Assembly (NCBI GenBank): GCA_030428885.1 | Contig: JAUIEJ010000005.1 | Span: 310,001 to 374,000, forward strand | Origin: Gemmatimonadota bacterium | GTDB taxonomy: Bacteria > Gemmatimonadota > Gemmatimonadetes > Longimicrobiales > Gaopeijiaceae | DNA: 64,000 bases | Direction: 5' to 3' | Shown here: piece by piece, positions 1 through 64,000 of the stretch | Layout of the letters: each line of letters begins with the position of its first letter | Position numbering within the stretch: the stretch's first letter is position 1 | The notes under the pieces: generated by a model | What the model was told of the DNA's origin: nothing | Database searches by the model: none | Seen by the model: only the letters and a program-made list of their open reading frames with translations | Made by a program: the position numbers and the translations under genes

Positions 1-907
1 AGGCCGCTCCCCCCCGCTTCGCGCTGGTCGCCAGGGGCGTGCCCAGGAGAATGATGACCAGGGTGGCCACGGGAATGGCGAGCTTCTGCTCCTTCTTGGT
101 GCGGAGGTCACCGGACTTCCCGCCCCCCCGCTCCACGATGCGGGCCTGGCGCTCCAACTCGTCGTAGGTGAGCTCCTCGGGCTCCCGCACTTCCTCCATG
201 AGCTGCTCGGGCTGTTCCACCAGACCGGGGATCCGCAGCTTGCGGAATCGGCTGGACGATTCGACGCCGTCGGGCCAGATCCGGCGGAAGGTCCCGTTCT
301 CGAACTCCCACCGCGCCTCGTCCGGCAGCCAGACCGCCCGCTCCACCTCGGCGTGGATGGCCACCGAGTCGGGCCCCCGGCCCGGGTGGTGGATTCCCAC
401 GCCGCTCATGCGGGGTCGCAGGGTCTCGAGGCGCTGGACGGCCAGAAGGAGCCCGTCTTCGGTCTGGTACACGAAATCGCTCCGCCACTCCCGGCTCAGG
501 TCCCGGTTCTCCAGGATGGCCGTGGCCTTCCGCTTGCTCAGGGGCACGAGGTCGGTGGTGACGAGGGCGGCGGCCGTGAGCCCCCCGCCCAGGATCAGGA
601 TGGGAAGCACCAGCCGATGGAACGACACGCCGCCGGCCTTCGCCGCCACGATCTCCCGGTGGGTCGTCATGGCGTGGACGGTGAAGACCGCCGCGATGAG
701 GCCCGCCATGGGAAACGACCACTGGAAGTATTCCGGCAGGTTGAAGAAGTACCCCCGGGCGATCTCGGCCAGGGAGAGTTCGGCGTCCAGGTAGTCGTCG
801 AGCTTCTCGGTGAGGTTGCCCAGGATGAAGAGGGGCGGTGTGGCCAGGATCGAGACCAGGAAGAGCCGCAGGAAGGTGAAGGCCACCAGGCGGTCGAGAA
901 TCTTCAC
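1..907 (-). CDS. lptG: LptG-like LPS-export permease, cut by window start
   Basis: Permease of the LptBFG exporter, which extracts lipopolysaccharide from the inner membrane and passes it to the periplasmic Lpt bridge. About 302 residues are visible and the C-terminus lies outside the window. N-terminal membrane helices are followed by the family block around TTHREIVAAKAGGVSFHRL, and then a beta-rich periplasmic domain. The last visible residues (LAIPVATLVIILLGTPLA) begin the C-terminal helix bundle. The GTG start overlaps the TGA of the preceding lptF by four bases, which fixes the start and implies translational coupling. The LptF/LptG pair is conserved, so assignment is firm; calling this copy LptG rather than LptF rests on gene order. 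Confidence 0.88.
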   Translation of the reverse strand, partial: MKILDRLVAFTFLRLFLVSILATPPLFILGNLTEKLDDYLDAELSLAEIARGYFFNLPEYFQWSFPMAGLIAAVFTVHAMTTHREIVAAKAGGVSFHRLVLPILILGGGLTAAALVTTDLVPLSKRKATAILENRDLSREWRSDFVYQTEDGLLLAVQRLETLRPRMSGVGIHHPGRGPDSVAIHAEVERAVWLPDEARWEFENGTFRRIWPDGVESSSRFRKLRIPGLVEQPEQLMEEVREPEELTYDELERQARIVERGGGKSGDLRTKKEQKLAIPVATLVIILLGTPLATSAKRGGAA

Positions 908-2352
908 GCCGACGCCTCCCCGCCGCTGGGGGCCTGCCGCCGCCCGAAGAGCCGCCCCGCCGCCGAGCGGAGGGAGTAGAGCAGATCGTCCCAGCCGCCG
1001 CCCCGCATGGTCGCCGTCTCCTTCCCCATGTTCTTGGCGAACCACAGGCCCAGGATCGTGAAGATCACGTTGGGCGTCCACATGGTGACCACCGGCGGCG
1101 CCACGCCCCGGTCCGCCAGATCCTCTCCGCTGATGAGCCCCACCCAGTAGATGGCGAAGATCACCGACGAGGCGGCGATGACCATGCCCAGTCCCCCCCG
1201 GGGGAAACGAATGGCCAGGGGCACGCCCAGGAGCACGAACACGATGCAGGCGAAGGCCAGGGTGTACTTCTTGTGGATCTCCACCTCGTAGCGGTGGACC
1301 CGCTGCACCGTGGACGCCACCTGCTGGGCCTGGGTGTTGGCGGCCTGCAGGGCCCGGTAGGTGACCTGGTCCCGCACCATGATTTCCCGGGGCGGTCCCG
1401 GTTGGGGACGGGCCGCCGAGATCAGGGTCTCGGCCGACGCCGAGTCGGCCACCGGACGTCCCAGGGCCAGTCGCACCGTCTCCTGGGTGCGTTCCAGACT
1501 CCGGGCCCGGTGTTCCTCGCCCTGGACCCGGGCGCTGTCCACCTGCGCCCCCAGCATGCCGATGGTCATTTCCCGGTCGCCCCGCTGGGCCGCCGAGAGG
1601 TTGCGCTCCATGGCGTTGCCCACGCCGCGGAACGGCACGATCTGCTTGGCGAAGTCCACGGCCTGGAAGGCTCCGGGTCGATCGTAGTCCGTCTCGTAGA
1701 CCACCCCATCGTACAGCGTCAGAAAGAGATCGGTGCGATCGGCGTTCATCTGCATGTAGGCACTGTCGGCGTACGTCACCCGTCGCCGCAGCATGTTCGA
1801 CGCCGGAATGATCCAGACGTCGCCCAGGGTGCTGGTGGCGTTGTCGATGGTGGCGGCCCGCAGGTACACCACCTCTCCGCTCTCCTGGGACTGGATCCGG
1901 TTCATGACCTGCTCGCGCAGGGTGAAGGTCGGACTCTTGCGGTTGATATCGAGCAGGAGGTTCTTTAGGCGATGATTGGCCTCCGGGAGCACCTGATCGT
2001 TGAAGTACAGCATCAAGGCGCCGGCCAGCGTCCCCACGATGAGGAGCGGCGTGAGGATGCGCCGGGGCGGGATGCCGCCGGCCTTCATGGCGGTGATCTC
2101 GTTGGCGGCGGTCATCTCCGTGAAGGCGTGGAGCACCGCCACCAGGACGGCCATGGGGAGGGTCAGCGCCACCGTGTGGGGCAGCGAGAGGATCAGGAAG
2201 TCGACGATGACGTCGGCGGTGAGCCCCTTGCCCGCCAGGTCCTCCATGCGCTGGGCCACGGCGTTCAGGAACAGCAGTCCCGTCAGGGCCGACAGGGAGA
2301 AGAGGAACGGGCCCAGGATCGCCTTGACGAGATGGCGCGTGAGAATCGGCAT
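904..2352 (-). CDS. lptF: LptF-like LPS-export permease (YjgP/YjgQ family)
   Basis: Inner-membrane permease partner of LptG in the LPS exporter. The protein has 482 residues with the family layout. Three N-terminal helices contain the motif ITAMKAGGIPPRRIL, then comes a large periplasmic beta domain (about residues 130-370, with a long charged and Gln-rich insertion), and three C-terminal helices starting at YTLAFACIVFVLLGVPLAI. The reading frame stays open far upstream, but homology begins at MPILTRHLVKAILG, so the ATG at 2352 was chosen. A long C-terminal tail (RRQAPSGGEASA) precedes the GTGA overlap with lptG. The gene is divergent from sprA across about 100 bp that must hold both promoters; no clear -35/-10 boxes are visible. 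Confidence 0.92.
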   Translation of the reverse strand: MPILTRHLVKAILGPFLFSLSALTGLLFLNAVAQRMEDLAGKGLTADVIVDFLILSLPHTVALTLPMAVLVAVLHAFTEMTAANEITAMKAGGIPPRRILTPLLIVGTLAGALMLYFNDQVLPEANHRLKNLLLDINRKSPTFTLREQVMNRIQSQESGEVVYLRAATIDNATSTLGDVWIIPASNMLRRRVTYADSAYMQMNADRTDLFLTLYDGVVYETDYDRPGAFQAVDFAKQIVPFRGVGNAMERNLSAAQRGDREMTIGMLGAQVDSARVQGEEHRARSLERTQETVRLALGRPVADSASAETLISAARPQPGPPREIMVRDQVTYRALQAANTQAQQVASTVQRVHRYEVEIHKKYTLAFACIVFVLLGVPLAIRFPRGGLGMVIAASSVIFAIYWVGLISGEDLADRGVAPPVVTMWTPNVIFTILGLWFAKNMGKETATMRGGGWDDLLYSLRSAAGRLFGRRQAPSGGEASA

Positions 2353-2454
2353 GCGACGGGACGGGGGGGAACGCACGTGACGGCAGACCTCTGTGCTACA
2401 CGTTCCGGGCCGAGGCGGTCCCCCCTGCTCGCACGCGGCTGACGGGGCGGATTC

Positions 2455-5400
2455 GTGCGCCTCCTGTTCCTGGCCGCGGTGGTGGCTCCCGGCGTGCTCC
2501 TCCCCGGGGCCGTGCCCGGAACGGCGGGCACCCCGGCGCCGGGGGTCCGGGCCGACACCATTCTGGTGCGGGACTTCTGGGCACCCCGCCTCCTGGACCC
2601 GCCCCCGCCGCCCCCGGGGCTCGGGCCCCGCCCGGCCATCCGGCTGGGCCTCGCCCCCATTCCGGTGGTGCTCCCGCCCGGGGCGGTCCTGGGCGACGAC
2701 CCCGTGGTCCGTCGTCTGCCGTGGATCCTGCCCGGTTCGGTGGCCCCGCCCGCGCCCACGGGCGGGCTGGACGATCCCGGGGCCCCCGGGGCCTTCGCCC
2801 TGGAGGCCACCCGGGACTTCCTTCGGAGTCGGGCGGCCGAAAGCGCCGCGCCCCCCGACCCCCTGGGGTTCCTTCCGGCCCTCCCCGACCGCCGCGCCGC
2901 GGCGCCCCCTCCCGTGGAGCCGGCCCCGGGGGACACCACCGGGGCCGGGAGCGCCAGTCTGGTCAACCGGTACACGGAGCTCGGCGTGCGGGTGCGGGGC
3001 CGGTCCGAACTCGGCGGCGACTGGACCCGGTTTCGGCCGTGCACCAGCCAGTTTCAGGAAAGCTGCGTACCCTCGCTCCTTCCCCAGCTTCGCCCCGACC
3101 TGAATCTCGCGGTGCAGGTCCAGGGTTCGGTCCTGGATCGCGTCTCGGTGGACGTGGACTACGATCAGCTCCGGGAGTTCGGCGCCACCAACACGATCTC
3201 GGTGGTCTACGACGGGGCCGAAGACGACATCCTCCGCCGCCTCGAGGTGGGTGACGTCACCTTCCGGCTGCCCCAGTCCCGCTACCTGACCCAGGGCATC
3301 CCGGCCGGGAACTTCGGATTCCAGACCGAAGGCCAGTTGGGTCCCCTGGAGTTCAACGGGGTGTGGGCCGAACAGCGGGGCGACCTGTCGTCCCGGGAGT
3401 TCCGGCTCACCGGCGTGGGCAACCAGCGCCGCTTCGTCCAGGAAGACACCCTGGTGCTCGACGACGCCGACTATGCCCAGGGGCAGTTCTTCTTCCTCTT
3501 CGACCCCACGGAGATCACGGGCTACCCCCACATCGACGTCCTGGATCTGGACGCCGGGGCCGCCCCCTCCACCGTGGTGCCGGGCCCCGAACCCATCCAG
3601 TTGTACCGGTTCGAAAACGACCCGGCCGCTCGCCAGCAGGTGGAGGGGTGGATCCAGGCCGACGCCGTGGCCGAGGGCCCGGGCGGACGGGTGGAGGAAT
3701 CGGGGTGGTTCCGCTACCTCCAGGCCGGGCAGGACTACGTGGTGCACCCCTCGGGGCTGTGGGTCGTCCTGAGGAATCCCCTCTCCCGCGACGAGATGCT
3801 GGCCGCGGCCTATGTCACGGCCGCGGGCGACACCGTGGGCACCTACGATCCCGAGCGGGTCTACAACGCCGGACAGCGGCCCCGGCTCGAGCTCCTCAAG
3901 GCCTCCGGGGCCAACCACCAGCCCGGGCGTCCCACCTGGGAGCTGGAGATGCACCAGGTCTACCGCGTCTCCACGAATCCGGACGTGGAGCCGTCGTCCG
4001 TGGACGTCACCATCTCTCTCGGTGAACCCTCGGCGGGCCGGACCTTCCGACGGGCGTCCGACGGTCGCGACATCACCTTCCTCCAGCTCACCGGTCTCGA
4101 CCTGGAGTCCCCCGTGGACCGGGTCGATCCCGACGTTCTGTACTCGCCCGCCTCGGACCTGGTGCTCGGGACCAGCGCGGTCCAGGGCACCTTCGTGGTG
4201 TTCCCCACCCTGCGTCCGTTCCTGGAACCGCCGCCCTCCCCGACCCTGGACCTCACCGCCGAAGAGGCCCGGGAACTCCTGGGAGAAGACGCCAACGAGC
4301 GCATCTACACCTCCGAAGACCCGTACGAGCGGGAAGCGGGGGGACTGTTCCGCCTCACGATCCCCTTCCGGATCCGCAGCGAGGGCGTGATCTCGTCGTT
4401 TTCCCTGGGTGCGCTGGGCGTCCTTCCCGGGAGCGAGCGGATCCGGGTGGGCGAGCGTCCCCTGGTGCGAGGTGTGGACTACGAGGTGGACTACGATCTC
4501 GGCCAGGTCACCCTCCTGGACCCCGAGGCCCTCTTCGCCACCGCGCCCGACGCCCCCGTGCGGGCGACCTGGGAACAGCAGCAGGTGTTTCGCACGGCCC
4601 CCACGTCGGTGTTCGGATTCAACGGGCGGGTGGGATCACCCCGATCGGGCCGCCTCGACCTCCTGGCCCTCTACCGCACCGAGAAGACGCTGGTCAATCG
4701 CCCCACCCTGGGGCTGGAGCCGGGGGCGGCGCTCCTGGGGGGCGTGAGCGGCACGCTGGAGCGGAGTCTGCCCTGGCTCGACGGATGGCTGTCGGGGGTC
4801 CCCTCCCTCCGCACCGCCGCCGCCTCCTCCTTCTCCATGGACGGGGAACTGGCCCTCTCCATGCCCGATCCCAACACCCGGGGCGACGTCTTCCTGGACG
4901 ACTTCGACGCGTCCGACGCCCGCCCCCTCTCCCTGCTCAACTACGACTGGCAACTGGGGAGCGCTCCCCGGGACCGGGACGGTGCCGACGACGTGCTTCC
5001 AGGCGTCGTCGATGCCGAAACCGTGGGCGACCTGGTGTGGCAGCACCAGTGGATCGTGGAATCGCCGCAGGGAGACAGCGTGGGCGTCTTCGAGGGTTTC
5101 CTGCCCCGGGAGGAGATCGACCAGCAGATCCGTGTGGCCGGGACCCGGGTGCGGGAGACGGGCCTCACCCTGTCGTTCGACGCGGCGCCGGCTCCGGGGG
5201 GCCGCAGTTGGGCGTCCCTCACCACGGTGCTCAGTCCCACGGGAAGCGACCTGACCCAGAGCGAGTTCCTGGAGTTCTACGTGCGTGACGGCGAGGCTCT
5301 GACCCTGGTCATCGACCTGGGACTCGTGAGCGAAGACGCCCTGTTCGTCGACGGCCAGGGACGGACCCGGGGGGTCAAGGACAACGGCACCGAGTGGGGG

Positions 5401-8400
5401 CTGGGGATCCTGGATCAGGAGGCCGATCCGGCCCGGGGCGAGGTGTGGGGGAACGTGGCCGACGCCCGGGGCGTCTGGGGCGAGGCGTGCGAGGGTGAGC
5501 CGGGGCGCCTCTTCCGCCTGGGCGATCCCCGGGCCGTATGTACCCGGAGCAACGGGCGGAACGACTCCGAAGACCTGGACGGCGACGGCAACCTGGACGA
5601 GGCCGAGCGGGCGCTGCGGTGGGTGGTCCGTCTCGACGGGGCCTCGCCCTACCTGGTGCGGAGCCGGAACGAAACCGGGACCCGATTCCGCCTCTACCGC
5701 GTGCCCCTCTCCACCGCCGGCGCCATCGAGGTGAACGGCCCCATCACCGACGGCGACCTCCGGGCGGTGAAGCACCTCCGCTTCACGGTCACCGGGCCCC
5801 GGAACGACCGCTTCACCCTGGCCCGCATGCGCATCGTGGGGTCCCGGTGGCTCAAGCGGGCGGTGGACGGCGTGGTCACGGGAATCGTGGGCGATACCGC
5901 GGCGTTTTCGGGTCAGGTCGACGTGAGCGCGGTCTCGACGGTCACCGAAGGCGAGGCGTATCAGGCGCCGCCGGGGGTGCTGGAACAGCTCTCCGATCCC
6001 ACCTCGGCCCTGGGCGGCCAGGGCGTGGAGTTCAACGAGAAGTCCCTCCGCATCCGGTCCGAGGGCCTCCTGGGGGGCGACCGGGCCGAGGTGTATTCCC
6101 GCTTCCCCCAGCGCCCGCGCAACTTCCTGGCCTATCGGGAGGCGCGGCTGTGGGTCCTTCCCCGGGAGGGCCCCTGGGGGCTCGACCAGCCACTGAGCTT
6201 CTTCTTCAAGATCGGGACCGATCCGGAGAACTTCTACCTGTATCGGACTCCCCTGCGGCCCCCGATCCGGGGCGACGTGACCCGAGCCGACTGGACCCCG
6301 GAGGTGGTGGTGGACTTCGGGGTGTTCCAGGAACTCCGGACCCGGGCCGAAGAAGCCCTGGCGCTCAATCCCAGGGAACCGGGCGATCCCCCCCTCACGC
6401 TGTGGGCGAGGGACTCCACCTACGCCGTGGTGGTCCGGGATCGGGGACGCGCCCCCAACCTCGCCGCGGTCCGGGAGCTCTCCATGGGGATCTGGAACCA
6501 GGGCCCGGCCATGGTCGACGGCGAGGTCTGGGTGAACGAACTGCGCCTCTCCCGTGGGGTCACCGACGCGGGCCTGGCCGGGGTGGTCAACGCCTCCCTG
6601 GCCGTGGGCGACCTGGTGGAGGCCCGGGTGGGGTACGCCTCCCGGGGCGCGTTCTTCCGCCAGCTCCAGGAGGAGGCCTCGTACCAGACCGACGACGTCC
6701 TCTCCATCTCGTCCACCGCCCGTCTCGAGCGCTTCATGCCGGCGGCCTGGGGCATCGAGATGCCGGTGAGCGTCGACCACGACCGCTCCCGCTCCGACCC
6801 CACCTTCCTGGCGGGCAGCGACGTCCGGGCCGACCGGCTGCCCGGCCTGCGGGAGACCGGGGCCGACCGGACCCGGGTGGGCGTGGGGCTGCGCAAGGTC
6901 ACCCCTTCGGCCGATCCGCTCCTGGGCTTCTTCGTCGACGGGCTCGAGGCCAACCTGGCCTGGTATCGCACGTCGAACTCCTCGGTGAGCTCCCGGGTGG
7001 ACGCCGAGGGGGTCGACGCCCGGGTCGGCGTGGAGCGGCGCCTCGAGCCCCGGGAATTCGATCCCGTGCCCGAGGCCGTGGAGTCCCTGGTGCGCTGGCT
7101 CCTTCCCGGGCCCCTGGAAGACGCCGTGCTGGGGGCACGGGTGCGGTGGTCCCCGGAGCGCTTCAGTCTCGGGACGTCGTACTCCCGGCAGGACGCCGCC
7201 ATTCGTCGCTTCGACCGCATCCTGGAGCGGCCCGCCGACACGGCGGTGGTGGTGGCGTCGGCCCCTCGGGAATTCCTCGAGACGGTGGCGGAGGTCGGAT
7301 TCCGGCCCCTGAACGCCCTCACGGCCGACGTCACCTTCCTGTCGACGCGGGATCTCCTCGATCCCACCGAGGCCGTGTCCGATCCCCGGGTTCGGGGACT
7401 CCTGGCCGATGCCCGCACCGACGTGGCCGGGATCGACCTGGGGTGGGAGACCCGCCGAAGCCTGCGCAGCCGGGTGTCGTTCCGACCCCGGGTCGTGCCC
7501 TGGTTGCGCCACGAGGTGACCTGGTCGTCCCGCTACCAGGGAGAGCGGAACGCCGCCTTCGTCGAGATCGTGCCCCAGCCCCTGGACTCCATCGTCCTCC
7601 TCCAGCGCAACGCCGTTGGAGAGCGGGACCTCTCGACCCTGCTGTCGTTCGACGCCGGGACCCTCGGGCGCGGTCTCGCCGGCGAGAACCCCACCCGCCG
7701 CGGGGCGGCCTGGGCCCGTCTCCTGGGGGCGATCCAACCCGTGACCTTCACGGCGCGGGACGGGTTGTTCTCGCGCTTCGATCGGGACCCGGTGGATCCG
7801 GGCTACGGGTACCAGTTCGGCTGGACCGGGCGGGGGGGCTACCTGGTCCTGGACGGCGACACGGCGGCCACCCTGGTGGATCGGGCGGTGCGCCAGGTCG
7901 ATTGGGGTCTGGCCGCCGGACCGGTGGCCGTGGACGCCACCTGGGGCCGGAGCGAGGCCGCCACCCTCGATGCCCGGGCGGACCGCACGGTTCGGACCCT
8001 CACCTGGCCCGACGTGCGGGCCCGGATCCTGGTGGCCCAGGCTCCCGCCGGGTCCACCCGCCGCCTTCAGGGAGCCACGGTGACCACGGGGATCCGGGAG
8101 GAGGAGCGGGAGTTGCTCTACGGGGGGGCGGGCCAGCGGCGGTTCCTGGACGAGCGGGCCCTCCCGTGGGACCTCTCCCTGCGGTGGGTCGGGGGCCTGA
8201 CCACCGGCTACCGGGGCACGGTGGAGTGGGGCACGGGCGAAGATCCCACCGGAGACACGGAGCGGGACCGGGTCCAGCACACCGTGTCCCTGGCGTCGTC
8301 GTTCCTGCCCCCCTTCGGTCTGGCCCGTCGCCAGTCCGGGGTGCCCGAGCCCGTCCGCCTTGCGGTTCTGGTGAGCTACGTGGGCGAGCGGGAATGCCGG

Positions 8401-8628
8401 GTGCCCCGGAACCGGACGGACTGCGTGCCCTTCGTCGACCAGCTCAACCGCTCCCTGACGTTCACCCTCGACACCCGGGTGTCGGACTTCGACGTGGGCA
8501 TTCAGGGCAGCTACTTCGATCGGCAGTCGTTCGTGGGGCAGCGGCGGGGGTCGACCCAGTTCCAGCTTTCGGTCTACGGCCAGTTCCTCATCGAGGCCGG
8601 AGCCCTGGGTCGCCTTCCCGGGGGCTGA
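2455..8628 (+). CDS. sprA: SprA/Sov-like giant outer-membrane protein
   Basis: A protein of 2057 residues related to SprA (Sov), which in Bacteroidota is the outer-membrane translocon of the type IX secretion system. The GTG start opens a hydrophobic signal peptide (MRLLFLAAVVAPGVLLPG). Diagnostic segments are VYDGAEDDILRRLEVGDVTF with a following GNFGFQTEGQLGPLEFNG (about residues 240-300), PDPNTRGDVFLDDFDASDA (about 800-820), and GGQGVEFNEKSLRIRSEGLL followed by an aromatic-rich region near residue 1190. The rest is beta-strand-rich, as expected for a very large barrel. It is somewhat shorter than flavobacterial SprA (about 2400). No other type IX genes are in the window. Confidence is high in the family and lower in the transport role here. 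Confidence 0.85.
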   Translation: MRLLFLAAVVAPGVLLPGAVPGTAGTPAPGVRADTILVRDFWAPRLLDPPPPPPGLGPRPAIRLGLAPIPVVLPPGAVLGDDPVVRRLPWILPGSVAPPAPTGGLDDPGAPGAFALEATRDFLRSRAAESAAPPDPLGFLPALPDRRAAAPPPVEPAPGDTTGAGSASLVNRYTELGVRVRGRSELGGDWTRFRPCTSQFQESCVPSLLPQLRPDLNLAVQVQGSVLDRVSVDVDYDQLREFGATNTISVVYDGAEDDILRRLEVGDVTFRLPQSRYLTQGIPAGNFGFQTEGQLGPLEFNGVWAEQRGDLSSREFRLTGVGNQRRFVQEDTLVLDDADYAQGQFFFLFDPTEITGYPHIDVLDLDAGAAPSTVVPGPEPIQLYRFENDPAARQQVEGWIQADAVAEGPGGRVEESGWFRYLQAGQDYVVHPSGLWVVLRNPLSRDEMLAAAYVTAAGDTVGTYDPERVYNAGQRPRLELLKASGANHQPGRPTWELEMHQVYRVSTNPDVEPSSVDVTISLGEPSAGRTFRRASDGRDITFLQLTGLDLESPVDRVDPDVLYSPASDLVLGTSAVQGTFVVFPTLRPFLEPPPSPTLDLTAEEARELLGEDANERIYTSEDPYEREAGGLFRLTIPFRIRSEGVISSFSLGALGVLPGSERIRVGERPLVRGVDYEVDYDLGQVTLLDPEALFATAPDAPVRATWEQQQVFRTAPTSVFGFNGRVGSPRSGRLDLLALYRTEKTLVNRPTLGLEPGAALLGGVSGTLERSLPWLDGWLSGVPSLRTAAASSFSMDGELALSMPDPNTRGDVFLDDFDASDARPLSLLNYDWQLGSAPRDRDGADDVLPGVVDAETVGDLVWQHQWIVESPQGDSVGVFEGFLPREEIDQQIRVAGTRVRETGLTLSFDAAPAPGGRSWASLTTVLSPTGSDLTQSEFLEFYVRDGEALTLVIDLGLVSEDALFVDGQGRTRGVKDNGTEWGLGILDQEADPARGEVWGNVADARGVWGEACEGEPGRLFRLGDPRAVCTRSNGRNDSEDLDGDGNLDEAERALRWVVRLDGASPYLVRSRNETGTRFRLYRVPLSTAGAIEVNGPITDGDLRAVKHLRFTVTGPRNDRFTLARMRIVGSRWLKRAVDGVVTGIVGDTAAFSGQVDVSAVSTVTEGEAYQAPPGVLEQLSDPTSALGGQGVEFNEKSLRIRSEGLLGGDRAEVYSRFPQRPRNFLAYREARLWVLPREGPWGLDQPLSFFFKIGTDPENFYLYRTPLRPPIRGDVTRADWTPEVVVDFGVFQELRTRAEEALALNPREPGDPPLTLWARDSTYAVVVRDRGRAPNLAAVRELSMGIWNQGPAMVDGEVWVNELRLSRGVTDAGLAGVVNASLAVGDLVEARVGYASRGAFFRQLQEEASYQTDDVLSISSTARLERFMPAAWGIEMPVSVDHDRSRSDPTFLAGSDVRADRLPGLRETGADRTRVGVGLRKVTPSADPLLGFFVDGLEANLAWYRTSNSSVSSRVDAEGVDARVGVERRLEPREFDPVPEAVESLVRWLLPGPLEDAVLGARVRWSPERFSLGTSYSRQDAAIRRFDRILERPADTAVVVASAPREFLETVAEVGFRPLNALTADVTFLSTRDLLDPTEAVSDPRVRGLLADARTDVAGIDLGWETRRSLRSRVSFRPRVVPWLRHEVTWSSRYQGERNAAFVEIVPQPLDSIVLLQRNAVGERDLSTLLSFDAGTLGRGLAGENPTRRGAAWARLLGAIQPVTFTARDGLFSRFDRDPVDPGYGYQFGWTGRGGYLVLDGDTAATLVDRAVRQVDWGLAAGPVAVDATWGRSEAATLDARADRTVRTLTWPDVRARILVAQAPAGSTRRLQGATVTTGIREEERELLYGGAGQRRFLDERALPWDLSLRWVGGLTTGYRGTVEWGTGEDPTGDTERDRVQHTVSLASSFLPPFGLARRQSGVPEPVRLAVLVSYVGERECRVPRNRTDCVPFVDQLNRSLTFTLDTRVSDFDVGIQGSYFDRQSFVGQRRGSTQFQLSVYGQFLIEAGALGRLPGG

Positions 8629-8648
8629 TCGACGCCGGTCCCGATCCG

Positions 8649-8682
8649 CCATCCTCCCGCCCCGTCCGTGGGGCGAGGATGG
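8649..8682 (+). terminator. Hairpin after sprA, overlapping the comEA ribosome-binding site
   Basis: CCATCCT pairs with AGGATGG and CGCCCC with GGGGCG around a six-base loop, with a two-base bulge. It lies 20 bases after the sprA stop and lacks a U-tract. Its 3' arm contains the GAGGA that serves as ribosome-binding site for the ATG at 8686, so it may hide that site instead of, or as well as, ending transcription. Confidence 0.5.
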
Positions 8683-8685
8683 CCC

Positions 8686-9348
8686 ATGAGTCCTGGTGAA
8701 CGAACCGCTCTCCGGAACGCGGCGATCCTGGTGCTGGTGGCGTCCGTCGGGCGGTGGGCCGCCGACCAGGTGGAGCCCCGCGGCGATGCCCTGGTCGGGG
8801 GCCCCGATCGGGGGGCGGCCCTGGCCGAGGCGTCCCGGGAGGTGGAGGCCGACGCGGCTCGGAGGAGTCGGCCCCTCGAGCCGGGGGAACGCCTCGACGC
8901 CAACCGGGCGTCGGAAGCCGATCTCGACCGGCTGCCCGGGGTCGGCCCCGCCGTGGCGGCGGCGTGGGTGGCCCACCGGGAGGCCCACGGGGGCTTCGCC
9001 GGCCCCGGCGATCTGACGGCCATCCGGGGGGTGGGCCCGGCCACGGTGGAACGGCTCGCCCCCTTTCTTCAGTTCTCCCGAGCGGGGCCGATGCTCGTAC
9101 GCCGGGAGGATCCAGCGGCGCGCAGGGGGAGCGCCCCGGCCCGCGGATCGTCCTCCGTCGACCTCAACACCGCCGATTCGGTCGCCCTGGTGGGCGTTCC
9201 GGGAATCGGACCGGCTCTCGCCGGCCGGATTCTGGGCCGGAGACGCCGGACGCGTTTCGGGGGCGTCGAAGACCTCCTGGAGGTCCGGGGCATCGGTCCC
9301 GCGACCCTGGAGCGGCTCCGACCCCACGTGGTGGTGAGGCGACGGTGA
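8686..9348 (+). CDS. comEA: ComEA-like membrane-anchored protein with two HhH units
   Basis: A protein of 220 residues with one N-terminal membrane helix (NAAILVLVASVGRW), a variable linker and two ComEA-type helix-hairpin-helix DNA-binding units. The first is LDANRASEADLDRLPGVGPA through IRGVGPATVERL, and the second is VDLNTADSVALVGVPGIGPA through VRGIGPATLERL. ComEA binds incoming double-stranded DNA during natural transformation; most ComEA proteins have one such unit pair. The ATG at 8686 with GAGGA ten bases upstream was preferred over an in-frame GTG at 8668. It sits directly before pilB-pilT-pilC, which fits a pilus-linked DNA-uptake role, though a ComEA-like protein of other function is possible. 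Confidence 0.75.
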   Translation: MSPGERTALRNAAILVLVASVGRWAADQVEPRGDALVGGPDRGAALAEASREVEADAARRSRPLEPGERLDANRASEADLDRLPGVGPAVAAAWVAHREAHGGFAGPGDLTAIRGVGPATVERLAPFLQFSRAGPMLVRREDPAARRGSAPARGSSSVDLNTADSVALVGVPGIGPALAGRILGRRRRTRFGGVEDLLEVRGIGPATLERLRPHVVVRRR

Positions 9349-9539
9349 CGGGCCGCCGGCTCCCGGAACGACGTTCTGGCGCTCGGCGCGAAGCCGTCAC
9401 TACGTTTGAAGTATTGCGAACAAACTGGACGCTCGTGGCGCGCTCCGCCACAGCACAGGCGCGCACCCGACACGAACACGAGGACACGCCGGGCCCGAAG
9501 CCCGGCGCCGTCCGACACCTCCGATCCGGCACCGGCCGT

Positions 9540-11258
9540 ATGCCCATCAACGTCGTACAGGATCGCCTCGGCGACCTCTTCGTTCGCGAAGGGTTGGTCA
9601 ATGAGGGTCAGCTCCACGAAGCGCTTCGGGAGGCCCGCAAGGAGGGCACGAAGCTCGGGCACGCCCTCGTGAAGATGGGTTTCGTGTCCGAGCACGATCT
9701 CACGGCCCTACTGGCTCGCCAGTACCGGGTCCCCGCCGTGGATCTGGACGCCCTGGAGGTGAGCCCCAAGGTGCTGAGGCTGGTTCCCGACGAGGTGGCT
9801 ATCAAGCATCTGATCCTCCCGCTGCGCCGGGTGGGGCGGATGCTGACGGTGGCCATGGTCAACCCCTCCGACCTGGGGGCCATCGACGACCTGAAGTTCA
9901 TCACCCGGCTCGACGTGGAGCCGGTGATCGCCGGAGAGTTCACCCTCCGCCGCCATCTCGAGAAGTACTACGCCTCCGCCGAAGAGCGGATGACGGAGAT
10001 CCTCGAGGACCTCATCGACGAGCAGGACGTGGAGTTCGTCGAGGAGGAGGAGGAAGACGTCTCCGTCGCGGCCCTCCAGGCCGAGGTCAACAACGCGCCG
10101 GTGGTGAAGTTCATCAACGGACTCCTCACCGATGCCGTGTACAAGGGCGCCTCGGACATCCACATCGAGCCGTACGAGCGCGAGATCCGGGTCCGCTACC
10201 GCATCGACGGGGCCCTCCGGGAGGTCATGAAGCCGCCGTTCAAGATGAAGGCGGCCCTGACGTCCCGTATCAAGATCCTCTCCGACCTCAACATCGCCGA
10301 ACGCCGGGTGCCCCAGGATGGGCGCATCAAGCTCCGGATTCGACGGAAGGTGGTGGATTTTCGTGTTTCCACCCTCCCCGTGATCTTCGGCGAGAAGATC
10401 GTGCTCCGGATCCTGGACAAGGGCAACCTGACCTTCGATCTGGCGAAGTTCGGGTTCGAACCCAAGGCCGAGAAGGACTTCTTCCACTCCATCGCCCAGC
10501 CCTACGGGATGGTGCTGGTCACCGGGCCCACGGGGTCGGGAAAGACCACGACGCTCTACTCGGCCCTGTCGAAGATCAACACCGAAGACGTCAACATCAT
10601 GACGGCCGAGGATCCGGTGGAGTACAACCTCCACGGGATCAACCAGGTCCTGGTGCGGAACGAGATCGGGATGACCTTCGCCGCGGCCCTGAAGGCGTTC
10701 CTGCGGCAGGACCCCAACATCATCATGGTCGGTGAGATCCGGGACATGGAGACCGGCGGCATCGCCATCAAGGCGGCCCTCACCGGTCACCTGGTGCTCT
10801 CCACCCTCCACACCAACGACTGCCCGAGCACCATCACCCGTCTCATGGACATGGGGCTCGAACCCTTCAACGTGGCGTCGGCACTCAACCTTCTCACGGC
10901 CCAGCGCCTCGTGCGCCGCATCTGCTCGAAGTGCAAGGCCGAGGTGAAGTACGAGGAGGAGTATCTGCACGCGGCCAAGGTCCCCATGGACTGGGCCCAC
11001 CAGCAGACCTTCTACAGGGGCGAAGGGTGCGACGAGTGTGGAGGCAGCGGCTACAAGGGCCGCCAGGGTCTCTACGAGGTCATGGCCATGTCGCCGGAAC
11101 TGCGGAAGGCCATCATGGAGGAAGCGAGTACGGACAAGCTGCGGGAGATCGCCCTCGATGAGGGCATGCTCACGCTGCGCATGGATGGACTGAAGAAGGT
11201 CGAGCGGGGAATCACCACGCTCGAAGAGGTGATCAAGGAGACCTCGGTCCAGTCGTGA
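9540..11258 (+). CDS. pilB: Type IV pilus extension ATPase PilB
   Basis: Hexameric cytoplasmic ATPase that powers pilus assembly. The protein has 572 residues: an N-terminal MshEN/GSPII_E_N domain (about 1-150), an acidic linker (EEEEEDVS), then the GspE/PilB ATPase core with Walker A GPTGSGKT at residues 329-336, the Asp box MTAEDPVEYN, Walker B IIMVGEIRD and His box LSTLHTND. A zinc-binding tetracysteine is formed by C462, C465, C497 and C500, typical of PilB/GspE and absent from PilT. The frame is open far upstream through comEA, but the ATG at 9540 begins the conserved MPINVVQDRLGDLFV. It is followed 40 bp later by pilT. Confidence 0.96.
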   Translation: MPINVVQDRLGDLFVREGLVNEGQLHEALREARKEGTKLGHALVKMGFVSEHDLTALLARQYRVPAVDLDALEVSPKVLRLVPDEVAIKHLILPLRRVGRMLTVAMVNPSDLGAIDDLKFITRLDVEPVIAGEFTLRRHLEKYYASAEERMTEILEDLIDEQDVEFVEEEEEDVSVAALQAEVNNAPVVKFINGLLTDAVYKGASDIHIEPYEREIRVRYRIDGALREVMKPPFKMKAALTSRIKILSDLNIAERRVPQDGRIKLRIRRKVVDFRVSTLPVIFGEKIVLRILDKGNLTFDLAKFGFEPKAEKDFFHSIAQPYGMVLVTGPTGSGKTTTLYSALSKINTEDVNIMTAEDPVEYNLHGINQVLVRNEIGMTFAAALKAFLRQDPNIIMVGEIRDMETGGIAIKAALTGHLVLSTLHTNDCPSTITRLMDMGLEPFNVASALNLLTAQRLVRRICSKCKAEVKYEEEYLHAAKVPMDWAHQQTFYRGEGCDECGGSGYKGRQGLYEVMAMSPELRKAIMEEASTDKLREIALDEGMLTLRMDGLKKVERGITTLEEVIKETSVQS

Positions 11259-11298
11259 CCGAACCCACCACGTCCACGGATTCCCTTTCGACCGAGCG

Positions 11299-12474
11299 AT
11301 GATCGACATGAACGACGCCACCGCCACCTCCGCGGCCCGGCCGCCCCAGCCTGGACCACCGGCTCCCGGAGCGCCGCCGGCGCCGCCCAAGGCGCCCGAG
11401 TTGAGCCTGCGTCTGCTTCTCCAGGAGATGATCCAGCGGGGGGCGTCCGACCTTCACGTCACCGTGGGCGAGCGGCCCAAGGTGCGGGTCGACGGCGATC
11501 TGGTGAACAGCCAGTATCCCCGGAACCTGGCCCCGAAGGACACGTTGGCACTGGCCTACTCCATCCTCACGGAGAACCAGAAGAAAAGGTTCGAGACCGA
11601 AGACGAGCTCGACTTCTCCTTCGGCGTCCAGAACCTGTCCCGATTCCGGGGCAACGTGTACAAGCAGCGGGGCTGCGTGGCCATGGCCATCCGGCAGATC
11701 CCCTACGAGATCCACTCCGTGGAGAAGCTGGGTCTGCCGCCCATCGTGTCGCGCCTCGCCGAACGCCCCCGGGGTCTGGTCCTGGTCACGGGTCCCACGG
11801 GGTCGGGTAAGTCCACGACCCTGGCGGCCATGCTCGACAAGATCAACCGTGAGCGGAAAGGCCACATCATCACCATCGAGGACCCCATCGAGTTCATTCA
11901 CCGCCACCAGAACTGCGTGGTGAACCAGCGGGAAGTGGGGGCCGACACGATGTCGTTCACGGCCGCCCTGAAGTACGCGCTGCGCCAGGACCCGGACATC
12001 ATCCTCATCGGTGAGATGCGGGACCTGGAGACGATCTCGGCGGCCCTGACCATCGCCGAGACCGGTCACCTGGTCCTGGCCACGCTCCACACCAATTCGG
12101 CGGCCGAGTCCGTCAACCGGATCATCGATGCCTTCCCCTCGCACCAGCAGGCCCAGGTGCGGGCCCAGCTCGCCTTCGTGCTGGAGGGCGTGGTGACCCA
12201 GACGCTCCTTCCCCGGGCCCGGGGCAAGGGGCGTGTGGTGGCGTCCGAGATCATGATCTGCACGCCCGCCATCCGGGCCGTGATCCGGGACGAGAAGATC
12301 CACCAGATCTATTCGCTCATGCAGGCCGGGAAGAAGCACGGCATGCAGACCATGAACGACGCGCTCCAGGTGCTCTACATGAAGGGGGACGTCACCCTGG
12401 AAGAAGCCCTGAAGCGCTCCTCCGACCCGCAGGAGCTCCTGCGGGCCGTGGGTGAACCCGCGCCCGACGCCTAG
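11299..12474 (+). CDS. pilT: Type IV pilus retraction ATPase PilT
   Basis: Cytoplasmic ATPase that drives pilus disassembly and twitching or DNA uptake. The protein has 391 residues, slightly longer than the usual 345-370 because of a Pro/Ala-rich N-terminal extension of about 35 residues. Walker A GPTGSGKS is at 165-172; the Asp box HIITIEDPIEF, Walker B IILIGEMRDLET and His box LATLHTNSAAE follow. The C-terminal segment GKGRVVASEIMICTPAIRAVIRD corresponds to the PilT AIRNLIRE-type motif. There is no tetracysteine, separating it from PilB. An in-frame ATG lies three codons later. It lies between pilB and pilC in the same direction. Confidence 0.96.
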   Translation: MIDMNDATATSAARPPQPGPPAPGAPPAPPKAPELSLRLLLQEMIQRGASDLHVTVGERPKVRVDGDLVNSQYPRNLAPKDTLALAYSILTENQKKRFETEDELDFSFGVQNLSRFRGNVYKQRGCVAMAIRQIPYEIHSVEKLGLPPIVSRLAERPRGLVLVTGPTGSGKSTTLAAMLDKINRERKGHIITIEDPIEFIHRHQNCVVNQREVGADTMSFTAALKYALRQDPDIILIGEMRDLETISAALTIAETGHLVLATLHTNSAAESVNRIIDAFPSHQQAQVRAQLAFVLEGVVTQTLLPRARGKGRVVASEIMICTPAIRAVIRDEKIHQIYSLMQAGKKHGMQTMNDALQVLYMKGDVTLEEALKRSSDPQELLRAVGEPAPDA

Positions 12475-12491
12475 GCCAGAAGGAAGCGACC

Positions 12492-13697
12492 ATGCCCGTC
12501 TTCTCGTACAGTGCCCGCCCCGCCACCGGCGCCGGTGGCATTCAGCAGGGCGAGGTGGACCTCCAGAGCAAGGACGAGGTCCTCGCCTATCTGCACAAGC
12601 AGAAGCTGATTCCCGTCTCGGTCCGGGAGAAGCCGAAGGACATCACGATCCGGATCGGGACCGGGATCAAGACCCGCGACATCGTCATCTTCACGCGGCA
12701 GTTCGCCACGATGATCAACTCGGGTCTGCCCCTGGTGCAGGCCCTGGACATCCTGGCCGAGCAGACGGAGAACGACGCGCTGCGGAAGGTCATTCAGGAC
12801 GTGCTCTACGACGTGGAGTCGGGGCACACCCTGGCCGACGCCATGGGCAAGCACCCCAAGGTCTTCACCGACCTGTTCGTGAACATGGTGGCCGCCGGTG
12901 AAGCCGGCGGTATCCTGGACACGATCCTCCTGCGTCTGGCGACGTTCCTCGAGAAGAACGACGCGCTGGCCCGGAAGATCAAAGGCGCCATGATCTACCC
13001 GGCGGTGATCTTCACGGTGGCCATCTCGGCCGTGGCCATCCTGCTGATCTTCGTGATTCCCACGTTCCAGACGATGTTCGACGCGGCGGGCGTACCGCTG
13101 CCCATGCCCACGCGCATCGTCATCGGAATGTCGGTGATCCTCCAGGGGTACTGGTGGGCCATCATCATCGGGCTCGTGGGGGCCGTGGTCGGCCTCCGGC
13201 AGACCTACCAGACCAGTGGCGGCCGACTGGCCATCGACCGACTACTCCTGAACATCCCGATTCTCGGCGATCTTCAGCGGAAGGCCGCGGTGGCCCGCTT
13301 CACCCGGACGCTGGGTACGCTGGTCAGCTCGGGTGTGAGCATCCTCGAGGGTCTGGAGATCACGGCGAAGACCGCCGGGAATCGGGTGATTCACGATGCG
13401 GTCATGAACTCCCGGGCCAGCATCGCCGGGGGTGAAACCATCGCCGGTCCTCTGAAGGAGTCGGGGGTGTTCCCCCCCATGGTGGTCCAGATGATCAACG
13501 TGGGTGAGCAGACCGGTGGTCTCGACGAGATGCTGACCAAGATCGCCGACTTCTACGACGAAGAGGTCGACGCGGCGGTCGAGGCCCTGCTGTCGGCCAT
13601 GGAGCCCGTCATGATCGTGGTCCTGGGCGTGGTGGTGGGTGGCATGATCGTCGCCATGTACCTGCCCATCTTCGACATGATCAACGCGGTGGGCTGA
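12492..13697 (+). CDS. pilC: Type IV pilus inner-membrane platform protein PilC
   Basis: Polytopic platform protein on which the PilB and PilT ATPases act to add or remove pilins. The protein has 401 residues with two GspF-type domains. The first cytoplasmic domain contains FTRQFATMINSGLPLVQALD, and the repeat contains FTRTLGTLVSSGVSILEGLE. Membrane helices lie near residues 170-195, 220-240 and 375-398 (ending MIVAMYLPIFDMINAVG). A ribosome-binding site AGAAGGAAG precedes the ATG. It is the last gene of the pilBTC cluster and is followed at once by a strong hairpin. Confidence 0.96.
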   Translation: MPVFSYSARPATGAGGIQQGEVDLQSKDEVLAYLHKQKLIPVSVREKPKDITIRIGTGIKTRDIVIFTRQFATMINSGLPLVQALDILAEQTENDALRKVIQDVLYDVESGHTLADAMGKHPKVFTDLFVNMVAAGEAGGILDTILLRLATFLEKNDALARKIKGAMIYPAVIFTVAISAVAILLIFVIPTFQTMFDAAGVPLPMPTRIVIGMSVILQGYWWAIIIGLVGAVVGLRQTYQTSGGRLAIDRLLLNIPILGDLQRKAAVARFTRTLGTLVSSGVSILEGLEITAKTAGNRVIHDAVMNSRASIAGGETIAGPLKESGVFPPMVVQMINVGEQTGGLDEMLTKIADFYDEEVDAAVEALLSAMEPVMIVVLGVVVGGMIVAMYLPIFDMINAVG

Positions 13698-13717
13698 CCC
13701 CGGGGACGAACCCGGTG

Positions 13718-13752
13718 GAGCGGCGCGGCACCCTGGAGGTGTCGCGCCGCTC
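13718..13752 (+). terminator. Probable terminator of pilBTC
   Basis: A 15-bp stem (GAGCGGCGCG... against ...CGCGCCGCTC, with one G-U pair) and a five-base loop begin 20 bases after the pilC stop. Only a short T-poor tail (TGTCGT) follows. Confidence 0.7.
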
Positions 13753-13775
13753 TGTCGTGGGGGGTATGGTGGCCC

Positions 13776-14774
13776 ATGGGAAGAATCACCTCGCTCTTCG
13801 CGCGAAAGGTCGTCGCCCAGGTCGAAGCCCCCGCCCAACGGGAGGCTCTGCTCCGGTCGGTGGGATTGGCCGAGTCGGGGGAGGTGGACCCGTCGTTCAT
13901 GCTCCGGGACCACGACTACTACCGCTTCTTCGAGCGCGCCGCCGCCGCGACCCCCGACCCGACAACGCTTCCGCTCCGGGTGGGCGCCTCCATGCGGACC
14001 GACGACTACGGCCCGTTCGGCTTCGCCTGGAAGTCCGCCGCCACGCTGCGCGGGTCGTACGAGCGGGCTGAGCGGTATGCCCTGGTTCTCACCAGCGTGG
14101 CGGTCTACGAGGTGGAGGAGTGCTTCGGCGGTGCGTACATGCACCTCCACCGGGAGGGGCCCCGCAGCCTGGGGATGCGGCTTTCCAACGAGGCCACCCT
14201 GGCCAGTATCGCCGCCATCAGCGGAGAGGTGGCGTCCCACCCGTTCCGTGCGGAGGCTGTGTTTCTGAAACATCCGGGTCCCGGAGACACCGGCGCCCAC
14301 GAAGCACACTTCGGGTGTCCGGTCCATTTCGGTTCCGACAAGGACGCCCTCCAGGTCTCCCACGAGACGCTCCGGGCGGCGAATCGGGTGGGCGACCCCG
14401 GCATCGCCCGCTACTTCGATACGCTGCTGGCCACCGAGGTGGGCACCCTGGACGACTCGGTGCCCCTGGACCGCCGGGTGCTGGATCGGGTGGCCACCGC
14501 CCTCAGCGGCGGGGTGCCCGCCCTCTCCGACGTGGCGCGGGAACTCGGCATGAGCGGTCGCACCCTGCAGCGGCGCCTGGCCGCCGAAGGGGAGTCGTTT
14601 CAGACCCTGGTGGACCGGGCCCGGCGGCGTCTCGCCCTGCGCCTGCTTCGAGACGATCCGGGGATCGCTCTCACCGAGGTGACCTTCATGACGGGCTTCT
14701 CGGATCAGAGCGCGTTTACCCGGGCGTTCAAACGCTGGACGGGGGAAACCCCCGGCGCGTTCCGCCAGAGCTGA
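13776..14774 (+). CDS. AraC-family regulator with arabinose-binding-like N-domain
   Basis: Transcription factor of 332 residues. The N-terminal two thirds match the Arabinose_bd-type ligand domain found in ArgR/OruR/GadX-like AraC proteins (ASMRTDDYGPFGFAWKSAAT, HEAHFGCPVHFGSDKDAL). The C-terminal domain carries two helix-turn-helix motifs (LSDVARELGMSGRTLQRRLA and LTEVTFMTGFSDQSAFTRAF). The ligand cannot be told. It is transcribed toward an NmrA-like oxidoreductase 103 bp downstream, which is a possible target by position only. Confidence 0.85.
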   Translation: MGRITSLFARKVVAQVEAPAQREALLRSVGLAESGEVDPSFMLRDHDYYRFFERAAAATPDPTTLPLRVGASMRTDDYGPFGFAWKSAATLRGSYERAERYALVLTSVAVYEVEECFGGAYMHLHREGPRSLGMRLSNEATLASIAAISGEVASHPFRAEAVFLKHPGPGDTGAHEAHFGCPVHFGSDKDALQVSHETLRAANRVGDPGIARYFDTLLATEVGTLDDSVPLDRRVLDRVATALSGGVPALSDVARELGMSGRTLQRRLAAEGESFQTLVDRARRRLALRLLRDDPGIALTEVTFMTGFSDQSAFTRAFKRWTGETPGAFRQS

Positions 14775-14877
14775 GGCCGTCGCCGCCGATCAACGGATCT
14801 GTCGTCCGGAGTCGAGAGGCCCTCGGCGGGACGTGCCACCTTGGACCTGCACCTTCACCATTCAAGGGAGCAGGCCG

Positions 14878-15720
14878 ATGGAATCGACGAAGAGCATCCT
14901 CGTTCTCGGGGGCACGGGAAAGACGGGCCGCAGGATTGCGGCGAAGCTGGGCGAGCGGGGGCGATCCGTGCGGGTCGGGTCGCGAGGGGCCACGCCGCCG
15001 TTCGACTGGGATGGCGACGACACCTGGGACGCCGCGCTGGAGGGGGTCGACGCGGTGTACGTGAGCTACGCCCCCGATCTGGCCATGCCCGGTGCCACCG
15101 ACTCGATCCAGGCGTTCGTGGAGCGGGCCAAGGCGCGCGGCGTGCGGCGCCTGGTGCTCCTGTCGGGCCGGGGCGAGCCCGAGGCCCAGGCGTGCGAGGG
15201 CATCGTGCAGCGCAGCGGCCTCGAGTGGACCGTGGTGCGGGCGAGCTGGTTCTTCCAGAACTTCTCGGAAGGGGCGTTCACCGAGATGGTGCGGGCCGGA
15301 CGGATCACCCTTCCCGCCGGCGACGTGCCCGAGCCCTTCGTGGACGTGGACGACATCGCAGAGGTGGCCACCCGGGCCCTCGTCGAATCCGGTCATGCAG
15401 GACGCGTGTACGAGGTGACCGGTCCTCGGGCCATGACCTTCTCGGACCTGGCCCTGGAGCTCTCCCGGGCCACGGGCCGGGAGATCGGGTTCACCTCCGT
15501 GCCCCACGACGCCTTTCTGGACGAGGTGAGGGCCTCCGGGGCCCCCCGGGACGTCGTCTGGATGCTGGACTACCTCTTCGCCACCGTGCTCGACGGACGC
15601 AACGCCCATCCCACCGACGGGGTGCGGCAGGCGTTGGGACGGGAGCCCACCGACTTCTCGACCTACGCCCGCGCCGTGGCCGCCTCGGGGCTGTGGGACG
15701 TGCCGGTGAGCGTCCCTTGA
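14878..15720 (+). CDS. NmrA/SDR-like NAD(P)-binding protein
   Basis: A 280-residue atypical short-chain dehydrogenase of the NmrA or NAD(P)H-azoreductase type. A Rossmann motif lies at the N-terminus (ILVLGGTGKTGRRIA), followed by AVYVSYAPDL and VRRLVLLSGRG. The family's VVRASWFFQNF segment and FVDVDDIAEVA complete the fold. The usual catalytic Tyr-Lys pair is not evident, so it may be a redox sensor rather than an enzyme. The ATG at 14878, preceded by AAGGGAG, was preferred over an upstream in-frame start. The downstream membrane-protein gene starts at or just after its stop codon. Confidence 0.8.
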   Translation: MESTKSILVLGGTGKTGRRIAAKLGERGRSVRVGSRGATPPFDWDGDDTWDAALEGVDAVYVSYAPDLAMPGATDSIQAFVERAKARGVRRLVLLSGRGEPEAQACEGIVQRSGLEWTVVRASWFFQNFSEGAFTEMVRAGRITLPAGDVPEPFVDVDDIAEVATRALVESGHAGRVYEVTGPRAMTFSDLALELSRATGREIGFTSVPHDAFLDEVRASGAPRDVVWMLDYLFATVLDGRNAHPTDGVRQALGREPTDFSTYARAVAASGLWDVPVSVP

Positions 15721-15728
15721 GCGCGCCC

Positions 15729-16211
15729 ATGGTGGTGGCCGTGGCCGTGCTCTTCTGCTCCCTCACCGCGGGCTTCCTCTTCGCCTTCGCCGCGGTGGTG
15801 ATGCCCGGGCTCCGGGGCCTGGACGATGCGGCCTACCTGCGCGCCTTCCAGGGGGTGGACGGGGTGATCCAGGACAACCAGCCCGCCTTCCTCCTGGTGT
15901 GGGTGGGGTCCGTCGTTGCGACCCTGGCGGCTGTGGTCGTGGGTGTGGCGAGCCTGTCGGGCGTGGATCGGGCGCTCCTCGTGGGGGCGGGGGTGCTCTG
16001 GCTGGGGGGCGTCCAGTTGCCCACCGTGGCGGTCAACGTTCCCCTGAACGGCAGGGTCCAGGCGCTGGAGGTGGACGCCCTCGACCCGGGAGCGCTGCGG
16101 GAGGCTCGCAGGGCGTTCGAGCCCCGGTGGAACCGATGGAACGTGGCGCGGACACTGGTGGCCACGGTGGCGGTGGCGCTGATGATTCTCGTTCTGGTTC
16201 CGTCGGGCTGA
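15729..16211 (+). CDS. DUF1772-like (anthrone oxygenase family) membrane protein
   Basis: A protein of about 160 residues with four predicted membrane helices: residues 1-25, 50-80 (FLLVWVGSVVATLAAVVVGV), 85-105 and the C-terminal VATVAVALMILVLVPSG. Between the last two helices it has VNVPLNGRVQ and FEPRWNRWNVAR, the signature of the DUF1772/anthrone-oxygenase family (cf. NVPLN and W..WN). A TTG at 15717 overlapping the previous TGA is an alternative start. Members often sit beside NmrA-like genes, as here. The function in bacteria is unknown. Confidence 0.75.
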   Translation: MVVAVAVLFCSLTAGFLFAFAAVVMPGLRGLDDAAYLRAFQGVDGVIQDNQPAFLLVWVGSVVATLAAVVVGVASLSGVDRALLVGAGVLWLGGVQLPTVAVNVPLNGRVQALEVDALDPGALREARRAFEPRWNRWNVARTLVATVAVALMILVLVPSG

Positions 16212-16363
16212 CGGGGAGGTGCTGGGGGTGGGACGGGGGATTCCGCACACCCGCCCGGGGGAGCTTCCCGACGGCGGACTTCCCGGTGGGGGGCCAACTT
16301 GCCAAGTACCGGCAATCCGCCGGCTGCTCGCCAGGCTCTCCCCCTCGCCCAGGAGGTGAATCC

Positions 16364-17824
16364 ATGGCTCGGATCGTGGTGCTCGGCGGCGGTCTCTCCG
16401 GCCACACCGCTGCGACGCTGCTCAAGCGACGGGTGGGTCGGAAACACGACGTGGTGGTGGTGACTCCCAACGCCGACTGGAACTGGATCCCGTCGAACAT
16501 CTGGGTCGGCGTGGGCCGGATGGACGCCGACGACGTCACCTTCCCCCTGGCCCCGGTCTACGAGAAGCTGGGGGTCCACGTCCACCAGGCCCGGGCCCTC
16601 TCGATTCATCCCGAGGGGGACGCGGAGAGCGGCCACCGCCCCTTCGTGACCATGGAGAACACCAATGGGCGCCGGGGGGCCATCGATCGCCTGGAGTACG
16701 ACTTCCTCATCAACGCCACGGGACCCAAGCTCAACTTCGAGGCCACCCCGGGGCTCGGGCCGGACCACGGCCACACCCTCTCGGTCTGCACACCCCATCA
16801 CGCCGTCCAGGCGTCCCGTCGATTCGCCGAGTCCCTGGAGCGCATGGAAAAGGGGGAACGCCAGACCTTCGTCATCGGGACGGGACACGGAAGCTGCACC
16901 TGCCAGGGGGCGGCCTTCGAGTACGTGTTCAACGTGGAGCACGAGATCCGGTCCCGGGGCCTTCGAGACAAGGCCGAGATCATCTACCTGTCCAACGAGT
17001 ACGAACTCGGGGACTTCGGAATGGGGGGCATGCACCTGCGCCAGGGCGGGTACGTGGTGCACTCCCGGACCTTCGCCGAGTCCCTCTACGCCGAGCGGGG
17101 TGTGGGGTGGATCGTGCGGTCCCACGTGGAGCAGGTGGACGATGGGGAGATCCATTTCGAGACCCTGGCCGGGGAGCACCGGACCCAGCCCTTCGACTTC
17201 TCCATGCTGATTCCCCCGTTCCGGGGCGTCGGGCTCACCTGCGTGGACCGGGACGGCGGGGACATCACCGATCGGGTCTTCGCGGGGAACGGCTTCATGA
17301 AGGTCGACGCCGACTACGAGAAGAAGCCGTACGAGGAGTGGCGGGCCGCCGATTGGCCTCGCACGTATCAGAGTCCCGAGTACCCCCAGCTCTTCGCCAC
17401 CGGCATCGCGTTCGCTCCGCCCCACGCCATCAGCAAGCCGTTCCAGAGTCCCGACGGGACGAACATCACCCCGGCGCCCCCCCGGACCGGCATGCCTTCG
17501 GCCGTCATTGGGCGCACCGTGGCCGAGAGTCTGGGAGACATGCTCATGAAGGGAGCCGAGCGCCCGACCCACCAGGCCTCCATGGCCGAGATGGGAGCCG
17601 CCTGCGTGGCGTCGGCCGGTGCGAGTCTCATGCGAGGCTCGGCCGCCGCCCTCACGGTCTTCCCCATCATCCCGGACTTCGAGCGATTCCCCACCTACGG
17701 CCGGGATCTGCGCTACACGTGGGGAGAGATCGGCCTGGGAGCGCATTGGATCAAACGGCTCCTGCACCACATGTTCATCTGGAAGGCCCAGGCCCGCCCG
17801 GGCTGGCACTTCATACCGGAGTGA
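16364..17824 (+). CDS. Sulfide:quinone oxidoreductase-like flavoprotein
   Basis: A 486-residue FAD-dependent pyridine-nucleotide-disulfide-type oxidoreductase. The FAD-binding GGGLSG lies near residues 8-13, a second dinucleotide region includes FVIGTGHGSC, and the flavin C-terminal motif is near LFATGIAFAPP. Cysteines at 142, 178, 180 and 293 are candidates for the sulfide-reactive pair. SQR enzymes oxidise sulfide and pass electrons to membrane quinone. The C-terminal HWIKRLLHHMFIWKAQARPGWHF is amphipathic, as in membrane-attached SQRs. AGGAGGTGA lies just before the ATG. NDH-2 or flavocytochrome-c sulfide dehydrogenase relatives are alternatives; exact SQR subtype is not clear. Confidence 0.78.
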   Translation: MARIVVLGGGLSGHTAATLLKRRVGRKHDVVVVTPNADWNWIPSNIWVGVGRMDADDVTFPLAPVYEKLGVHVHQARALSIHPEGDAESGHRPFVTMENTNGRRGAIDRLEYDFLINATGPKLNFEATPGLGPDHGHTLSVCTPHHAVQASRRFAESLERMEKGERQTFVIGTGHGSCTCQGAAFEYVFNVEHEIRSRGLRDKAEIIYLSNEYELGDFGMGGMHLRQGGYVVHSRTFAESLYAERGVGWIVRSHVEQVDDGEIHFETLAGEHRTQPFDFSMLIPPFRGVGLTCVDRDGGDITDRVFAGNGFMKVDADYEKKPYEEWRAADWPRTYQSPEYPQLFATGIAFAPPHAISKPFQSPDGTNITPAPPRTGMPSAVIGRTVAESLGDMLMKGAERPTHQASMAEMGAACVASAGASLMRGSAAALTVFPIIPDFERFPTYGRDLRYTWGEIGLGAHWIKRLLHHMFIWKAQARPGWHFIPE

Positions 17825-17828
17825 GATC

Positions 17829-18023
17829 ATGTCCGCCCATCCCGACTACCTTCCGGATCATCGTCAGGAGGCCGACCTGCGTCGGCCCTACGAAGAGGGC
17901 TTCTTCGCCTCCACTCCCACCCGGTGGCGCCGGTTCATGCGCACCTTCGTGCCGTGGCAACTGGTGCGCTTCGCGGCCATCAACCTCCGGATGCTCCGGA
18001 TGATCGGGAAGAGTCACCACTGA
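17829..18023 (+). CDS. 64-residue basic protein linked to the SQR-like gene
   Basis: Begins four bases after the SQR-like stop, so almost surely co-translated. I do not recognise a family. The N-terminus is polar and acidic (SAHPDYLPDHRQEADLRRPY), and the C-terminus holds a basic amphipathic or membrane-associating stretch (FVPWQLVRFAAINLRMLRMI). The last 44 bp overlap convergently with ada. It may be a membrane-docking or assembly partner of the flavoprotein; that is inference from position. Confidence 0.65.
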   Translation: MSAHPDYLPDHRQEADLRRPYEEGFFASTPTRWRRFMRTFVPWQLVRFAAINLRMLRMIGKSHH

Positions 18024-19092
18024 GTGCTCCCCGCTCGAGCTCCAGGAGCCTGCGTTTGCGCCAGAGGCCGCCTCCGTACCCCGTGAGGCGGCCGTCGGCG
18101 CCCACCACCCGGTGGCAGGGGATCACCACCGCCAACCGGTTGTCGCCGTTGGCCCGGGCCACGGCCCGCACCGCCGTGGGACGTCCCATGCGTCGGGCCT
18201 GCTCCCCGTAGCTTCGGGTGACGCCGTAGGGGATCGAGCGCAACTCGGCCCAGACGGCTTCCTGAAACGGGGTTCCACAGGTGAGGAGGGGGACTTCGAA
18301 TCGCCGGAGTCCCCCGTGGAAGTAGGCGTCCAACTCCTCGGCCAGGGCCCGGGTGGCCGGCGTTTCGCCCGGTACCGGGACCGCGTCGAGGCGCCGGGTG
18401 ACCCGCTGGAGCTGGGTCTCCAGCATGGGGCGATCGGCGAACTCCAGAAGGCAGACCGCATCGTCGGTGGCGCCGATCACCATGGGGCCCAGGGGAGTCG
18501 AGGTCCGGGTGAGGTGGAGGGTGGTGGTGCCCCGCACCCGTCCGGGGGACGATCCCGTGAGTCGGCGCAGCGCTTCGGAGAACCCGCTCAACGATTCGAA
18601 GCCGGCGTCGTAGGCGGTACGGGTGATGTCGTCTCCCAGGGAGAGCCGACCCAGGGCGCGCCCCAGGCGCTGCGCCCGTTGCCACGCGTGGAAGGTCATG
18701 CCGTGATTCGCCCGGAACCACCGGCGGACCCGGGCCGGCTCCAGGCCCGCGTCTCGAAGATCGGCGTCCCGGAGCCGGAGGTCGGGATCGGCCTCCACCC
18801 GCTCCATGAGGGGGCGGAGCCACGGAGGCGGGGCCCCGACGGGCTCCATGGGCCGACACCGCTTGCACGCACGGAAGCCGGCGAAGACGGCGTCCCGAGT
18901 GGACGGGAAGAACCGGACCCGGGCGCGGGTGGGTTTCCGGGCGCTGCAGGTGGGTCGGCAGAAGATGCCCGTGCTGGTGACCCCGGTGACGAACACCCCT
19001 TCGTAGGCGGCGTCCCGGGAGAGGAAGGCCTGCCACATCTCGTCGTCGGAGGGCAGGGAGGGGGGGCGGGTGGAGGCGGCGGAATCGGTCAT
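17980..19092 (-). CDS. ada: Ada: bifunctional DNA repair methyltransferase and regulator
   Basis: A 370-residue protein with the full Ada layout. An N-terminal zinc domain uses C45, C49, C76 and C79 (GIFCRPTCS, CKRC) and repairs methylphosphotriesters by methyl transfer to one of these cysteines. An AraC-type helix-turn-helix follows (about 95-185). The C-terminal O6-methylguanine methyltransferase domain has the active-site motif VIPCHRVVG. Methylated Ada activates the adaptive response. The frame extends 52 codons upstream, but the ATG at 19092 begins the conserved part. It has a short Ser-rich C-terminal tail and overlaps the small plus-strand gene convergently. Confidence 0.93.
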   Translation of the reverse strand: MTDSAASTRPPSLPSDDEMWQAFLSRDAAYEGVFVTGVTSTGIFCRPTCSARKPTRARVRFFPSTRDAVFAGFRACKRCRPMEPVGAPPPWLRPLMERVEADPDLRLRDADLRDAGLEPARVRRWFRANHGMTFHAWQRAQRLGRALGRLSLGDDITRTAYDAGFESLSGFSEALRRLTGSSPGRVRGTTTLHLTRTSTPLGPMVIGATDDAVCLLEFADRPMLETQLQRVTRRLDAVPVPGETPATRALAEELDAYFHGGLRRFEVPLLTCGTPFQEAVWAELRSIPYGVTRSYGEQARRMGRPTAVRAVARANGDNRLAVVIPCHRVVGADGRLTGYGGGLWRKRRLLELERGALSGDSSRSSGASGG

Positions 19093-19250
19093 GCTCCGAA
19101 TGTGGACGGGAGTTCGGTGGGGGTCCACCGAAAAACCGACGGCGAACCCCGGCGTGTCGTCCCGGGGGCACGACCGGACGGGTGAGCGGTATACCGGGAC
19201 TCGGTTTCCGCACGATCCCACCTCGCCGTCGCCGCCCACCGCTCCCATTC

Positions 19251-21230
19251 ATGCGCTTTCATCGACCCTCGCAGTGGACCCACCGCCTGATCCGGGTGGT
19301 GGAGACGGCGCGCACCAGCGGTGATCCGGCGGCGCTCCGACTCGTCGTGGCCGGATTGCGCCCTTCTCGGGGCCACGACGCTTCGGGGGCGGTGGAGGCG
19401 CTGTGCGACGCGTTGGAATCGCCCGGCGGTGCGGAGGCGCGGGAGGAGCTGGCCCGTGCGCTGCGTGTGCAGGTGGCCCAGGCCCGGGTCTTTCCGGCCC
19501 TGGTGCGGTCGGGGATTCCCGGAGGCGAGAGCTTCGGGGCCGAATTGGCCGCGAGGATCGGACGGCGGCTCCTTCCCCCCGTTCCCGATCCCCGGGACCT
19601 GCGGGATCGGATCCGGGCCGTGTTCGACGACCCCCGGGACTACGTCTGGGTGACCCAGGTCCGGGAAGACGCGTGGCGCCGCCTCTTCTCGGTGCTGGGC
19701 TTCACCGCCGAGTCCGTGCCCGGCGTCGGCGAGGAACTGGCCCTGGCGATCCGGGTGGTGGCGCACCACGTCTCGAGTCTCGGCGTCAGCGCCGAGATGA
19801 CCGACCGGCTGCCCCACCTCGCCGGGGCCGATTCACCGTTCCTGGCCCTGGGCCGCCAGGTGCTGCGGTATCTGGAGAGCTTCGACAACGACGTCGAGGG
19901 CGACGAGGAGCCCCTCCTCGACGCGGCCCTGGCCACGGTGGACCGATGTCGGGAGGAGGTGGAGCGGCTGCGGGCCGAGAAGCACCTCCACGGCACCAGC
20001 CTGCACCTCACCAGCTTCACTTTCCGCCTCCTCGCCCTGCTGGACCGACTCGACCTGCTGCTCCATCTCACCGAGCCGGTGGATCGGGACTTCCAGGGCA
20101 GCCTCGTTCGCCTGTTCCGGTCCCTGCTCCGGGCCGAGCAGACCCGGGAACACCTGCGGCCCCATCTCAAGGCCTCGGCCGACCTCCTGGCGCATCAGGT
20201 GGTGGAACAGGTGGCCCGCAAGGGGAGCAAGTACATCACCACGGGGCGGGCCGACTACGGGCGGTTTCTCCTGTCGAGCATGGGGGGCGGGCTCCTGGTG
20301 GGCGTCTTCGCCCTGGTGAAGCTCGTGGTGGATCGCTGGCCCCTCTCCCTGGGGATGGAGGCCTTCCTCTTCGGGCTGAACTACGCCCTCTGCTTCGTGC
20401 TCATCTACCTCACGGGCTCCACGCTGGCCACGAAGCAGCCGGCCATGACGGCCAACACCCTGGCTCGCTCCCTGGGAGAGGGCGGGCACGAGATGAGGGG
20501 CCTGGAGGAACTCGTGGTCCGGGTGTGGCGAAGCCAGTTCGTATCGTTCCTCGGCAACCTGGTGGTGGCGTTTCCGGTGGCCCTCGTTCTGGCGTGGGGA
20601 ATCGGGTCCGGACTCGATTCCCCGGTGGCCGATCCCGACAAGGCGCGTTCGCTCCTCGCCTCCCTCCACCCGTGGCGGAGCGGCACGGTCTTCTTCGCCG
20701 GCGTGGCGGGAGTCCTGCTGTTCGTGGCGGGACTCCTGTCAGGGTGGGTCGACAATCTGCTGCTTCATCGGGACGTCCGAGCCCGGGTCGCCCACCATCC
20801 GTGGGTGGGTCGCACCCTGGGGGCGCGGGGGGCCCGTCGCTTCGCGGACGCGCTGGACCGCTCCCTGGGGGTGATCGTGGGGAACGTCTTTCTCGGATTC
20901 GGGCTGGGGGCCACGGGGACCGTGGGTGAGATTCTCGGTCTGCCCCTGGACATCCGACACATCGCGTTCGCGTCGGCCCACTTCGGGGCCGCCGTACAGG
21001 CGCTGGACTTCGCCGTGGCCCCGGCCGTGCTGGCCACCACGGCTCTGGGCGTGGCCCTCATCGGGCTCGTGAACTTCCTGGTGAGCTTCGGACTGAGCCT
21101 GGCCGTGGCGCTGGAGTCCCGCCGGGTGACGTTCGGCGAAACGAGGACGCTGGTGCGGCTCCTCCTGGCCCGGGTCTGGAGCCGGCCCCTGGACTGGTTC
21201 GTGCCGCCTCGAGCCGGCGCGGGAGGGTAG
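19251..21230 (+). CDS. Gcr-type membrane protein ('site-specific recombinase' family)
   Basis: A 659-residue member of the family historically named Gcr or SpecificRecomb. The N-terminal half is soluble and helical, with GTSLHLTSFTFRLLALLDRL and DLLAHQVVEQVARKGSKYIT. The C-terminal half has about seven membrane helices, starting FLLSSMGGGLLVGVFALVKL, with LTGSTLATKQPAMTANTLA as a conserved block. No integrase or resolvase catalytic residues are visible, so true recombinase activity is doubtful. ATG 19251 was chosen because the conserved part begins there. Its function is unknown. Confidence 0.75.
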   Translation: MRFHRPSQWTHRLIRVVETARTSGDPAALRLVVAGLRPSRGHDASGAVEALCDALESPGGAEAREELARALRVQVAQARVFPALVRSGIPGGESFGAELAARIGRRLLPPVPDPRDLRDRIRAVFDDPRDYVWVTQVREDAWRRLFSVLGFTAESVPGVGEELALAIRVVAHHVSSLGVSAEMTDRLPHLAGADSPFLALGRQVLRYLESFDNDVEGDEEPLLDAALATVDRCREEVERLRAEKHLHGTSLHLTSFTFRLLALLDRLDLLLHLTEPVDRDFQGSLVRLFRSLLRAEQTREHLRPHLKASADLLAHQVVEQVARKGSKYITTGRADYGRFLLSSMGGGLLVGVFALVKLVVDRWPLSLGMEAFLFGLNYALCFVLIYLTGSTLATKQPAMTANTLARSLGEGGHEMRGLEELVVRVWRSQFVSFLGNLVVAFPVALVLAWGIGSGLDSPVADPDKARSLLASLHPWRSGTVFFAGVAGVLLFVAGLLSGWVDNLLLHRDVRARVAHHPWVGRTLGARGARRFADALDRSLGVIVGNVFLGFGLGATGTVGEILGLPLDIRHIAFASAHFGAAVQALDFAVAPAVLATTALGVALIGLVNFLVSFGLSLAVALESRRVTFGETRTLVRLLLARVWSRPLDWFVPPRAGAGG

Positions 21231-21322
21231 CCGCCGTCAAGGTGGAACGCCGGGCGGTCGAGACTCATCTTGGAGGTACGTACGGGCGCCTTCACGCGAC
21301 GCTCTTCCCGATGGGTGGCATC

Positions 21323-23821
21323 ATGGCCGCAGACGACCGCACAGGCACGGACTCCTCGCTGAGGGAATCCTCGGCGAAGGGCATCCTCGACGGGGTGCTC
21401 GGGGTGCTGCCGGGCGTCGTCTATCGGTGCCGGAACGACGCCGACTGGACCATGCTCGGGATCACCGACAACGTCCGCGACCTCACCGGATACGACCCGG
21501 ACGAGTTGATCGGCAACGCCGAGTTCTCGTACGGGGACCTGATCCATGCGGAAGACCGGACGAAGGTCTGGACGGCGGTGCAGGCCGGGGTCGCGGACGG
21601 ACGAGCCTTCCGGGTCGTGTACCGCATCGTGGACCGGCGGGGTCGGGAGCGTTGGGTCCTGGAACAGGGACGGGCCCTGGAGAACGGACAACTGGCCGGG
21701 TACATCCAGGACCTTTCGGGACCCCTGGGCGACCGCCTGCTCCGCCAGCAGGACGAACTGGACCGGGCTCGGCGCCAGGCCCGGCACCTGGAACTCCTCC
21801 AGGAGGTGACGTCCATCGTGAACGAGGCGGCCACCCTGGAGGACGCCCTGGGTGCGTCCCTTCCGGCGATCTGCCGCGGCCTCGGGTTCGTGGTCGCCCA
21901 CGTGCTGCTTCCCAGCGGGGGCGACGGAGGGCTCGAACCCAGCGATCTGTGGTGTCTGAGTCACGACACCCCGGCCCTGCGTCGGTCCCTGGAACTCGCC
22001 CGGGCCCGCTTCGACGCGACGACGCGGGGCCTTCCTCGGCGCGTCCAGGAGAGCGGGAAGGCCGAGTGGGTGTGGGACATCCGGTCCGATCCGGACTTCG
22101 GGGGTCTGGCCGGATGCGACGAGTGCGCCCTCGTGTCCGGCGTGGGCGTGCCGATCCGGTCCGGGGAGCGCCGTCTCGCCGTGCTGGAGTTCTACACCGA
22201 TCGCCCCATGGAGCCCGACGGCGAGCTGGAAGTCCTCCTGGACCAGGTGGGCACGCAGCTCGGTCGAGCGTGGGAGCGGGAGCAGGCCCTTCGGGACCGC
22301 CAGGCGGGCGAGGAGCGGTTTCGTCAGCTCGCCGAGCACATCGACGACGTGTTCTGGATCGGGACCCCGGACGATCACGCCCGGGAGTACGTGAGCCCCG
22401 CGTACCGCCACGTCTGGGGCCGGGATCCCGGGATGCTCCCGGAGGCGCCTCGGAGCTGGCTCGACGCCGTGCATCCCGATGATCGGGAGCGGGTGGAGGA
22501 CGTGGTCCGTCGGCGGGCGGACCGGGGGTACGAGATCCAGTACCGGATCGTCCGCCCCGACGGAGGCCTGCGGTGGATCTGGGATCGCGCCTTTCCCGTG
22601 GACGGCGTCGACGGCGAGGTGACCCGGGTCGTCGGGGTGGCGGAAGACGTGACGGAGCGCACGAAGCTGGAGGCCCAGCTCCGTGCCGCCCATCGCATGG
22701 AAGCGGTGGGACGGTTGGCCGGGGGCATCGCCCACGATTTCAACAACCTTCTCACCGTGATCCGGGCCCAGTCCGACTTCCTCCTCATGGATCTGCCGGA
22801 GGAGAGCCCCCTGGTGGAAGAGGTGGAGGTGGTGCGGAGCGCCGCCGACCGGGCCGCCGAGCTCACCCGCCAGCTCCTGGCGTTCAGCCGGGAGCAGGTG
22901 CTTCGGCCCCGGGTCGTGGATCTCACCGAGGTCGTGCGCAACATGGGGCAGTTGCTGGCCCGGGTCCTGGGGGAGGACGTGCGGATCGAGACGGCCTTCG
23001 AGCCCGGCCTGGCCTCGGTTCGTGTGGACCCGACCCAGTTGGAGCAGGTCATCATGAACCTGGCGGTCAACGCCCGGGACGCCATGCCCGAGGGCGGGGT
23101 GCTTTCGTTGCGGGCCCACCGGGAGGTGCTGACGGCCGAGGTGGCGGCGGGGCGCACCGAGCTGGTGGTGGGGGCCGAGTACGTGCGCTTCGACGTCGCC
23201 GATACCGGCCACGGCATGGACGAGGCGGTTCGGGCCCGGATCTTCGAACCGTTCTTCACCACCAAGCGCTCCAGGGGCGGAACGGGGCTCGGCCTCGCCA
23301 TGGCCTACGGGATCGTGAAGCAGAGCGGCGGGACGATCCACGTGAAATCGGCTCCGGGACGGGGGACGACCTTCGTCCTCCGCTTCCCCCCGGTGGAGAC
23401 CGAGCCCGAATCCGAGGCGACCGACGCCCCGCTCCCCGGGCGGGCCCCCGGGGAGGTGGCCGGCACGATCCTGGTCGTGGAAGACGATCCCGCGGTCCGG
23501 CGGGTGGCCCGTCGGGCGCTGGTTCGGGAGGGGCTGGAGGTGAGGGTGGCCGCCGACGCGGAAAACGGTCTCGAGATCCTCCAGAGCGGGCCCGAGGACG
23601 TCGCGTTCCTCCTCACCGATCTGGTGCTTCCGGGCATCAGCGGTCGGGAGTTGCTGGACGAGGTCCGGGCACGGTATCCCCACGTGCGGTGCATCGCCAT
23701 GTCGGGCTACGCGGAGGGATCCCCCGGAAGCCGGGTGGATCTTCCTGCGGACGTGGTGTTCCTCCAGAAGCCGTTCACCCCCGAGGGCCTGCTTCGGGCC
23801 CTCGACGCCGTGGCCGACTGA
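21323..23821 (+). CDS. Hybrid histidine kinase: PAS-GAF-PAS-HisKA-HATPase-REC
   Basis: A soluble sensor kinase of about 832 residues. A PAS domain (about 20-125) is followed by a coiled-coil, a GAF domain with a Cys pair (GCDECALVSG), and a second PAS domain (HIDDVFWIGTP through GVAEDVTERTK). A HisKA domain with H471 (GGIAHDFNNLL) comes next, then the HATPase boxes MNLAVNARDAMP, VADTGHGMD and GTGLGLAMAYGIVKQSGG. The C-terminal receiver domain has ILVVEDDP, LLTDLVLPG and LQKPF. No membrane helix is present. Such hybrids usually need an HPt partner. In-frame starts at 21242 (GTG) and 21311 (ATG) are alternatives; GGTGG precedes 21323. Confidence 0.9.
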   Translation: MAADDRTGTDSSLRESSAKGILDGVLGVLPGVVYRCRNDADWTMLGITDNVRDLTGYDPDELIGNAEFSYGDLIHAEDRTKVWTAVQAGVADGRAFRVVYRIVDRRGRERWVLEQGRALENGQLAGYIQDLSGPLGDRLLRQQDELDRARRQARHLELLQEVTSIVNEAATLEDALGASLPAICRGLGFVVAHVLLPSGGDGGLEPSDLWCLSHDTPALRRSLELARARFDATTRGLPRRVQESGKAEWVWDIRSDPDFGGLAGCDECALVSGVGVPIRSGERRLAVLEFYTDRPMEPDGELEVLLDQVGTQLGRAWEREQALRDRQAGEERFRQLAEHIDDVFWIGTPDDHAREYVSPAYRHVWGRDPGMLPEAPRSWLDAVHPDDRERVEDVVRRRADRGYEIQYRIVRPDGGLRWIWDRAFPVDGVDGEVTRVVGVAEDVTERTKLEAQLRAAHRMEAVGRLAGGIAHDFNNLLTVIRAQSDFLLMDLPEESPLVEEVEVVRSAADRAAELTRQLLAFSREQVLRPRVVDLTEVVRNMGQLLARVLGEDVRIETAFEPGLASVRVDPTQLEQVIMNLAVNARDAMPEGGVLSLRAHREVLTAEVAAGRTELVVGAEYVRFDVADTGHGMDEAVRARIFEPFFTTKRSRGGTGLGLAMAYGIVKQSGGTIHVKSAPGRGTTFVLRFPPVETEPESEATDAPLPGRAPGEVAGTILVVEDDPAVRRVARRALVREGLEVRVAADAENGLEILQSGPEDVAFLLTDLVLPGISGRELLDEVRARYPHVRCIAMSGYAEGSPGSRVDLPADVVFLQKPFTPEGLLRALDAVAD

Positions 23822-23835
23822 CCTCGGGCCCACCC

Positions 23836-24129
23836 ATGTCGAGAGCATTCGTCAACGAAGATGCGGGGCAGTCCCCGGAGCCCGACTACCGGCTGCCGGA
23901 TCCCGAATCCGAGTATTACGACGAGGCGGCCGCCTGGGCGTTGATCCAGGGCGCCGACGCCGGCGATTCCCCCAGCGCCGAGCGAGCCACGGGGTACCGG
24001 TGGGGCGAGCCGCGGCTCGTGCCCCACGTCGAGGCCATTCTGGCCGACGCCGAGGCCGAGGATCGCATGCGGGTCGCTCAGTTGGCCCGACGGTTCCTCC
24101 GGGAGGCCCGGCGGAGGGAGGGCTCGTGA
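23836..24129 (+). CDS. Small acidic hypothetical protein between two kinases
   Basis: A 97-residue protein that I do not recognise. The N-terminus is acidic (DYRLPDPESEYYDEAAAWAL) and the C-terminus is helical and basic (DRMRVAQLARRFLREARRRE). It starts 15 bp after the upstream kinase and its TGA overlaps the GTG of the downstream kinase, so it belongs to one operon with both hybrid kinases. It might link or regulate them, but this is only positional. Base composition is like its neighbours. Confidence 0.6.
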   Translation: MSRAFVNEDAGQSPEPDYRLPDPESEYYDEAAAWALIQGADAGDSPSAERATGYRWGEPRLVPHVEAILADAEAEDRMRVAQLARRFLREARRREGS

Positions 24130-26354
24130 TTCCCGGAATCTCCGCCGAGCCCGGCGAACTCCTGGCCACGATTCTCGAAGGGGCCCAGGACGCGTGGTTC
24201 GTCTACGAGGCGGTGTCGGACGCCGCCGGAGGCACGGCGGACTTCCGTATCGTCTGGGTCAACGAGCAGGGACTCCGGCTGGTGGAGCAGGATCGGTCGC
24301 GGGTCGAGGGTCTGCTGCTGAGCGCGGTCTTTCCCCGGGACGAGGAGGGCGGGGTCTTTCAGCGGTGCCTGAAGGTGTTCGAGACCGGCGTGCCCCTGGA
24401 GGAGACGTTCTTGCTCCGGGGCCGGGTCGTGGAGCGGTGGGTGCGCCATCGAGTCGTGGCGGTACCCGGCGGAATCGCCGTCACCTCCCGGGACGTGGAG
24501 GACGATCGGCGCCGGCAGGCCGTGTACCGGACGATCCTCGACGCGCTCCCGGGGGCGGTGGTGGCGGCCTTCGATCGCCGGGGCCGGTGGACGCTGTCGG
24601 GGGGGGAGCTGGCCGAGGAACTGGGGGTCGCCTCGGTGGCGGGCCGGGCGCCCGAGGAGGTGTTTCCTCCCGCGGCCGCCTCCCGGATCCGCCGATTGGT
24701 GGCCCGGGCGCTGGCCGGGGAGTCCGTCTCCCTCACCGCCCGGACGAACGACGGCCGGTGGTTGGACAACCGCCTCGTGCCCCTGGTGGACCCGGGCCAC
24801 ACCGCCCCCGTGGGGGCCGTGGCGTTCGGGGTCGATGTCACCGCCCGGGTCGAAGCCGAAGACGAGTTGCGCATGTGGACCCGGGCCGTGGCCGCGGCCG
24901 AGCAGGCCGTCCTGGTCCTGGATGCCGAGACGTCGGGAGGGCGGGTGCGCATGGCGTCTCCCGCCTTCCAGGCCGTCACGGGCTACCGGCCCCAGGAGCT
25001 CGTGGGTCAGCCGTGGGGATTCCTCGAGGGACCGGCCACCGAGACGCGGGTGGCCGGGCGGATCCGGGCTGCGATTCGGGCGGGTCAGGGTGCCCGGGCC
25101 GAGATGCGCCTGCACCGGGCCGACGGCTCGGCGTTCCGGGCCGAGGTCTCGGTGGCTCCCATGGACGGAGAGGGGGGGAAGGTGGCGGTGGTCCTTCGGG
25201 ACGTCACCGCCGAGCACACCCTCCGGGAGGAGTCGGAGCGGAGTCGACGCCTCACGGCCCTGGGCCGGATGGCGGGAGGGATGGCCCACGATGTCCGCAA
25301 CCTCCTTACCGGAATCTCCATGCTGGCCGAGTTGTGGGTCGACCAGGCCGACGTCCCGGACGACCTCCGGGCCGATCTGGTGCAGATCCGCGAACTGGTG
25401 CGTCGCGGGGGAAGTCTGACGGGCCAGCTCCTGGAGTTCGCCTCCAACGAGATGGTCCTTCCCGAACCGGTGGACCTTCGCGCCGAGGTGGGACGGGTCG
25501 AGGCGCTTCTACGCCGGACCCTCCGCGACGACATCTCCCTGGCGGTGCGCCTGCCCCCCGAGCCGGTGTGGATCCTCTCCGGAGCGGGCCAGGTGGACCA
25601 GGTGCTGGTGAACCTCTGCGTCAATGCCCAGGACGCCCAGCCCCAGGGCGGGTCCATCACCCTGGCTCTGGTGGTGGAGCCGGAGCGGGGTGAGGTGGAA
25701 CTGCGCATTCGGGACACCGGCTGTGGGATTCCCGCGTCGGCTCGGGACCGCATCTTCGAGCCGTTCTTCACCACCCGGGCCGAGGAGGGCGGGACGGGGT
25801 TGGGACTGGCGTCGGTCTACGGAATCGTCCAGCAGTGGGGCGGTCGCATCGACGTGGACTCCGAGCCGGGCCTCGGGACGACCTTCACGGTGACGTTGCC
25901 CGTCATCGAGTCCCCCGAAGAAGACGAACCCGAAGAGGCCCCGGCTGCGCCGGCCAGGACGCTGCGCGTCCTGCTGGCCGAAGACGACCCGTCGGTGCGC
26001 CGCGCCCTCCAGCGGATCTTCCACGCCCAGGGGTGGTCGGTGGCCGAGGCGTCGGGTGGGCGAGCCGCGGCGGCCCTCTGGGACGAGGGGAACGGGGCCT
26101 TCGACGTGGTGGTGAGCGACGTCCTCATGCCCGACGGCAACGGGGTGGAGCTGGTCCACCATCTGCGGGATGGGGGGGCGTCGGTACCCGTGGTGCTGGT
26201 TTCGGGGTACGCTCCCCGCACCGTGCCCGGCATGGACCGGATCCTGGATCCCGGCAGCGCCGATGCCCGGGTGCGTTTCGTCGCCAAGCCCTTCGCCCTC
26301 CCGGAACTGATCCAGCAGGTGCGGGACGCCGTGGGACCCGATCAGCTCGGTTGA
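24126..26354 (+). CDS. Hybrid histidine kinase: PAS-PAS-PAS-HisKA-HATPase-REC
   Basis: A soluble 742-residue kinase. Three PAS-like regions (about 5-125, 130-245 and 255-370, the last with GYRPQELVGQPWGFLEG) precede the HisKA motif at H388 (GGMAHDVRNLLTGIS). The N-box is NLCVNAQDAQ, followed by IRDTGCGIP and GTGLGLASVYGIVQQWGG. The C-terminal receiver has VLLAEDDP, VVVSDVLMPDGNG and the VAKPF lysine. It starts at a GTG overlapping the previous stop by four bases. Like the preceding hybrid kinase it ends in a receiver without an HPt domain. Its 3' end overlaps the convergent asparaginase gene by 13 bp. Confidence 0.9.
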   Translation: MIPGISAEPGELLATILEGAQDAWFVYEAVSDAAGGTADFRIVWVNEQGLRLVEQDRSRVEGLLLSAVFPRDEEGGVFQRCLKVFETGVPLEETFLLRGRVVERWVRHRVVAVPGGIAVTSRDVEDDRRRQAVYRTILDALPGAVVAAFDRRGRWTLSGGELAEELGVASVAGRAPEEVFPPAAASRIRRLVARALAGESVSLTARTNDGRWLDNRLVPLVDPGHTAPVGAVAFGVDVTARVEAEDELRMWTRAVAAAEQAVLVLDAETSGGRVRMASPAFQAVTGYRPQELVGQPWGFLEGPATETRVAGRIRAAIRAGQGARAEMRLHRADGSAFRAEVSVAPMDGEGGKVAVVLRDVTAEHTLREESERSRRLTALGRMAGGMAHDVRNLLTGISMLAELWVDQADVPDDLRADLVQIRELVRRGGSLTGQLLEFASNEMVLPEPVDLRAEVGRVEALLRRTLRDDISLAVRLPPEPVWILSGAGQVDQVLVNLCVNAQDAQPQGGSITLALVVEPERGEVELRIRDTGCGIPASARDRIFEPFFTTRAEEGGTGLGLASVYGIVQQWGGRIDVDSEPGLGTTFTVTLPVIESPEEDEPEEAPAAPARTLRVLLAEDDPSVRRALQRIFHAQGWSVAEASGGRAAAALWDEGNGAFDVVVSDVLMPDGNGVELVHHLRDGGASVPVVLVSGYAPRTVPGMDRILDPGSADARVRFVAKPFALPELIQQVRDAVGPDQLG

Positions 26355-26854
26355 TCCAGGGCCTCGAACACCCCGGTGGCCCGATTCTTCCTCACCGCGG
26401 TTCCCGGAAATACCCGGCCGTTCATGGCCACCCACGCCCCCGGCGGGAGGATCTGCGCCGCCGTGAGGGCGCTCCCCAGATTGAACAACCCGTCGGAGCT
26501 TCCGAAGGCGATGGGGATCATGGCCCCCGTGAGCACCATGGTCTTGTGGGGAACCTCCCGGGCCAGGAGCACCGCCGTTTCGGCCATGGTGTCGGTGCCG
26601 TGGGTGATGACGATGCGATCCTCGGGCACGTCCCGGCAGTTGCGGGCGATGAGGTCCCGATCCGCCGCGGTCATCTCCAGGGAGTCGATCATCATGAGGG
26701 TGCGGATCTCCACGTCCAGCCGGCACCGCCCCATGCGGAGCATCTCGTGGAGGTGGGTGTCCTTGAAGTACAACGACCCGTGGATCTCGTCGTACTCCTT
26801 GTCGAAGGTCCCTCCGGTGACGAAGAGGCGGACGGTGGGCGGGGCGTCGGTCAC
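26342..26854 (-). CDS. Single-domain asparaginase-like protein
   Basis: A 170-residue protein matching only the N-terminal catalytic domain of type I/II L-asparaginase, normally about 330 residues. Both active-site motifs are present: the nucleophile region VTGGTFDK and the HGTDTMAETAVLL segment, plus LTGAMIP. The C-terminal domain is absent without any sign of frameshift, as in other short asparaginase-domain proteins. The GTG at 26854 was chosen because homology starts a few residues later; no ribosome-binding site is obvious. The activity on asparagine is not assured. Confidence 0.75.
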   Translation of the reverse strand: MTDAPPTVRLFVTGGTFDKEYDEIHGSLYFKDTHLHEMLRMGRCRLDVEIRTLMMIDSLEMTAADRDLIARNCRDVPEDRIVITHGTDTMAETAVLLAREVPHKTMVLTGAMIPIAFGSSDGLFNLGSALTAAQILPPGAWVAMNGRVFPGTAVRKNRATGVFEALDQPS

Positions 26855-26954
26855 GGCGGCAGGGGCGAGAAGGGAAGGGGATGGGGCCCGGGGGGCCGCG
26901 CGGATCGGATCCTGGCCGTAATGTAGCAGGTCCCCTCTCTCCGATCTCCCGTCC

Positions 26955-28103
26955 ATGCGCTACGAGCCCTTCCGCCTCGAGCGGTACTTCGCCGCCACCG
27001 AATTCACCACGCCCCATCTCCTGGCCGTCTCCGATTGTGAGACCCGCTCGGTGGGCGACCTCCTCGCCCTGGAGCCCGACGCCCGGGAGCGGCTCATGGC
27101 CCTGGGACTCGGATACACCGAGAGCGAGGGGTCGGAGGAACTCCGGATCGCCGCGGCCGCCCGCTACGGGCGGGCTACGGTGGACGACGTGTTGGTGCAC
27201 GCCACCGCCGTGGAGGTGATCCACACGACCTTTCGCGCGCTCCTGGAACCGGGCGATCGGGTGGTGGTGCAGATGCCCGCGTACCAGGCCCTCCGATCGG
27301 CCGCCGACGTGGCCGGGGCCGAGGTGGTGCCCTGGTGGGGGCGGCCCGGGGCGGGGTGGGCTCCCGATCTGGACGAACTGGACGGGCTGCTGGCGGCGGC
27401 GCCCACCCGGATGCTGGTGATGAATTCGCCCCACAATCCCACGGGGTGGCATGCCGACGAACCGACCCTGAGGGCGATTCTCGACCGAGCCGAGGCCCGG
27501 GGAGTCCGGGTGTTCTGCGACGAAGCGTATCGCGGTACGGAGCCCGGAGGAACTCCGACACCCTCGGCCGCCGATCTCTCGGAGTCGGCCCTGGCCCTGG
27601 GCCTGGTGTCCAAAGGGCTGGGACTCCCGGGGCTCCGCACCGGGTGGCTCGTCACCCGGGACGCCGAGGCGAGGAAGCGGGTCGCGGGCTACAAGGATTT
27701 CACCAGCATCTGTGGGTCGGCGCCCTCGGAGTTCCTGGCGGCCCTGGCGCTGCGCCACGCCGACCGGATCCTGGGGGAGACCCGACGCCTGCTGGACCGC
27801 AATCTGGAACTCCTGACGGCCTTCATGGAGCGGCGACAGGATCACTTCACGTGGACGGCGCCCGCCGCGGGCCCCGTCACCTTTCCCCGTCTTCGCAGCC
27901 CCGAGGTGTGGGCGGGGGCGGAGACGTTCTGCGATCGGGCCCGATTCGAGGCCGGCGTGCTCCTGGCGCCGGGGGCGTTGTTCGGATCACCCGAGGACCT
28001 CTTCTCGAGCCGGGCTCGGGCCGCGGCGACCAGCGTGCGGATCGGGTTCGGGCGGGCGTCGTTCCCCCGGGCCCTGGCGGCCTTCGACGACTGGCTGGGC
28101 TGA
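26955..28103 (+). CDS. PLP-dependent class I/II aminotransferase
   Basis: A 382-residue fold-type I aminotransferase. Visible motifs are YTESEGSEELRIAAAARYG (cofactor-side helix), MNSPHNPTGWHAD (Asn that contacts PLP), VFCDEAYRG (Asp-Tyr pair) and LVSKGLGLPGLRTGW with the Schiff-base lysine and phosphate-binding Arg. The C-terminus has the substrate-carboxylate Arg region VRIGFGRASF. Features resemble the capreomycidine-synthase or VioD-like branch, but the substrate cannot be read. The start is divergent from the asparaginase gene, and the stop lies five bases before the TauE/SafE gene. Confidence 0.87.
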   Translation: MRYEPFRLERYFAATEFTTPHLLAVSDCETRSVGDLLALEPDARERLMALGLGYTESEGSEELRIAAAARYGRATVDDVLVHATAVEVIHTTFRALLEPGDRVVVQMPAYQALRSAADVAGAEVVPWWGRPGAGWAPDLDELDGLLAAAPTRMLVMNSPHNPTGWHADEPTLRAILDRAEARGVRVFCDEAYRGTEPGGTPTPSAADLSESALALGLVSKGLGLPGLRTGWLVTRDAEARKRVAGYKDFTSICGSAPSEFLAALALRHADRILGETRRLLDRNLELLTAFMERRQDHFTWTAPAAGPVTFPRLRSPEVWAGAETFCDRARFEAGVLLAPGALFGSPEDLFSSRARAAATSVRIGFGRASFPRALAAFDDWLG

Positions 28104-28108
28104 TCCCG

Positions 28109-28855
28109 GTGGACCTCCTCCTTCTCTTCGGGGCCGGAGCCGTGGCCGGCACCGTCAACGTGCTGGCCGGGGGCGGCTCGCTTCTCACCGTCCCGGTCCT
28201 GATCTTCCTGGGCCTCCCCCCCACCGTGGCCAACGGCACCAACCGGGTGGCGATCCTGGCCCAGAACGTGGGCGCCACCTGGGGATTCCACCGTCGGGGG
28301 CGCCTGGATGGGCGCTGGGTGCGCCCGGCCCTCCTCCCGACGTTGGCCGGGGCCCTGTTGGGGGCGTGGATGGCCACGCGCATTTCGGATGCGGCGTTCC
28401 AGCGCATTTTGGCCGGGGTCATGATCGGGGCGGCGCTGTGGATGGTGATCCGGGCGCCGGGGGACGCCGTGGACTCGGGTGCGGGGCCGCCCCGGAGCGC
28501 CGGGGCTCGAGTGGCCCTGGCGGCGGCGTGGTTCGGCGTGGGGTTCTACGGAGGGTTCATCCAGGCCGGGCTCGGCTTCGTGATCCTGGCCGTGGTGTCG
28601 GCCGCCGGCCTCGACCTCGTGCGGGGCAACGCCCTCAAGGTGGCCGTGGTGCTGTCGTACACTCCGTTCGCCCTGGCCGTGTTCGCACTGAAGGGGCTGG
28701 TGGACTGGCGCCTGGGCGCCGCCCTGGCGGCAGGCAACCTGGTGGGCGGCCAGATGGGCGTCCACCTCACGGTCCTCAAGGGTCAGGCCTGGGTGCGCCG
28801 GGTGGTGGTGGCGGCCGTGGTGGTCTTCGCCGTCCGGCTGCTCTGGGGCGGTTAG
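28109..28855 (+). CDS. TauE/SafE-family membrane permease
   Basis: A 248-residue inner-membrane protein of the sulfite/organosulfonate exporter family with about eight helices. The hallmark AGTVNVLAGGGSLLTVPVLI opens the first half and is repeated in the second half as GFYGGFIQAGLGFVILAVVS. It begins with GTG five bases after the aminotransferase stop. The exported substrate is unknown; the family handles small anions or sulfur compounds. The 3' end overlaps the convergent DUF4112 gene by four bases. Confidence 0.88.
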   Translation: MDLLLLFGAGAVAGTVNVLAGGGSLLTVPVLIFLGLPPTVANGTNRVAILAQNVGATWGFHRRGRLDGRWVRPALLPTLAGALLGAWMATRISDAAFQRILAGVMIGAALWMVIRAPGDAVDSGAGPPRSAGARVALAAAWFGVGFYGGFIQAGLGFVILAVVSAAGLDLVRGNALKVAVVLSYTPFALAVFALKGLVDWRLGAALAAGNLVGGQMGVHLTVLKGQAWVRRVVVAAVVVFAVRLLWGG

Positions 28856-29355
28856 CCGACGACCGCGCCCACGACCCAGCGGAGGAGGAGGAAGGAGCCC
28901 ACCGACGCCGCGCCCAGGAGCGCCACCGTGCCACCCACCACCGCCACCACCACCCCACGGCTGGCGCGCCGGGTGTGACTCGGATCGGCCACCACCCGCT
29001 CCAGGAGGCGCAGGTTGCGGTCGTTGGCCTTCCAGGCCAGGTCGAAGGCGTCGCCCAGAACGGGCACGGCCCCCACCACGGCGTCCAACATCACGTTGCC
29101 GGCCATGCGCAGCAGCGTGGCCCCGTCGGCGCCGGCTCGCACGGCGCTTCCCAGCAGGTGCAGGGAGGCCGCCCAGCCGATCCAGTCGCCCACCCCCGGG
29201 ACCAGCCCCAGGAGGGGATCCAGGCCTACCCGCCAGGAGGTGCCGGGGATGGGGATCAGATCGTCCAGGACCCGGGCGATGGTCCGGGACCGGCGGAGAT
29301 CGCCGGTGCCTCGGGGCGCGGGAGGGGCGGGGGGCGGAGGGGAGGACGGGTCCAT
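28852..29355 (-). CDS. DUF4112 membrane protein
   Basis: A 167-residue protein with a Pro-rich cytoplasmic N-terminus and the DUF4112 core. Recognisable segments are IPGTSWRVGLDPLLGLVPGV, GDWIGWAASLHLLGSAV, NVMLDAVVGAVPVLGDAFD and WKANDRNLRLLE. A C-terminal helix (VVVAVVGGTVALLGAASVGS) follows. Function is unknown. It starts at the ATG at 29355; an upstream in-frame ATG at 29394 lies outside the conserved part. Confidence 0.82.
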   Translation of the reverse strand: MDPSSPPPPAPPAPRGTGDLRRSRTIARVLDDLIPIPGTSWRVGLDPLLGLVPGVGDWIGWAASLHLLGSAVRAGADGATLLRMAGNVMLDAVVGAVPVLGDAFDLAWKANDRNLRLLERVVADPSHTRRASRGVVVAVVGGTVALLGAASVGSFLLLRWVVGAVVG

Positions 29356-29429
29356 GGCTTCGACTACCCGACGACCGGTGCCCCCGGTCCGCAACCTCCC
29401 GGACCCGGCGGTTGTCTTCCCCTGCGGAG

Positions 29430-29473
29430 TCCTCTAGACTGTCGAGAGAACGTTCTCTAGACGATCTAGAGGA
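29430..29473. promoter_or_regulatory. 44-bp palindromic operator upstream of padR
   Basis: A near-perfect dyad centred at 29451/29452. The central 14-mer AGAGAACGTTCTCT is a perfect palindrome, and the outer arms TCCTCTAGA and TCTAGAGGA also match. Only three base pairs fail. CTCTAGA occurs in three copies. The site lies 30 bp before the padR start and is the obvious target of PadR autoregulation. Confidence 0.75.
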
Positions 29474-29503
29474 AGGGGTGCATCTCCGGAGGGAGGGGGC
29501 GGA

Positions 29504-29860
29504 ATGGGCGAGGGTGTGGGAGGGCTGTTGCAGGGGACCCTGGATCTTCTGGTTCTTCGGGTCCTGAGTATCGAGCCCATGCACGGGTGGGGCATCGGCG
29601 AGCGCATCGCCCAGCGTTCCCACGAGGTGCTCCAGGTGAACCAGGGGTCCCTCTATCCCGCCCTCCAGCGTCTCCGGCGCCAGGGTTGGATCCGGGCGGA
29701 GTGGCGGCGGAGTGAGCACAACCGCCGGGCGCGCTACTACAGCCTCACCCCCGCGGGGGAACGACGCCTCGAGGCGGAGATGGGGGCTTGGCGACGCTCG
29801 AGCCGGGCCGTGGACCAGGTGCTGGGGTGGGGTGAGGGTCCCCGGGAGGTGGGGGCATGA
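29504..29860 (+). CDS. PadR-family transcriptional regulator
   Basis: A 118-residue winged-helix regulator with the PadR signature: LQGTLDLLVLRVLSIEPMHG, then VNQGSLYPALQRLRRQGWI and the wing ARYYSLTPAGERRLEAE. It is of the short class without a long C-terminal dimer domain. The stop overlaps the start of the permease gene (ATGA), so the two are co-translated. This PadR plus ADOP pairing is common in Acidobacteriota and Gemmatimonadota. The palindrome immediately upstream suggests autorepression; the inducer is unknown. Confidence 0.93.
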   Translation: MGEGVGGLLQGTLDLLVLRVLSIEPMHGWGIGERIAQRSHEVLQVNQGSLYPALQRLRRQGWIRAEWRRSEHNRRARYYSLTPAGERRLEAEMGAWRRSSRAVDQVLGWGEGPREVGA

Positions 29861-32487
29861 GAGCGTGGTGGGCCGTTCGCGCGTGGCTGGAGGCCCTGAT
29901 CTTTCGACGTCGGGAGGACGAGGCGCTGGACGAGGAGGTGGCGTTCCATCTCGAGATGGAGACCCGGAAGCTCATGGCGAGGGGCATGGACCCGGCCGAG
30001 GCCCGACGTCGGGCTCGGATCCGATTCGGCGGCGAGGACCGGATGAAGGAACGCGCCCGGGAGGCCCGGGGCTCGGAGTGGCTGCCCGATCTCGTGCGGG
30101 ACCTCCGTCTCGGGGGGCGATTCCTCCGCCGGACCCCGGCGTTCACCCTCACGACCTTCCTGACGCTCGCCCTGGGCATCGGCGCCACGACGGCCATGTT
30201 CACCCTGGTCGACACCGTCCTGATCCGGCCGCTCCCGTATGCCGAGTCCCATCAACTGGTGGACGTGCGGGAGGTGGGCGAGGACGGCTCCGCCCTTCTG
30301 GCCTCGTACGCCAACTTCTCCGACTGGCGGGCCCGGTCCGGCTCGTTTTCCGGCCTCGCCGCCGTGGTGCCGCCCCGGCCGGCCACGCTCCTGGTGGGGG
30401 CCACGGGGGTGCGGGCGTCGTTGACCCAGGTGTCGGCCGACTTCTTCGACGTGGCCGGGGTGCGTCCCCTGGCCGGGCGGGTCCTGGACGCCGGCGATCA
30501 CGCCTCGGGAGCCCCCGTGGTGGCGGTGGTGTCCCACGCCTTCTGGAGCGGGCCGCTGGGCGCGCCCACCGACCTCGACGGCGTCGTGGTCTCCGACGGC
30601 CGGACGCCCGTGCCGGTGGTGGGGGTGATGCCCCCCAGCTTCGACCTTCCCCAGGGGGCCGAGGTCTGGATCAGCCTCGATCGGGAGGTGCCCTGGAACG
30701 TGCGGGGGAACCACGTGGTGGAAGTGGTGGGACGGATGGTGGCCGGCGCCGACCCGGCGTCGGCGAGCACCGATCTCACCCGGGTGCACGAAGGGCTGGG
30801 CGCGACCTATCCGGACGTGGAGACGGTCGCCGTCCGGGTGGAGGGGCTCAAGAGCCGCCTCGTCTCCTCCACGGCCCGACCTCTGGCTCTGCTCCTGGCC
30901 GCGTCGGGCGTGCTGCTCCTGGTGGCGTGTGCCAACGCCGGAGGTGCCTTTCTGGCCCGGGGCGTGGCGCGGCGGGCCGAGTTGGCGGTGCGGACTTCCC
31001 TGGGAGCGGGGCGGGGGCGACTCCTGCGGCAGCTCACGGCCGAAACGGCACTCCTGGGCGGGGCCGCGGCCGTGGGCGGGCTCGTGGTGGCCCGGGGCAT
31101 CCTGGCGGCGGTGCGGGGGCTGGTCGGCGCGGGCGTGCCCCGACTGGCCGAGGTGGGGCTCGACCTGCGGGTGGCCCTCGTGGGCGCCGGCGTGGGGCTG
31201 GCCACGGGGCTGGTCTTCGGCATGGCACCGGCCCTGCGCCTCACTGCCGGGGAGGGGGCGACCCTGCTACGGACCGGCGCTCGGGGCGGGGACGCCCCGG
31301 GCATGCGGCGCCTGTGGCGGGGCCTCCTGGTGGCCGAAGTGGCTCTCTCCCTGGTGCTCCTGGCCGGGGCGGGACTGCTGGCCCGGAGCATGGGGGCCAT
31401 CGCGGACCGGGAACTCGGGTACCGCCCGGAGGGTGTGGTGACGGCGCGATTCCACCTCCCCCAGGGCCGCTATGAGGGCTACGAGGCCGTGGCCGCGGGG
31501 CTGGAGCGGTTCGTGGCCGAGCTGGAGGCCGACCCCCGCATCGACGACGCCGGGGTGGGGCTCATGCTCCCGGTGGCCGGAGGCGGTGACATCGCCGGTC
31601 CGGTGGGCCGCGATGGCGGCGAACGAACCGAGGCGCTCCTGTCGTATCGCGTGGCCGATCCGGGGTGGTTCGAGACCCTGGAGATTCCCCTGGTGGCCGG
31701 GCGCCTCTTCGGCCCCGACGACGGGTCCGAGGGCGACCACGTGGCGGTGGTGGACGAGTCCATGGCGCGGCTCCTCTGGCCCGGGCAGGACCCCGTCGGC
31801 CGGCGGTTCGAGCCCGGAGGGATGGACCCCTGGCCGGACCGGAGCCTCACGGTGGTGGGGGTGGTGGGTGACGTGAGAAGCTGGGACGAGGAGTGGGGAG
31901 GCCGGCCCACCTACTACGTGAGCAGCCGGCAGCGGCCCGCATTTCTGTCGTTCTTCGGGGGGGAGTTGGTGGTCCGGGGGCGGAGCCCGGGCGCTGCGGC
32001 CGGTGCGCTCCGGGAGACGATCCGCCGACTGGATCCGGCCATGCCCGTGACGGTTCGAACCCTGGACGAGCGCCTGGCACGTTCCGTTGGACAGCGGCGC
32101 CTGGCGGCGACGGTGTTCGGGGCCTTCGCCGGGCTGGCCCTCCTCCTGGCTTCGGTGGGGATCTACGGTCTGGTGTCGTGGACCGCGGGCCGGCGCCGTC
32201 GGGAGATGGGGGTTCGGGTGGCGTTGGGCGCGTCTCCCCGTGCGGTTCGGGTTGGCCTTCAGGGCGAGGTGCTGGGAGCGGTGGCGGCTGGGGCGACGCT
32301 GGGGCTTCTCCTGGCGCTTGTCCTGGGCCGGGCCCTGGGGTCGCTTCTCTTCGGCGTGGGCGCCGCCGACCCCGTGGCTCTGGCGGGGGCGGCGGCGTGC
32401 CTCGTGGGCGCCGCTTGGGCCGCCAGTTGGCTGCCCGCCCGGAAGTCGGCGTCCACCGATCCGGCGACGGTGCTCCGGCTGGAGTGA
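29857..32487 (+). CDS. ADOP-type ABC permease (duplicated MacB/FtsX domains)
   Basis: An 876-residue permease with the PadR-linked prefix domain (DEALDEEVAFHLEMETRKLM through IRFGGEDRMKERAREA), a first helix (TLTTFLTLALGIGATTAMFT), MacB-like periplasmic domains and two FtsX membrane units. The first has LLAASGVLLLVACANAGGAF and the second has VFGAFAGLALLLASVGIYGL through MGVRVALGAS. It has no ATPase domain, and no ABC ATPase is nearby, hence 'orphan' permease. Such proteins are thought to act in lipoprotein or small-molecule efflux. It is controlled with padR. Confidence 0.9.
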   Translation: MRAWWAVRAWLEALIFRRREDEALDEEVAFHLEMETRKLMARGMDPAEARRRARIRFGGEDRMKERAREARGSEWLPDLVRDLRLGGRFLRRTPAFTLTTFLTLALGIGATTAMFTLVDTVLIRPLPYAESHQLVDVREVGEDGSALLASYANFSDWRARSGSFSGLAAVVPPRPATLLVGATGVRASLTQVSADFFDVAGVRPLAGRVLDAGDHASGAPVVAVVSHAFWSGPLGAPTDLDGVVVSDGRTPVPVVGVMPPSFDLPQGAEVWISLDREVPWNVRGNHVVEVVGRMVAGADPASASTDLTRVHEGLGATYPDVETVAVRVEGLKSRLVSSTARPLALLLAASGVLLLVACANAGGAFLARGVARRAELAVRTSLGAGRGRLLRQLTAETALLGGAAAVGGLVVARGILAAVRGLVGAGVPRLAEVGLDLRVALVGAGVGLATGLVFGMAPALRLTAGEGATLLRTGARGGDAPGMRRLWRGLLVAEVALSLVLLAGAGLLARSMGAIADRELGYRPEGVVTARFHLPQGRYEGYEAVAAGLERFVAELEADPRIDDAGVGLMLPVAGGGDIAGPVGRDGGERTEALLSYRVADPGWFETLEIPLVAGRLFGPDDGSEGDHVAVVDESMARLLWPGQDPVGRRFEPGGMDPWPDRSLTVVGVVGDVRSWDEEWGGRPTYYVSSRQRPAFLSFFGGELVVRGRSPGAAAGALRETIRRLDPAMPVTVRTLDERLARSVGQRRLAATVFGAFAGLALLLASVGIYGLVSWTAGRRRREMGVRVALGASPRAVRVGLQGEVLGAVAAGATLGLLLALVLGRALGSLLFGVGAADPVALAGAAACLVGAAWAASWLPARKSASTDPATVLRLE

Positions 32488-32488
32488 G

Positions 32489-33250
32489 TCAGCGGATCGC
32501 GTAGTCCTCCACGGCCCGGTCCACCGCGGGGAAGAGCTTCTCCACGGCGCCCACGGTGAGGAGGATCTCCGGACGTCCGGCCCCCTCGGGGATCATGCGG
32601 GCCGGGAGTCCCACGAGACTTTCGTCGAACAGGGTCCGCACCACCGTGAGGGCCGCCACCACCGAGCCCAGAGGCGCAGGGTGGAAGCGGTCGGCCGCGT
32701 AGAGCACGAACCGGGAGTCGGCTTTCCAGGCCTCCAGCCAGGAGATCCCCGCGGGAATGAAGATCCCTCCCACGTCCTGGGCCGCGGCCCGATACGACGC
32801 GTGGACGGCGGCGAACGTGTACCGGGGGTCTTCGGGAGGCCAGACCATGAGAAGGGCCGGCACGGCGCCCACCTCCCGGATCACCCGGCTCAGGGAGTCG
32901 GTCCACTCCCGCAGATAGGCCTGGCTCTCCGGAAGGGTCGAAGGACCCTGCTGAAGCACGACGACGTCGGGCCGGAGTTCCCGGATCGTGGACTGGGTGC
33001 CGGCCGCCCAGTGGTCGCCCAGACCGTAGTTCGAATACGCCACCGACGCCGTTTCCACCGAGTGCCCCGCGATCTCGGCCACCGTCTCCACGAGGCCCGG
33101 AAGGTCGTTGGCGTACGTGAGGGAATTGCCCACGAAGAGGATCCGGAGGTCGGCGTCGGGAAGGGCGGGCCCGGTGGGGTCGCCCCCGCATCCGGAGGGG
33201 AGGGCGGGGAGCAGCGTCAGACCGAGGAGACCGATGAGGGAGCGTCGCAT
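32489..33250 (-). CDS. Lipoprotein with SGNH-hydrolase-like domain
   Basis: A 253-residue protein with a lipoprotein signal (LLPALPSGC, lipobox Cys about residue 21). The following domain has the block-I-like ILFVGNSLTYAND, where Ser after GN would be the nucleophile. Block-III-like GPSTLPE and a C-terminal DRFHPAPLGS supply the Asp-x-x-His pair. This is the order of SGNH/GDSL esterases or the related DUF4886-type proteins. The GDS of classical enzymes is GNS here, which is common in distant members. Substrate unknown. It converges on the ADOP gene with one base between. Confidence 0.75.
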   Translation of the reverse strand: MRRSLIGLLGLTLLPALPSGCGGDPTGPALPDADLRILFVGNSLTYANDLPGLVETVAEIAGHSVETASVAYSNYGLGDHWAAGTQSTIRELRPDVVVLQQGPSTLPESQAYLREWTDSLSRVIREVGAVPALLMVWPPEDPRYTFAAVHASYRAAAQDVGGIFIPAGISWLEAWKADSRFVLYAADRFHPAPLGSVVAALTVVRTLFDESLVGLPARMIPEGAGRPEILLTVGAVEKLFPAVDRAVEDYAIR

Positions 33251-33490
33251 GGGAGTGGAGCGGCTGGGGGAACGGCGTGTGCCGGGAGGGCCACGACACC
33301 GCTACATACGACCGCCGTCGGAGCCTGCCGGGGCCTCGTGGGGACGAATCGCGACGTGGGGGGACGAGCCGCGGGAGGTCGGGACGAGGGGGACCCCTGA
33401 CGGTCGAGTGTAGACCGGAGGTGGGGTCGGACGTACCCATTCGGCGCCGGTGCTTCCGGCCGTCGTCCGTCCGCGCCCCTCCGGAGTTCC

Positions 33491-34699
33491 ATGCCCACCG
33501 ACCCCTCCGTGCCCGCCGTTCCGCCCCCGGGCGCCGACGAAGCCGGCTCCGCCCGAAGCCGGTGGACCGCCTACGCCGTGGTCCTGGGAGGATGGCTGCT
33601 GTTGGCCCTCCTGGAGACCACCAAGGAGTGGGTCGGCTGGCGGGTGCGGGGTGCGCCCCGGAGCTGGGGTCTCGTGGCGGCGGTCAACCTCCCGTTCTGG
33701 CTCTACTGGGCCGCCCTCACTCCGGTGGTGGTGGCGCTGGGCCGCCGCTTTCCGTTGCTGGGACCTCGCCGCTGGGGTGCCGTGGCCCTCCACTTCGCCG
33801 GTTCGTTGGTGGCGGCTCTCGGCCACGCGGCGGTGACGGCGGGGTTCGCCGTGTGGGCGCTCGGGGGGACGGGCCAACTGCGGGATCCTTCGTTCATGGC
33901 CCAGTTCCGCCCCCTGGCCGAAGGGTACGTCCTGCTCGAGATGCTGGTGTACTGGATGATCCTGGGGGTGGCCCAGGCCGTGGTCTTCCACCGCGGGTTC
34001 GTGGCGGCCCGGGTGGGGGAAGCCCGGGCCGAGGCCCGGGCCGCCCGCTCCGAAGCCCGGGCCGCCGAGGCCCGCCTCCAGGCGCTCCGCATGGAGGTCG
34101 ACCCCCACTTTCTCTTCAACGCCCTCAACGCCGTGTCGAGTCTCGTCCGTCGCGGCGACGTTCGGGGGGCCACCGACATGCTCGCCCGCATCGGCGATCT
34201 GCTGCGGATCACCCTTCGCTACGGTCGAGAGGGTTCGGTATCCCTCCGCCGGGAACTGGAACTGGTGAAGGAGTACCTGGAGATCGAGTCGGTGCGCATC
34301 GGCGATCGGTTCGCGGTGGAGATCGAGGCCGACCCCGAAGTCCTGGACGCCGCCGTCCCACCCCTCCTCCTCCAACCGCTGGTGGAAAACGCCGTGCGCC
34401 ACGGTGTGGCCCCGGTGCCGGGCCCGGCACGGCTCACCGTGCGGGCCGTCCGGGAGGGGGAGCGGGTCCGGGTGGACGTGCTGGACTCGGGGCCGGGGCC
34501 CCGCCCCGGCGCGCCGACCGGGACCGGCCTCCGCAACGTCTCCGACCGGGTGGCGGAGGAATTCGGCGGGAGGGGCGCCCTGGAGGTCGCGGCCGAACCC
34601 GGCGGCGGAGGGCGCGCCACCCTGACGTTCCCCTGGGTGCGGCTGGGGGCCTCCCCTTCGCCGGCGCCCGTCCCCTCTCCGGATGGAGGTCGCCCGTGA
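33491..34699 (+). CDS. LytS-type membrane histidine kinase
   Basis: A 402-residue kinase. The N-terminal half has four membrane helices (about 28-48, 65-85, 100-125 and 150-170), then an Ala/Arg-rich coiled-coil linker. The HisKA_2-like His_kinase motif MEVDPHFLFNALNAVSS holds H206, and the ATPase part has PLLLQPLVENAVRHGV and LLDSGPG-like VLDSGPGPR, with GTGLRNVSDRVAEEF. Its stop overlaps the GTG of the LytTR-type regulator by four bases, forming the usual LytS-LytTR pair. The signal is unknown. About 240 bp of non-coding sequence lies upstream with no clear promoter. Confidence 0.9.
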   Translation: MPTDPSVPAVPPPGADEAGSARSRWTAYAVVLGGWLLLALLETTKEWVGWRVRGAPRSWGLVAAVNLPFWLYWAALTPVVVALGRRFPLLGPRRWGAVALHFAGSLVAALGHAAVTAGFAVWALGGTGQLRDPSFMAQFRPLAEGYVLLEMLVYWMILGVAQAVVFHRGFVAARVGEARAEARAARSEARAAEARLQALRMEVDPHFLFNALNAVSSLVRRGDVRGATDMLARIGDLLRITLRYGREGSVSLRRELELVKEYLEIESVRIGDRFAVEIEADPEVLDAAVPPLLLQPLVENAVRHGVAPVPGPARLTVRAVREGERVRVDVLDSGPGPRPGAPTGTGLRNVSDRVAEEFGGRGALEVAAEPGGGGRATLTFPWVRLGASPSPAPVPSPDGGRP

Positions 34700-35468
34700 C
34701 GCCCGAACCCCTTCGTGTCGCCCTGGTGGACGACGAACCCCTGGCCCGCTCGGCCCTCCGCTCGGCCCTCTCCGGGTTCGACGATGCGGTGGTGGTGGTG
34801 GAAGCCGAGGATGGCCCCGACGCCGTGGATCAGCTCCGGAACGCCGAGGTCGACGTGGTCTTCCTGGACGTCCGCATGCCCGGCCTCGACGGGTTCGAAG
34901 TGCTGGACGCCCTGGAACCCGACGAGCGACCGGCCGTGGTGTTCGTGACCGCCTTCGACGACCACGCGCTCCGCGCGTTCGACGTGCACGCGGTGGACTA
35001 CCTGGTGAAGCCCTTCGACGATGCCCGGTTCGCCGACATGATGGCCCAGGTGCGCCAGCGGGTGGCCCAACGGCGGCGAGGGCGCCTGGGGGGCGGATCG
35101 AGGCGCTCCTCCGGGACCGGGACGGAGCACCCCTCGCCCCCCACACCCGGATCCAGGTCCGGGACGGGCCCCACATCCGATTCGTGGACGTGGCCGACGT
35201 GCGGTACGTGGAAACCGACGGCAACCACCTCGTGCTGCATCTCGCGTCGGGGGACTCCGCCCGGATCCGGCACACGTTGAAGGATCTCATGGCCGTGCTG
35301 GACCCCCGGCGCTTCGTGCGCATCCACCGATCCACCGCCGTGAATCTGGACTACGTGAAGGAAGTGCAGCCCTGGTTCTCCGGCGACTACGTGGCCCTCA
35401 TGAAAGCCGGAGAGGAACTGCGGGTCAGCCGCCATTACCGGGACGATCTGCTCCGCACCACCTTCTGA
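34696..35468 (+). pseudogene. LytTR response regulator split by a -1 frame change at a G6 run
   Basis: The receiver half (VALVDDEPLARSALR, phospho-acceptor D58 in FLDVRMPGLDG, YLVKPFDD) reads from GTG 34696 in one frame and, unshifted, stops at 35280 (194 residues). The LytTR DNA-binding half (ALLRDRDGAPLAPH, VRYVETDGNHLVLHL, VRIHRSTAVNLDYVKE) lies in the -1 frame and ends at 35468. The switch point is a run of six G at 35088-35093, followed by C. One extra G or a -1 slip on GGGGGGC joins the halves seamlessly. A sequencing or assembly indel is the simplest reason; true mutation, slippage or phase variation remain possible. Confidence 0.8.
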
Positions 35469-35566
35469 CGCCCACGTCCCGCCCCGGCCCGGCGCGTCCG
35501 GTCCGGTCTCGCCGCGGCTGGCCGCGAGACCGCGGGATCGCCCGGAGCCCCACCGTAGGTTGGAGC

Positions 35567-36706
35567 ATGTCTTTCCGTGCGTCGTCCGGCCGTTGGGCCG
35601 TCGCCTCGTTCCTCCCGGTCGTTGCGGCCGGGTGCCTCGGTGCCGCTCCTCTGGCGGCTCAACCCGCGGTGGACCCCCTGGGGCCCGACCCCGCCGGGAT
35701 CTTCACCTTCGAAGCCCTGGCCGAGGGGGTGTGGGTGGCCCGGGTCCTCGCCCGGCCCGAGGCGTACGCCTTCGCCAATTCCCTGGTGGTGGAGGGCGAG
35801 GACGGCGTGCTGGTGGTGGACACCCAGCAGAGCCCGACCGCCGCCCGAGCCCTCATCGACCGCATCGCCCTGTGGACGGATCGACCCGTGCGCTGGGTGG
35901 TGAACACCCATTGGCACGGCGACCACGTGTACGGTAACGTCGCCTACCGAGACGCCTCTCCCGGTGTCCGATTCCTGGCGGCTCCGGGCACCGTGGAGGG
36001 CATGAGAGGTCCGGGAGCCCGCCAGCGAGCCGAGGAACTCGAGACCCTGCCCGGCTCCATCCGGGACCGGGAGGCGTGGCTCGCCGCGGGGCGCCTTCCC
36101 GACGGTCGCGTCCTGGACCCCGACCTCCGGGATCAGGTGGCCTATTCGGCCCGGCTCCGGGCGGCGTACCTCGCCGAGCTCCGGGCCCTGGAGACGGTGG
36201 AGCCCGAACCGTTCGTGGACCGGCGGCGCACGCTGGATCTCGGCGGGCGGTCCGTGGAACTGGTGCCCCTGGGCCCGGCGCACACCGCCGGCGATCTGGT
36301 GGTTCGGGTGCCCGACGCCGGGGTGGTGGCGGTGGGCGACCTCCTGGAGGCCACGGCGGCTCCCTGGATCGACGGGGCCGCGAGCCTGGTGGGGTGGCGG
36401 GACGCCCTGGGGGTGTTGGGGGATGCCCCCGAGACGGTGCGGGTCCCCGCCCATGGCGACGTTCAGAGGGAGGGTTGGCTCCTTGCGGGGGAACGGGCCC
36501 TGTTCGACGACCTGGTGGCCGAAGCCCGCCGGGCGGTGGCGGAAGGGTGGTCGCCGGAGCGGATCCGCTCCGAGGCGCTCCTGGAAGAGCACCGGGCGTT
36601 CCTGGCCCGCATCGGCGCCGGCGAGGGGGCGTTCGAGCGATGGCGGGCCGAGGCCCTCTCCCGAGCCGTGGACGAACTGCGGGCGGGGGAAGGCGGGACC
36701 CCCTGA
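35567..36706 (+). CDS. Exported metallo-beta-lactamase-fold hydrolase
   Basis: A 379-residue protein with an N-terminal signal sequence (about 32 residues; VAAGC could be a lipobox, LAAQPA a signal peptidase I site). The metal-binding motif NTHWHGDHVYGN is at about residue 113, and later metal ligands are near LGPAHTAGDLVV and VPAHGDV. The C-terminal third is helical. The layout resembles B3-like or SoxH/quinoprotein-relay-associated MBL proteins of the periplasm. The substrate is unknown; beta-lactamase activity should not be assumed. Confidence 0.83.
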   Translation: MSFRASSGRWAVASFLPVVAAGCLGAAPLAAQPAVDPLGPDPAGIFTFEALAEGVWVARVLARPEAYAFANSLVVEGEDGVLVVDTQQSPTAARALIDRIALWTDRPVRWVVNTHWHGDHVYGNVAYRDASPGVRFLAAPGTVEGMRGPGARQRAEELETLPGSIRDREAWLAAGRLPDGRVLDPDLRDQVAYSARLRAAYLAELRALETVEPEPFVDRRRTLDLGGRSVELVPLGPAHTAGDLVVRVPDAGVVAVGDLLEATAAPWIDGAASLVGWRDALGVLGDAPETVRVPAHGDVQREGWLLAGERALFDDLVAEARRAVAEGWSPERIRSEALLEEHRAFLARIGAGEGAFERWRAEALSRAVDELRAGEGGTP

Positions 36707-36935
36707 CGGGGGATTCCGGTCAGACGCGGACGGCGTCTCCCCAGACGACGATGGCGTGGCGCATGGCGGATTCGGGAGAAGAGGGTTCCGGTGCGGGTCG
36801 CCCCGCAGACGCCTTCCCGGGAGAGCAACCGCCGTGCCAGGAGTGCCGGAACGGCCCAAAAGGATGCAGTTGAATACTTTAGGGTGCCTGTGGCCCGGTC
36901 CGTGGCGGGTTCCCGAACCGTCACATGTTCCGAAT

Positions 36936-36957
36936 CGGTAACGCCCGTGTGTTACCG
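36936..36957. terminator. Inverted repeat between convergent genes
   Basis: CGGTAAC and GTTACCG form a perfect 7-bp stem with an eight-base loop, and a third GGTAAC follows at 36961. It lies between the 3' ends of the MBL gene and the NtrC-type regulator, so it may end transcription from either side. The rest of 36707-36971 shows no gene. Confidence 0.45.
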
Positions 36958-36971
36958 GATGGTAACGAGGT

Positions 36972-38366
36972 TCAGCCCAGGAGTCCGTGCTTGCGACGCT
37001 TCTCCCAGAGGTTCTTCCGGGAGATCCCCAGGCTCTCGGCCGTGGCCCCGACGTTTCCGTCGTGGGCCTCCAGGGCGTCCACGATGTAGCGTCGTTCCAC
37101 CTCTTGAAGCGTGAGACCCCGTTCCACCCCCCCGGCGAGGGTGGGGCCCTCGGTGGGGGCGGGGGCTCCCGATGCCGGGACCGGCGACCCTCGCCCCAGA
37201 GCCGGAAGGGCGTCGGCATCGATGCGGCCCTGGGGAGAGAAGAGAAGGGCCCGCTCCACGGCGTTCCTCAGCTCCCGGACGTTCCCCGGCCAATGCCACG
37301 CCCGCAGGCGATCCAACGCCGCGTCGGTGAACCCGGCGAAGGGGCGCCCGGCCTCCCGGGCCAGTTCCCCGGCCAGGGATCGTGCGAGGGTGGGGACGTC
37401 GGATGCGATCTCCCGCAGCGGCGGAAGGGTGTGGGTGGCCACGGAGATGCGGTAGAAGAGGTCTTCCCGGAAACGCCCCTCTCCCACCGCCACGGGGAGA
37501 TCCCGATTGGTGGCGGCGATGAGGCGGAGGTCGACCTCGATCTCCCGGGTGCCTCCGAGCCGGCGAAACCGGCGGGACTCCAGGAAAGACAGGAGCTTCA
37601 CCTGGAGTTCCAGAGGCAGCTCACCGATCTCGTCCAGGAAGAGGGTGCCGCCGTCGGCGATCTCGGCCAGTCCGGTCTTGTTCTCCCGGGCGTCGGTGAA
37701 GGCGCCCTTCATGTAGCCGAAGAGCTCGGCCTCCAGGAGCTGGGGCGGAAGGGCCGCGCAGTTGATCTCCACGAACCGGCCGTGGGGTGCGGCGCCCGAG
37801 AAGTGGATGGCCCGGGCGGCGAGGTTCTTGCCCGTTCCGCTCTCTCCCAGGAGGAGCACCGTGGTGCGGGGCATCCCGGCGAGCCGTTGGACGAACGACC
37901 GGGCCTCGGCGATGCGCGGATGATCGCCGAGAAGGGCGTCGGCCGAGAAGCGTTCCCGCTGTCGGGCCCGGGCGGACCGGGCCTCTTCCAGAAGGGGGCG
38001 GTGAGCCAGGGCGCGCCGGAGGAGCGTGGTGAGCTCCCCGACGTTCACGGGCTTGGTGACGTATTCGTTGGCGCCGGCCTTGAGCGCCTCCACCGCAGAC
38101 TCGAGCTCGCCGTCGGAGGTGAGGACGAAGATGGGCAGGTCCGGCGATTCGGCCCGGAGGGCGTGCGTCACCTCGATGCCCGTGAGTCCCGGCATGTGGA
38201 GATCGGTGAGCACGGCGTCGGGCCGGGTCTCGGTGGCGGCCTCCAGGAATTCCCGGGGGTCGTCGAACACCCGGGTCCGGAATTCGCCCGCCCGGCCCAG
38301 GTTCGCGCGAAGAAGCTCAGCGAACGGCAGGTCGTCGTCGAGAATGTAGACTTGGGGATTCACCAT
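36972..38366 (-). CDS. NtrC-type sigma-54 response regulator with GAFTDA variant
   Basis: A 464-residue regulator with three domains. The receiver has VYILDDDLPF, VLTDLHMPGLTG and YVTKPVN. The AAA+ domain has Walker A GESGTGKN, Walker [14 protein letters not shown] and the R-finger region. The Fis-type helix-turn-helix is at the C-terminus (VGATAESLGISRKNLWEKRR). The sigma-54-contacting loop reads GAFTDA instead of the usual GAFTGA. The ATG at 38366 follows GGGAG. It is divergent from a stand-alone HPt gene 55 bp away, suggesting a phosphorelay rather than a cognate kinase. Confidence 0.9.
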   Translation of the reverse strand: MVNPQVYILDDDLPFAELLRANLGRAGEFRTRVFDDPREFLEAATETRPDAVLTDLHMPGLTGIEVTHALRAESPDLPIFVLTSDGELESAVEALKAGANEYVTKPVNVGELTTLLRRALAHRPLLEEARSARARQRERFSADALLGDHPRIAEARSFVQRLAGMPRTTVLLLGESGTGKNLAARAIHFSGAAPHGRFVEINCAALPPQLLEAELFGYMKGAFTDARENKTGLAEIADGGTLFLDEIGELPLELQVKLLSFLESRRFRRLGGTREIEVDLRLIAATNRDLPVAVGEGRFREDLFYRISVATHTLPPLREIASDVPTLARSLAGELAREAGRPFAGFTDAALDRLRAWHWPGNVRELRNAVERALLFSPQGRIDADALPALGRGSPVPASGAPAPTEGPTLAGGVERGLTLQEVERRYIVDALEAHDGNVGATAESLGISRKNLWEKRRKHGLLG

Positions 38367-38421
38367 CGCATGCTCCCGTCCGAAGGGCGACCCTTCACGA
38401 CTCGGGGCCGAAGATACCTCC

Positions 38422-38853
38422 ATGATCGACCCGATGCTTCCGAACCACCGGTCCGAACCGGATTTCATGCCCCGCCTGCGTCGGATCTTCGCCGACGGAC
38501 TTCCCGAACGTGTCGCGCGCATGCGGCGGGGGCTGGACGGCGTCGCGGCCGCCGTGGCGGCCGGAGTTCCACCCGAGGCCGACCACCTGGAAGAGCTCTT
38601 CCTGGCGTCGCATTCCCTCAAGGGCACGGCTCCCGGCTTCGGAGCGCTGGACCTGGGCACCGACGCGGGCACCCTCTCGGCCATCGCTCAGTCGTGGACC
38701 CCCGAGGCTCCGCCGTCGCCCGAGGGGCTGGAGCGGGCCCGGTACCTCATCGACCGCATCGAGGCGGCCTGCCGCGAGGTGATCGTGCGGACCGACGCCG
38801 GATCCGGAGGGGAGGCCACCCCGGATCCGGCGTCCACGTCCCGGCCTCAGTAG
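38422..38853 (+). CDS. Stand-alone HPt phosphotransfer protein
   Basis: A 143-residue helical protein with the HPt motif [18 protein letters not shown] and phospho-accepting H64. HPt proteins shuttle phosphoryl groups between receiver domains. No kinase domain is present. It is divergent from an NtrC-type regulator, and two hybrid kinases whose C-terminal receivers lack an HPt lie at 21.3-26.4 kb, so it could connect them; this link is inferred. The C-terminal tail is Ser/Pro-rich, and the 3' end overlaps ahcY convergently by seven bases. Confidence 0.82.
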
Positions 38854-40325
38854 CGGTAGTGGTCGGGCTTGTACGGCCCGTCCTTGTCCACGCCGATGTA
38901 GCGGGCCTGCCCGTCGGAGAGCTCGGTGAGCCGGGCACCCAACTGGGCGAGGTGCAGCCGGGCCACCTTCTCGTCCAGGTGCTTGGGCAGTACGTAGACC
39001 CGGTTCTCGTACTCCCCGGCGTTGCCGGCGAGTTCGATCTGGGCGATGACCTGGTTGGTGAAGCTCGCGCTCATGACGAAGCTCGGATGCCCGGTGGCGC
39101 AGCCCAGGTTCATGAGGCGACCCTCGGCGAGGATCAGCACGCTGTGGCCGTCGGGAAACACGAACTCGTCGTACTGGGGCTTGATGTTGACGCGCTTCAT
39201 CCCGGCGATGCGGGACAGCCCCGCCATGTCGATCTCGTTGTCGAAATGGCCGATGTTGGCCACGATGGCCTTGTCCTTCATCCGGGCCATGTGGTCGGCG
39301 GTGATGATGTCCCGATTGCCCGTGGCGGTGATGAAGAGGTCGGCCCGCTCCAGCACGTCGTCCAGGCGCAGCACCTGGAAGCCCTCCATGGCGGCCTGGA
39401 GCGCGCAGATGGGGTCGATCTCGGTGACCACGACCCGGGCGCCCTGACCCTTCAGCGCCTGGGCGCACCCCTTGCCCACGTCACCGTATCCGCACACCAC
39501 GGCCATCTTCCCCGAGAGCATCACGTCGGTGGCCCGGTTCAGGCCGTCCACCACCGAGTGCCGGCAGCCGTAGAGGTTGTCGAACTTCGACTTGGTGACC
39601 GAGTCGTTGACGTTGATGGCGGGGAAGAGGAGCGAACCGTCCCGCTCCATCTCGTACAGCCGCTTGACGCCGGTGGTGGTCTCTTCCGAGACGCCCCGGA
39701 TGTCGGCGGTGATGCGGTGCCATTTGCCGCCGTCCGCCGCCAGATTGCGCCGGAGCAGGTCCAGGATCACACCCCACTCCTCCGGCTCGTTGTCCGCATC
39801 GAAGGCCGGTACCGATCCGGCGTTCTCGTACTCCACGCCCCGGTGGAGCAGGAGAGTGGCGTCGCCCCCGTCGTCCACGAGGAGGTCGGGACCCGATCCA
39901 TCGGGCCACACGAGGGCCTGGTCGGTGCACCACCAGTACTCCTCGAGCGTCTCGCCCTTCCAGGCGAAGACCGCCGAACCCCGGGGGTCGTCGGGGGTCC
40001 CGTCCCGTCCCACCACCACGGCGGCCGCCGCGTGGTCCTGGGTGGAGAAGATGTTGCACGACACCCAGCGCACGTCGGCACCCAGGTCCACCAGGGTTTC
40101 GATGAGCACCGCGGTCTGGACGGTCATGTGGAGCGACCCCATGACCTTCAGGCCCGCCAGGGGCTGCTGGGGTCCGTACTCCTTCCGGGCGGCCATGAGG
40201 CCCGGCATCTCCTGCTCGGCGAGGCGGATCTCCTTGCGGCCCCACTCGGCGAGGGAGAGGTCGGCCACCTTGAACGGCAGGCGCTCGGTGGCGGAGGCGG
40301 TCGAATCGAGAACGGAGGATTCCAT
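38847..40325 (-). CDS. ahcY: S-adenosylhomocysteine hydrolase
   Basis: Splits S-adenosylhomocysteine into adenosine and homocysteine, removing the inhibitory product of methyl transfer reactions. The 492-residue protein has the family signatures [34 protein letters not shown], the NAD-binding [14 protein letters not shown] and the C-terminal [13 protein letters not shown] with the conserved Lys and Tyr. Length agrees with bacterial enzymes carrying the 40-residue insert. AGGAG precedes the ATG at 40325. It follows the ArsR-methyltransferase gene by 17 bp and is probably in its operon. Confidence 0.97.
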
Positions 40326-40342
40326 GAACGGGGACTCCTGAA

Positions 40343-41299
40343 TCAGTCGGAGGAACGAGGGCGACGCGCCCCCTGAAGGAAGAGCAGGGGCCCCCGGGCG
40401 TCGGGATCCGGAGGCAGGGGAACGAAAGGCCCGGGCTCGAGCCCGGATTCGACGAGGAAACGGGTGAGGCGTTCGGAGCCGAACCCGGGCCATTGATGGC
40501 CCATCTCCTCGGACATCTCGGCACGGTCGTGCTCCCGCATGTCCACCACCACCAGCCGGCCGCCGGGCCGAAGCACGCGCCTCACCTCGGCCAGGGCCTG
40601 GGACGGCTCGGTGACGTGGTGCAGAACCAGCGAGAGGACCGCGACGTCGACGGAGGCGTCGTCCAGGGGGAGGCACTCCACTTCACCCTCGCGAAACCCC
40701 ACGTTGAGGGCGCCGGACAGGCGCTCCCGGGCGGCGGCCAGCATCTCCGGCGACCGATCCACCACGATGACGCGGGACACGAAGGGGGCCACGGCCGCCG
40801 ACAGGACACCGGTACCCGCACCGAGGTCCGCCACGATCCAGGTGGGGTCGAGCAGTCCGAAGAGGGGAAGGAGGTCGGCGCGAATCCCGTAGAGTTCGGC
40901 CCGGATCTCGTCCCAGCGGTCGGCGGAGGCCGAGAAGAAGTCCCGGGAGCGATCCCGGCGGAGGGCCAGGACCGCATCGGCCCGCTCCCGATCCTCCCGC
41001 AACCGGGCGTCTTCGGTGAGCTGACCCCGCACCACGTCCCAGAGCCGCGCCTGATCCGGCGCGAGTTCGTCGACCCGCCGGTAGGGTCGTCTCGTGCCGT
41101 CGGCCCGGGAGGCGACCCACCCGTCGTCGGCCAGGACCCGCAGGTGCCGGCTCACGGTGGGCTGGGGCAATTGGAGTGCCTGGCAGAGCTCGGAGACGCT
41201 GAACTCCCGCCGCTCCAGCACCGCCAGCAGGCGGCATCGGGTGACGTCGCCCAGGGTGCCGAGGTGGCCGAGCACGGGGGGGAGGGTCGCAGTATTCAT
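40343..41299 (-). CDS. ArsR-type regulator fused to SAM methyltransferase
   Basis: A 318-residue fusion. Residues about 8-95 form an ArsR winged helix ([20 protein letters not shown]). Residues about 130-310 form a class I methyltransferase with the SAM motif [29 protein letters not shown] and [15 protein letters not shown]. No metal-binding Cys cluster of ArsR sensors is present, so SAM or SAH binding is a plausible signal. It lies just upstream of ahcY in the same direction. Methionine-cycle control by SahR-like ArsR proteins is established in other bacteria, and I infer the same here. The start codon lies inside a palindrome. Confidence 0.88.
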
Positions 41300-41314
41300 G
41301 TATTCGCATGAATA
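41293..41314. promoter_or_regulatory. ArsR-type palindromic operator at the start of the arsR-ahcY operon
   Basis: TATTCATG and CATGAATA are perfect inverted arms separated by six bases (TATTCG). It is AT-rich within very GC-rich DNA. ArsR proteins typically bind such ATTCA-TGAAT dyads. The regulator's ATG (41297-41299, reverse strand) lies in one arm, so the site must overlap the promoter or the leader. Confidence 0.7.
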
Positions 41315-41400
41315 AATGGACCGTCGGCCGCCCCGTCAAGGGATCCTCCGGGTCGTTCGGGGGTCCCCAATGAAATCGCAGACTTCTTCGCAGGACTTCC

Positions 41401-41664
41401 ATGCGCCTCTACGCCATCGAGAACGACGTCCACGCCGTCGACTTCGGCCCCGTCGAGATTCTCTTCTACCACGGGCGCCCCGTGGCCCTGAAGCACTACG
41501 CCGACAAGATCCTCTACGTCATCACGGAAAACGTCACCCGTGACGTTCCGTTCCGCCGGAGCTTCCGGACGGGCTGGACCGGAAAGGTGGAGGTCACGGG
41601 AGGGCAGGCCGCCCTGGAAGAGCGGATTCTCGAGGCGATCCAGGCCATGCCCGCTCCGGCTTGA
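41401..41664 (+). CDS. Small hypothetical protein
   Basis: An 87-residue protein with a predicted beta-rich core (VDFGPVEILFYHGRPVALKH) followed by a helix at the C-terminus (LEERILEAIQAMP). I do not recognise the family. It has a good start at ATG 41401 and coding-like third-position GC. It is divergent from the arsR-ahcY operon across about 100 bp and precedes the desaturase by 77 bp. It could be controlled from the same operator region. Confidence 0.6.
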   Translation: MRLYAIENDVHAVDFGPVEILFYHGRPVALKHYADKILYVITENVTRDVPFRRSFRTGWTGKVEVTGGQAALEERILEAIQAMPAPA

Positions 41665-41741
41665 CCATCGCCCGGGGGGGGTGAAGCTTTCAGGACGAGC
41701 CCCTCCGAGCCCGTCTCCTGCCGCTTTCCCATCGGTATACC

Positions 41742-42929
41742 GTGCATCCAGAACATCCTGCGGCCCGGCACGCCCATGTCCACGCCGAGCCCCACGACGA
41801 CATCATCTACCCGTCGGCGATTCCCTTCGTCCTGGTGCACCTGGCGTGCCTCGGGGTGATCTGGACCGGCGTGTCGGCGACCTCCGTCGCCGTCGCGGTC
41901 GCCCTCTATCTCGTGCGCATGTGGGGAATCACCGCCGGGTTCCACCGCTATTTCTCGCACCGGTCGTACAAGACGGGTCGGGTCATGCAGTTCATTCTGG
42001 CCTTCATCGGTCAGAGTTCGGCCCAGCGGGGGGTGATCTGGTGGTCGGCGATCCATCGTCATCACCACCTTCATTCCGACACGGAAGAGGACATTCACTC
42101 CCCGCGCCACATGGGCTTCTTCCACTCCCACGTGGGGTGGATCTTCCGCCCCATGCGGGCCACGGCGGACTACTCCACCGTTCCGGACCTGACCCGCTTC
42201 CCGGAGCTGGTCTGGCTCGATCGCTTCCATCTGGTCCCGGCGATCCTCCTGGCGGTGGGCTGCTTCCTGCTGGGCGGGTGGGAGATGCTGGTGGTGGGCT
42301 TCTTCTGCTCCACCGTGGTGCTCTACCACTGCGTGTTCTTCATCAACTCCCTGGCCCACGTGGTGGGATCCCAGCGCTATCTCACCGGTGACGACAGTCG
42401 CAACAACTGGTGGCTGGCCCTCATCACTCTGGGGGAGGGGTGGCACAACAATCACCACCACTACCAGAGCGCCACGGCGCAGGGATGGCGCTGGTACGAG
42501 ATCGACATCTCCTACTACGTCCTCAAGATGATGTCGTGGGTGGGACTGGTTCGGGATCTCCGGGCCCCGCCGGAGCGGGTGCTCAACAACGAGCAGCCCG
42601 TGGGTCGGAAGGTCCTGGAGAAGGTGGCCACCCAGGTCGCCGCCACCGTCCCCGTGGAGCGCCTCGCCGCCGAGCTGCGGGAGCGGTGGGAGCGGAGTCA
42701 CGTCCTGGACGATCTCCGGGCGGTGGCCCGGCGGGCCCGGGACGATGCCGAAGCCCGGCTCGAGGCGCTGACCCTCCCCCACCTCCCCTCCCTGGAGGAG
42801 CTGGAGGCTCGGGCGCGGGAGATGTTCGACGAGCAGCCGTCCCTCGCCGACGTGGCCCAGCGAGCCCGGGAGATGGTGCTCGAGGCGCTCTGGGCCCACC
42901 TCCTCGACGCCTCCCCCGAGCCGGCCTGA
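41742..42929 (+). CDS. Acyl-CoA/fatty-acid desaturase (delta-9 type)
   Basis: A 395-residue membrane di-iron desaturase that would introduce a double bond into acyl chains. The three His boxes are present: HRYFSHR, HRHHHLHSD and GEGWHNNHHHY. Four membrane helices surround them. The start is a GTG. The C-terminal region of about 120 residues after the catalytic core (from about residue 270) is charged and mostly helical (VERLAAELRERWERSHVLDD, EELEARAREMFDEQPSLADV), an extension most bacterial delta-9 enzymes lack. It resembles SCD1-like proteins acting on acyl-CoA. A strong hairpin follows. Confidence 0.9.
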   Translation: MHPEHPAARHAHVHAEPHDDIIYPSAIPFVLVHLACLGVIWTGVSATSVAVAVALYLVRMWGITAGFHRYFSHRSYKTGRVMQFILAFIGQSSAQRGVIWWSAIHRHHHLHSDTEEDIHSPRHMGFFHSHVGWIFRPMRATADYSTVPDLTRFPELVWLDRFHLVPAILLAVGCFLLGGWEMLVVGFFCSTVVLYHCVFFINSLAHVVGSQRYLTGDDSRNNWWLALITLGEGWHNNHHHYQSATAQGWRWYEIDISYYVLKMMSWVGLVRDLRAPPERVLNNEQPVGRKVLEKVATQVAATVPVERLAAELRERWERSHVLDDLRAVARRARDDAEARLEALTLPHLPSLEELEARAREMFDEQPSLADVAQRAREMVLEALWAHLLDASPEPA

Positions 42930-42969
42930 GCCGGTTCACCACGTCGGCCCCACCGCGGGGCGACGCTCC

Positions 42970-43000
42970 GGGCCCCGGTGCTGCAACGGCACCGGGGCCC
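42970..43000 (+). terminator. Terminator after desaturase gene
   Basis: A perfect 12-bp stem (GGGCCCCGGTGC / GCACCGGGGCCC) with a seven-base loop, 40 bases after the desaturase stop. No U-tract follows. The remaining stretch to 43153 shows no gene. Confidence 0.7.
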
Positions 43001-43153
43001 TCGTCGTACGTGCTCGGGCCGGATGGGGTCCCGGCCTCCCGGTGGGGAGGCGTCGGGTTGCCCGTGGGCCTGCGGCGGGCCATCCTTTCCGGTCGCTTCG
43101 ACCCGGCGCTTCCGCCGGGTGACCTTCCCGACACACGCCGAGGCACCGACTGA

Positions 43154-44887
<1,734 letters not shown>

Positions 44888-44914
44888 GTCGGCCGGCCTG
44901 GACGCCGGGAGGAT

Positions 44915-44945
44915 CGGAGGCCGTCGGCACGTCGCCGGCGGCCTC
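44915..44945. terminator. Hairpin between convergent AGCS and DUF983 genes
   Basis: GGAGGCCG and CGGCCTCC form a perfect outer stem with further partial pairing inside. It lies between two convergent 3' ends, and may serve both strands. Confidence 0.6.
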
Positions 44946-44956
44946 CCTTCGCATCG

Positions 44957-45409
44957 TCAGGGGACTCCCGGTCGATCGGGGGTCCCCTCGTTCTCCCCGT
45001 GCCCCTCGAAATCGGCCCACGTGGGCGGGCGCAGGGTCAGGTCGATGGCGAGCCAGAGGGTCTTGGCGAAGGGGTAGAACACCACGGGCACGGGCACCAT
45101 GACGGCGATGAGCGTCCACTTGATGCCGTTCCAGGGCACGTCGGGCCACGTGTAGAGCACCGCTCCGAGCGTGCCCAGGGCGATGATGAACTCCGCCGTC
45201 ACGAAGTTGATCACGTAGCTGCCCAGGAAGTAGTCGGGCTCGTTTCGGTCCAGGATCAGGTGGCACCCCGGGCAGGCCGAGCGCATGACGACCCACCGGG
45301 AGAAGAGTCCCCCGGACCCGCAGTGGGGGCACCGCCGCCGGATACCCCGGAAGAGATGGGTGCGCCACCGCCGGAGGGAGAACTGAACGGGATCGCTCGT
45401 CGTGGGCAT
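44957..45409 (-). CDS. DUF983 membrane protein with zinc ribbon
   Basis: A 150-residue protein. The N-terminal zinc-ribbon motif CPHCGSGGLFSRW is followed by CPGCHLILDR, and two membrane helices follow (VINFVTAEFIIALGTLGAVL and WTLIAVMVPVPVVFYPFAK). This is the DUF983 layout (RCPxCGxGxLF). The family is conserved, and in some bacteria it is linked to cytochrome oxidase genes, but there is no such neighbour here. The ATG at 45409 was taken as start; the upstream extension is not conserved. Confidence 0.87.
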   Translation of the reverse strand: MPTTSDPVQFSLRRWRTHLFRGIRRRCPHCGSGGLFSRWVVMRSACPGCHLILDRNEPDYFLGSYVINFVTAEFIIALGTLGAVLYTWPDVPWNGIKWTLIAVMVPVPVVFYPFAKTLWLAIDLTLRPPTWADFEGHGENEGTPDRPGVP

Positions 45410-45419
45410 GGGTGGGAAT

Positions 45420-46247
45420 CTACGGGTCCCGCGGAGCGAATTGAACGGACCGGCTCGCCTCCACGAACGTCCGAACCCGGTCCGGGTCCACACCGGCCCC
45501 GGCGCGCCCTCCCGTCTGGATCCACGAACCCACGATGAGTCCCGACGCCCCTGCGGTGAGGAGCCCGGCCACCGAGTCGGGAGTGGCGCCGCTCCCCACG
45601 AAGACGGGCGCCTCCGGAACAGCGCCGGCCACCCGCCTCACCCGGTCGGGGTCGGTAGGCTCTCCCGTTCCCGTACCCGAGACGATCACGGCGTCGGCAC
45701 CGGCTCGGGAGACCAGGTTGCGGGCCGCGTCTTCCGGGGTGGATCCGGGCGGGGGCGTGGCGTGCTTCACGTGGACGTCGGCCAGGATCGCGCAGTTCGG
45801 GGCCAGGGTCGTCCGTACCCGGAGGGTGTCCCACGCCCGGCCCGTCAGCGCCCCCTGGTCGGTCCACATGGTCCCGGCGTGGACGTTCACCCGGATGAAC
45901 CGGGCCCCGGTGGCGGCGGCGATGCCCAACGCCGCCCGAGCATCGTTGCGCAGCACGTTGACGCCCACCGGGTGGTCGCCGGCGACGTCCACCACCGAGG
46001 CCACGGCGCGGCTCATGGCGGCGACGGTTTCGGGGGGAACGGGCCCGGGGTGGAAGGGCGTGTCGCCGTAGTTCTCCACCAGGACGGCGTCGAAGCCGCC
46101 GTCCAGCAGCGCCCGCGCTTCGTCCCGGGCGCGCCGCACGATCCGGTCCATGGGGAGGGTGTGGGCCGGCGCCCCGGGCAGGGCCGGCAGGTGGACCATG
46201 CCCACGAGCACGGGCCCGGGCGCGGAGAAGGGAAGGGGAGGAGCCAT
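45420..46247 (-). CDS. BtpA/SgcQ-family TIM-barrel protein
   Basis: A 275-residue protein of the BtpA family, named for a cyanobacterial photosystem I biogenesis factor and including SgcQ. The opening VLVGMVHLPALPGAP is diagnostic, followed by EARALLDGGFDAVLVENYGD, FIRVNVHAGTMWTDQG and ILADVHVKHATPP, and ending with VFVGSGATPDSVAGLL. A role in phosphosugar or nucleoside metabolism has been suggested for the wider family. Its ATG shares one base with the stop of the polymerase gene upstream, so they are co-translated. Confidence 0.88.
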   Translation of the reverse strand: MAPPLPFSAPGPVLVGMVHLPALPGAPAHTLPMDRIVRRARDEARALLDGGFDAVLVENYGDTPFHPGPVPPETVAAMSRAVASVVDVAGDHPVGVNVLRNDARAALGIAAATGARFIRVNVHAGTMWTDQGALTGRAWDTLRVRTTLAPNCAILADVHVKHATPPPGSTPEDAARNLVSRAGADAVIVSGTGTGEPTDPDRVRRVAGAVPEAPVFVGSGATPDSVAGLLTAGASGLIVGSWIQTGGRAGAGVDPDRVRTFVEASRSVQFAPRDP

Positions 46248-47545
46248 CAGGGGGTCCCTGGGGAAGGGGGCGGGGGGTCGTCGTCGGCGCCGTCGCGACC
46301 GTCGGTGGAGTGGCGGGGCCGCATCCCCCCGTCCACGATGCGCCCCGGCAGCACGGCGTCGCGGCCGAAGCGGGTGCGAAGGGCGTCCACGGTCCGGGCG
46401 ATCCGCCGGTCCCGATCGGTTTCCAGGTCGTCGGGGGAATCCACCGCGTCGTCGAAGAGGGCGAGCTGCCGGGGGGCGTCCCGGTCGGAGAGATTCGACA
46501 ACCCCACGCCCAGAAGGCGGACGCCGGTGCGGCGTCGTTTGCGCAGGTCGGCGAGAAGAGTCCGAGCGGCGGGAAAGATCACCGACTCCGACTCCACCGC
46601 CTCCGGAAAGGTGTGGGCGCGCTGCCGAGTGGTGAAATCCGAGTCCCGGACCTTCACCGTGAGGGTGCGGGCACGGAGTCCCTCCTTTCGCAGGGAGCCG
46701 GCCACCGAGACCGTGAGGCGGAGAAGCTCCCGCTCCAGGCTGTCGTCCCGGACGAGGTCCCGGAAGAAGGTCCGCTCCGAACTCACCGATTTCCGGGGAT
46801 CGTGGCGCGAAACCGGGGATTCGTCCTGCCCCCTCACCCTGCGCTGCAGCCACCGGGCCCGGGAGTCGCCGAACCAGCGCGTCAACCACTCGGGCTCCAC
46901 CCGGCGGACGTCGGCCACCGACCGGAGTCCCCGGTCCCGGAGGGCGTCCAGAAGGCTCGGACCCACGCCCGGAAGATCCCGCAGTTCGAGTTGCTCCACG
47001 AACGCCTCCTCGCCTCCCGGCGGCACGACGAAGACGCCGTTGGGTTTGGCGCGACTCACGGCCAGCTTCGCCACCAACCGGTTCGTGCCGCCCCCCACCG
47101 AGACCCGGATCTCCGAGGCGCGGAGTACCGCGTCCCGGATCCGGTGCCCCGTGTCGGCCAGGGACTCGCCCTTCAGCAGCCGTTCCGTGCCGGTGAAGTC
47201 GAGATAGAACTCGTCGATGGAGGCGGGCTGGACCACGGGCGCCAGATCGTCCAGTGCCGCTCGCACCCGACGGCTCCGCTCGGTGCACGCCGACCGGGAC
47301 ACGGGCGCCACCATGGCCTGGGGGCACAGTTGGAGGGCGCGCCCCGTGGGCATGGCCGATCTCACGCCGAACGCCCGGCAACTGTACGACGCCGACGTCA
47401 CCACGCCTCGACCGTCGGGAGAGCCGCCCACGATGAGGAACTCGGCCCGGCCCGCGCCCTCCGGGTCCTCCAGTCGCGCCACCTGGACGTAGAAGGCGTC
47501 GCAGTCCACGAGGAGGATCCGTCGCGGCGCGGGGGAATCAGCCAT
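46247..47545 (-). CDS. dinB: Y-family DNA polymerase (DinB/Pol IV-like)
   Basis: A 432-residue translesion polymerase. The palm has the catalytic acidic residues in [14 protein letters not shown] and [12 protein letters not shown]. The finger motif is [19 protein letters not shown], and the helix-hairpin-helix thumb is [19 protein letters not shown]. The little-finger domain follows, with the clamp-binding motif RQLALFD. The C-terminal tail is acidic and Pro-rich. This fits Pol IV, with longer finger features than E. coli DinB (351 residues); UmuC or ImuB-like branches seem less likely because the catalytic residues are intact. It is divergent from the superoxide dismutase gene. Confidence 0.9.
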
Positions 47546-47714
47546 GGGCCGGAGTCGGGGAACGGGGTGGGGCGACGGTCCGCCTCGGGGGTGCCGGCAG
47601 ACCCTTCGGAGAGTAGAGTCCGGACGCCCCCGGCGGAACCGCCGGGCGCCCGCGGGGTTGATCCAGACTCCGATTCCGCACCTGCCGAACCCCCTCCCAC
47701 GGAGGCCATCCGCA

Positions 47715-48335
47715 ATGGGCTACCCCTTCGATCTCCCCGAACTCGGGTATTCGTACGACGCGCTCGAGCCCCACATCGACGCTCGCACGATGGAGATCCA
47801 CCACTCCAAGCACCACGCCGGGTACACCAAGAAGTTCAACGCCGCTCTGGCCGACCACACCGACCTCCACGGTCGATCGGCGGAGAGCCTGGTCGCCGGC
47901 TGGAGATCGTTGCCCGAGTCCATCCGGGGCGCGGTGCGCAACAACGGGGGCGGCTACGTCAACCACGCGCTCTTCTGGGACGTCATGACCCCCGGGGGCG
48001 CCGGAGCTCCGTCGGGCGATCTGGCGTCGGCCATCGACGAGGCATTCGGATCCCTGGAGAAGTTCAAGGAGTCCTTCGCGGGGGCCGCCGGCGGGCAGTT
48101 CGGTTCCGGCTGGGGTTGGCTCGTGGTGACCGACGGCGGGGGACTCGAGATCGTGTCCACGCCGAACCAGGATTCGCCGCTGAGCGACGGCAAGACGCCG
48201 ATCCTCGGCGTCGACGTCTGGGAGCACGCCTACTACCTCCACTACCAGAACCGTCGGCCCGATTACCTGTCGGCGTTCTGGAACGTGGTGAACTGGGACA
48301 AGGTCGCCGAGCGCTTCGCCGCGGCCCGCGGCTGA
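47715..48335 (+). CDS. Iron/manganese superoxide dismutase
   Basis: Cytosolic 206-residue Fe/Mn superoxide dismutase that converts superoxide to hydrogen peroxide and oxygen. Metal-ligand regions are visible: [16 protein letters not shown] (first His), NHALFWDVM (second His), and [19 protein letters not shown] (Asp and third His). [12 protein letters not shown] is the family core. The Gly-Gln pattern (AGGQFGSGW) is compatible with either metal, so Fe or Mn cannot be decided. No signal peptide. A very strong hairpin follows. Confidence 0.95.
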
Positions 48336-48359
48336 CCCCACGCGTCGACCCGTGACCAC

Positions 48360-48400
48360 CTCCGCCCCCGATCGAGTGTTGGACCCGATCGGGGGCGGAG
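48360..48400 (+). terminator. Strong terminator after superoxide dismutase
   Basis: A perfect 15-bp stem (CTCCGCCCCCGATCG / CGATCGGGGGCGGAG) with an eleven-base loop, 25 bases after the sod stop, followed by TGCGTTT. Confidence 0.85.
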
Positions 48401-48527
48401 TGCGTTTCGGCGTCCCGGGGCCCGGGTCGGCCACCCGATGCTTGTGCAATCGGGATCAGATGTTTACCTGTAGGAAATCCGGGGGCCTGCGTCGGGCCCG
48501 TCTGTTCCGCCCTGCGAATCGACCGAC

Positions 48528-49334
48528 ATGAGTGTGCCGAGCCGACTTCGCCGCCTCCCCTCCACGGGGGTTCTCGCGGTGGCCGCCCTGGCCCTCGCGT
48601 GCCTCCCCGCACAGGGGCAGAGCTTGCGGGGGTCGTCGGCGTCCCTCGACGTCCAGAATGATCAGGCCCGGGTCCACGATTTCACCTACCTGAGCACGAG
48701 CAGCCAGGTGCGTCGCTTCGTCGACGCGGGGTACCTCGTGCCGGTGCGGGGCAACCGGGACTTCGAACTCCACGCGGTGTCGTTCCCCTACGCCCGGCCG
48801 GAAGCCGAGCTCTTCATCCGAAGGCTCGCCGGTCAGTACCGGGCCGCCTGCGGAGAGAAGCTCGTGGTCACGTCCCTGACCCGGCCCCAGAGCCGGCAGC
48901 CTCGCAATGCGTCGGATCGGTCCGTGCATCCCACCGGGATGGCCATCGATCTGCGGTACAGCGGGGATCGACGCTGCCGGGCCTGGCTCGAGGAGGTGCT
49001 CCTCAGTCTGGAGAGCCGAGGGGTCCTGGAGGCCACCCGGGAGCGGTATCCGGCCCACTACCACATCGCGCTGTTCCCCCGCCCCTACGCCTCCTACGTG
49101 GACGGCATGAGCCGGAGCGACCGTCGGGCGGAGCCCGAGCCCGCGCCCCAGGAGCGGCAGGCCAGTGCGGCCGAGACGATCCAGCGGTACGAGGTGCGGA
49201 GAGGGGACTCCCTCTGGACCATCGCCCGGGACCACGGGATCTCCATCACCGAGTTGCGGTCGTCCAACGATCTGCGCTCGAGCCGGATCTACGCCGGGCA
49301 GGTTCTCCGGGTGCCGGTGCGGTCCCAGCGCTGA
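48528..49334 (+). CDS. Exported DUF5715/M15-like protein with C-terminal LysM
   Basis: A 268-residue secreted protein with a signal peptide cleaved near AQGQS. The central domain has DRSVHPTGMAIDLRY and ending AHYHIALF, i.e. the S-x-H-x6-D and H-x-H arrangement of LAS/M15 D,D-peptidase-fold proteins as in DUF5715. A single LysM domain (YEVRRGDSLWTIARDHGISI through AGQVLRVPV) binds peptidoglycan. It probably trims or binds cell-wall peptides; whether it is active is not shown. A convergent gene starts one base after its end. Confidence 0.82.
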   Translation: MSVPSRLRRLPSTGVLAVAALALACLPAQGQSLRGSSASLDVQNDQARVHDFTYLSTSSQVRRFVDAGYLVPVRGNRDFELHAVSFPYARPEAELFIRRLAGQYRAACGEKLVVTSLTRPQSRQPRNASDRSVHPTGMAIDLRYSGDRRCRAWLEEVLLSLESRGVLEATRERYPAHYHIALFPRPYASYVDGMSRSDRRAEPEPAPQERQASAAETIQRYEVRRGDSLWTIARDHGISITELRSSNDLRSSRIYAGQVLRVPVRSQR

Positions 49335-49335
49335 A

Positions 49336-51504
49336 TCAGGGCCCGGGACCCCACAGGCGGTCCATGGCCTCGTCGTAGTCCTCCAGCCCTCCGGCGACCC
49401 ACACCCGCGGCGCTCGCCCCGGGAACGCATCCAGCACGGCGCGATTCTCCCCGGGCCCCAGGTCCCGCACCCACACGACGGGCCCGACCTCGCCGGTCCA
49501 GGGCACCCGGGCCAGCACCGGGGCGAGTTCCACCGTTCCCTCCCGATCCGACCCGGCCTCCCGAACGCAGTCGGATGTCCACGGCGTCGCCGGGTCCACC
49601 CGGGCGCGGTTGCCCTCCGACAGTTCCACCGTGGCCAGGGTGGCCGGACTGCCCGGAGCCGGGTCCAGGTCGAGAGGCGGAAGGGGAGTTCCCGCCCGCC
49701 GCGCCGCGGCGTAGGTGTGGACCCGACAGAGGTCGTTGCGTCGGAGAGCCGTCTCCACCGAGTCGCGACGCATGCCCGAGGCCTCCAGGCGGGCCGCCTC
49801 CCGGCCGGCCCAACTCCCGTGGACGAACACGAGGCTCGGCGCCGGGCCCGGATCGGGGAGGGGGGCGAGGGGCGGAAGGGCCCACGATCCCAGGCGAGGA
49901 GGGAGCCCGAGGGCCAGTCCCCACCCCAGGGCCACCACCGTGGCGACCCGGGCCACCGCAACCACCGCCCACGGCGCCGGGGGCGGGGAGGCGGCTCGTT
50001 CTTCGGGGGTCGGCGCGGCGAGGGTGCCCCGGGGGAGGCCCAACCCCACGGCGGCCAGCACCGTGAGAACGATCCAGGCCGGCCCCGCCTCGTACAGCAT
50101 GCGCGGGCCGAAGTGGATGCCGTGATGCCAGTACGCCGCGTTGGCCACCACCGCCGCCAGGGCCCACGCCAGGAAGAGGCCGCTGCCCCGGAAGGGCCGA
50201 CCCCGGAGCAGGAGCCACGCCCCCACGGCCGCCACGGCGGGGACCGGGGTCTCGAAGAGGTGGAGTCCCAGCAGGGCCAGGTCCGACCCGGTGTAGGCCA
50301 GCGCCTCGGTGAAGCCGTAGGCGTTGCCCCAGGGGTCGCGGTGGAAACCCAGGCCGTGGGCCGAGCCGAAGGCCGCCGTGTATCCGAACCGGAGGGGGCT
50401 GCCGAAGAGGCGGGTGTTCCACCACGCCAGCAGGACGGCGAAGGGAGCCCCCCCCGCCACGGCGGCACCGGCCCGCACGATCACGTCCCGGGGGCCGAAG
50501 GGTGACGGGGGCGGGGGATCGTCGGGGCGATGCAGGCGGAGCGGCGGGGGGGAGCGACGTTCCCGGACGAGCCGGGCCACCCACACGCCCACCGGGAGGA
50601 CCACCGCGAGAGCCAGGCCGGTCCAGGGCCGGGACGCCACGGCCCACCCCGCCGCCGCCCCGGTGACCACGGCCCATCCCGCCCCCCCGTCCCGGGCCCG
50701 GACCGCCGCCCAGAGAGCCAGCGACACGGCGCACGCGGCGCCGGCGTGGGACAGATAGCCGGCGCCGATGCCCCACACGAAGGGCGAGAGGGCCACGGCC
50801 GCGGCGGCCACCCGGGCCGTGGTGGGCCGCTCCGGGAACAGGCGGAGGACCAGCGCCGCCGTGAATCCCACCGTCCCTGCGGTGAGCAGCGGGCCCAGCC
50901 ACTCCACCGCCCCGAGGCGGGCCGCCACGGCCAGAAGAGCGGTGTGCCCCGGCGGGTAGATCGACGCCCACCCCTCGGGCGTCCACACCCCGTTCACCGA
51001 GTTCCGGAAGGCCGCGTCGAGAGGCCACGCGTCGGCCCATTGCCCGGCGGCCAGGAGGCGGGCGTGGCGCAACTGGATCACCTCGTCGGCCAGCGTGGGT
51101 CGGCCCCCGAGCAGCCATCGGGACACGGCGCCGGTGATGGCCCCGGCCACCACCGCGCAGCCCGCCACCCACGCCCGCTCCGAAATCCCGGTGAGCCCCC
51201 GGGCGGTGGCGGTCTCCCAGGGGTGGGGGTGGAAGGGGGGAGACGCTTCCGAGCCGTCGCCCGATCCGTCGGAGCGCAGGCTGCGCATGCGGAGTCCCAC
51301 CAGCACCACCACGAGGGCCGCCATGGCCAGGACCGCCGCGGTACCGCTCCACGCGTGGGCCATTACGGCGTCGACCTGGGCCCGGGTGGACGCCGCTGCC
51401 GGGCCGGCGCGGGCCGGATCCAGCAGCCGGTGGAGGGGCAGGAACGCCGCCGCCACCAGCACCGCACCCACCACCCTCCACCGCCCGTGGTCACGACCGA
51501 TCAT
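49336..51504 (-). CDS. GT-C-fold membrane glycosyltransferase-like protein
   Basis: A 722-residue polytopic membrane protein with about twelve helices. The first large loop has GGRPTLADEVIQLRHARLL, whose Asp-Glu pair is placed as in ArnT/PMT-type GT-C enzymes that use polyprenyl-phosphate sugars. Other segments are IYPPGHTALLAVAARLGAVE, SRPWTGLALAVVLPVGVWV and FGPRMLYEAGPAWIVL. The C-terminal 200 residues appear soluble and periplasmic. Family-39/83-like assignment is tentative; acceptor and sugar are unknown. The ATG at 51504 was chosen as the last start before the first helix. Confidence 0.72.
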   Translation of the reverse strand: MIGRDHGRWRVVGAVLVAAAFLPLHRLLDPARAGPAAASTRAQVDAVMAHAWSGTAAVLAMAALVVVLVGLRMRSLRSDGSGDGSEASPPFHPHPWETATARGLTGISERAWVAGCAVVAGAITGAVSRWLLGGRPTLADEVIQLRHARLLAAGQWADAWPLDAAFRNSVNGVWTPEGWASIYPPGHTALLAVAARLGAVEWLGPLLTAGTVGFTAALVLRLFPERPTTARVAAAAVALSPFVWGIGAGYLSHAGAACAVSLALWAAVRARDGGAGWAVVTGAAAGWAVASRPWTGLALAVVLPVGVWVARLVRERRSPPPLRLHRPDDPPPPSPFGPRDVIVRAGAAVAGGAPFAVLLAWWNTRLFGSPLRFGYTAAFGSAHGLGFHRDPWGNAYGFTEALAYTGSDLALLGLHLFETPVPAVAAVGAWLLLRGRPFRGSGLFLAWALAAVVANAAYWHHGIHFGPRMLYEAGPAWIVLTVLAAVGLGLPRGTLAAPTPEERAASPPPAPWAVVAVARVATVVALGWGLALGLPPRLGSWALPPLAPLPDPGPAPSLVFVHGSWAGREAARLEASGMRRDSVETALRRNDLCRVHTYAAARRAGTPLPPLDLDPAPGSPATLATVELSEGNRARVDPATPWTSDCVREAGSDREGTVELAPVLARVPWTGEVGPVVWVRDLGPGENRAVLDAFPGRAPRVWVAGGLEDYDEAMDRLWGPGP

Positions 51505-51697
51505 GACGTCGCGTCCGCGGCGGGCGCCGGGGTGCCCGGGAGGTCGCCCCGGGGATGGACGAGGGGGTGGGAATCCATGGCGACGGGGGCGGAGGCGGCC
51601 GACGGGGGAGAGGTCTGCTCCGAATGTGCGGGTCGTTCCGGGGTCCGGCCAGTCCGCCCGATTGCCCGGGGCCGGTCCCCTGGGTACCCTCCGGTCC

Positions 51698-53343
51698 ATG
51701 GATTCCCCTGCCCGGTCCCCCCTCCTGGATCCCCACGAGATCCTGCGCTGGGTGTTCTTCGGCCGCCTCACCCTCCTGGCGGCCATCGCCGTCGGTGCGG
51801 TCGTCGGTTCGGCCGGCACGCCGGGCGGCAACGCCGTCCAGATCGCCGGCGGCGCCCTGGGGGTGGCGGCCGTGTTCACGGCGTGGTCGTTCTGGCGCCT
51901 TCGGAGGGAGCCGGCGGACCCCAGTCGGTGGTTCCTGGGCGTCCAGGTGGCGGTGGACATTCTGGCGGTGACCGTGGTGGTGCATCTCACGGGCGGGCCC
52001 GCCAGTGACTTCGCCCCGGTCTACATCCTGGTCATCGCCGAGGCCGCCCTTCTCCTTCCCCTGCCCGGGGGTGTGCTGGCGGGGGTCCTGGCCAGCGTGC
52101 TGTTCGGCATCGACGCGGTGTGGGTTCAGCAGGGCAACCTCGATGCGGCCCTGGGACTCCAGGTGGGCCTCTTCGCCCTGGTGGCCGTGGCCATCGGCAT
52201 CCTCGGCGACCGACTCCGGCGAACCGGTATGCGCCTGGGGGCCGTGGAGTCCGAGCTCGAACAGCTTCGCCTCGACACCTCGGTCATTCTGGACACCCTG
52301 GCCACCGGCGTCCTGACCCTGGACGACCGCGGACACCTGCTCTACCTGAATCCGGCGGGTGCCCGGCTCCTGGGGGTGGACGCCTCCACCTGGAGCGGGC
52401 AGGCCGTCATGGCCCGCCTCGAGGCCATGGCCCCGGGCTTCGGGGCCGTGCTCCGGCGGTCGGTCGAGGACGGGGTCCCGGAACGTCGGTTCAAGACCCA
52501 CGTGGAGCGGGACGGCCGTCGGGTGACCCTGGGCGTGTCCACGACCGTCATGGATCGGGGGCAGACGGGACCCCACTCGGCCACGGCCCTCTTCCAGGAT
52601 ATCACCGACCAGGAGGCCCTGACCCTCCTCACCCGGCGGGCGGACCGGCTGGGGGCGGTGGCGGAGCTGTCGGCGTCCCTGGCCCACGAGATCAAGAATC
52701 CATTGGCGTCCATCCGATCAGCGGTGGAGCAGTTGGGTCGAGGGGTGAAGGAGTCCCAGGATCGGGAGGTGCTGGAGCGCCTGGTTCTGGCCGAATCCGA
52801 TCGTCTCAGCCGGCTCCTCAGCGAGTTCCTGGATTTCTCGGGACTGCGCATGGGGCGACAGGAATCGGTGGATTTCGCCGACCTGGTGGAGCGGGTGGTG
52901 GAGGTGGTGCGCCAGCATCCCGACGCCCTGGATCGGACGGTGACGGTGGAGTGCCGGCGGCCCCCGGGCGAGGCCCCGCTGTCGGGTGATGCCGACCTCC
53001 TCCACCGGGCCGTGTTCAACCTGGTCCTCAATGCCGTGCAGTTCTCGGGCGATGCTGGACGGGTGGAGGTGGAGCTGCGGAGGGTCCCGGGGCAGGACGT
53101 GCCCGGTCCCCCCGACGCCCAGTCGGCGTGGCGACTCCGGGTGCGGGACTCGGGTCCCGGGATCTCCCCCGACGACGCGCAGCGCATCTTCGACCCGTTC
53201 TTCACCACCCGACGCGGGGGGAGTGGACTGGGCCTGGCGGTGGTGCACCGTGCCGTGGAGGCCCACGAGGGTGCGGTCCTGGTGGGGGAGGCCCCCTCCG
53301 GCGGCGCCGAGTTCACGCTCTTCCTGCCTGCAGAGGACACCGC

Positions 53344-53347
<4 letters not shown>
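51698..53347 (+). CDS. pilS: PilS-like sensor histidine kinase
   Basis: A 549-residue kinase with six N-terminal membrane helices (about residues 15-175), the layout of PilS. A PAS domain (about 205-310, [20 protein letters not shown]) and HisKA with H330 ([20 protein letters not shown]) follow. The HATPase has [29 protein letters not shown] and [18 protein letters not shown]. In Pseudomonas, PilS senses pilin in the membrane and controls PilR. The stop overlaps the start of the activator gene by four bases. About 190 bp upstream are non-coding. The pilus context comes from pilin genes 6 kb downstream in the same direction. Confidence 0.85.
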
Positions 53348-54701
<1,354 letters not shown>

Positions 54702-54705
<4 letters not shown>

Positions 54706-55613
54706 GCGGCATGTCCAGCGACCAGACTCGCACGCCCCCCGAGGATCCCCGCCCCCGCCGTGCCTGGGATCGCCTTCCCTGGGACGACGTGATCGTCTCG
54801 GTGGTGATCCCGGTCTACAACGAACGCCACACGGTGGAAGCGCTGCTGCGCAAGGTCGACGAGGTGGGCCTCCACACCGAGGTGGTGGTGGTGGACGACG
54901 GATCCACCGACGGCACCCGGGACATCCTGCCCGACCTGGAGACCGAGGGGCTCATCGACACCCTGGTGTTCCAGCCCCGCAACCAGGGGAAAGGGGCGGC
55001 GCTCCGAACCGGGTTCCAGCACGCCACCGGCGACGTCGTGGTGGTGCAGGATGCGGATCTGGAATACGACCCCACGGAGTTCCCGATCCTGCTGGAGCCG
55101 ATCCTGGCGGGGAAGGCCGATGCGGTGTACGGCAGCCGCTTTCTGGGAGGGGCCCATCGGGTGCTGTTCTTCTGGCACAGCGTGGGCAACCGCTTCCTGA
55201 CGCTCCTCAGCAACATGTTCACCGATCTCAACCTCACCGACATGGAGACCTGCTACAAGATGGTTCGGCGGGACCTTCTCCAGTCGTTGCCCCTCTCGGC
55301 GGACCGGTTCGGCATCGAGCCCGAACTGACCGCGCGGCTGGCCCAGTCCGGTGCCCGGCTGTACGAACTGCCCATCAGCTATCACGGGCGGTCGTACGCC
55401 GAGGGCAAGAAGATCGGGTGGCGCGACGGCGTGTCGGCCATCTGGTCGATCCTGAAGTTCAACCTCACCGGTCCCCGGGCCTCTCGCTGGCAGCCGCCGG
55501 CCGTGCCCATGTGGGAGGCCCGAAAGGCGCTGGAGGGGCTGGCCTCGGATCCCGCCGAGGGAGAAGGGGCCTCCGATCAGGGACCCCCGGACAGCGCTCT
55601 CGCTCCGTCATGA
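54702..55613 (+). CDS. GT2 polyprenyl-phosphate-sugar synthase-like glycosyltransferase
   Basis: A 303-residue GT-A-fold enzyme related to dolichol-phosphate mannose or glucose synthases (DPM1/ALG5-like), which charge a polyprenyl phosphate with sugar on the cytoplasmic side. Motifs are [61 protein letters not shown] (metal-binding DxD) and [18 protein letters not shown]. No membrane helix is evident. It overlaps pilR-like and the first TMTC gene by four bases each. It could supply the lipid-linked sugar to the two GT-C enzymes behind it; the sugar itself cannot be read. Confidence 0.87.
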
Positions 55614-57448
55614 CCCGCCGGGCCCCCCTGCCGGGGCCGGGAATCGGGGTGCTGGGGGGCATCCTCCTCCTGGCCGTGACGGTCTACGCCAACAGCCTGG
55701 GCAACGGCTTCGCGTACGACGATCAGGCCATCATCGTCGAAAACCCCCTGGTCACCGCCGGAGACCCCGGAGCCGCCCTCACGGCGCCGTACTGGGCCGG
55801 TGAAGCCGGGGTGGGCCGCCTGTACCGACCCACGACCCAGGCGGCGTTCGCCCTCCAGTGGCGCCTGTTCGACGGGGGCCCGGCGGGTTTCCACGCGGTG
55901 AACGTCGGCCTCCACGGCCTGGCGTCGGTGCTGGTGGGGCTCCTGTGCGGATGGCTGGCCGGAGTCGGACGATCGCCGGACGACTCCCGGACCCGGGCCG
56001 TGGTCCGCGGGGGCGCTCTCGCGGGAGGGGCTCTGTTCGCGGTCCATCCCGTGCACGTCGAAGCCGTGGCCAACGTGGTGGGGCAGGCCGAACTCTGGGC
56101 GGCGGTGGGGGTGCTGGGGGCGGTGGAGGTGCATCGGACCACCCGCTTCGCCTCGGGTGCGACGCGCATCGCCGGAACCCTCGCCATGGGACTCCTCTTC
56201 GCCCTGGCCTTCGGGGCCAAGGAGATCGCCGTGACGCTGCCGGCCCTCCTTCTCCTGATGGAAGGGGCCGAGAGCGGGAGCGTCCGAGGTCTCCTGGACC
56301 GCCTTCGGGCGGAGGCCCCCCGGGTGCTGCTCCTGGCGGCGGTGGGCTCGAGCCTGCTCGTGGCCCGGGCCCACGTCCTGGGGACCCTGGCCGGAGAGGA
56401 CGTGACGCCGGTGTTGTGGGGGATGGGACCCATGGAGCGGGTGCTCCGGGTGCTGCCGGTCTGGCTCGAGTACCTGCGCCTCATGGTGTGGCCCGTCTCG
56501 CTCTCGGCCGACTACGACCCCGGGGTGATCTACCCGGCGGCGGGCCCCGGGATGATCCAGGTGGTGGCCGGTGCGGCGGTGCTCCTGGCCGTGGTGGCGC
56601 TGGCGGTGGGGGGATGGCGACGGGCCCGGGGAGGAGCCGTGGCCGCGGCGTGGTTCGGCCTCGCCGTGCTCCCCGTCTCCAACCTCCTGCTCCCCACGGG
56701 GTCGATCATGGCGGAGCGCACGCTCTACCTTCCGTCCGTGGGACTGGCGCTGGGGCTGTCGGCGCTGGTGGCCTGGGGCACGCTCCGGGCGGCGGATGGT
56801 CGACTGCCGCGCCGAGCGGTCTGGGCCCTGGGCGGCGTGGTCGCCCTCATGGCCGCCGGGACCGTGGTGCGGAACCCCACCTGGTTCTCCAGCTTCACCG
56901 TCATGGAGACCCTCGCCCGGGACCACCCCGAGTCGTGGCGCGCCCGGATGGCCCGGGCCCAGGGACTGGCCCGGGCCGGCGAGGACGCCCAGGCCGCCGA
57001 GGCGTACCGCGCCGGCATCGAGGCCCTGCCGACCCGCTTCGATCTGGTGAGCGAGACCGGCGCCTTCTTCAAGGAGCGGGGCCGCCTCGCCGAGGCGCGC
57101 CCCTACCTGGAGTCGGCGGTGGTGCTTCGCCCCGGGCGACCCTCCGGCTGGATTCTCCTCACCGAGCTGGAGCTTCTGGAGGGACGGTTTCGGGAGGCCC
57201 ACGCCACCGCCGCACGGGGGATCGGTCGGGCCACCGAGAGCGGAGAGCTCTGGGCCCTCCTCTCGGAGGCGTACGCCGGAGGCGGGCTCCTGGATGCCAG
57301 CATCCGGGCCCGTCGGACGGCCCTGGTGCTCGAACCCGACGCGGCGCCGTGGTGGAATCGCCTGGCCGAACTTCTGGAGGCCGCGGAGGGGGATCCCACC
57401 GAGGTCGCCGAAGCCCGACGCCGAGCCGCGGCGGCGGGGGAACGGTGA
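55610..57448 (+). CDS. TMTC-like membrane glycosyltransferase with TPR tail (first copy)
   Basis: A 612-residue protein with about eleven membrane helices (residues 10-440) and a TPR C-terminus (about 445-600). The first loop has FAYDDQAII with D37 and D38, matching the acidic pair of GT-C enzymes. [19 protein letters not shown] and [13 protein letters not shown] closely resemble the signatures of animal TMTC proteins (HPIHTEAVAGVVGRAELL type), which O-mannosylate cadherins. Together with the preceding GT2 this suggests polyprenyl-phosphate-sugar-dependent O-glycosylation in the periplasm. Starts by ATGA overlap and ends overlapping the second copy. Confidence 0.8.
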
Positions 57449-59292
57449 ACGACGCGCGCCGGGGAGGCTGGGTGGCGGCCCTGGTCGCCCTGGTGGTCTT
57501 CCTCCCGGCACTGCGCAACGGCTTCGCCTACGACGACATCCTCATCATCGTCGAACACGACGCGCTCCATTCCCTGGGCGGTGTCCTGCGGAGCTTCGGG
57601 TCGCCCTGGTGGCCCGGCCCCGAGGGCGTGTCGTTCGGGCTGTGGCGGCCTCTGGCGTCGGCGGCGCTGGGGGTGCAGTGGTGGGTGTTCGGCGGGGCGC
57701 CGTGGGGATTCCATGGGGTGAACCTGCTGCTCCACGCCACCGCCGCCCTGCTGGTGGTCCGGATCGGTGCCCGGGTCCTCCCCACCCGGGTCGCCGTGTG
57801 GGCGGGCCTCGTCTTCGCGGTCCACCCGGTCCACGTGGAGGCCGTGGCCAACGTGGTGGGCTTCGCCGAACTCGCCGCCGCCGTCCTCGTCCTGGCGGCG
57901 GTGGGGATCGTGGTCCGGGATTCCGAAGGCCCGGAGGGGGTCCCGCCCGTGGGTCCGGGGCGGATCGTGGCCCTCGGGGCCCTCTATCTGGCCGCCTGCC
58001 TCACCAAGGAACACGCCATCGTCCTTCCGGCCCTGCTCTTCGTGGTGGAGGCGGCGCGCCACCGCTGGACCGTGGCCGACCTGCCGGCGGTGGTTCGGGG
58101 ACGGGCGGGGCTCTACCTCGCCCTGGCGATCGTGGCCGCGGCGGTCCTGGCCGCCCGGGTGGCGGTGCTGGGAGAGGTGGCGGCGCCTCGCCCGCCGCTG
58201 GGCGCGGGCCTTCTGGACGAGATCCCCCGTGTGCAGACCGTGGCGGCGGCGGGGTTCCACATCCTCCGCCTTCTCGCCGTCCCCCTCACCCTCTCCCCCG
58301 ACTACGCACCGGACGTGATTCCGGTGACCACGGTCTGGACCGGACCGGGGATCCTGGCCGTGGTCGTGACCCTGGGACTCCTGGTGGCCGCTCTCGTGGC
58401 CGGCCGCCGCGGCGGACGCACCGGTGCCGCCCTTCCCCTGGGGCTGGCGTGGTTCGTTCCCGCCGTGCTGCCCATCTCCAACGTCGTCTTCCTCACCGGG
58501 GTGCTGGTCGCCGAGCGGGCCCTCTACCTCCCGTCGGTGGGCATCGCCTGGATGTTCGGAGCCGGTCTGGCCTGGGCGCTGGGGCGGGGAGGCCGGGTGG
58601 GCGGGCTCCTGGTGCTGGTGCTCGGAGGACTCTGGGTCGGTCGCACGGTCACCTACGTGCCCGTCTGGGAGAGCACCGACACGGTGTTCGACCACATGGT
58701 GGCTACCGTGCCCCAGTCGGCTCGATCCCAGTGGGTTCTGGGTGACGCCCTGCTGGGGGCGGGCCGGTCCGACGAAGCCGTGGCGGCCTACGCTCGGGCC
58801 CTGGGGCGCCTCGGCGACGAGCCGCCGTTCCTGACCCGATCCGCGGGCCGTCTCCAACAGGCGGGTGAGGTGGAGGTGGCGCGGATCCTGGCCCTCCGCG
58901 CGGTGGACGTGGATTCCTCGGGATCGGCTCCTCGACTCCTGGCCGTCCTGGCCGCCGGGGAGGCCGACTGGGAGGCCACGGTGCGGTGGTCCCGGGCCAC
59001 CCTGGAAGTGCGTCCCCACGATGCCGTGGCCGGGCACCTCCTCTCCGTCGCCCTCACGGAACTCGGGCGCTATCCCGAGGCCCGGGCCGTCCGCGAAGAA
59101 CTCCTGGCCCGGGACCCGGGCGACGCCTGGCAGCCCTGGTACTGGCTCGTGGAGCTCCGGGCCCGCACCGGGGACACCCTGGGAGCCCGCGCCGCGGCGG
59201 ATTCCGCCCGGATCCGGGCCCGGGATCCCTCCGCCCGGTCGGTCATCGACAGTCTGGTGACGGCCCTCACCGGTTCCATCGAACCGTTGTAA
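57445..59292 (+). CDS. TMTC-like membrane glycosyltransferase with TPR tail (second copy)
   Basis: A 615-residue paralogue of the preceding protein. The GTG overlaps the previous TGA by four bases. Helices cover about residues 8-425. The motifs FAYDDILIIV (D30, D31), [20 protein letters not shown] and ERALYLPSVGIAW match the first copy, but the TPR-like C-terminal part is more divergent (LGDALLGAGRSDEAVAAYAR, LSVALTELGRYPEARAVREE). The two tails may select different acceptors. It is the last gene of the pilSR-GT2-TMTC chain, 200 bp before the first pilin. A TPR-membrane scaffold with no catalytic role is the alternative. Confidence 0.8.
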   Translation: MNDARRGGWVAALVALVVFLPALRNGFAYDDILIIVEHDALHSLGGVLRSFGSPWWPGPEGVSFGLWRPLASAALGVQWWVFGGAPWGFHGVNLLLHATAALLVVRIGARVLPTRVAVWAGLVFAVHPVHVEAVANVVGFAELAAAVLVLAAVGIVVRDSEGPEGVPPVGPGRIVALGALYLAACLTKEHAIVLPALLFVVEAARHRWTVADLPAVVRGRAGLYLALAIVAAAVLAARVAVLGEVAAPRPPLGAGLLDEIPRVQTVAAAGFHILRLLAVPLTLSPDYAPDVIPVTTVWTGPGILAVVVTLGLLVAALVAGRRGGRTGAALPLGLAWFVPAVLPISNVVFLTGVLVAERALYLPSVGIAWMFGAGLAWALGRGGRVGGLLVLVLGGLWVGRTVTYVPVWESTDTVFDHMVATVPQSARSQWVLGDALLGAGRSDEAVAAYARALGRLGDEPPFLTRSAGRLQQAGEVEVARILALRAVDVDSSGSAPRLLAVLAAGEADWEATVRWSRATLEVRPHDAVAGHLLSVALTELGRYPEARAVREELLARDPGDAWQPWYWLVELRARTGDTLGARAAADSARIRARDPSARSVIDSLVTALTGSIEPL

Positions 59293-59408
59293 AACTCCAG
59301 CATCTTGCAAATTCCAAGAGGAATCGACGCCAGAGACCGCAGTCGGAGTCCGGGTGTGTGTGCCGTAAGTCTTTGTTTTTGAGTGAGTTGCGTGGTTGTG
59401 GCACAGTG

Positions 59409-59423
59409 TGGCCCTCCCCTTGC
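59409..59423 (+). promoter_or_regulatory. Sigma-54 (-24/-12) promoter of the first pilin
   Basis: TGGCCCTCCCCTTGC matches TGGCMC-N5-TTGC with the strict GG-to-GC spacing. Transcription would start near 59435, about 58 bases before the pilin ATG. An A/T-rich stretch (TCTTTGTTTTTGAG, about 59368-59381) just upstream could be an IHF or activator region. No other gene is seen in 59293-59492. Confidence 0.75.
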
Positions 59424-59492
59424 CCCTACTTCGGGGCGCGAATCGAGTCCCACCTCACTCAGTACCACACCCCCCCGACCAAGGAGTCGACC

Positions 59493-59870
59493 ATGCGGGA
59501 CAACAAGGGTTTCACCCTCATCGAGCTGCTCATCGTCGTGGTGATCATCGGCATTCTCGCCGCCATCGCCATTCCGAAGTTCTCGGCCACCCGGGAGAAG
59601 GCGTACGTTTCCGCCATGAAGTCCGATCTGAAGAACCTGGCTTCGCAGCAGGAGATCTACTACTCGGACAACTACTCGTACACCACCAGCGCCACCGCCC
59701 TCGGCTTCGCCCAGTCTCAGGGCGTGACCGTGGCCATCAGCGCCGCTACGAGCACCGGCTGGGGCGCTTCGTCGACCCACAGCGGCACGCCGTCGACCTG
59801 CGCGGTCTTCTACGGCACCGCCTCCGCGGTTGCTCCGGCCTCGATCGCCGGCGCCGTGACCTGCAACTAA
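59493..59870 (+). CDS. pilA: Type IV major pilin (PilA-like), first copy
   Basis: A 125-residue prepilin. The short leader MRDNKG is cut before FTLIELLIVVVIIGILAA, with Glu at +5, by a prepilin peptidase not in this window. The helix is followed by a conserved segment (SDLKNLASQQEIYYSDN) and a Ser/Thr-rich C-terminal domain with two Cys, probably a disulfide loop. AAGGAG lies eight bases before the ATG. Expression from the sigma-54 promoter upstream fits PilSR control. Mature length (119) is on the short side, like Myxococcus- and Geobacter-related pilins. Confidence 0.93.
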   Translation: MRDNKGFTLIELLIVVVIIGILAAIAIPKFSATREKAYVSAMKSDLKNLASQQEIYYSDNYSYTTSATALGFAQSQGVTVAISAATSTGWGASSTHSGTPSTCAVFYGTASAVAPASIAGAVTCN

Positions 59871-59908
59871 GCTAGGTAGCACGCAGGTCCGGGCTCGACC
59901 GGATGGAC

Positions 59909-59949
59909 GGGGAGCGTGGCCCGGCGGGAAACCCCGGGTCACGCTCCCC
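59909..59949 (+). terminator. Hairpin between the two pilin genes
   Basis: GGGGAGCGTG/CACGCTCCCC plus an inner CCCGG/CCGGG around a nine-base loop gives a 16-bp stem (with one G-U). No U-tract follows. It may end pilA transcription or let only part of it continue into the second pilin. Confidence 0.7.
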
Positions 59950-60097
59950 TCCGCGTTTCCGGAGGCCCGAGCTGGATCGAGTTCCATGGGCCGCGTCGCG
60001 GGAGCCCCCCCGTCCCCGCCGACCGGCCGCCCCACAGACACCGAACCCACCGCCGTATTCCCGGGGGGAGTGCCCTCCCGAACCAGCGAGGTTGACC

Positions 60098-60493
60098 ATG
60101 CGCCGCTCCACCAACCGCGGATTCACCCTGATCGAACTGTTGATCGTCGTGGTGATCATCGGGATCCTGGCCGCCATCGCCATCCCGAAGTTCTCCTCCG
60201 TCCGTCAGAAGTCCTTCCGGTCCACCATGATGTCCGACCTGAAGAATCTCGCGGCCAACCAGGAGATCTACCACAACGCCAACTTCACCTACTCCACGTC
60301 CATGACGAATCTCGGAGCGGTCCAGTCCGAGGGAGTCACGGTGACCATCAACGCCGGCACCAACACCGGTTGGGCCGCCACGGCGTCCCACTCCGGAGCC
60401 CCGGGTGAGCAGTGCGGGGTCTACCATGGGTCGGCGGCTGCGGCGGGAGGCTCGCCGGGCGCGGTGGAAGGCGTCATCGCCTGCACGTACTAG
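60098..60493 (+). CDS. Type IV pilin, second copy
   Basis: A 131-residue prepilin paralogous to the first. The leader MRRSTNRG precedes FTLIELLIVVVIIGILAAIA. The middle (MMSDLKNLAANQEIYHNANF) and C-terminal domain (GVTVTINAGTNTGWAATASH) align well with the first copy, with two Cys near the end, but the last loop differs (SAAAAGGSPGAVEG). GAGG lies six bases upstream of the ATG. I see no good -24/-12 promoter of its own in 59950-60097, so it may be read through from the first gene. Confidence 0.9.
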   Translation: MRRSTNRGFTLIELLIVVVIIGILAAIAIPKFSSVRQKSFRSTMMSDLKNLAANQEIYHNANFTYSTSMTNLGAVQSEGVTVTINAGTNTGWAATASHSGAPGEQCGVYHGSAAAAGGSPGAVEGVIACTY

Positions 60494-60536
60494 ACGGAGG
60501 CGGGAGCGGGTCCCACGTTGCCCGGGCCGCGTCGGA

Positions 60537-60558
60537 CCGGCACACTGTCCCGTGCCGG
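60537..60558 (+). terminator. Hairpin after the second pilin
   Basis: CCGGCAC and GTGCCGG form a perfect 7-bp stem with an eight-base loop, 44 bases after the pilin stop and 25 bases before the next start. It might be a terminator or a structure in the kinase leader. Confidence 0.45.
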
Positions 60559-60582
60559 CCCGAACCGCCTCACGGACGCCCC

Positions 60583-61829
<1,247 letters not shown>

Positions 61830-61833
<4 letters not shown>

Positions 61834-63185
61834 AGATCCTCGTCATCGACGACGACCGGGGCCTGCGCAGGTCCCTGTCCATGATCCTGGACGACGCCGG
61901 GTATTCGGTGGTCCAGGCGTCGGACGGCGCCGAGGGGTTGCAGACGGCCCTCTCCGAGTCCCCGGCCATGATCCTCTGTGACGTGCGCATGCCCGAGATG
62001 GACGGTCTCGAGTTCCTCGACCGGTACCGGGATGAGGGTGGCGAAGCCCTCGTCCTGGTCATGACGGCCTACGGGTCGTCGGAGTTGGCGGTGGAGGCCA
62101 TGAAGAAGGGGGCCTACGACTACATCCCCAAGCCGTTCGGCGCCGACGAGGTGGTCCTCACCGTTCGGAAGGCCGAGGAGCGGGAGAACCTCCGCAAGGA
62201 GGTGGGGCGTCTCCGGAGCCAGGTGCGGGCCGATCGTCGCTTCGGCGATCTGGTGGCCCGCTCCGCCTCCATGATCGAGGCCCTGGAGGTCGCCACCAAG
62301 GTCGCCCCCCACGAGTCGCCGGTGCTCCTCTCCGGGCAGAGCGGAACGGGGAAGGAACTCGTGGCCCGCCTGATCCATCGGGAGAGCCCCCGGGCCGACG
62401 GACCGTTCGTGCCGGTGAACTGCGGCGCCATTCCGGAGAATCTCCTGGAGAGCGAGTTCTTCGGGCACGTCAAAGGGGCCTTCACCGGAGCCGATCGGGA
62501 CCGTGTGGGGCTCTTCGAGACCGCCCGGGGCGGAACGCTCTTCCTGGACGAGGTGGGGGAACTCCCGGCCAGCCTCCAGGTGAAGCTGCTCCGAGCCCTC
62601 CAGGAGCGGGAGGTCCGACCCGTGGGCGGTAACCAGACCCAGACGGTGGACGTGCGGATCATCGCCGCCACCAATCGGGACCTGGACGAGGCCGTCGCCG
62701 AGGGCGGGTTTCGGCAGGACCTCTACTACCGCCTGGCGGTGGTCCCCATCCACCTCCCCGCTCTCGTACGGCGGGCCGAGGAGATTCCCGAGCTGGCGCG
62801 GCACTTTCTGGAGCGTCACCAGGAGCGCATGGGCCTCGAGGTGGAGGGGATCGCCCCCGACGCCATGGAGGTGCTGCTCTCCTACCCCTGGCCCGGGAAC
62901 GTCCGGGAACTGGAGAACGTGCTGGAGCGGGCCCTTGTGCTCACCGAGGGCCCCAAGCTGTCGGTGGACGATCTGCCCCACAACGTTCGAAACCCCTCCC
63001 ATGGCGCCATGGTCTCCACCGACGACGACGATCTGTCGGTGAAGCGGCGGTTGGCCGAACTGGAGCGCCAACTCATCCAGCGGGCCCTGGAACGGACGTC
63101 GGGCAACAAGACCCAGGCGGCCGAGCTCCTCGAACTGAGCCCCCGGGCCCTCCGCTACAAGATCCAGGACTACGGCCTGGCCTGA
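61830..63185 (+). CDS. NtrC-type sigma-54 response regulator
   Basis: A 451-residue activator. The receiver has ILVIDDDRGLRRSL, D51 in MILCDVRMPEMDG and YIPKPFG. The AAA+ domain has GQSGTGKE, GAFTGA and [13 protein letters not shown], and the Fis-type helix-turn-helix is NKTQAAELLELSPRALRYKI. Walker A is GQSGTGKE rather than GESGTGKE, a mild variation. GTG start by overlap with the kinase gene. This is a second sigma-54 activator in the pilin locus; its target could be the pilins upstream or the pseudopilin genes downstream. Confidence 0.92.
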
Positions 63186-63249
63186 TTCGACCGGGGAATT
63201 CGTCCCCTGAGCCCATGGGATCGCCCCCTTCTCCGGGCGACCGTGGGCC

Positions 63250-63711
63250 ATGCCGACGCTCACACATCTTCCGTTTCCCCGCCGCGGTGGTGCGTCTCGC
63301 GGTGCGGGTCTTCTCGAACTCGTGGTGGCCCTCGCTCTCCTGGCGCTGGTGGCTGGAGTGGCCGGCCAGGGCCTGACGACGCTTCGGGACCGCTGGGCCG
63401 TCACGGGCGCCCGGAACGCCCTGGCCCAGCTCGTTCGCGAGGCGCGGGGCCGCGCCGTCGCCCGGGGCGGAAGCCGGGTGCTCCTCTCGGCCACCCGACA
63501 CGAAGCCGTCCTGGAGTCGGGCACGAACGTTCTGCGAACCCTCGCCCTCCAGGGGGATTTCGGGGTCCGGCTGGACCTGGGAGGGGCCGCCGACGCCACG
63601 CTGATCTTCGATCCCGCGGGAGTGGGTCGCATGGCCTCCCGGACGGTGACCCTCGTGCGGAGGAGCGCCACCGATCGCATCGTCGTGTCCGCCTACGGGA
63701 GGATCCGGTGA
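63250..63711 (+). CDS. GspH/FimT-type minor pseudopilin
   Basis: A 153-residue prepilin-like protein. The leader is long (MPTLTHLPFPRRGGASRG), and the cleavage after Gly gives AGLLELVVALALLALVAGVA with Glu at +5. The later LVREARGRAVARGGSRVLLS and a beta-rich end are typical of GspH/FimT minor pilins, which prime pilus assembly. It starts 64 bp after the activator and its stop overlaps the next gene's GTG. No sigma-54 site is clear upstream. Confidence 0.82.
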   Translation: MPTLTHLPFPRRGGASRGAGLLELVVALALLALVAGVAGQGLTTLRDRWAVTGARNALAQLVREARGRAVARGGSRVLLSATRHEAVLESGTNVLRTLALQGDFGVRLDLGGAADATLIFDPAGVGRMASRTVTLVRRSATDRIVVSAYGRIR

Positions 63712-64000
63712 CGTCGCGCCGGGGATCCGGTCTGGTGGAGCTCGCCGTGGCGCTTCTGGTGCTGTCGGTGGGGTGGGCCGCCGTGGTGGGGCTCCACGGT
63801 CTCACCCTCGAATCGGGACTCCGGGGAGCCCTGGAGGACGAGGCCCGTTGGGTGCTCCAGGTCGTGGCTGATTCCCTGGACCGGGGAGCGGGCGGGAGCG
63901 GACGCCGGGACGAGGCCTGGGGGTGGGTGACCTGGCACGGCGAGTCGGGCGGAGTGCTCCTTGAGGCGTGGTCGGTGCGGGACGGCCGCATCGCCACGCT
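63708..64000 (+). CDS. PilV/GspI-like minor pseudopilin, cut by window end
   Basis: Starts with GTG overlapping the previous TGA. About 97 residues are visible. The leader VTSRRG is followed by SGLVELAVALLVLSVGWAAV with Glu at +5, the prepilin pattern. The remainder (GLHGLTLESGLRGALEDEAR) is a continuing helix, as in PilV- or GspI-type minor pilins. The C-terminus is outside the window, so subtype is uncertain. It implies a minor-pilin operon running on downstream. Confidence 0.78.
   Translation, partial: MTSRRGSGLVELAVALLVLSVGWAAVVGLHGLTLESGLRGALEDEARWVLQVVADSLDRGAGGSGRRDEAWGWVTWHGESGGVLLEAWSVRDGRIAT

Follow-up and report, generated by a model that had tools for sequence, protein, structure and literature searches.

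A predicted sigma-54 promoter and a conserved promoter-close dyad before a type IV pilin gene of Gemmatimonadota

Introduction

Which promoter drives the first of two tandem type IV pilin genes in this Gemmatimonadota genome, and which regulator would open it, are the questions raised by the window studied here (the whole 64-kb stretch of DNA that was analysed). Pseudomonas, Myxococcus and Geobacter are all known to transcribe pilin genes from sigma-54 promoters under PilS-PilR control (PMC6058289, PMC6211767, PMC2725144). The Gemmatimonadetes have very few cultured species (PMC10581226), and our literature search returned nothing that treats Gemmatimonadetes, sigma-54 and type IV pili together. 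An initial sequence-only reading of the window had proposed a well-spaced sigma-54 promoter before the first pilin, and had held that this site connects two nearby NtrC-type regulators to the pilin directly. Here we examine that proposal against the rest of the genome and against related genomes.

Results and discussion

Genes of the pilin locus

The first pilin gene (59493–59870, + strand) encodes a 125-aa protein with an N_methyl domain, probably the major pilin, for which the best NCBIfam match is the Myxococcus-type PilA, at a score below that model's cut-off. The second (60098–60493, +) encodes a 131-aa type IV pilin and has neither sigma-54 site nor dyad upstream of it. A strong G+C-rich hairpin without a T-run follows the first pilin (59909–59949, +); the region 59868–59990 folds at -74.5 kcal/mol (z -5.1), and a scan of the pilin region for T-run terminators found none. 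The hairpin may protect or end the pilin mRNA, and similar sequence is seen at the equivalent place in at least two members of the genus.

Two NtrC-type activators with intact loops flank the pilins, just as had been read from the sequence. On the upstream side lie a PilS-type sensor kinase (51698–53347, +), with 6TM_PilS (42.3 bits vs a cut-off of 27), PAS, HisKA and HATPase_c domains over cut-off, and a PilR-type response regulator of the NtrC family (53344–54705, +; Response_reg, Sigma54_activat and HTH_8) with a GSFTGA loop. Downstream are a second sensor kinase, HK2 (60583–61833, +; HAMP, HisKA and HATPase_c), and a second NtrC-family response regulator, RR2 (61830–63185, +), with a GAFTGA loop, both of which adjoin the pilins in relatives as well. 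The REC, AAA+ and HTH_8 domains of both flanking regulators are intact. The locus therefore has a six-helix PilS-type kinase beside an NtrC-type regulator near a pilin, as expected of PilS-PilR pilin control, and also a second NtrC-type regulator with its kinase by the pilins and kept in relatives, as expected of a Myxococcus-type locus. The interval between pilR and the pilin (54711–59292) encodes a GT2 glycosyltransferase and two TPR-bearing multi-helix proteins; the glycosyltransferase gene remains a neighbor of the pilin also where the regulators are absent, a position that suggests pilin glycosylation.

The -24/-12 element and the predicted start

Sigma-54 promoters follow the consensus TGGCACG-N4-TTGC, with GG at -24 and GC at -12. 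The sequence TGGCCCTCCCCTTGC at 59409–59423 (+) contains all eight TGGC/TTGC bases and places GG (-25/-24) and GC (-13/-12) as TGG-N8-TTGC, the exact sigma-54 spacing, as the sequence-only reading had claimed. Taking the C at 59423 as -12, transcription is predicted to start at 59435, a G, which gives a 58-base 5' leader (59435–59492, +), in accord with the length of about 58 bases first estimated, and AAGGAG at 59481–59486 stands ahead of the first-pilin ATG at 59493. The 5.39-Mb genome (23 contigs) encodes 18 strong Sigma54_activat (AAA+) domains and a single RpoN (Sigma54_DBD match, E 1e-63), so that the sigma factor whose presence had been proposed as a check is indeed there.

Taken by itself, the bare -24/-12 motif is weak evidence, because the pattern TGGC-N7-TTGC is not enriched genome-wide (115 matches vs 201 for the reversed control) and has four exact copies within the window. 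Genome-wide enrichment was accordingly dropped as an argument. From the genome-wide density, arithmetic gives an expectation of about 0.001 matches per 85-base upstream stretch on one strand. Since the motif alone does not go beyond chance, the case for the promoter rests on relatives.

As a separate observation, the window's best match to the sigma-54 consensus is TGGCACGGCGGTTGC at 36825–36839 (-), between an activator gene (36972–38684, -) and a convergent metallo-hydrolase gene (35567–36706, +), with only a 14-codon ORF downstream. This site possibly drives a small RNA or peptide from sigma-54; an activator with an ncRNA target is known in D. vulgaris (PMC4641369).

Conservation of the promoter in relatives

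The search for the pilin covered 58 genomes from the bacterium's own genus, family and order. TGG-N8-TTGC occurs in 16 of 29 first-pilin upstream regions, against 0.34 after dinucleotide-preserving shuffling, and each of the other gaps from 3 to 14 occurs in 0–2 regions. With a site called at seven or more of the eight key bases, the enlarged set has a sigma-54 site before 33 of 47 first pilins vs 1.27 (maximum 5) in shuffled upstream regions, and before the later (second) pilins of the tandem it is found once in 26. The aligned relatives give TGGNCC-N5-TTGC as the -24/-12 element of the clade. The rpoN gene does not discriminate among the relatives, because all but one of them carry it (57/58). 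Conservation had been suggested as a check on the site, and these counts bear it out: exact spacing, order-wide conservation of both position and sequence, absence before second pilins and the presence of rpoN all favor a sigma-54 promoter for the first pilin, and the arrangement is also missing where both neighbouring activator systems are absent (see below).

A conserved dyad close to the promoter

Alignment of the relatives' upstream regions on the promoter showed an inverted repeat, TAAGTC-N-TTGT-N3-ACAA-N-GACTTA, further upstream. The copy at this locus is the 25-bp TAAGTCTTTGTTTTTGAGTGAGTTG (59366–59390, +; -69 to -45), a candidate binding site for an NtrC-type activator, and in one relative (G008) the dyad is almost perfect (TAAGCCGTTGTAAAACAACGACTTA). 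Its first base lies 43–44 bases before the TGG in the aligned upstream regions, and it is the sole strongly conserved element upstream of -45 within the aligned region. The best dyad falls 41–44 bases before the -24 box in 29 of the 33 promoter-bearing loci, compared with 2.6 (maximum 7) in region shuffles, a count for which the consensus was derived partly from the tested loci. A consensus-free measure of self-complementarity placed the palindrome peak at 43, with 4.56 pairs vs a shuffle maximum of 4.09 (300 trials); among the 16 held-out loci alone, where the test is weaker, position 43 ranks second. The same layout is present at pilins outside the motif set (G006, G020, G025 and the named genomes L133, L134, L135 and L159), and in three sister-family genomes (G034, G052 and G056) the best dyad is at 53–54, about one helical turn further. 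As judged from these alignments, the promoter and upstream dyad together are kept in place by evolution, and the dyad probably holds an activating protein.

Like a typical sigma-54 upstream activating sequence, the dyad is an inverted repeat before the -24/-12 element that suits a Fis-type HTH dimer. Typical sequences of this kind, however, lie at least 100 bases upstream (PMC4641369; 100–250, PMC6615313), whereas only about 18 bases separate the end of the dyad from the -24 box, and this distance hardly varies, so that the conserved dyad is not placed as a distant enhancer that works by looping from some 100 bases or more upstream; an additional site may lie beyond it. Because it is close to the -24 box and its distance is nearly fixed, an activator bound there would probably act at short range from one helix face. 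For the claim that the promoter site itself connects the regulators to the pilin, the promoter alone is insufficient, and the conserved dyad at 59366–59390, which the sequence-only reading had missed, is the better link.

Co-occurrence with the two-component systems

PilR orthologues (E ≤ 1e-120) were found in 44 of the 58 relatives, and the closest named relatives of RR2 are in Gemmatimonadota genomes, with up to 87% identity. Pilin-like genes with possible sites accompany a few of the distant relatives of RR2 found in other phyla. Orthologues of PilR and RR2 are jointly absent from G009, G012, G015, G018, G026, G028, G029, G030 and G032. The pilin locus was examined in 40 genomes: promoter and dyad occur together in 27 of the 32 that have one or both systems, and in 1 of the 8 that lack both (Fisher p 3e-4, a guide only, as these are related species). 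Two of the eight regulator-less genomes had no recognised pilin start, and the sole arrangement among the eight is a weak, displaced match. G044 and G013 have the regulators and lack a clear promoter-dyad arrangement at the pilin. On this pattern of presence and absence, co-occurrence ties the promoter to the two-component systems.

Proposed mechanism and alternatives

The explanation that we favor, and hold to be very probable as a whole, is that the first pilin has a sigma-54 promoter at 59409–59423 that is opened by PilR or RR2 acting from the dyad. RpoN polymerase would bind 59409–59423 and wait there as a closed complex until one of the two neighboring NtrC-type regulators, PilR or RR2, in its phosphorylated form, occupies the dyad at 59366–59390. 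Probably acting over a short distance and from a single helix face, this regulator would open the complex with its GAFTGA-type loop and ATPase, and transcription would begin near 59435. The opening of sigma-54 closed complexes by the ATPase of NtrC-type regulators is established for the protein family. The same circuit probably also controls a surface-polysaccharide sugar transferase, and it may control a large lipoprotein as well.

As to which regulator binds, the choice between PilR and RR2 could not be made from co-occurrence, both having been lost together. PilR (53344–54705) stands an even chance of being the direct activator, with RR2 acting elsewhere, such as at further pilus genes, or indirectly, as NmpR does in Myxococcus: its partner kinase carries the PilS six-helix domain, pilA is a direct target of PilR activation in both Pseudomonas and Geobacter (PMC6058289, PMC2725144), and the dyad here weakly resembles the PilR sites of Pseudomonas in containing GTCT, an element named as one of their hallmarks (PMC6058289). 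PilR is, however, far from the pilins in G040, G046 and G054, yet the site is kept there, and in those genomes RR2 is the nearer regulator. That RR2 (61830–63185) binds the dyad directly and PilS-PilR is auxiliary is a tentative but serious option, as HK2-RR2 follows the pilins in nearly every site-bearing relative, including sister-family genomes with PilR elsewhere; against it, gene order by itself is weak evidence, the joint loss of PilR and RR2 does not single RR2 out, and a second system has no precedent as the activator of pilA.

Two other readings would take the regulators off the dyad or sigma-54 off the pilin. We consider it improbable that the -24/-12 element is real and the dyad serves a different factor, for example a DNA-bending protein or a repressor, with the activator bound elsewhere. 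Such a role would suit a site that is nearer the promoter than most activator sites, at a near-fixed distance unlike that of a movable enhancer, but in D. vulgaris the distance from a sigma-54 promoter to the closest activator site is mostly no more than 100 bases (PMC4641369), and the dyad is the one strongly conserved element in the aligned region upstream of -45, has the inverted-repeat form that fits a Fis-type HTH dimer, is missing where the regulators are missing, and accompanies sigma-54 elements at another gene with the same spacing. Still further from likely, to the point of being very hard to credit, is that the 15-mer is a chance match and a sigma-70-type promoter transcribes the pilin: the pattern is frequent genome-wide by chance, but its conservation, gap specificity and absence before second pilins speak against this, and a scan of the pilin upstream region found no sigma-70-like site.

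Other candidate targets

A sequence-only model of the dyad and promoter was used to scan the genome, and it ranked the pilin first (E 8e-10) and the region upstream of a PF02397 sugar transferase next (E 0.05). The latter (contig C10, dyad from 326830) has TAAGGCGCATGTTGGTAACGACTTG 42 bases before TGGACCGCGCCTTGC. The layout recurs before a related sugar transferase at 42–43 bases in G001 and G003 of the same genus and in the more distant G013, and in weaker form before such a gene in G004; L120 (G000:C10:326830) and L117 (G003:C272) are sugar transferase loci with a dyad and -24/-12 element. Before a lipoprotein gene on contig C5, whose product has prealbumin-like and CarboxypepD_reg domains, TGGCACGCCTCTTGC is found with TAAGTCGTTGT 40 bases upstream, an arrangement conserved in G001 and G003. 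This lipoprotein promoter was demoted from a certain member of the regulon to a candidate, its second dyad half being weak and its spacing 40; the locus (L124, G000:C5:20182–20128, -) has an open frame of 1606 aa. A small cell-surface regulon consisting of the pilin, the sugar transferase and perhaps the lipoprotein is likely on these matches, and the pilin and surface polysaccharide may share one regulator. Elsewhere in the genome, a further sigma-54 activator gene (G000:C11:135458–137560) immediately precedes a second PF02397 sugar transferase.

Comparison with known systems

The locus shares with the pilA/PilS-PilR system of P. aeruginosa a sigma-54 pilin gene, an NtrC-type regulator and a kinase with six membrane helices (PMC6058289). 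Unlike that system, a second kinase-regulator pair flanks the pilins here, and a single conserved dyad close to the promoter, in which the Pseudomonas hallmark TGT-N11-AGA was not seen, is the candidate activator site. In Geobacter sulfurreducens, as here, pilA adjoins pilSR, and the sigma-54 promoter, located there by 5'-RACE (PMC2725144), is here predicted; the Geobacter consensus, TTGGCACGGTTTTTGCT, is not the same as the clade element TGGNCC-N5-TTGC. Myxococcus xanthus likewise has two NtrC-type regulators, PilR and PilR2, in one pil locus, both required for pilus-dependent motility, and PilR uses a sigma-54 promoter at its pilA (PMC6211767); gene order and phylum differ from those here. 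A sigma-54 pilin promoter in this organism therefore extends an already known type, and the unusual part is the close, near-fixed spacing of the activator site. A more sweeping combination, in which an order-wide, face-locked proximal dyad (at 41–44, or at 53–54 in a few sister-family members) would take the place of a looping enhancer and two co-conserved two-component systems would serve one circuit of pilin, surface-polysaccharide transferase and adhesin-like lipoprotein, is a possibility that we put forward with considerable doubt.

Conclusion

The analysis would extend sigma-54/NtrC control of pilins to the Gemmatimonadota and names a candidate binding site for the activator. The small regulon predicted here agrees with a proposed role of sigma-54 in controlling the exterior of bacteria (PMC3162934), and the close, near-fixed spacing of dyad and promoter makes short-range sigma-54 activation without looping a testable possibility in these bacteria.
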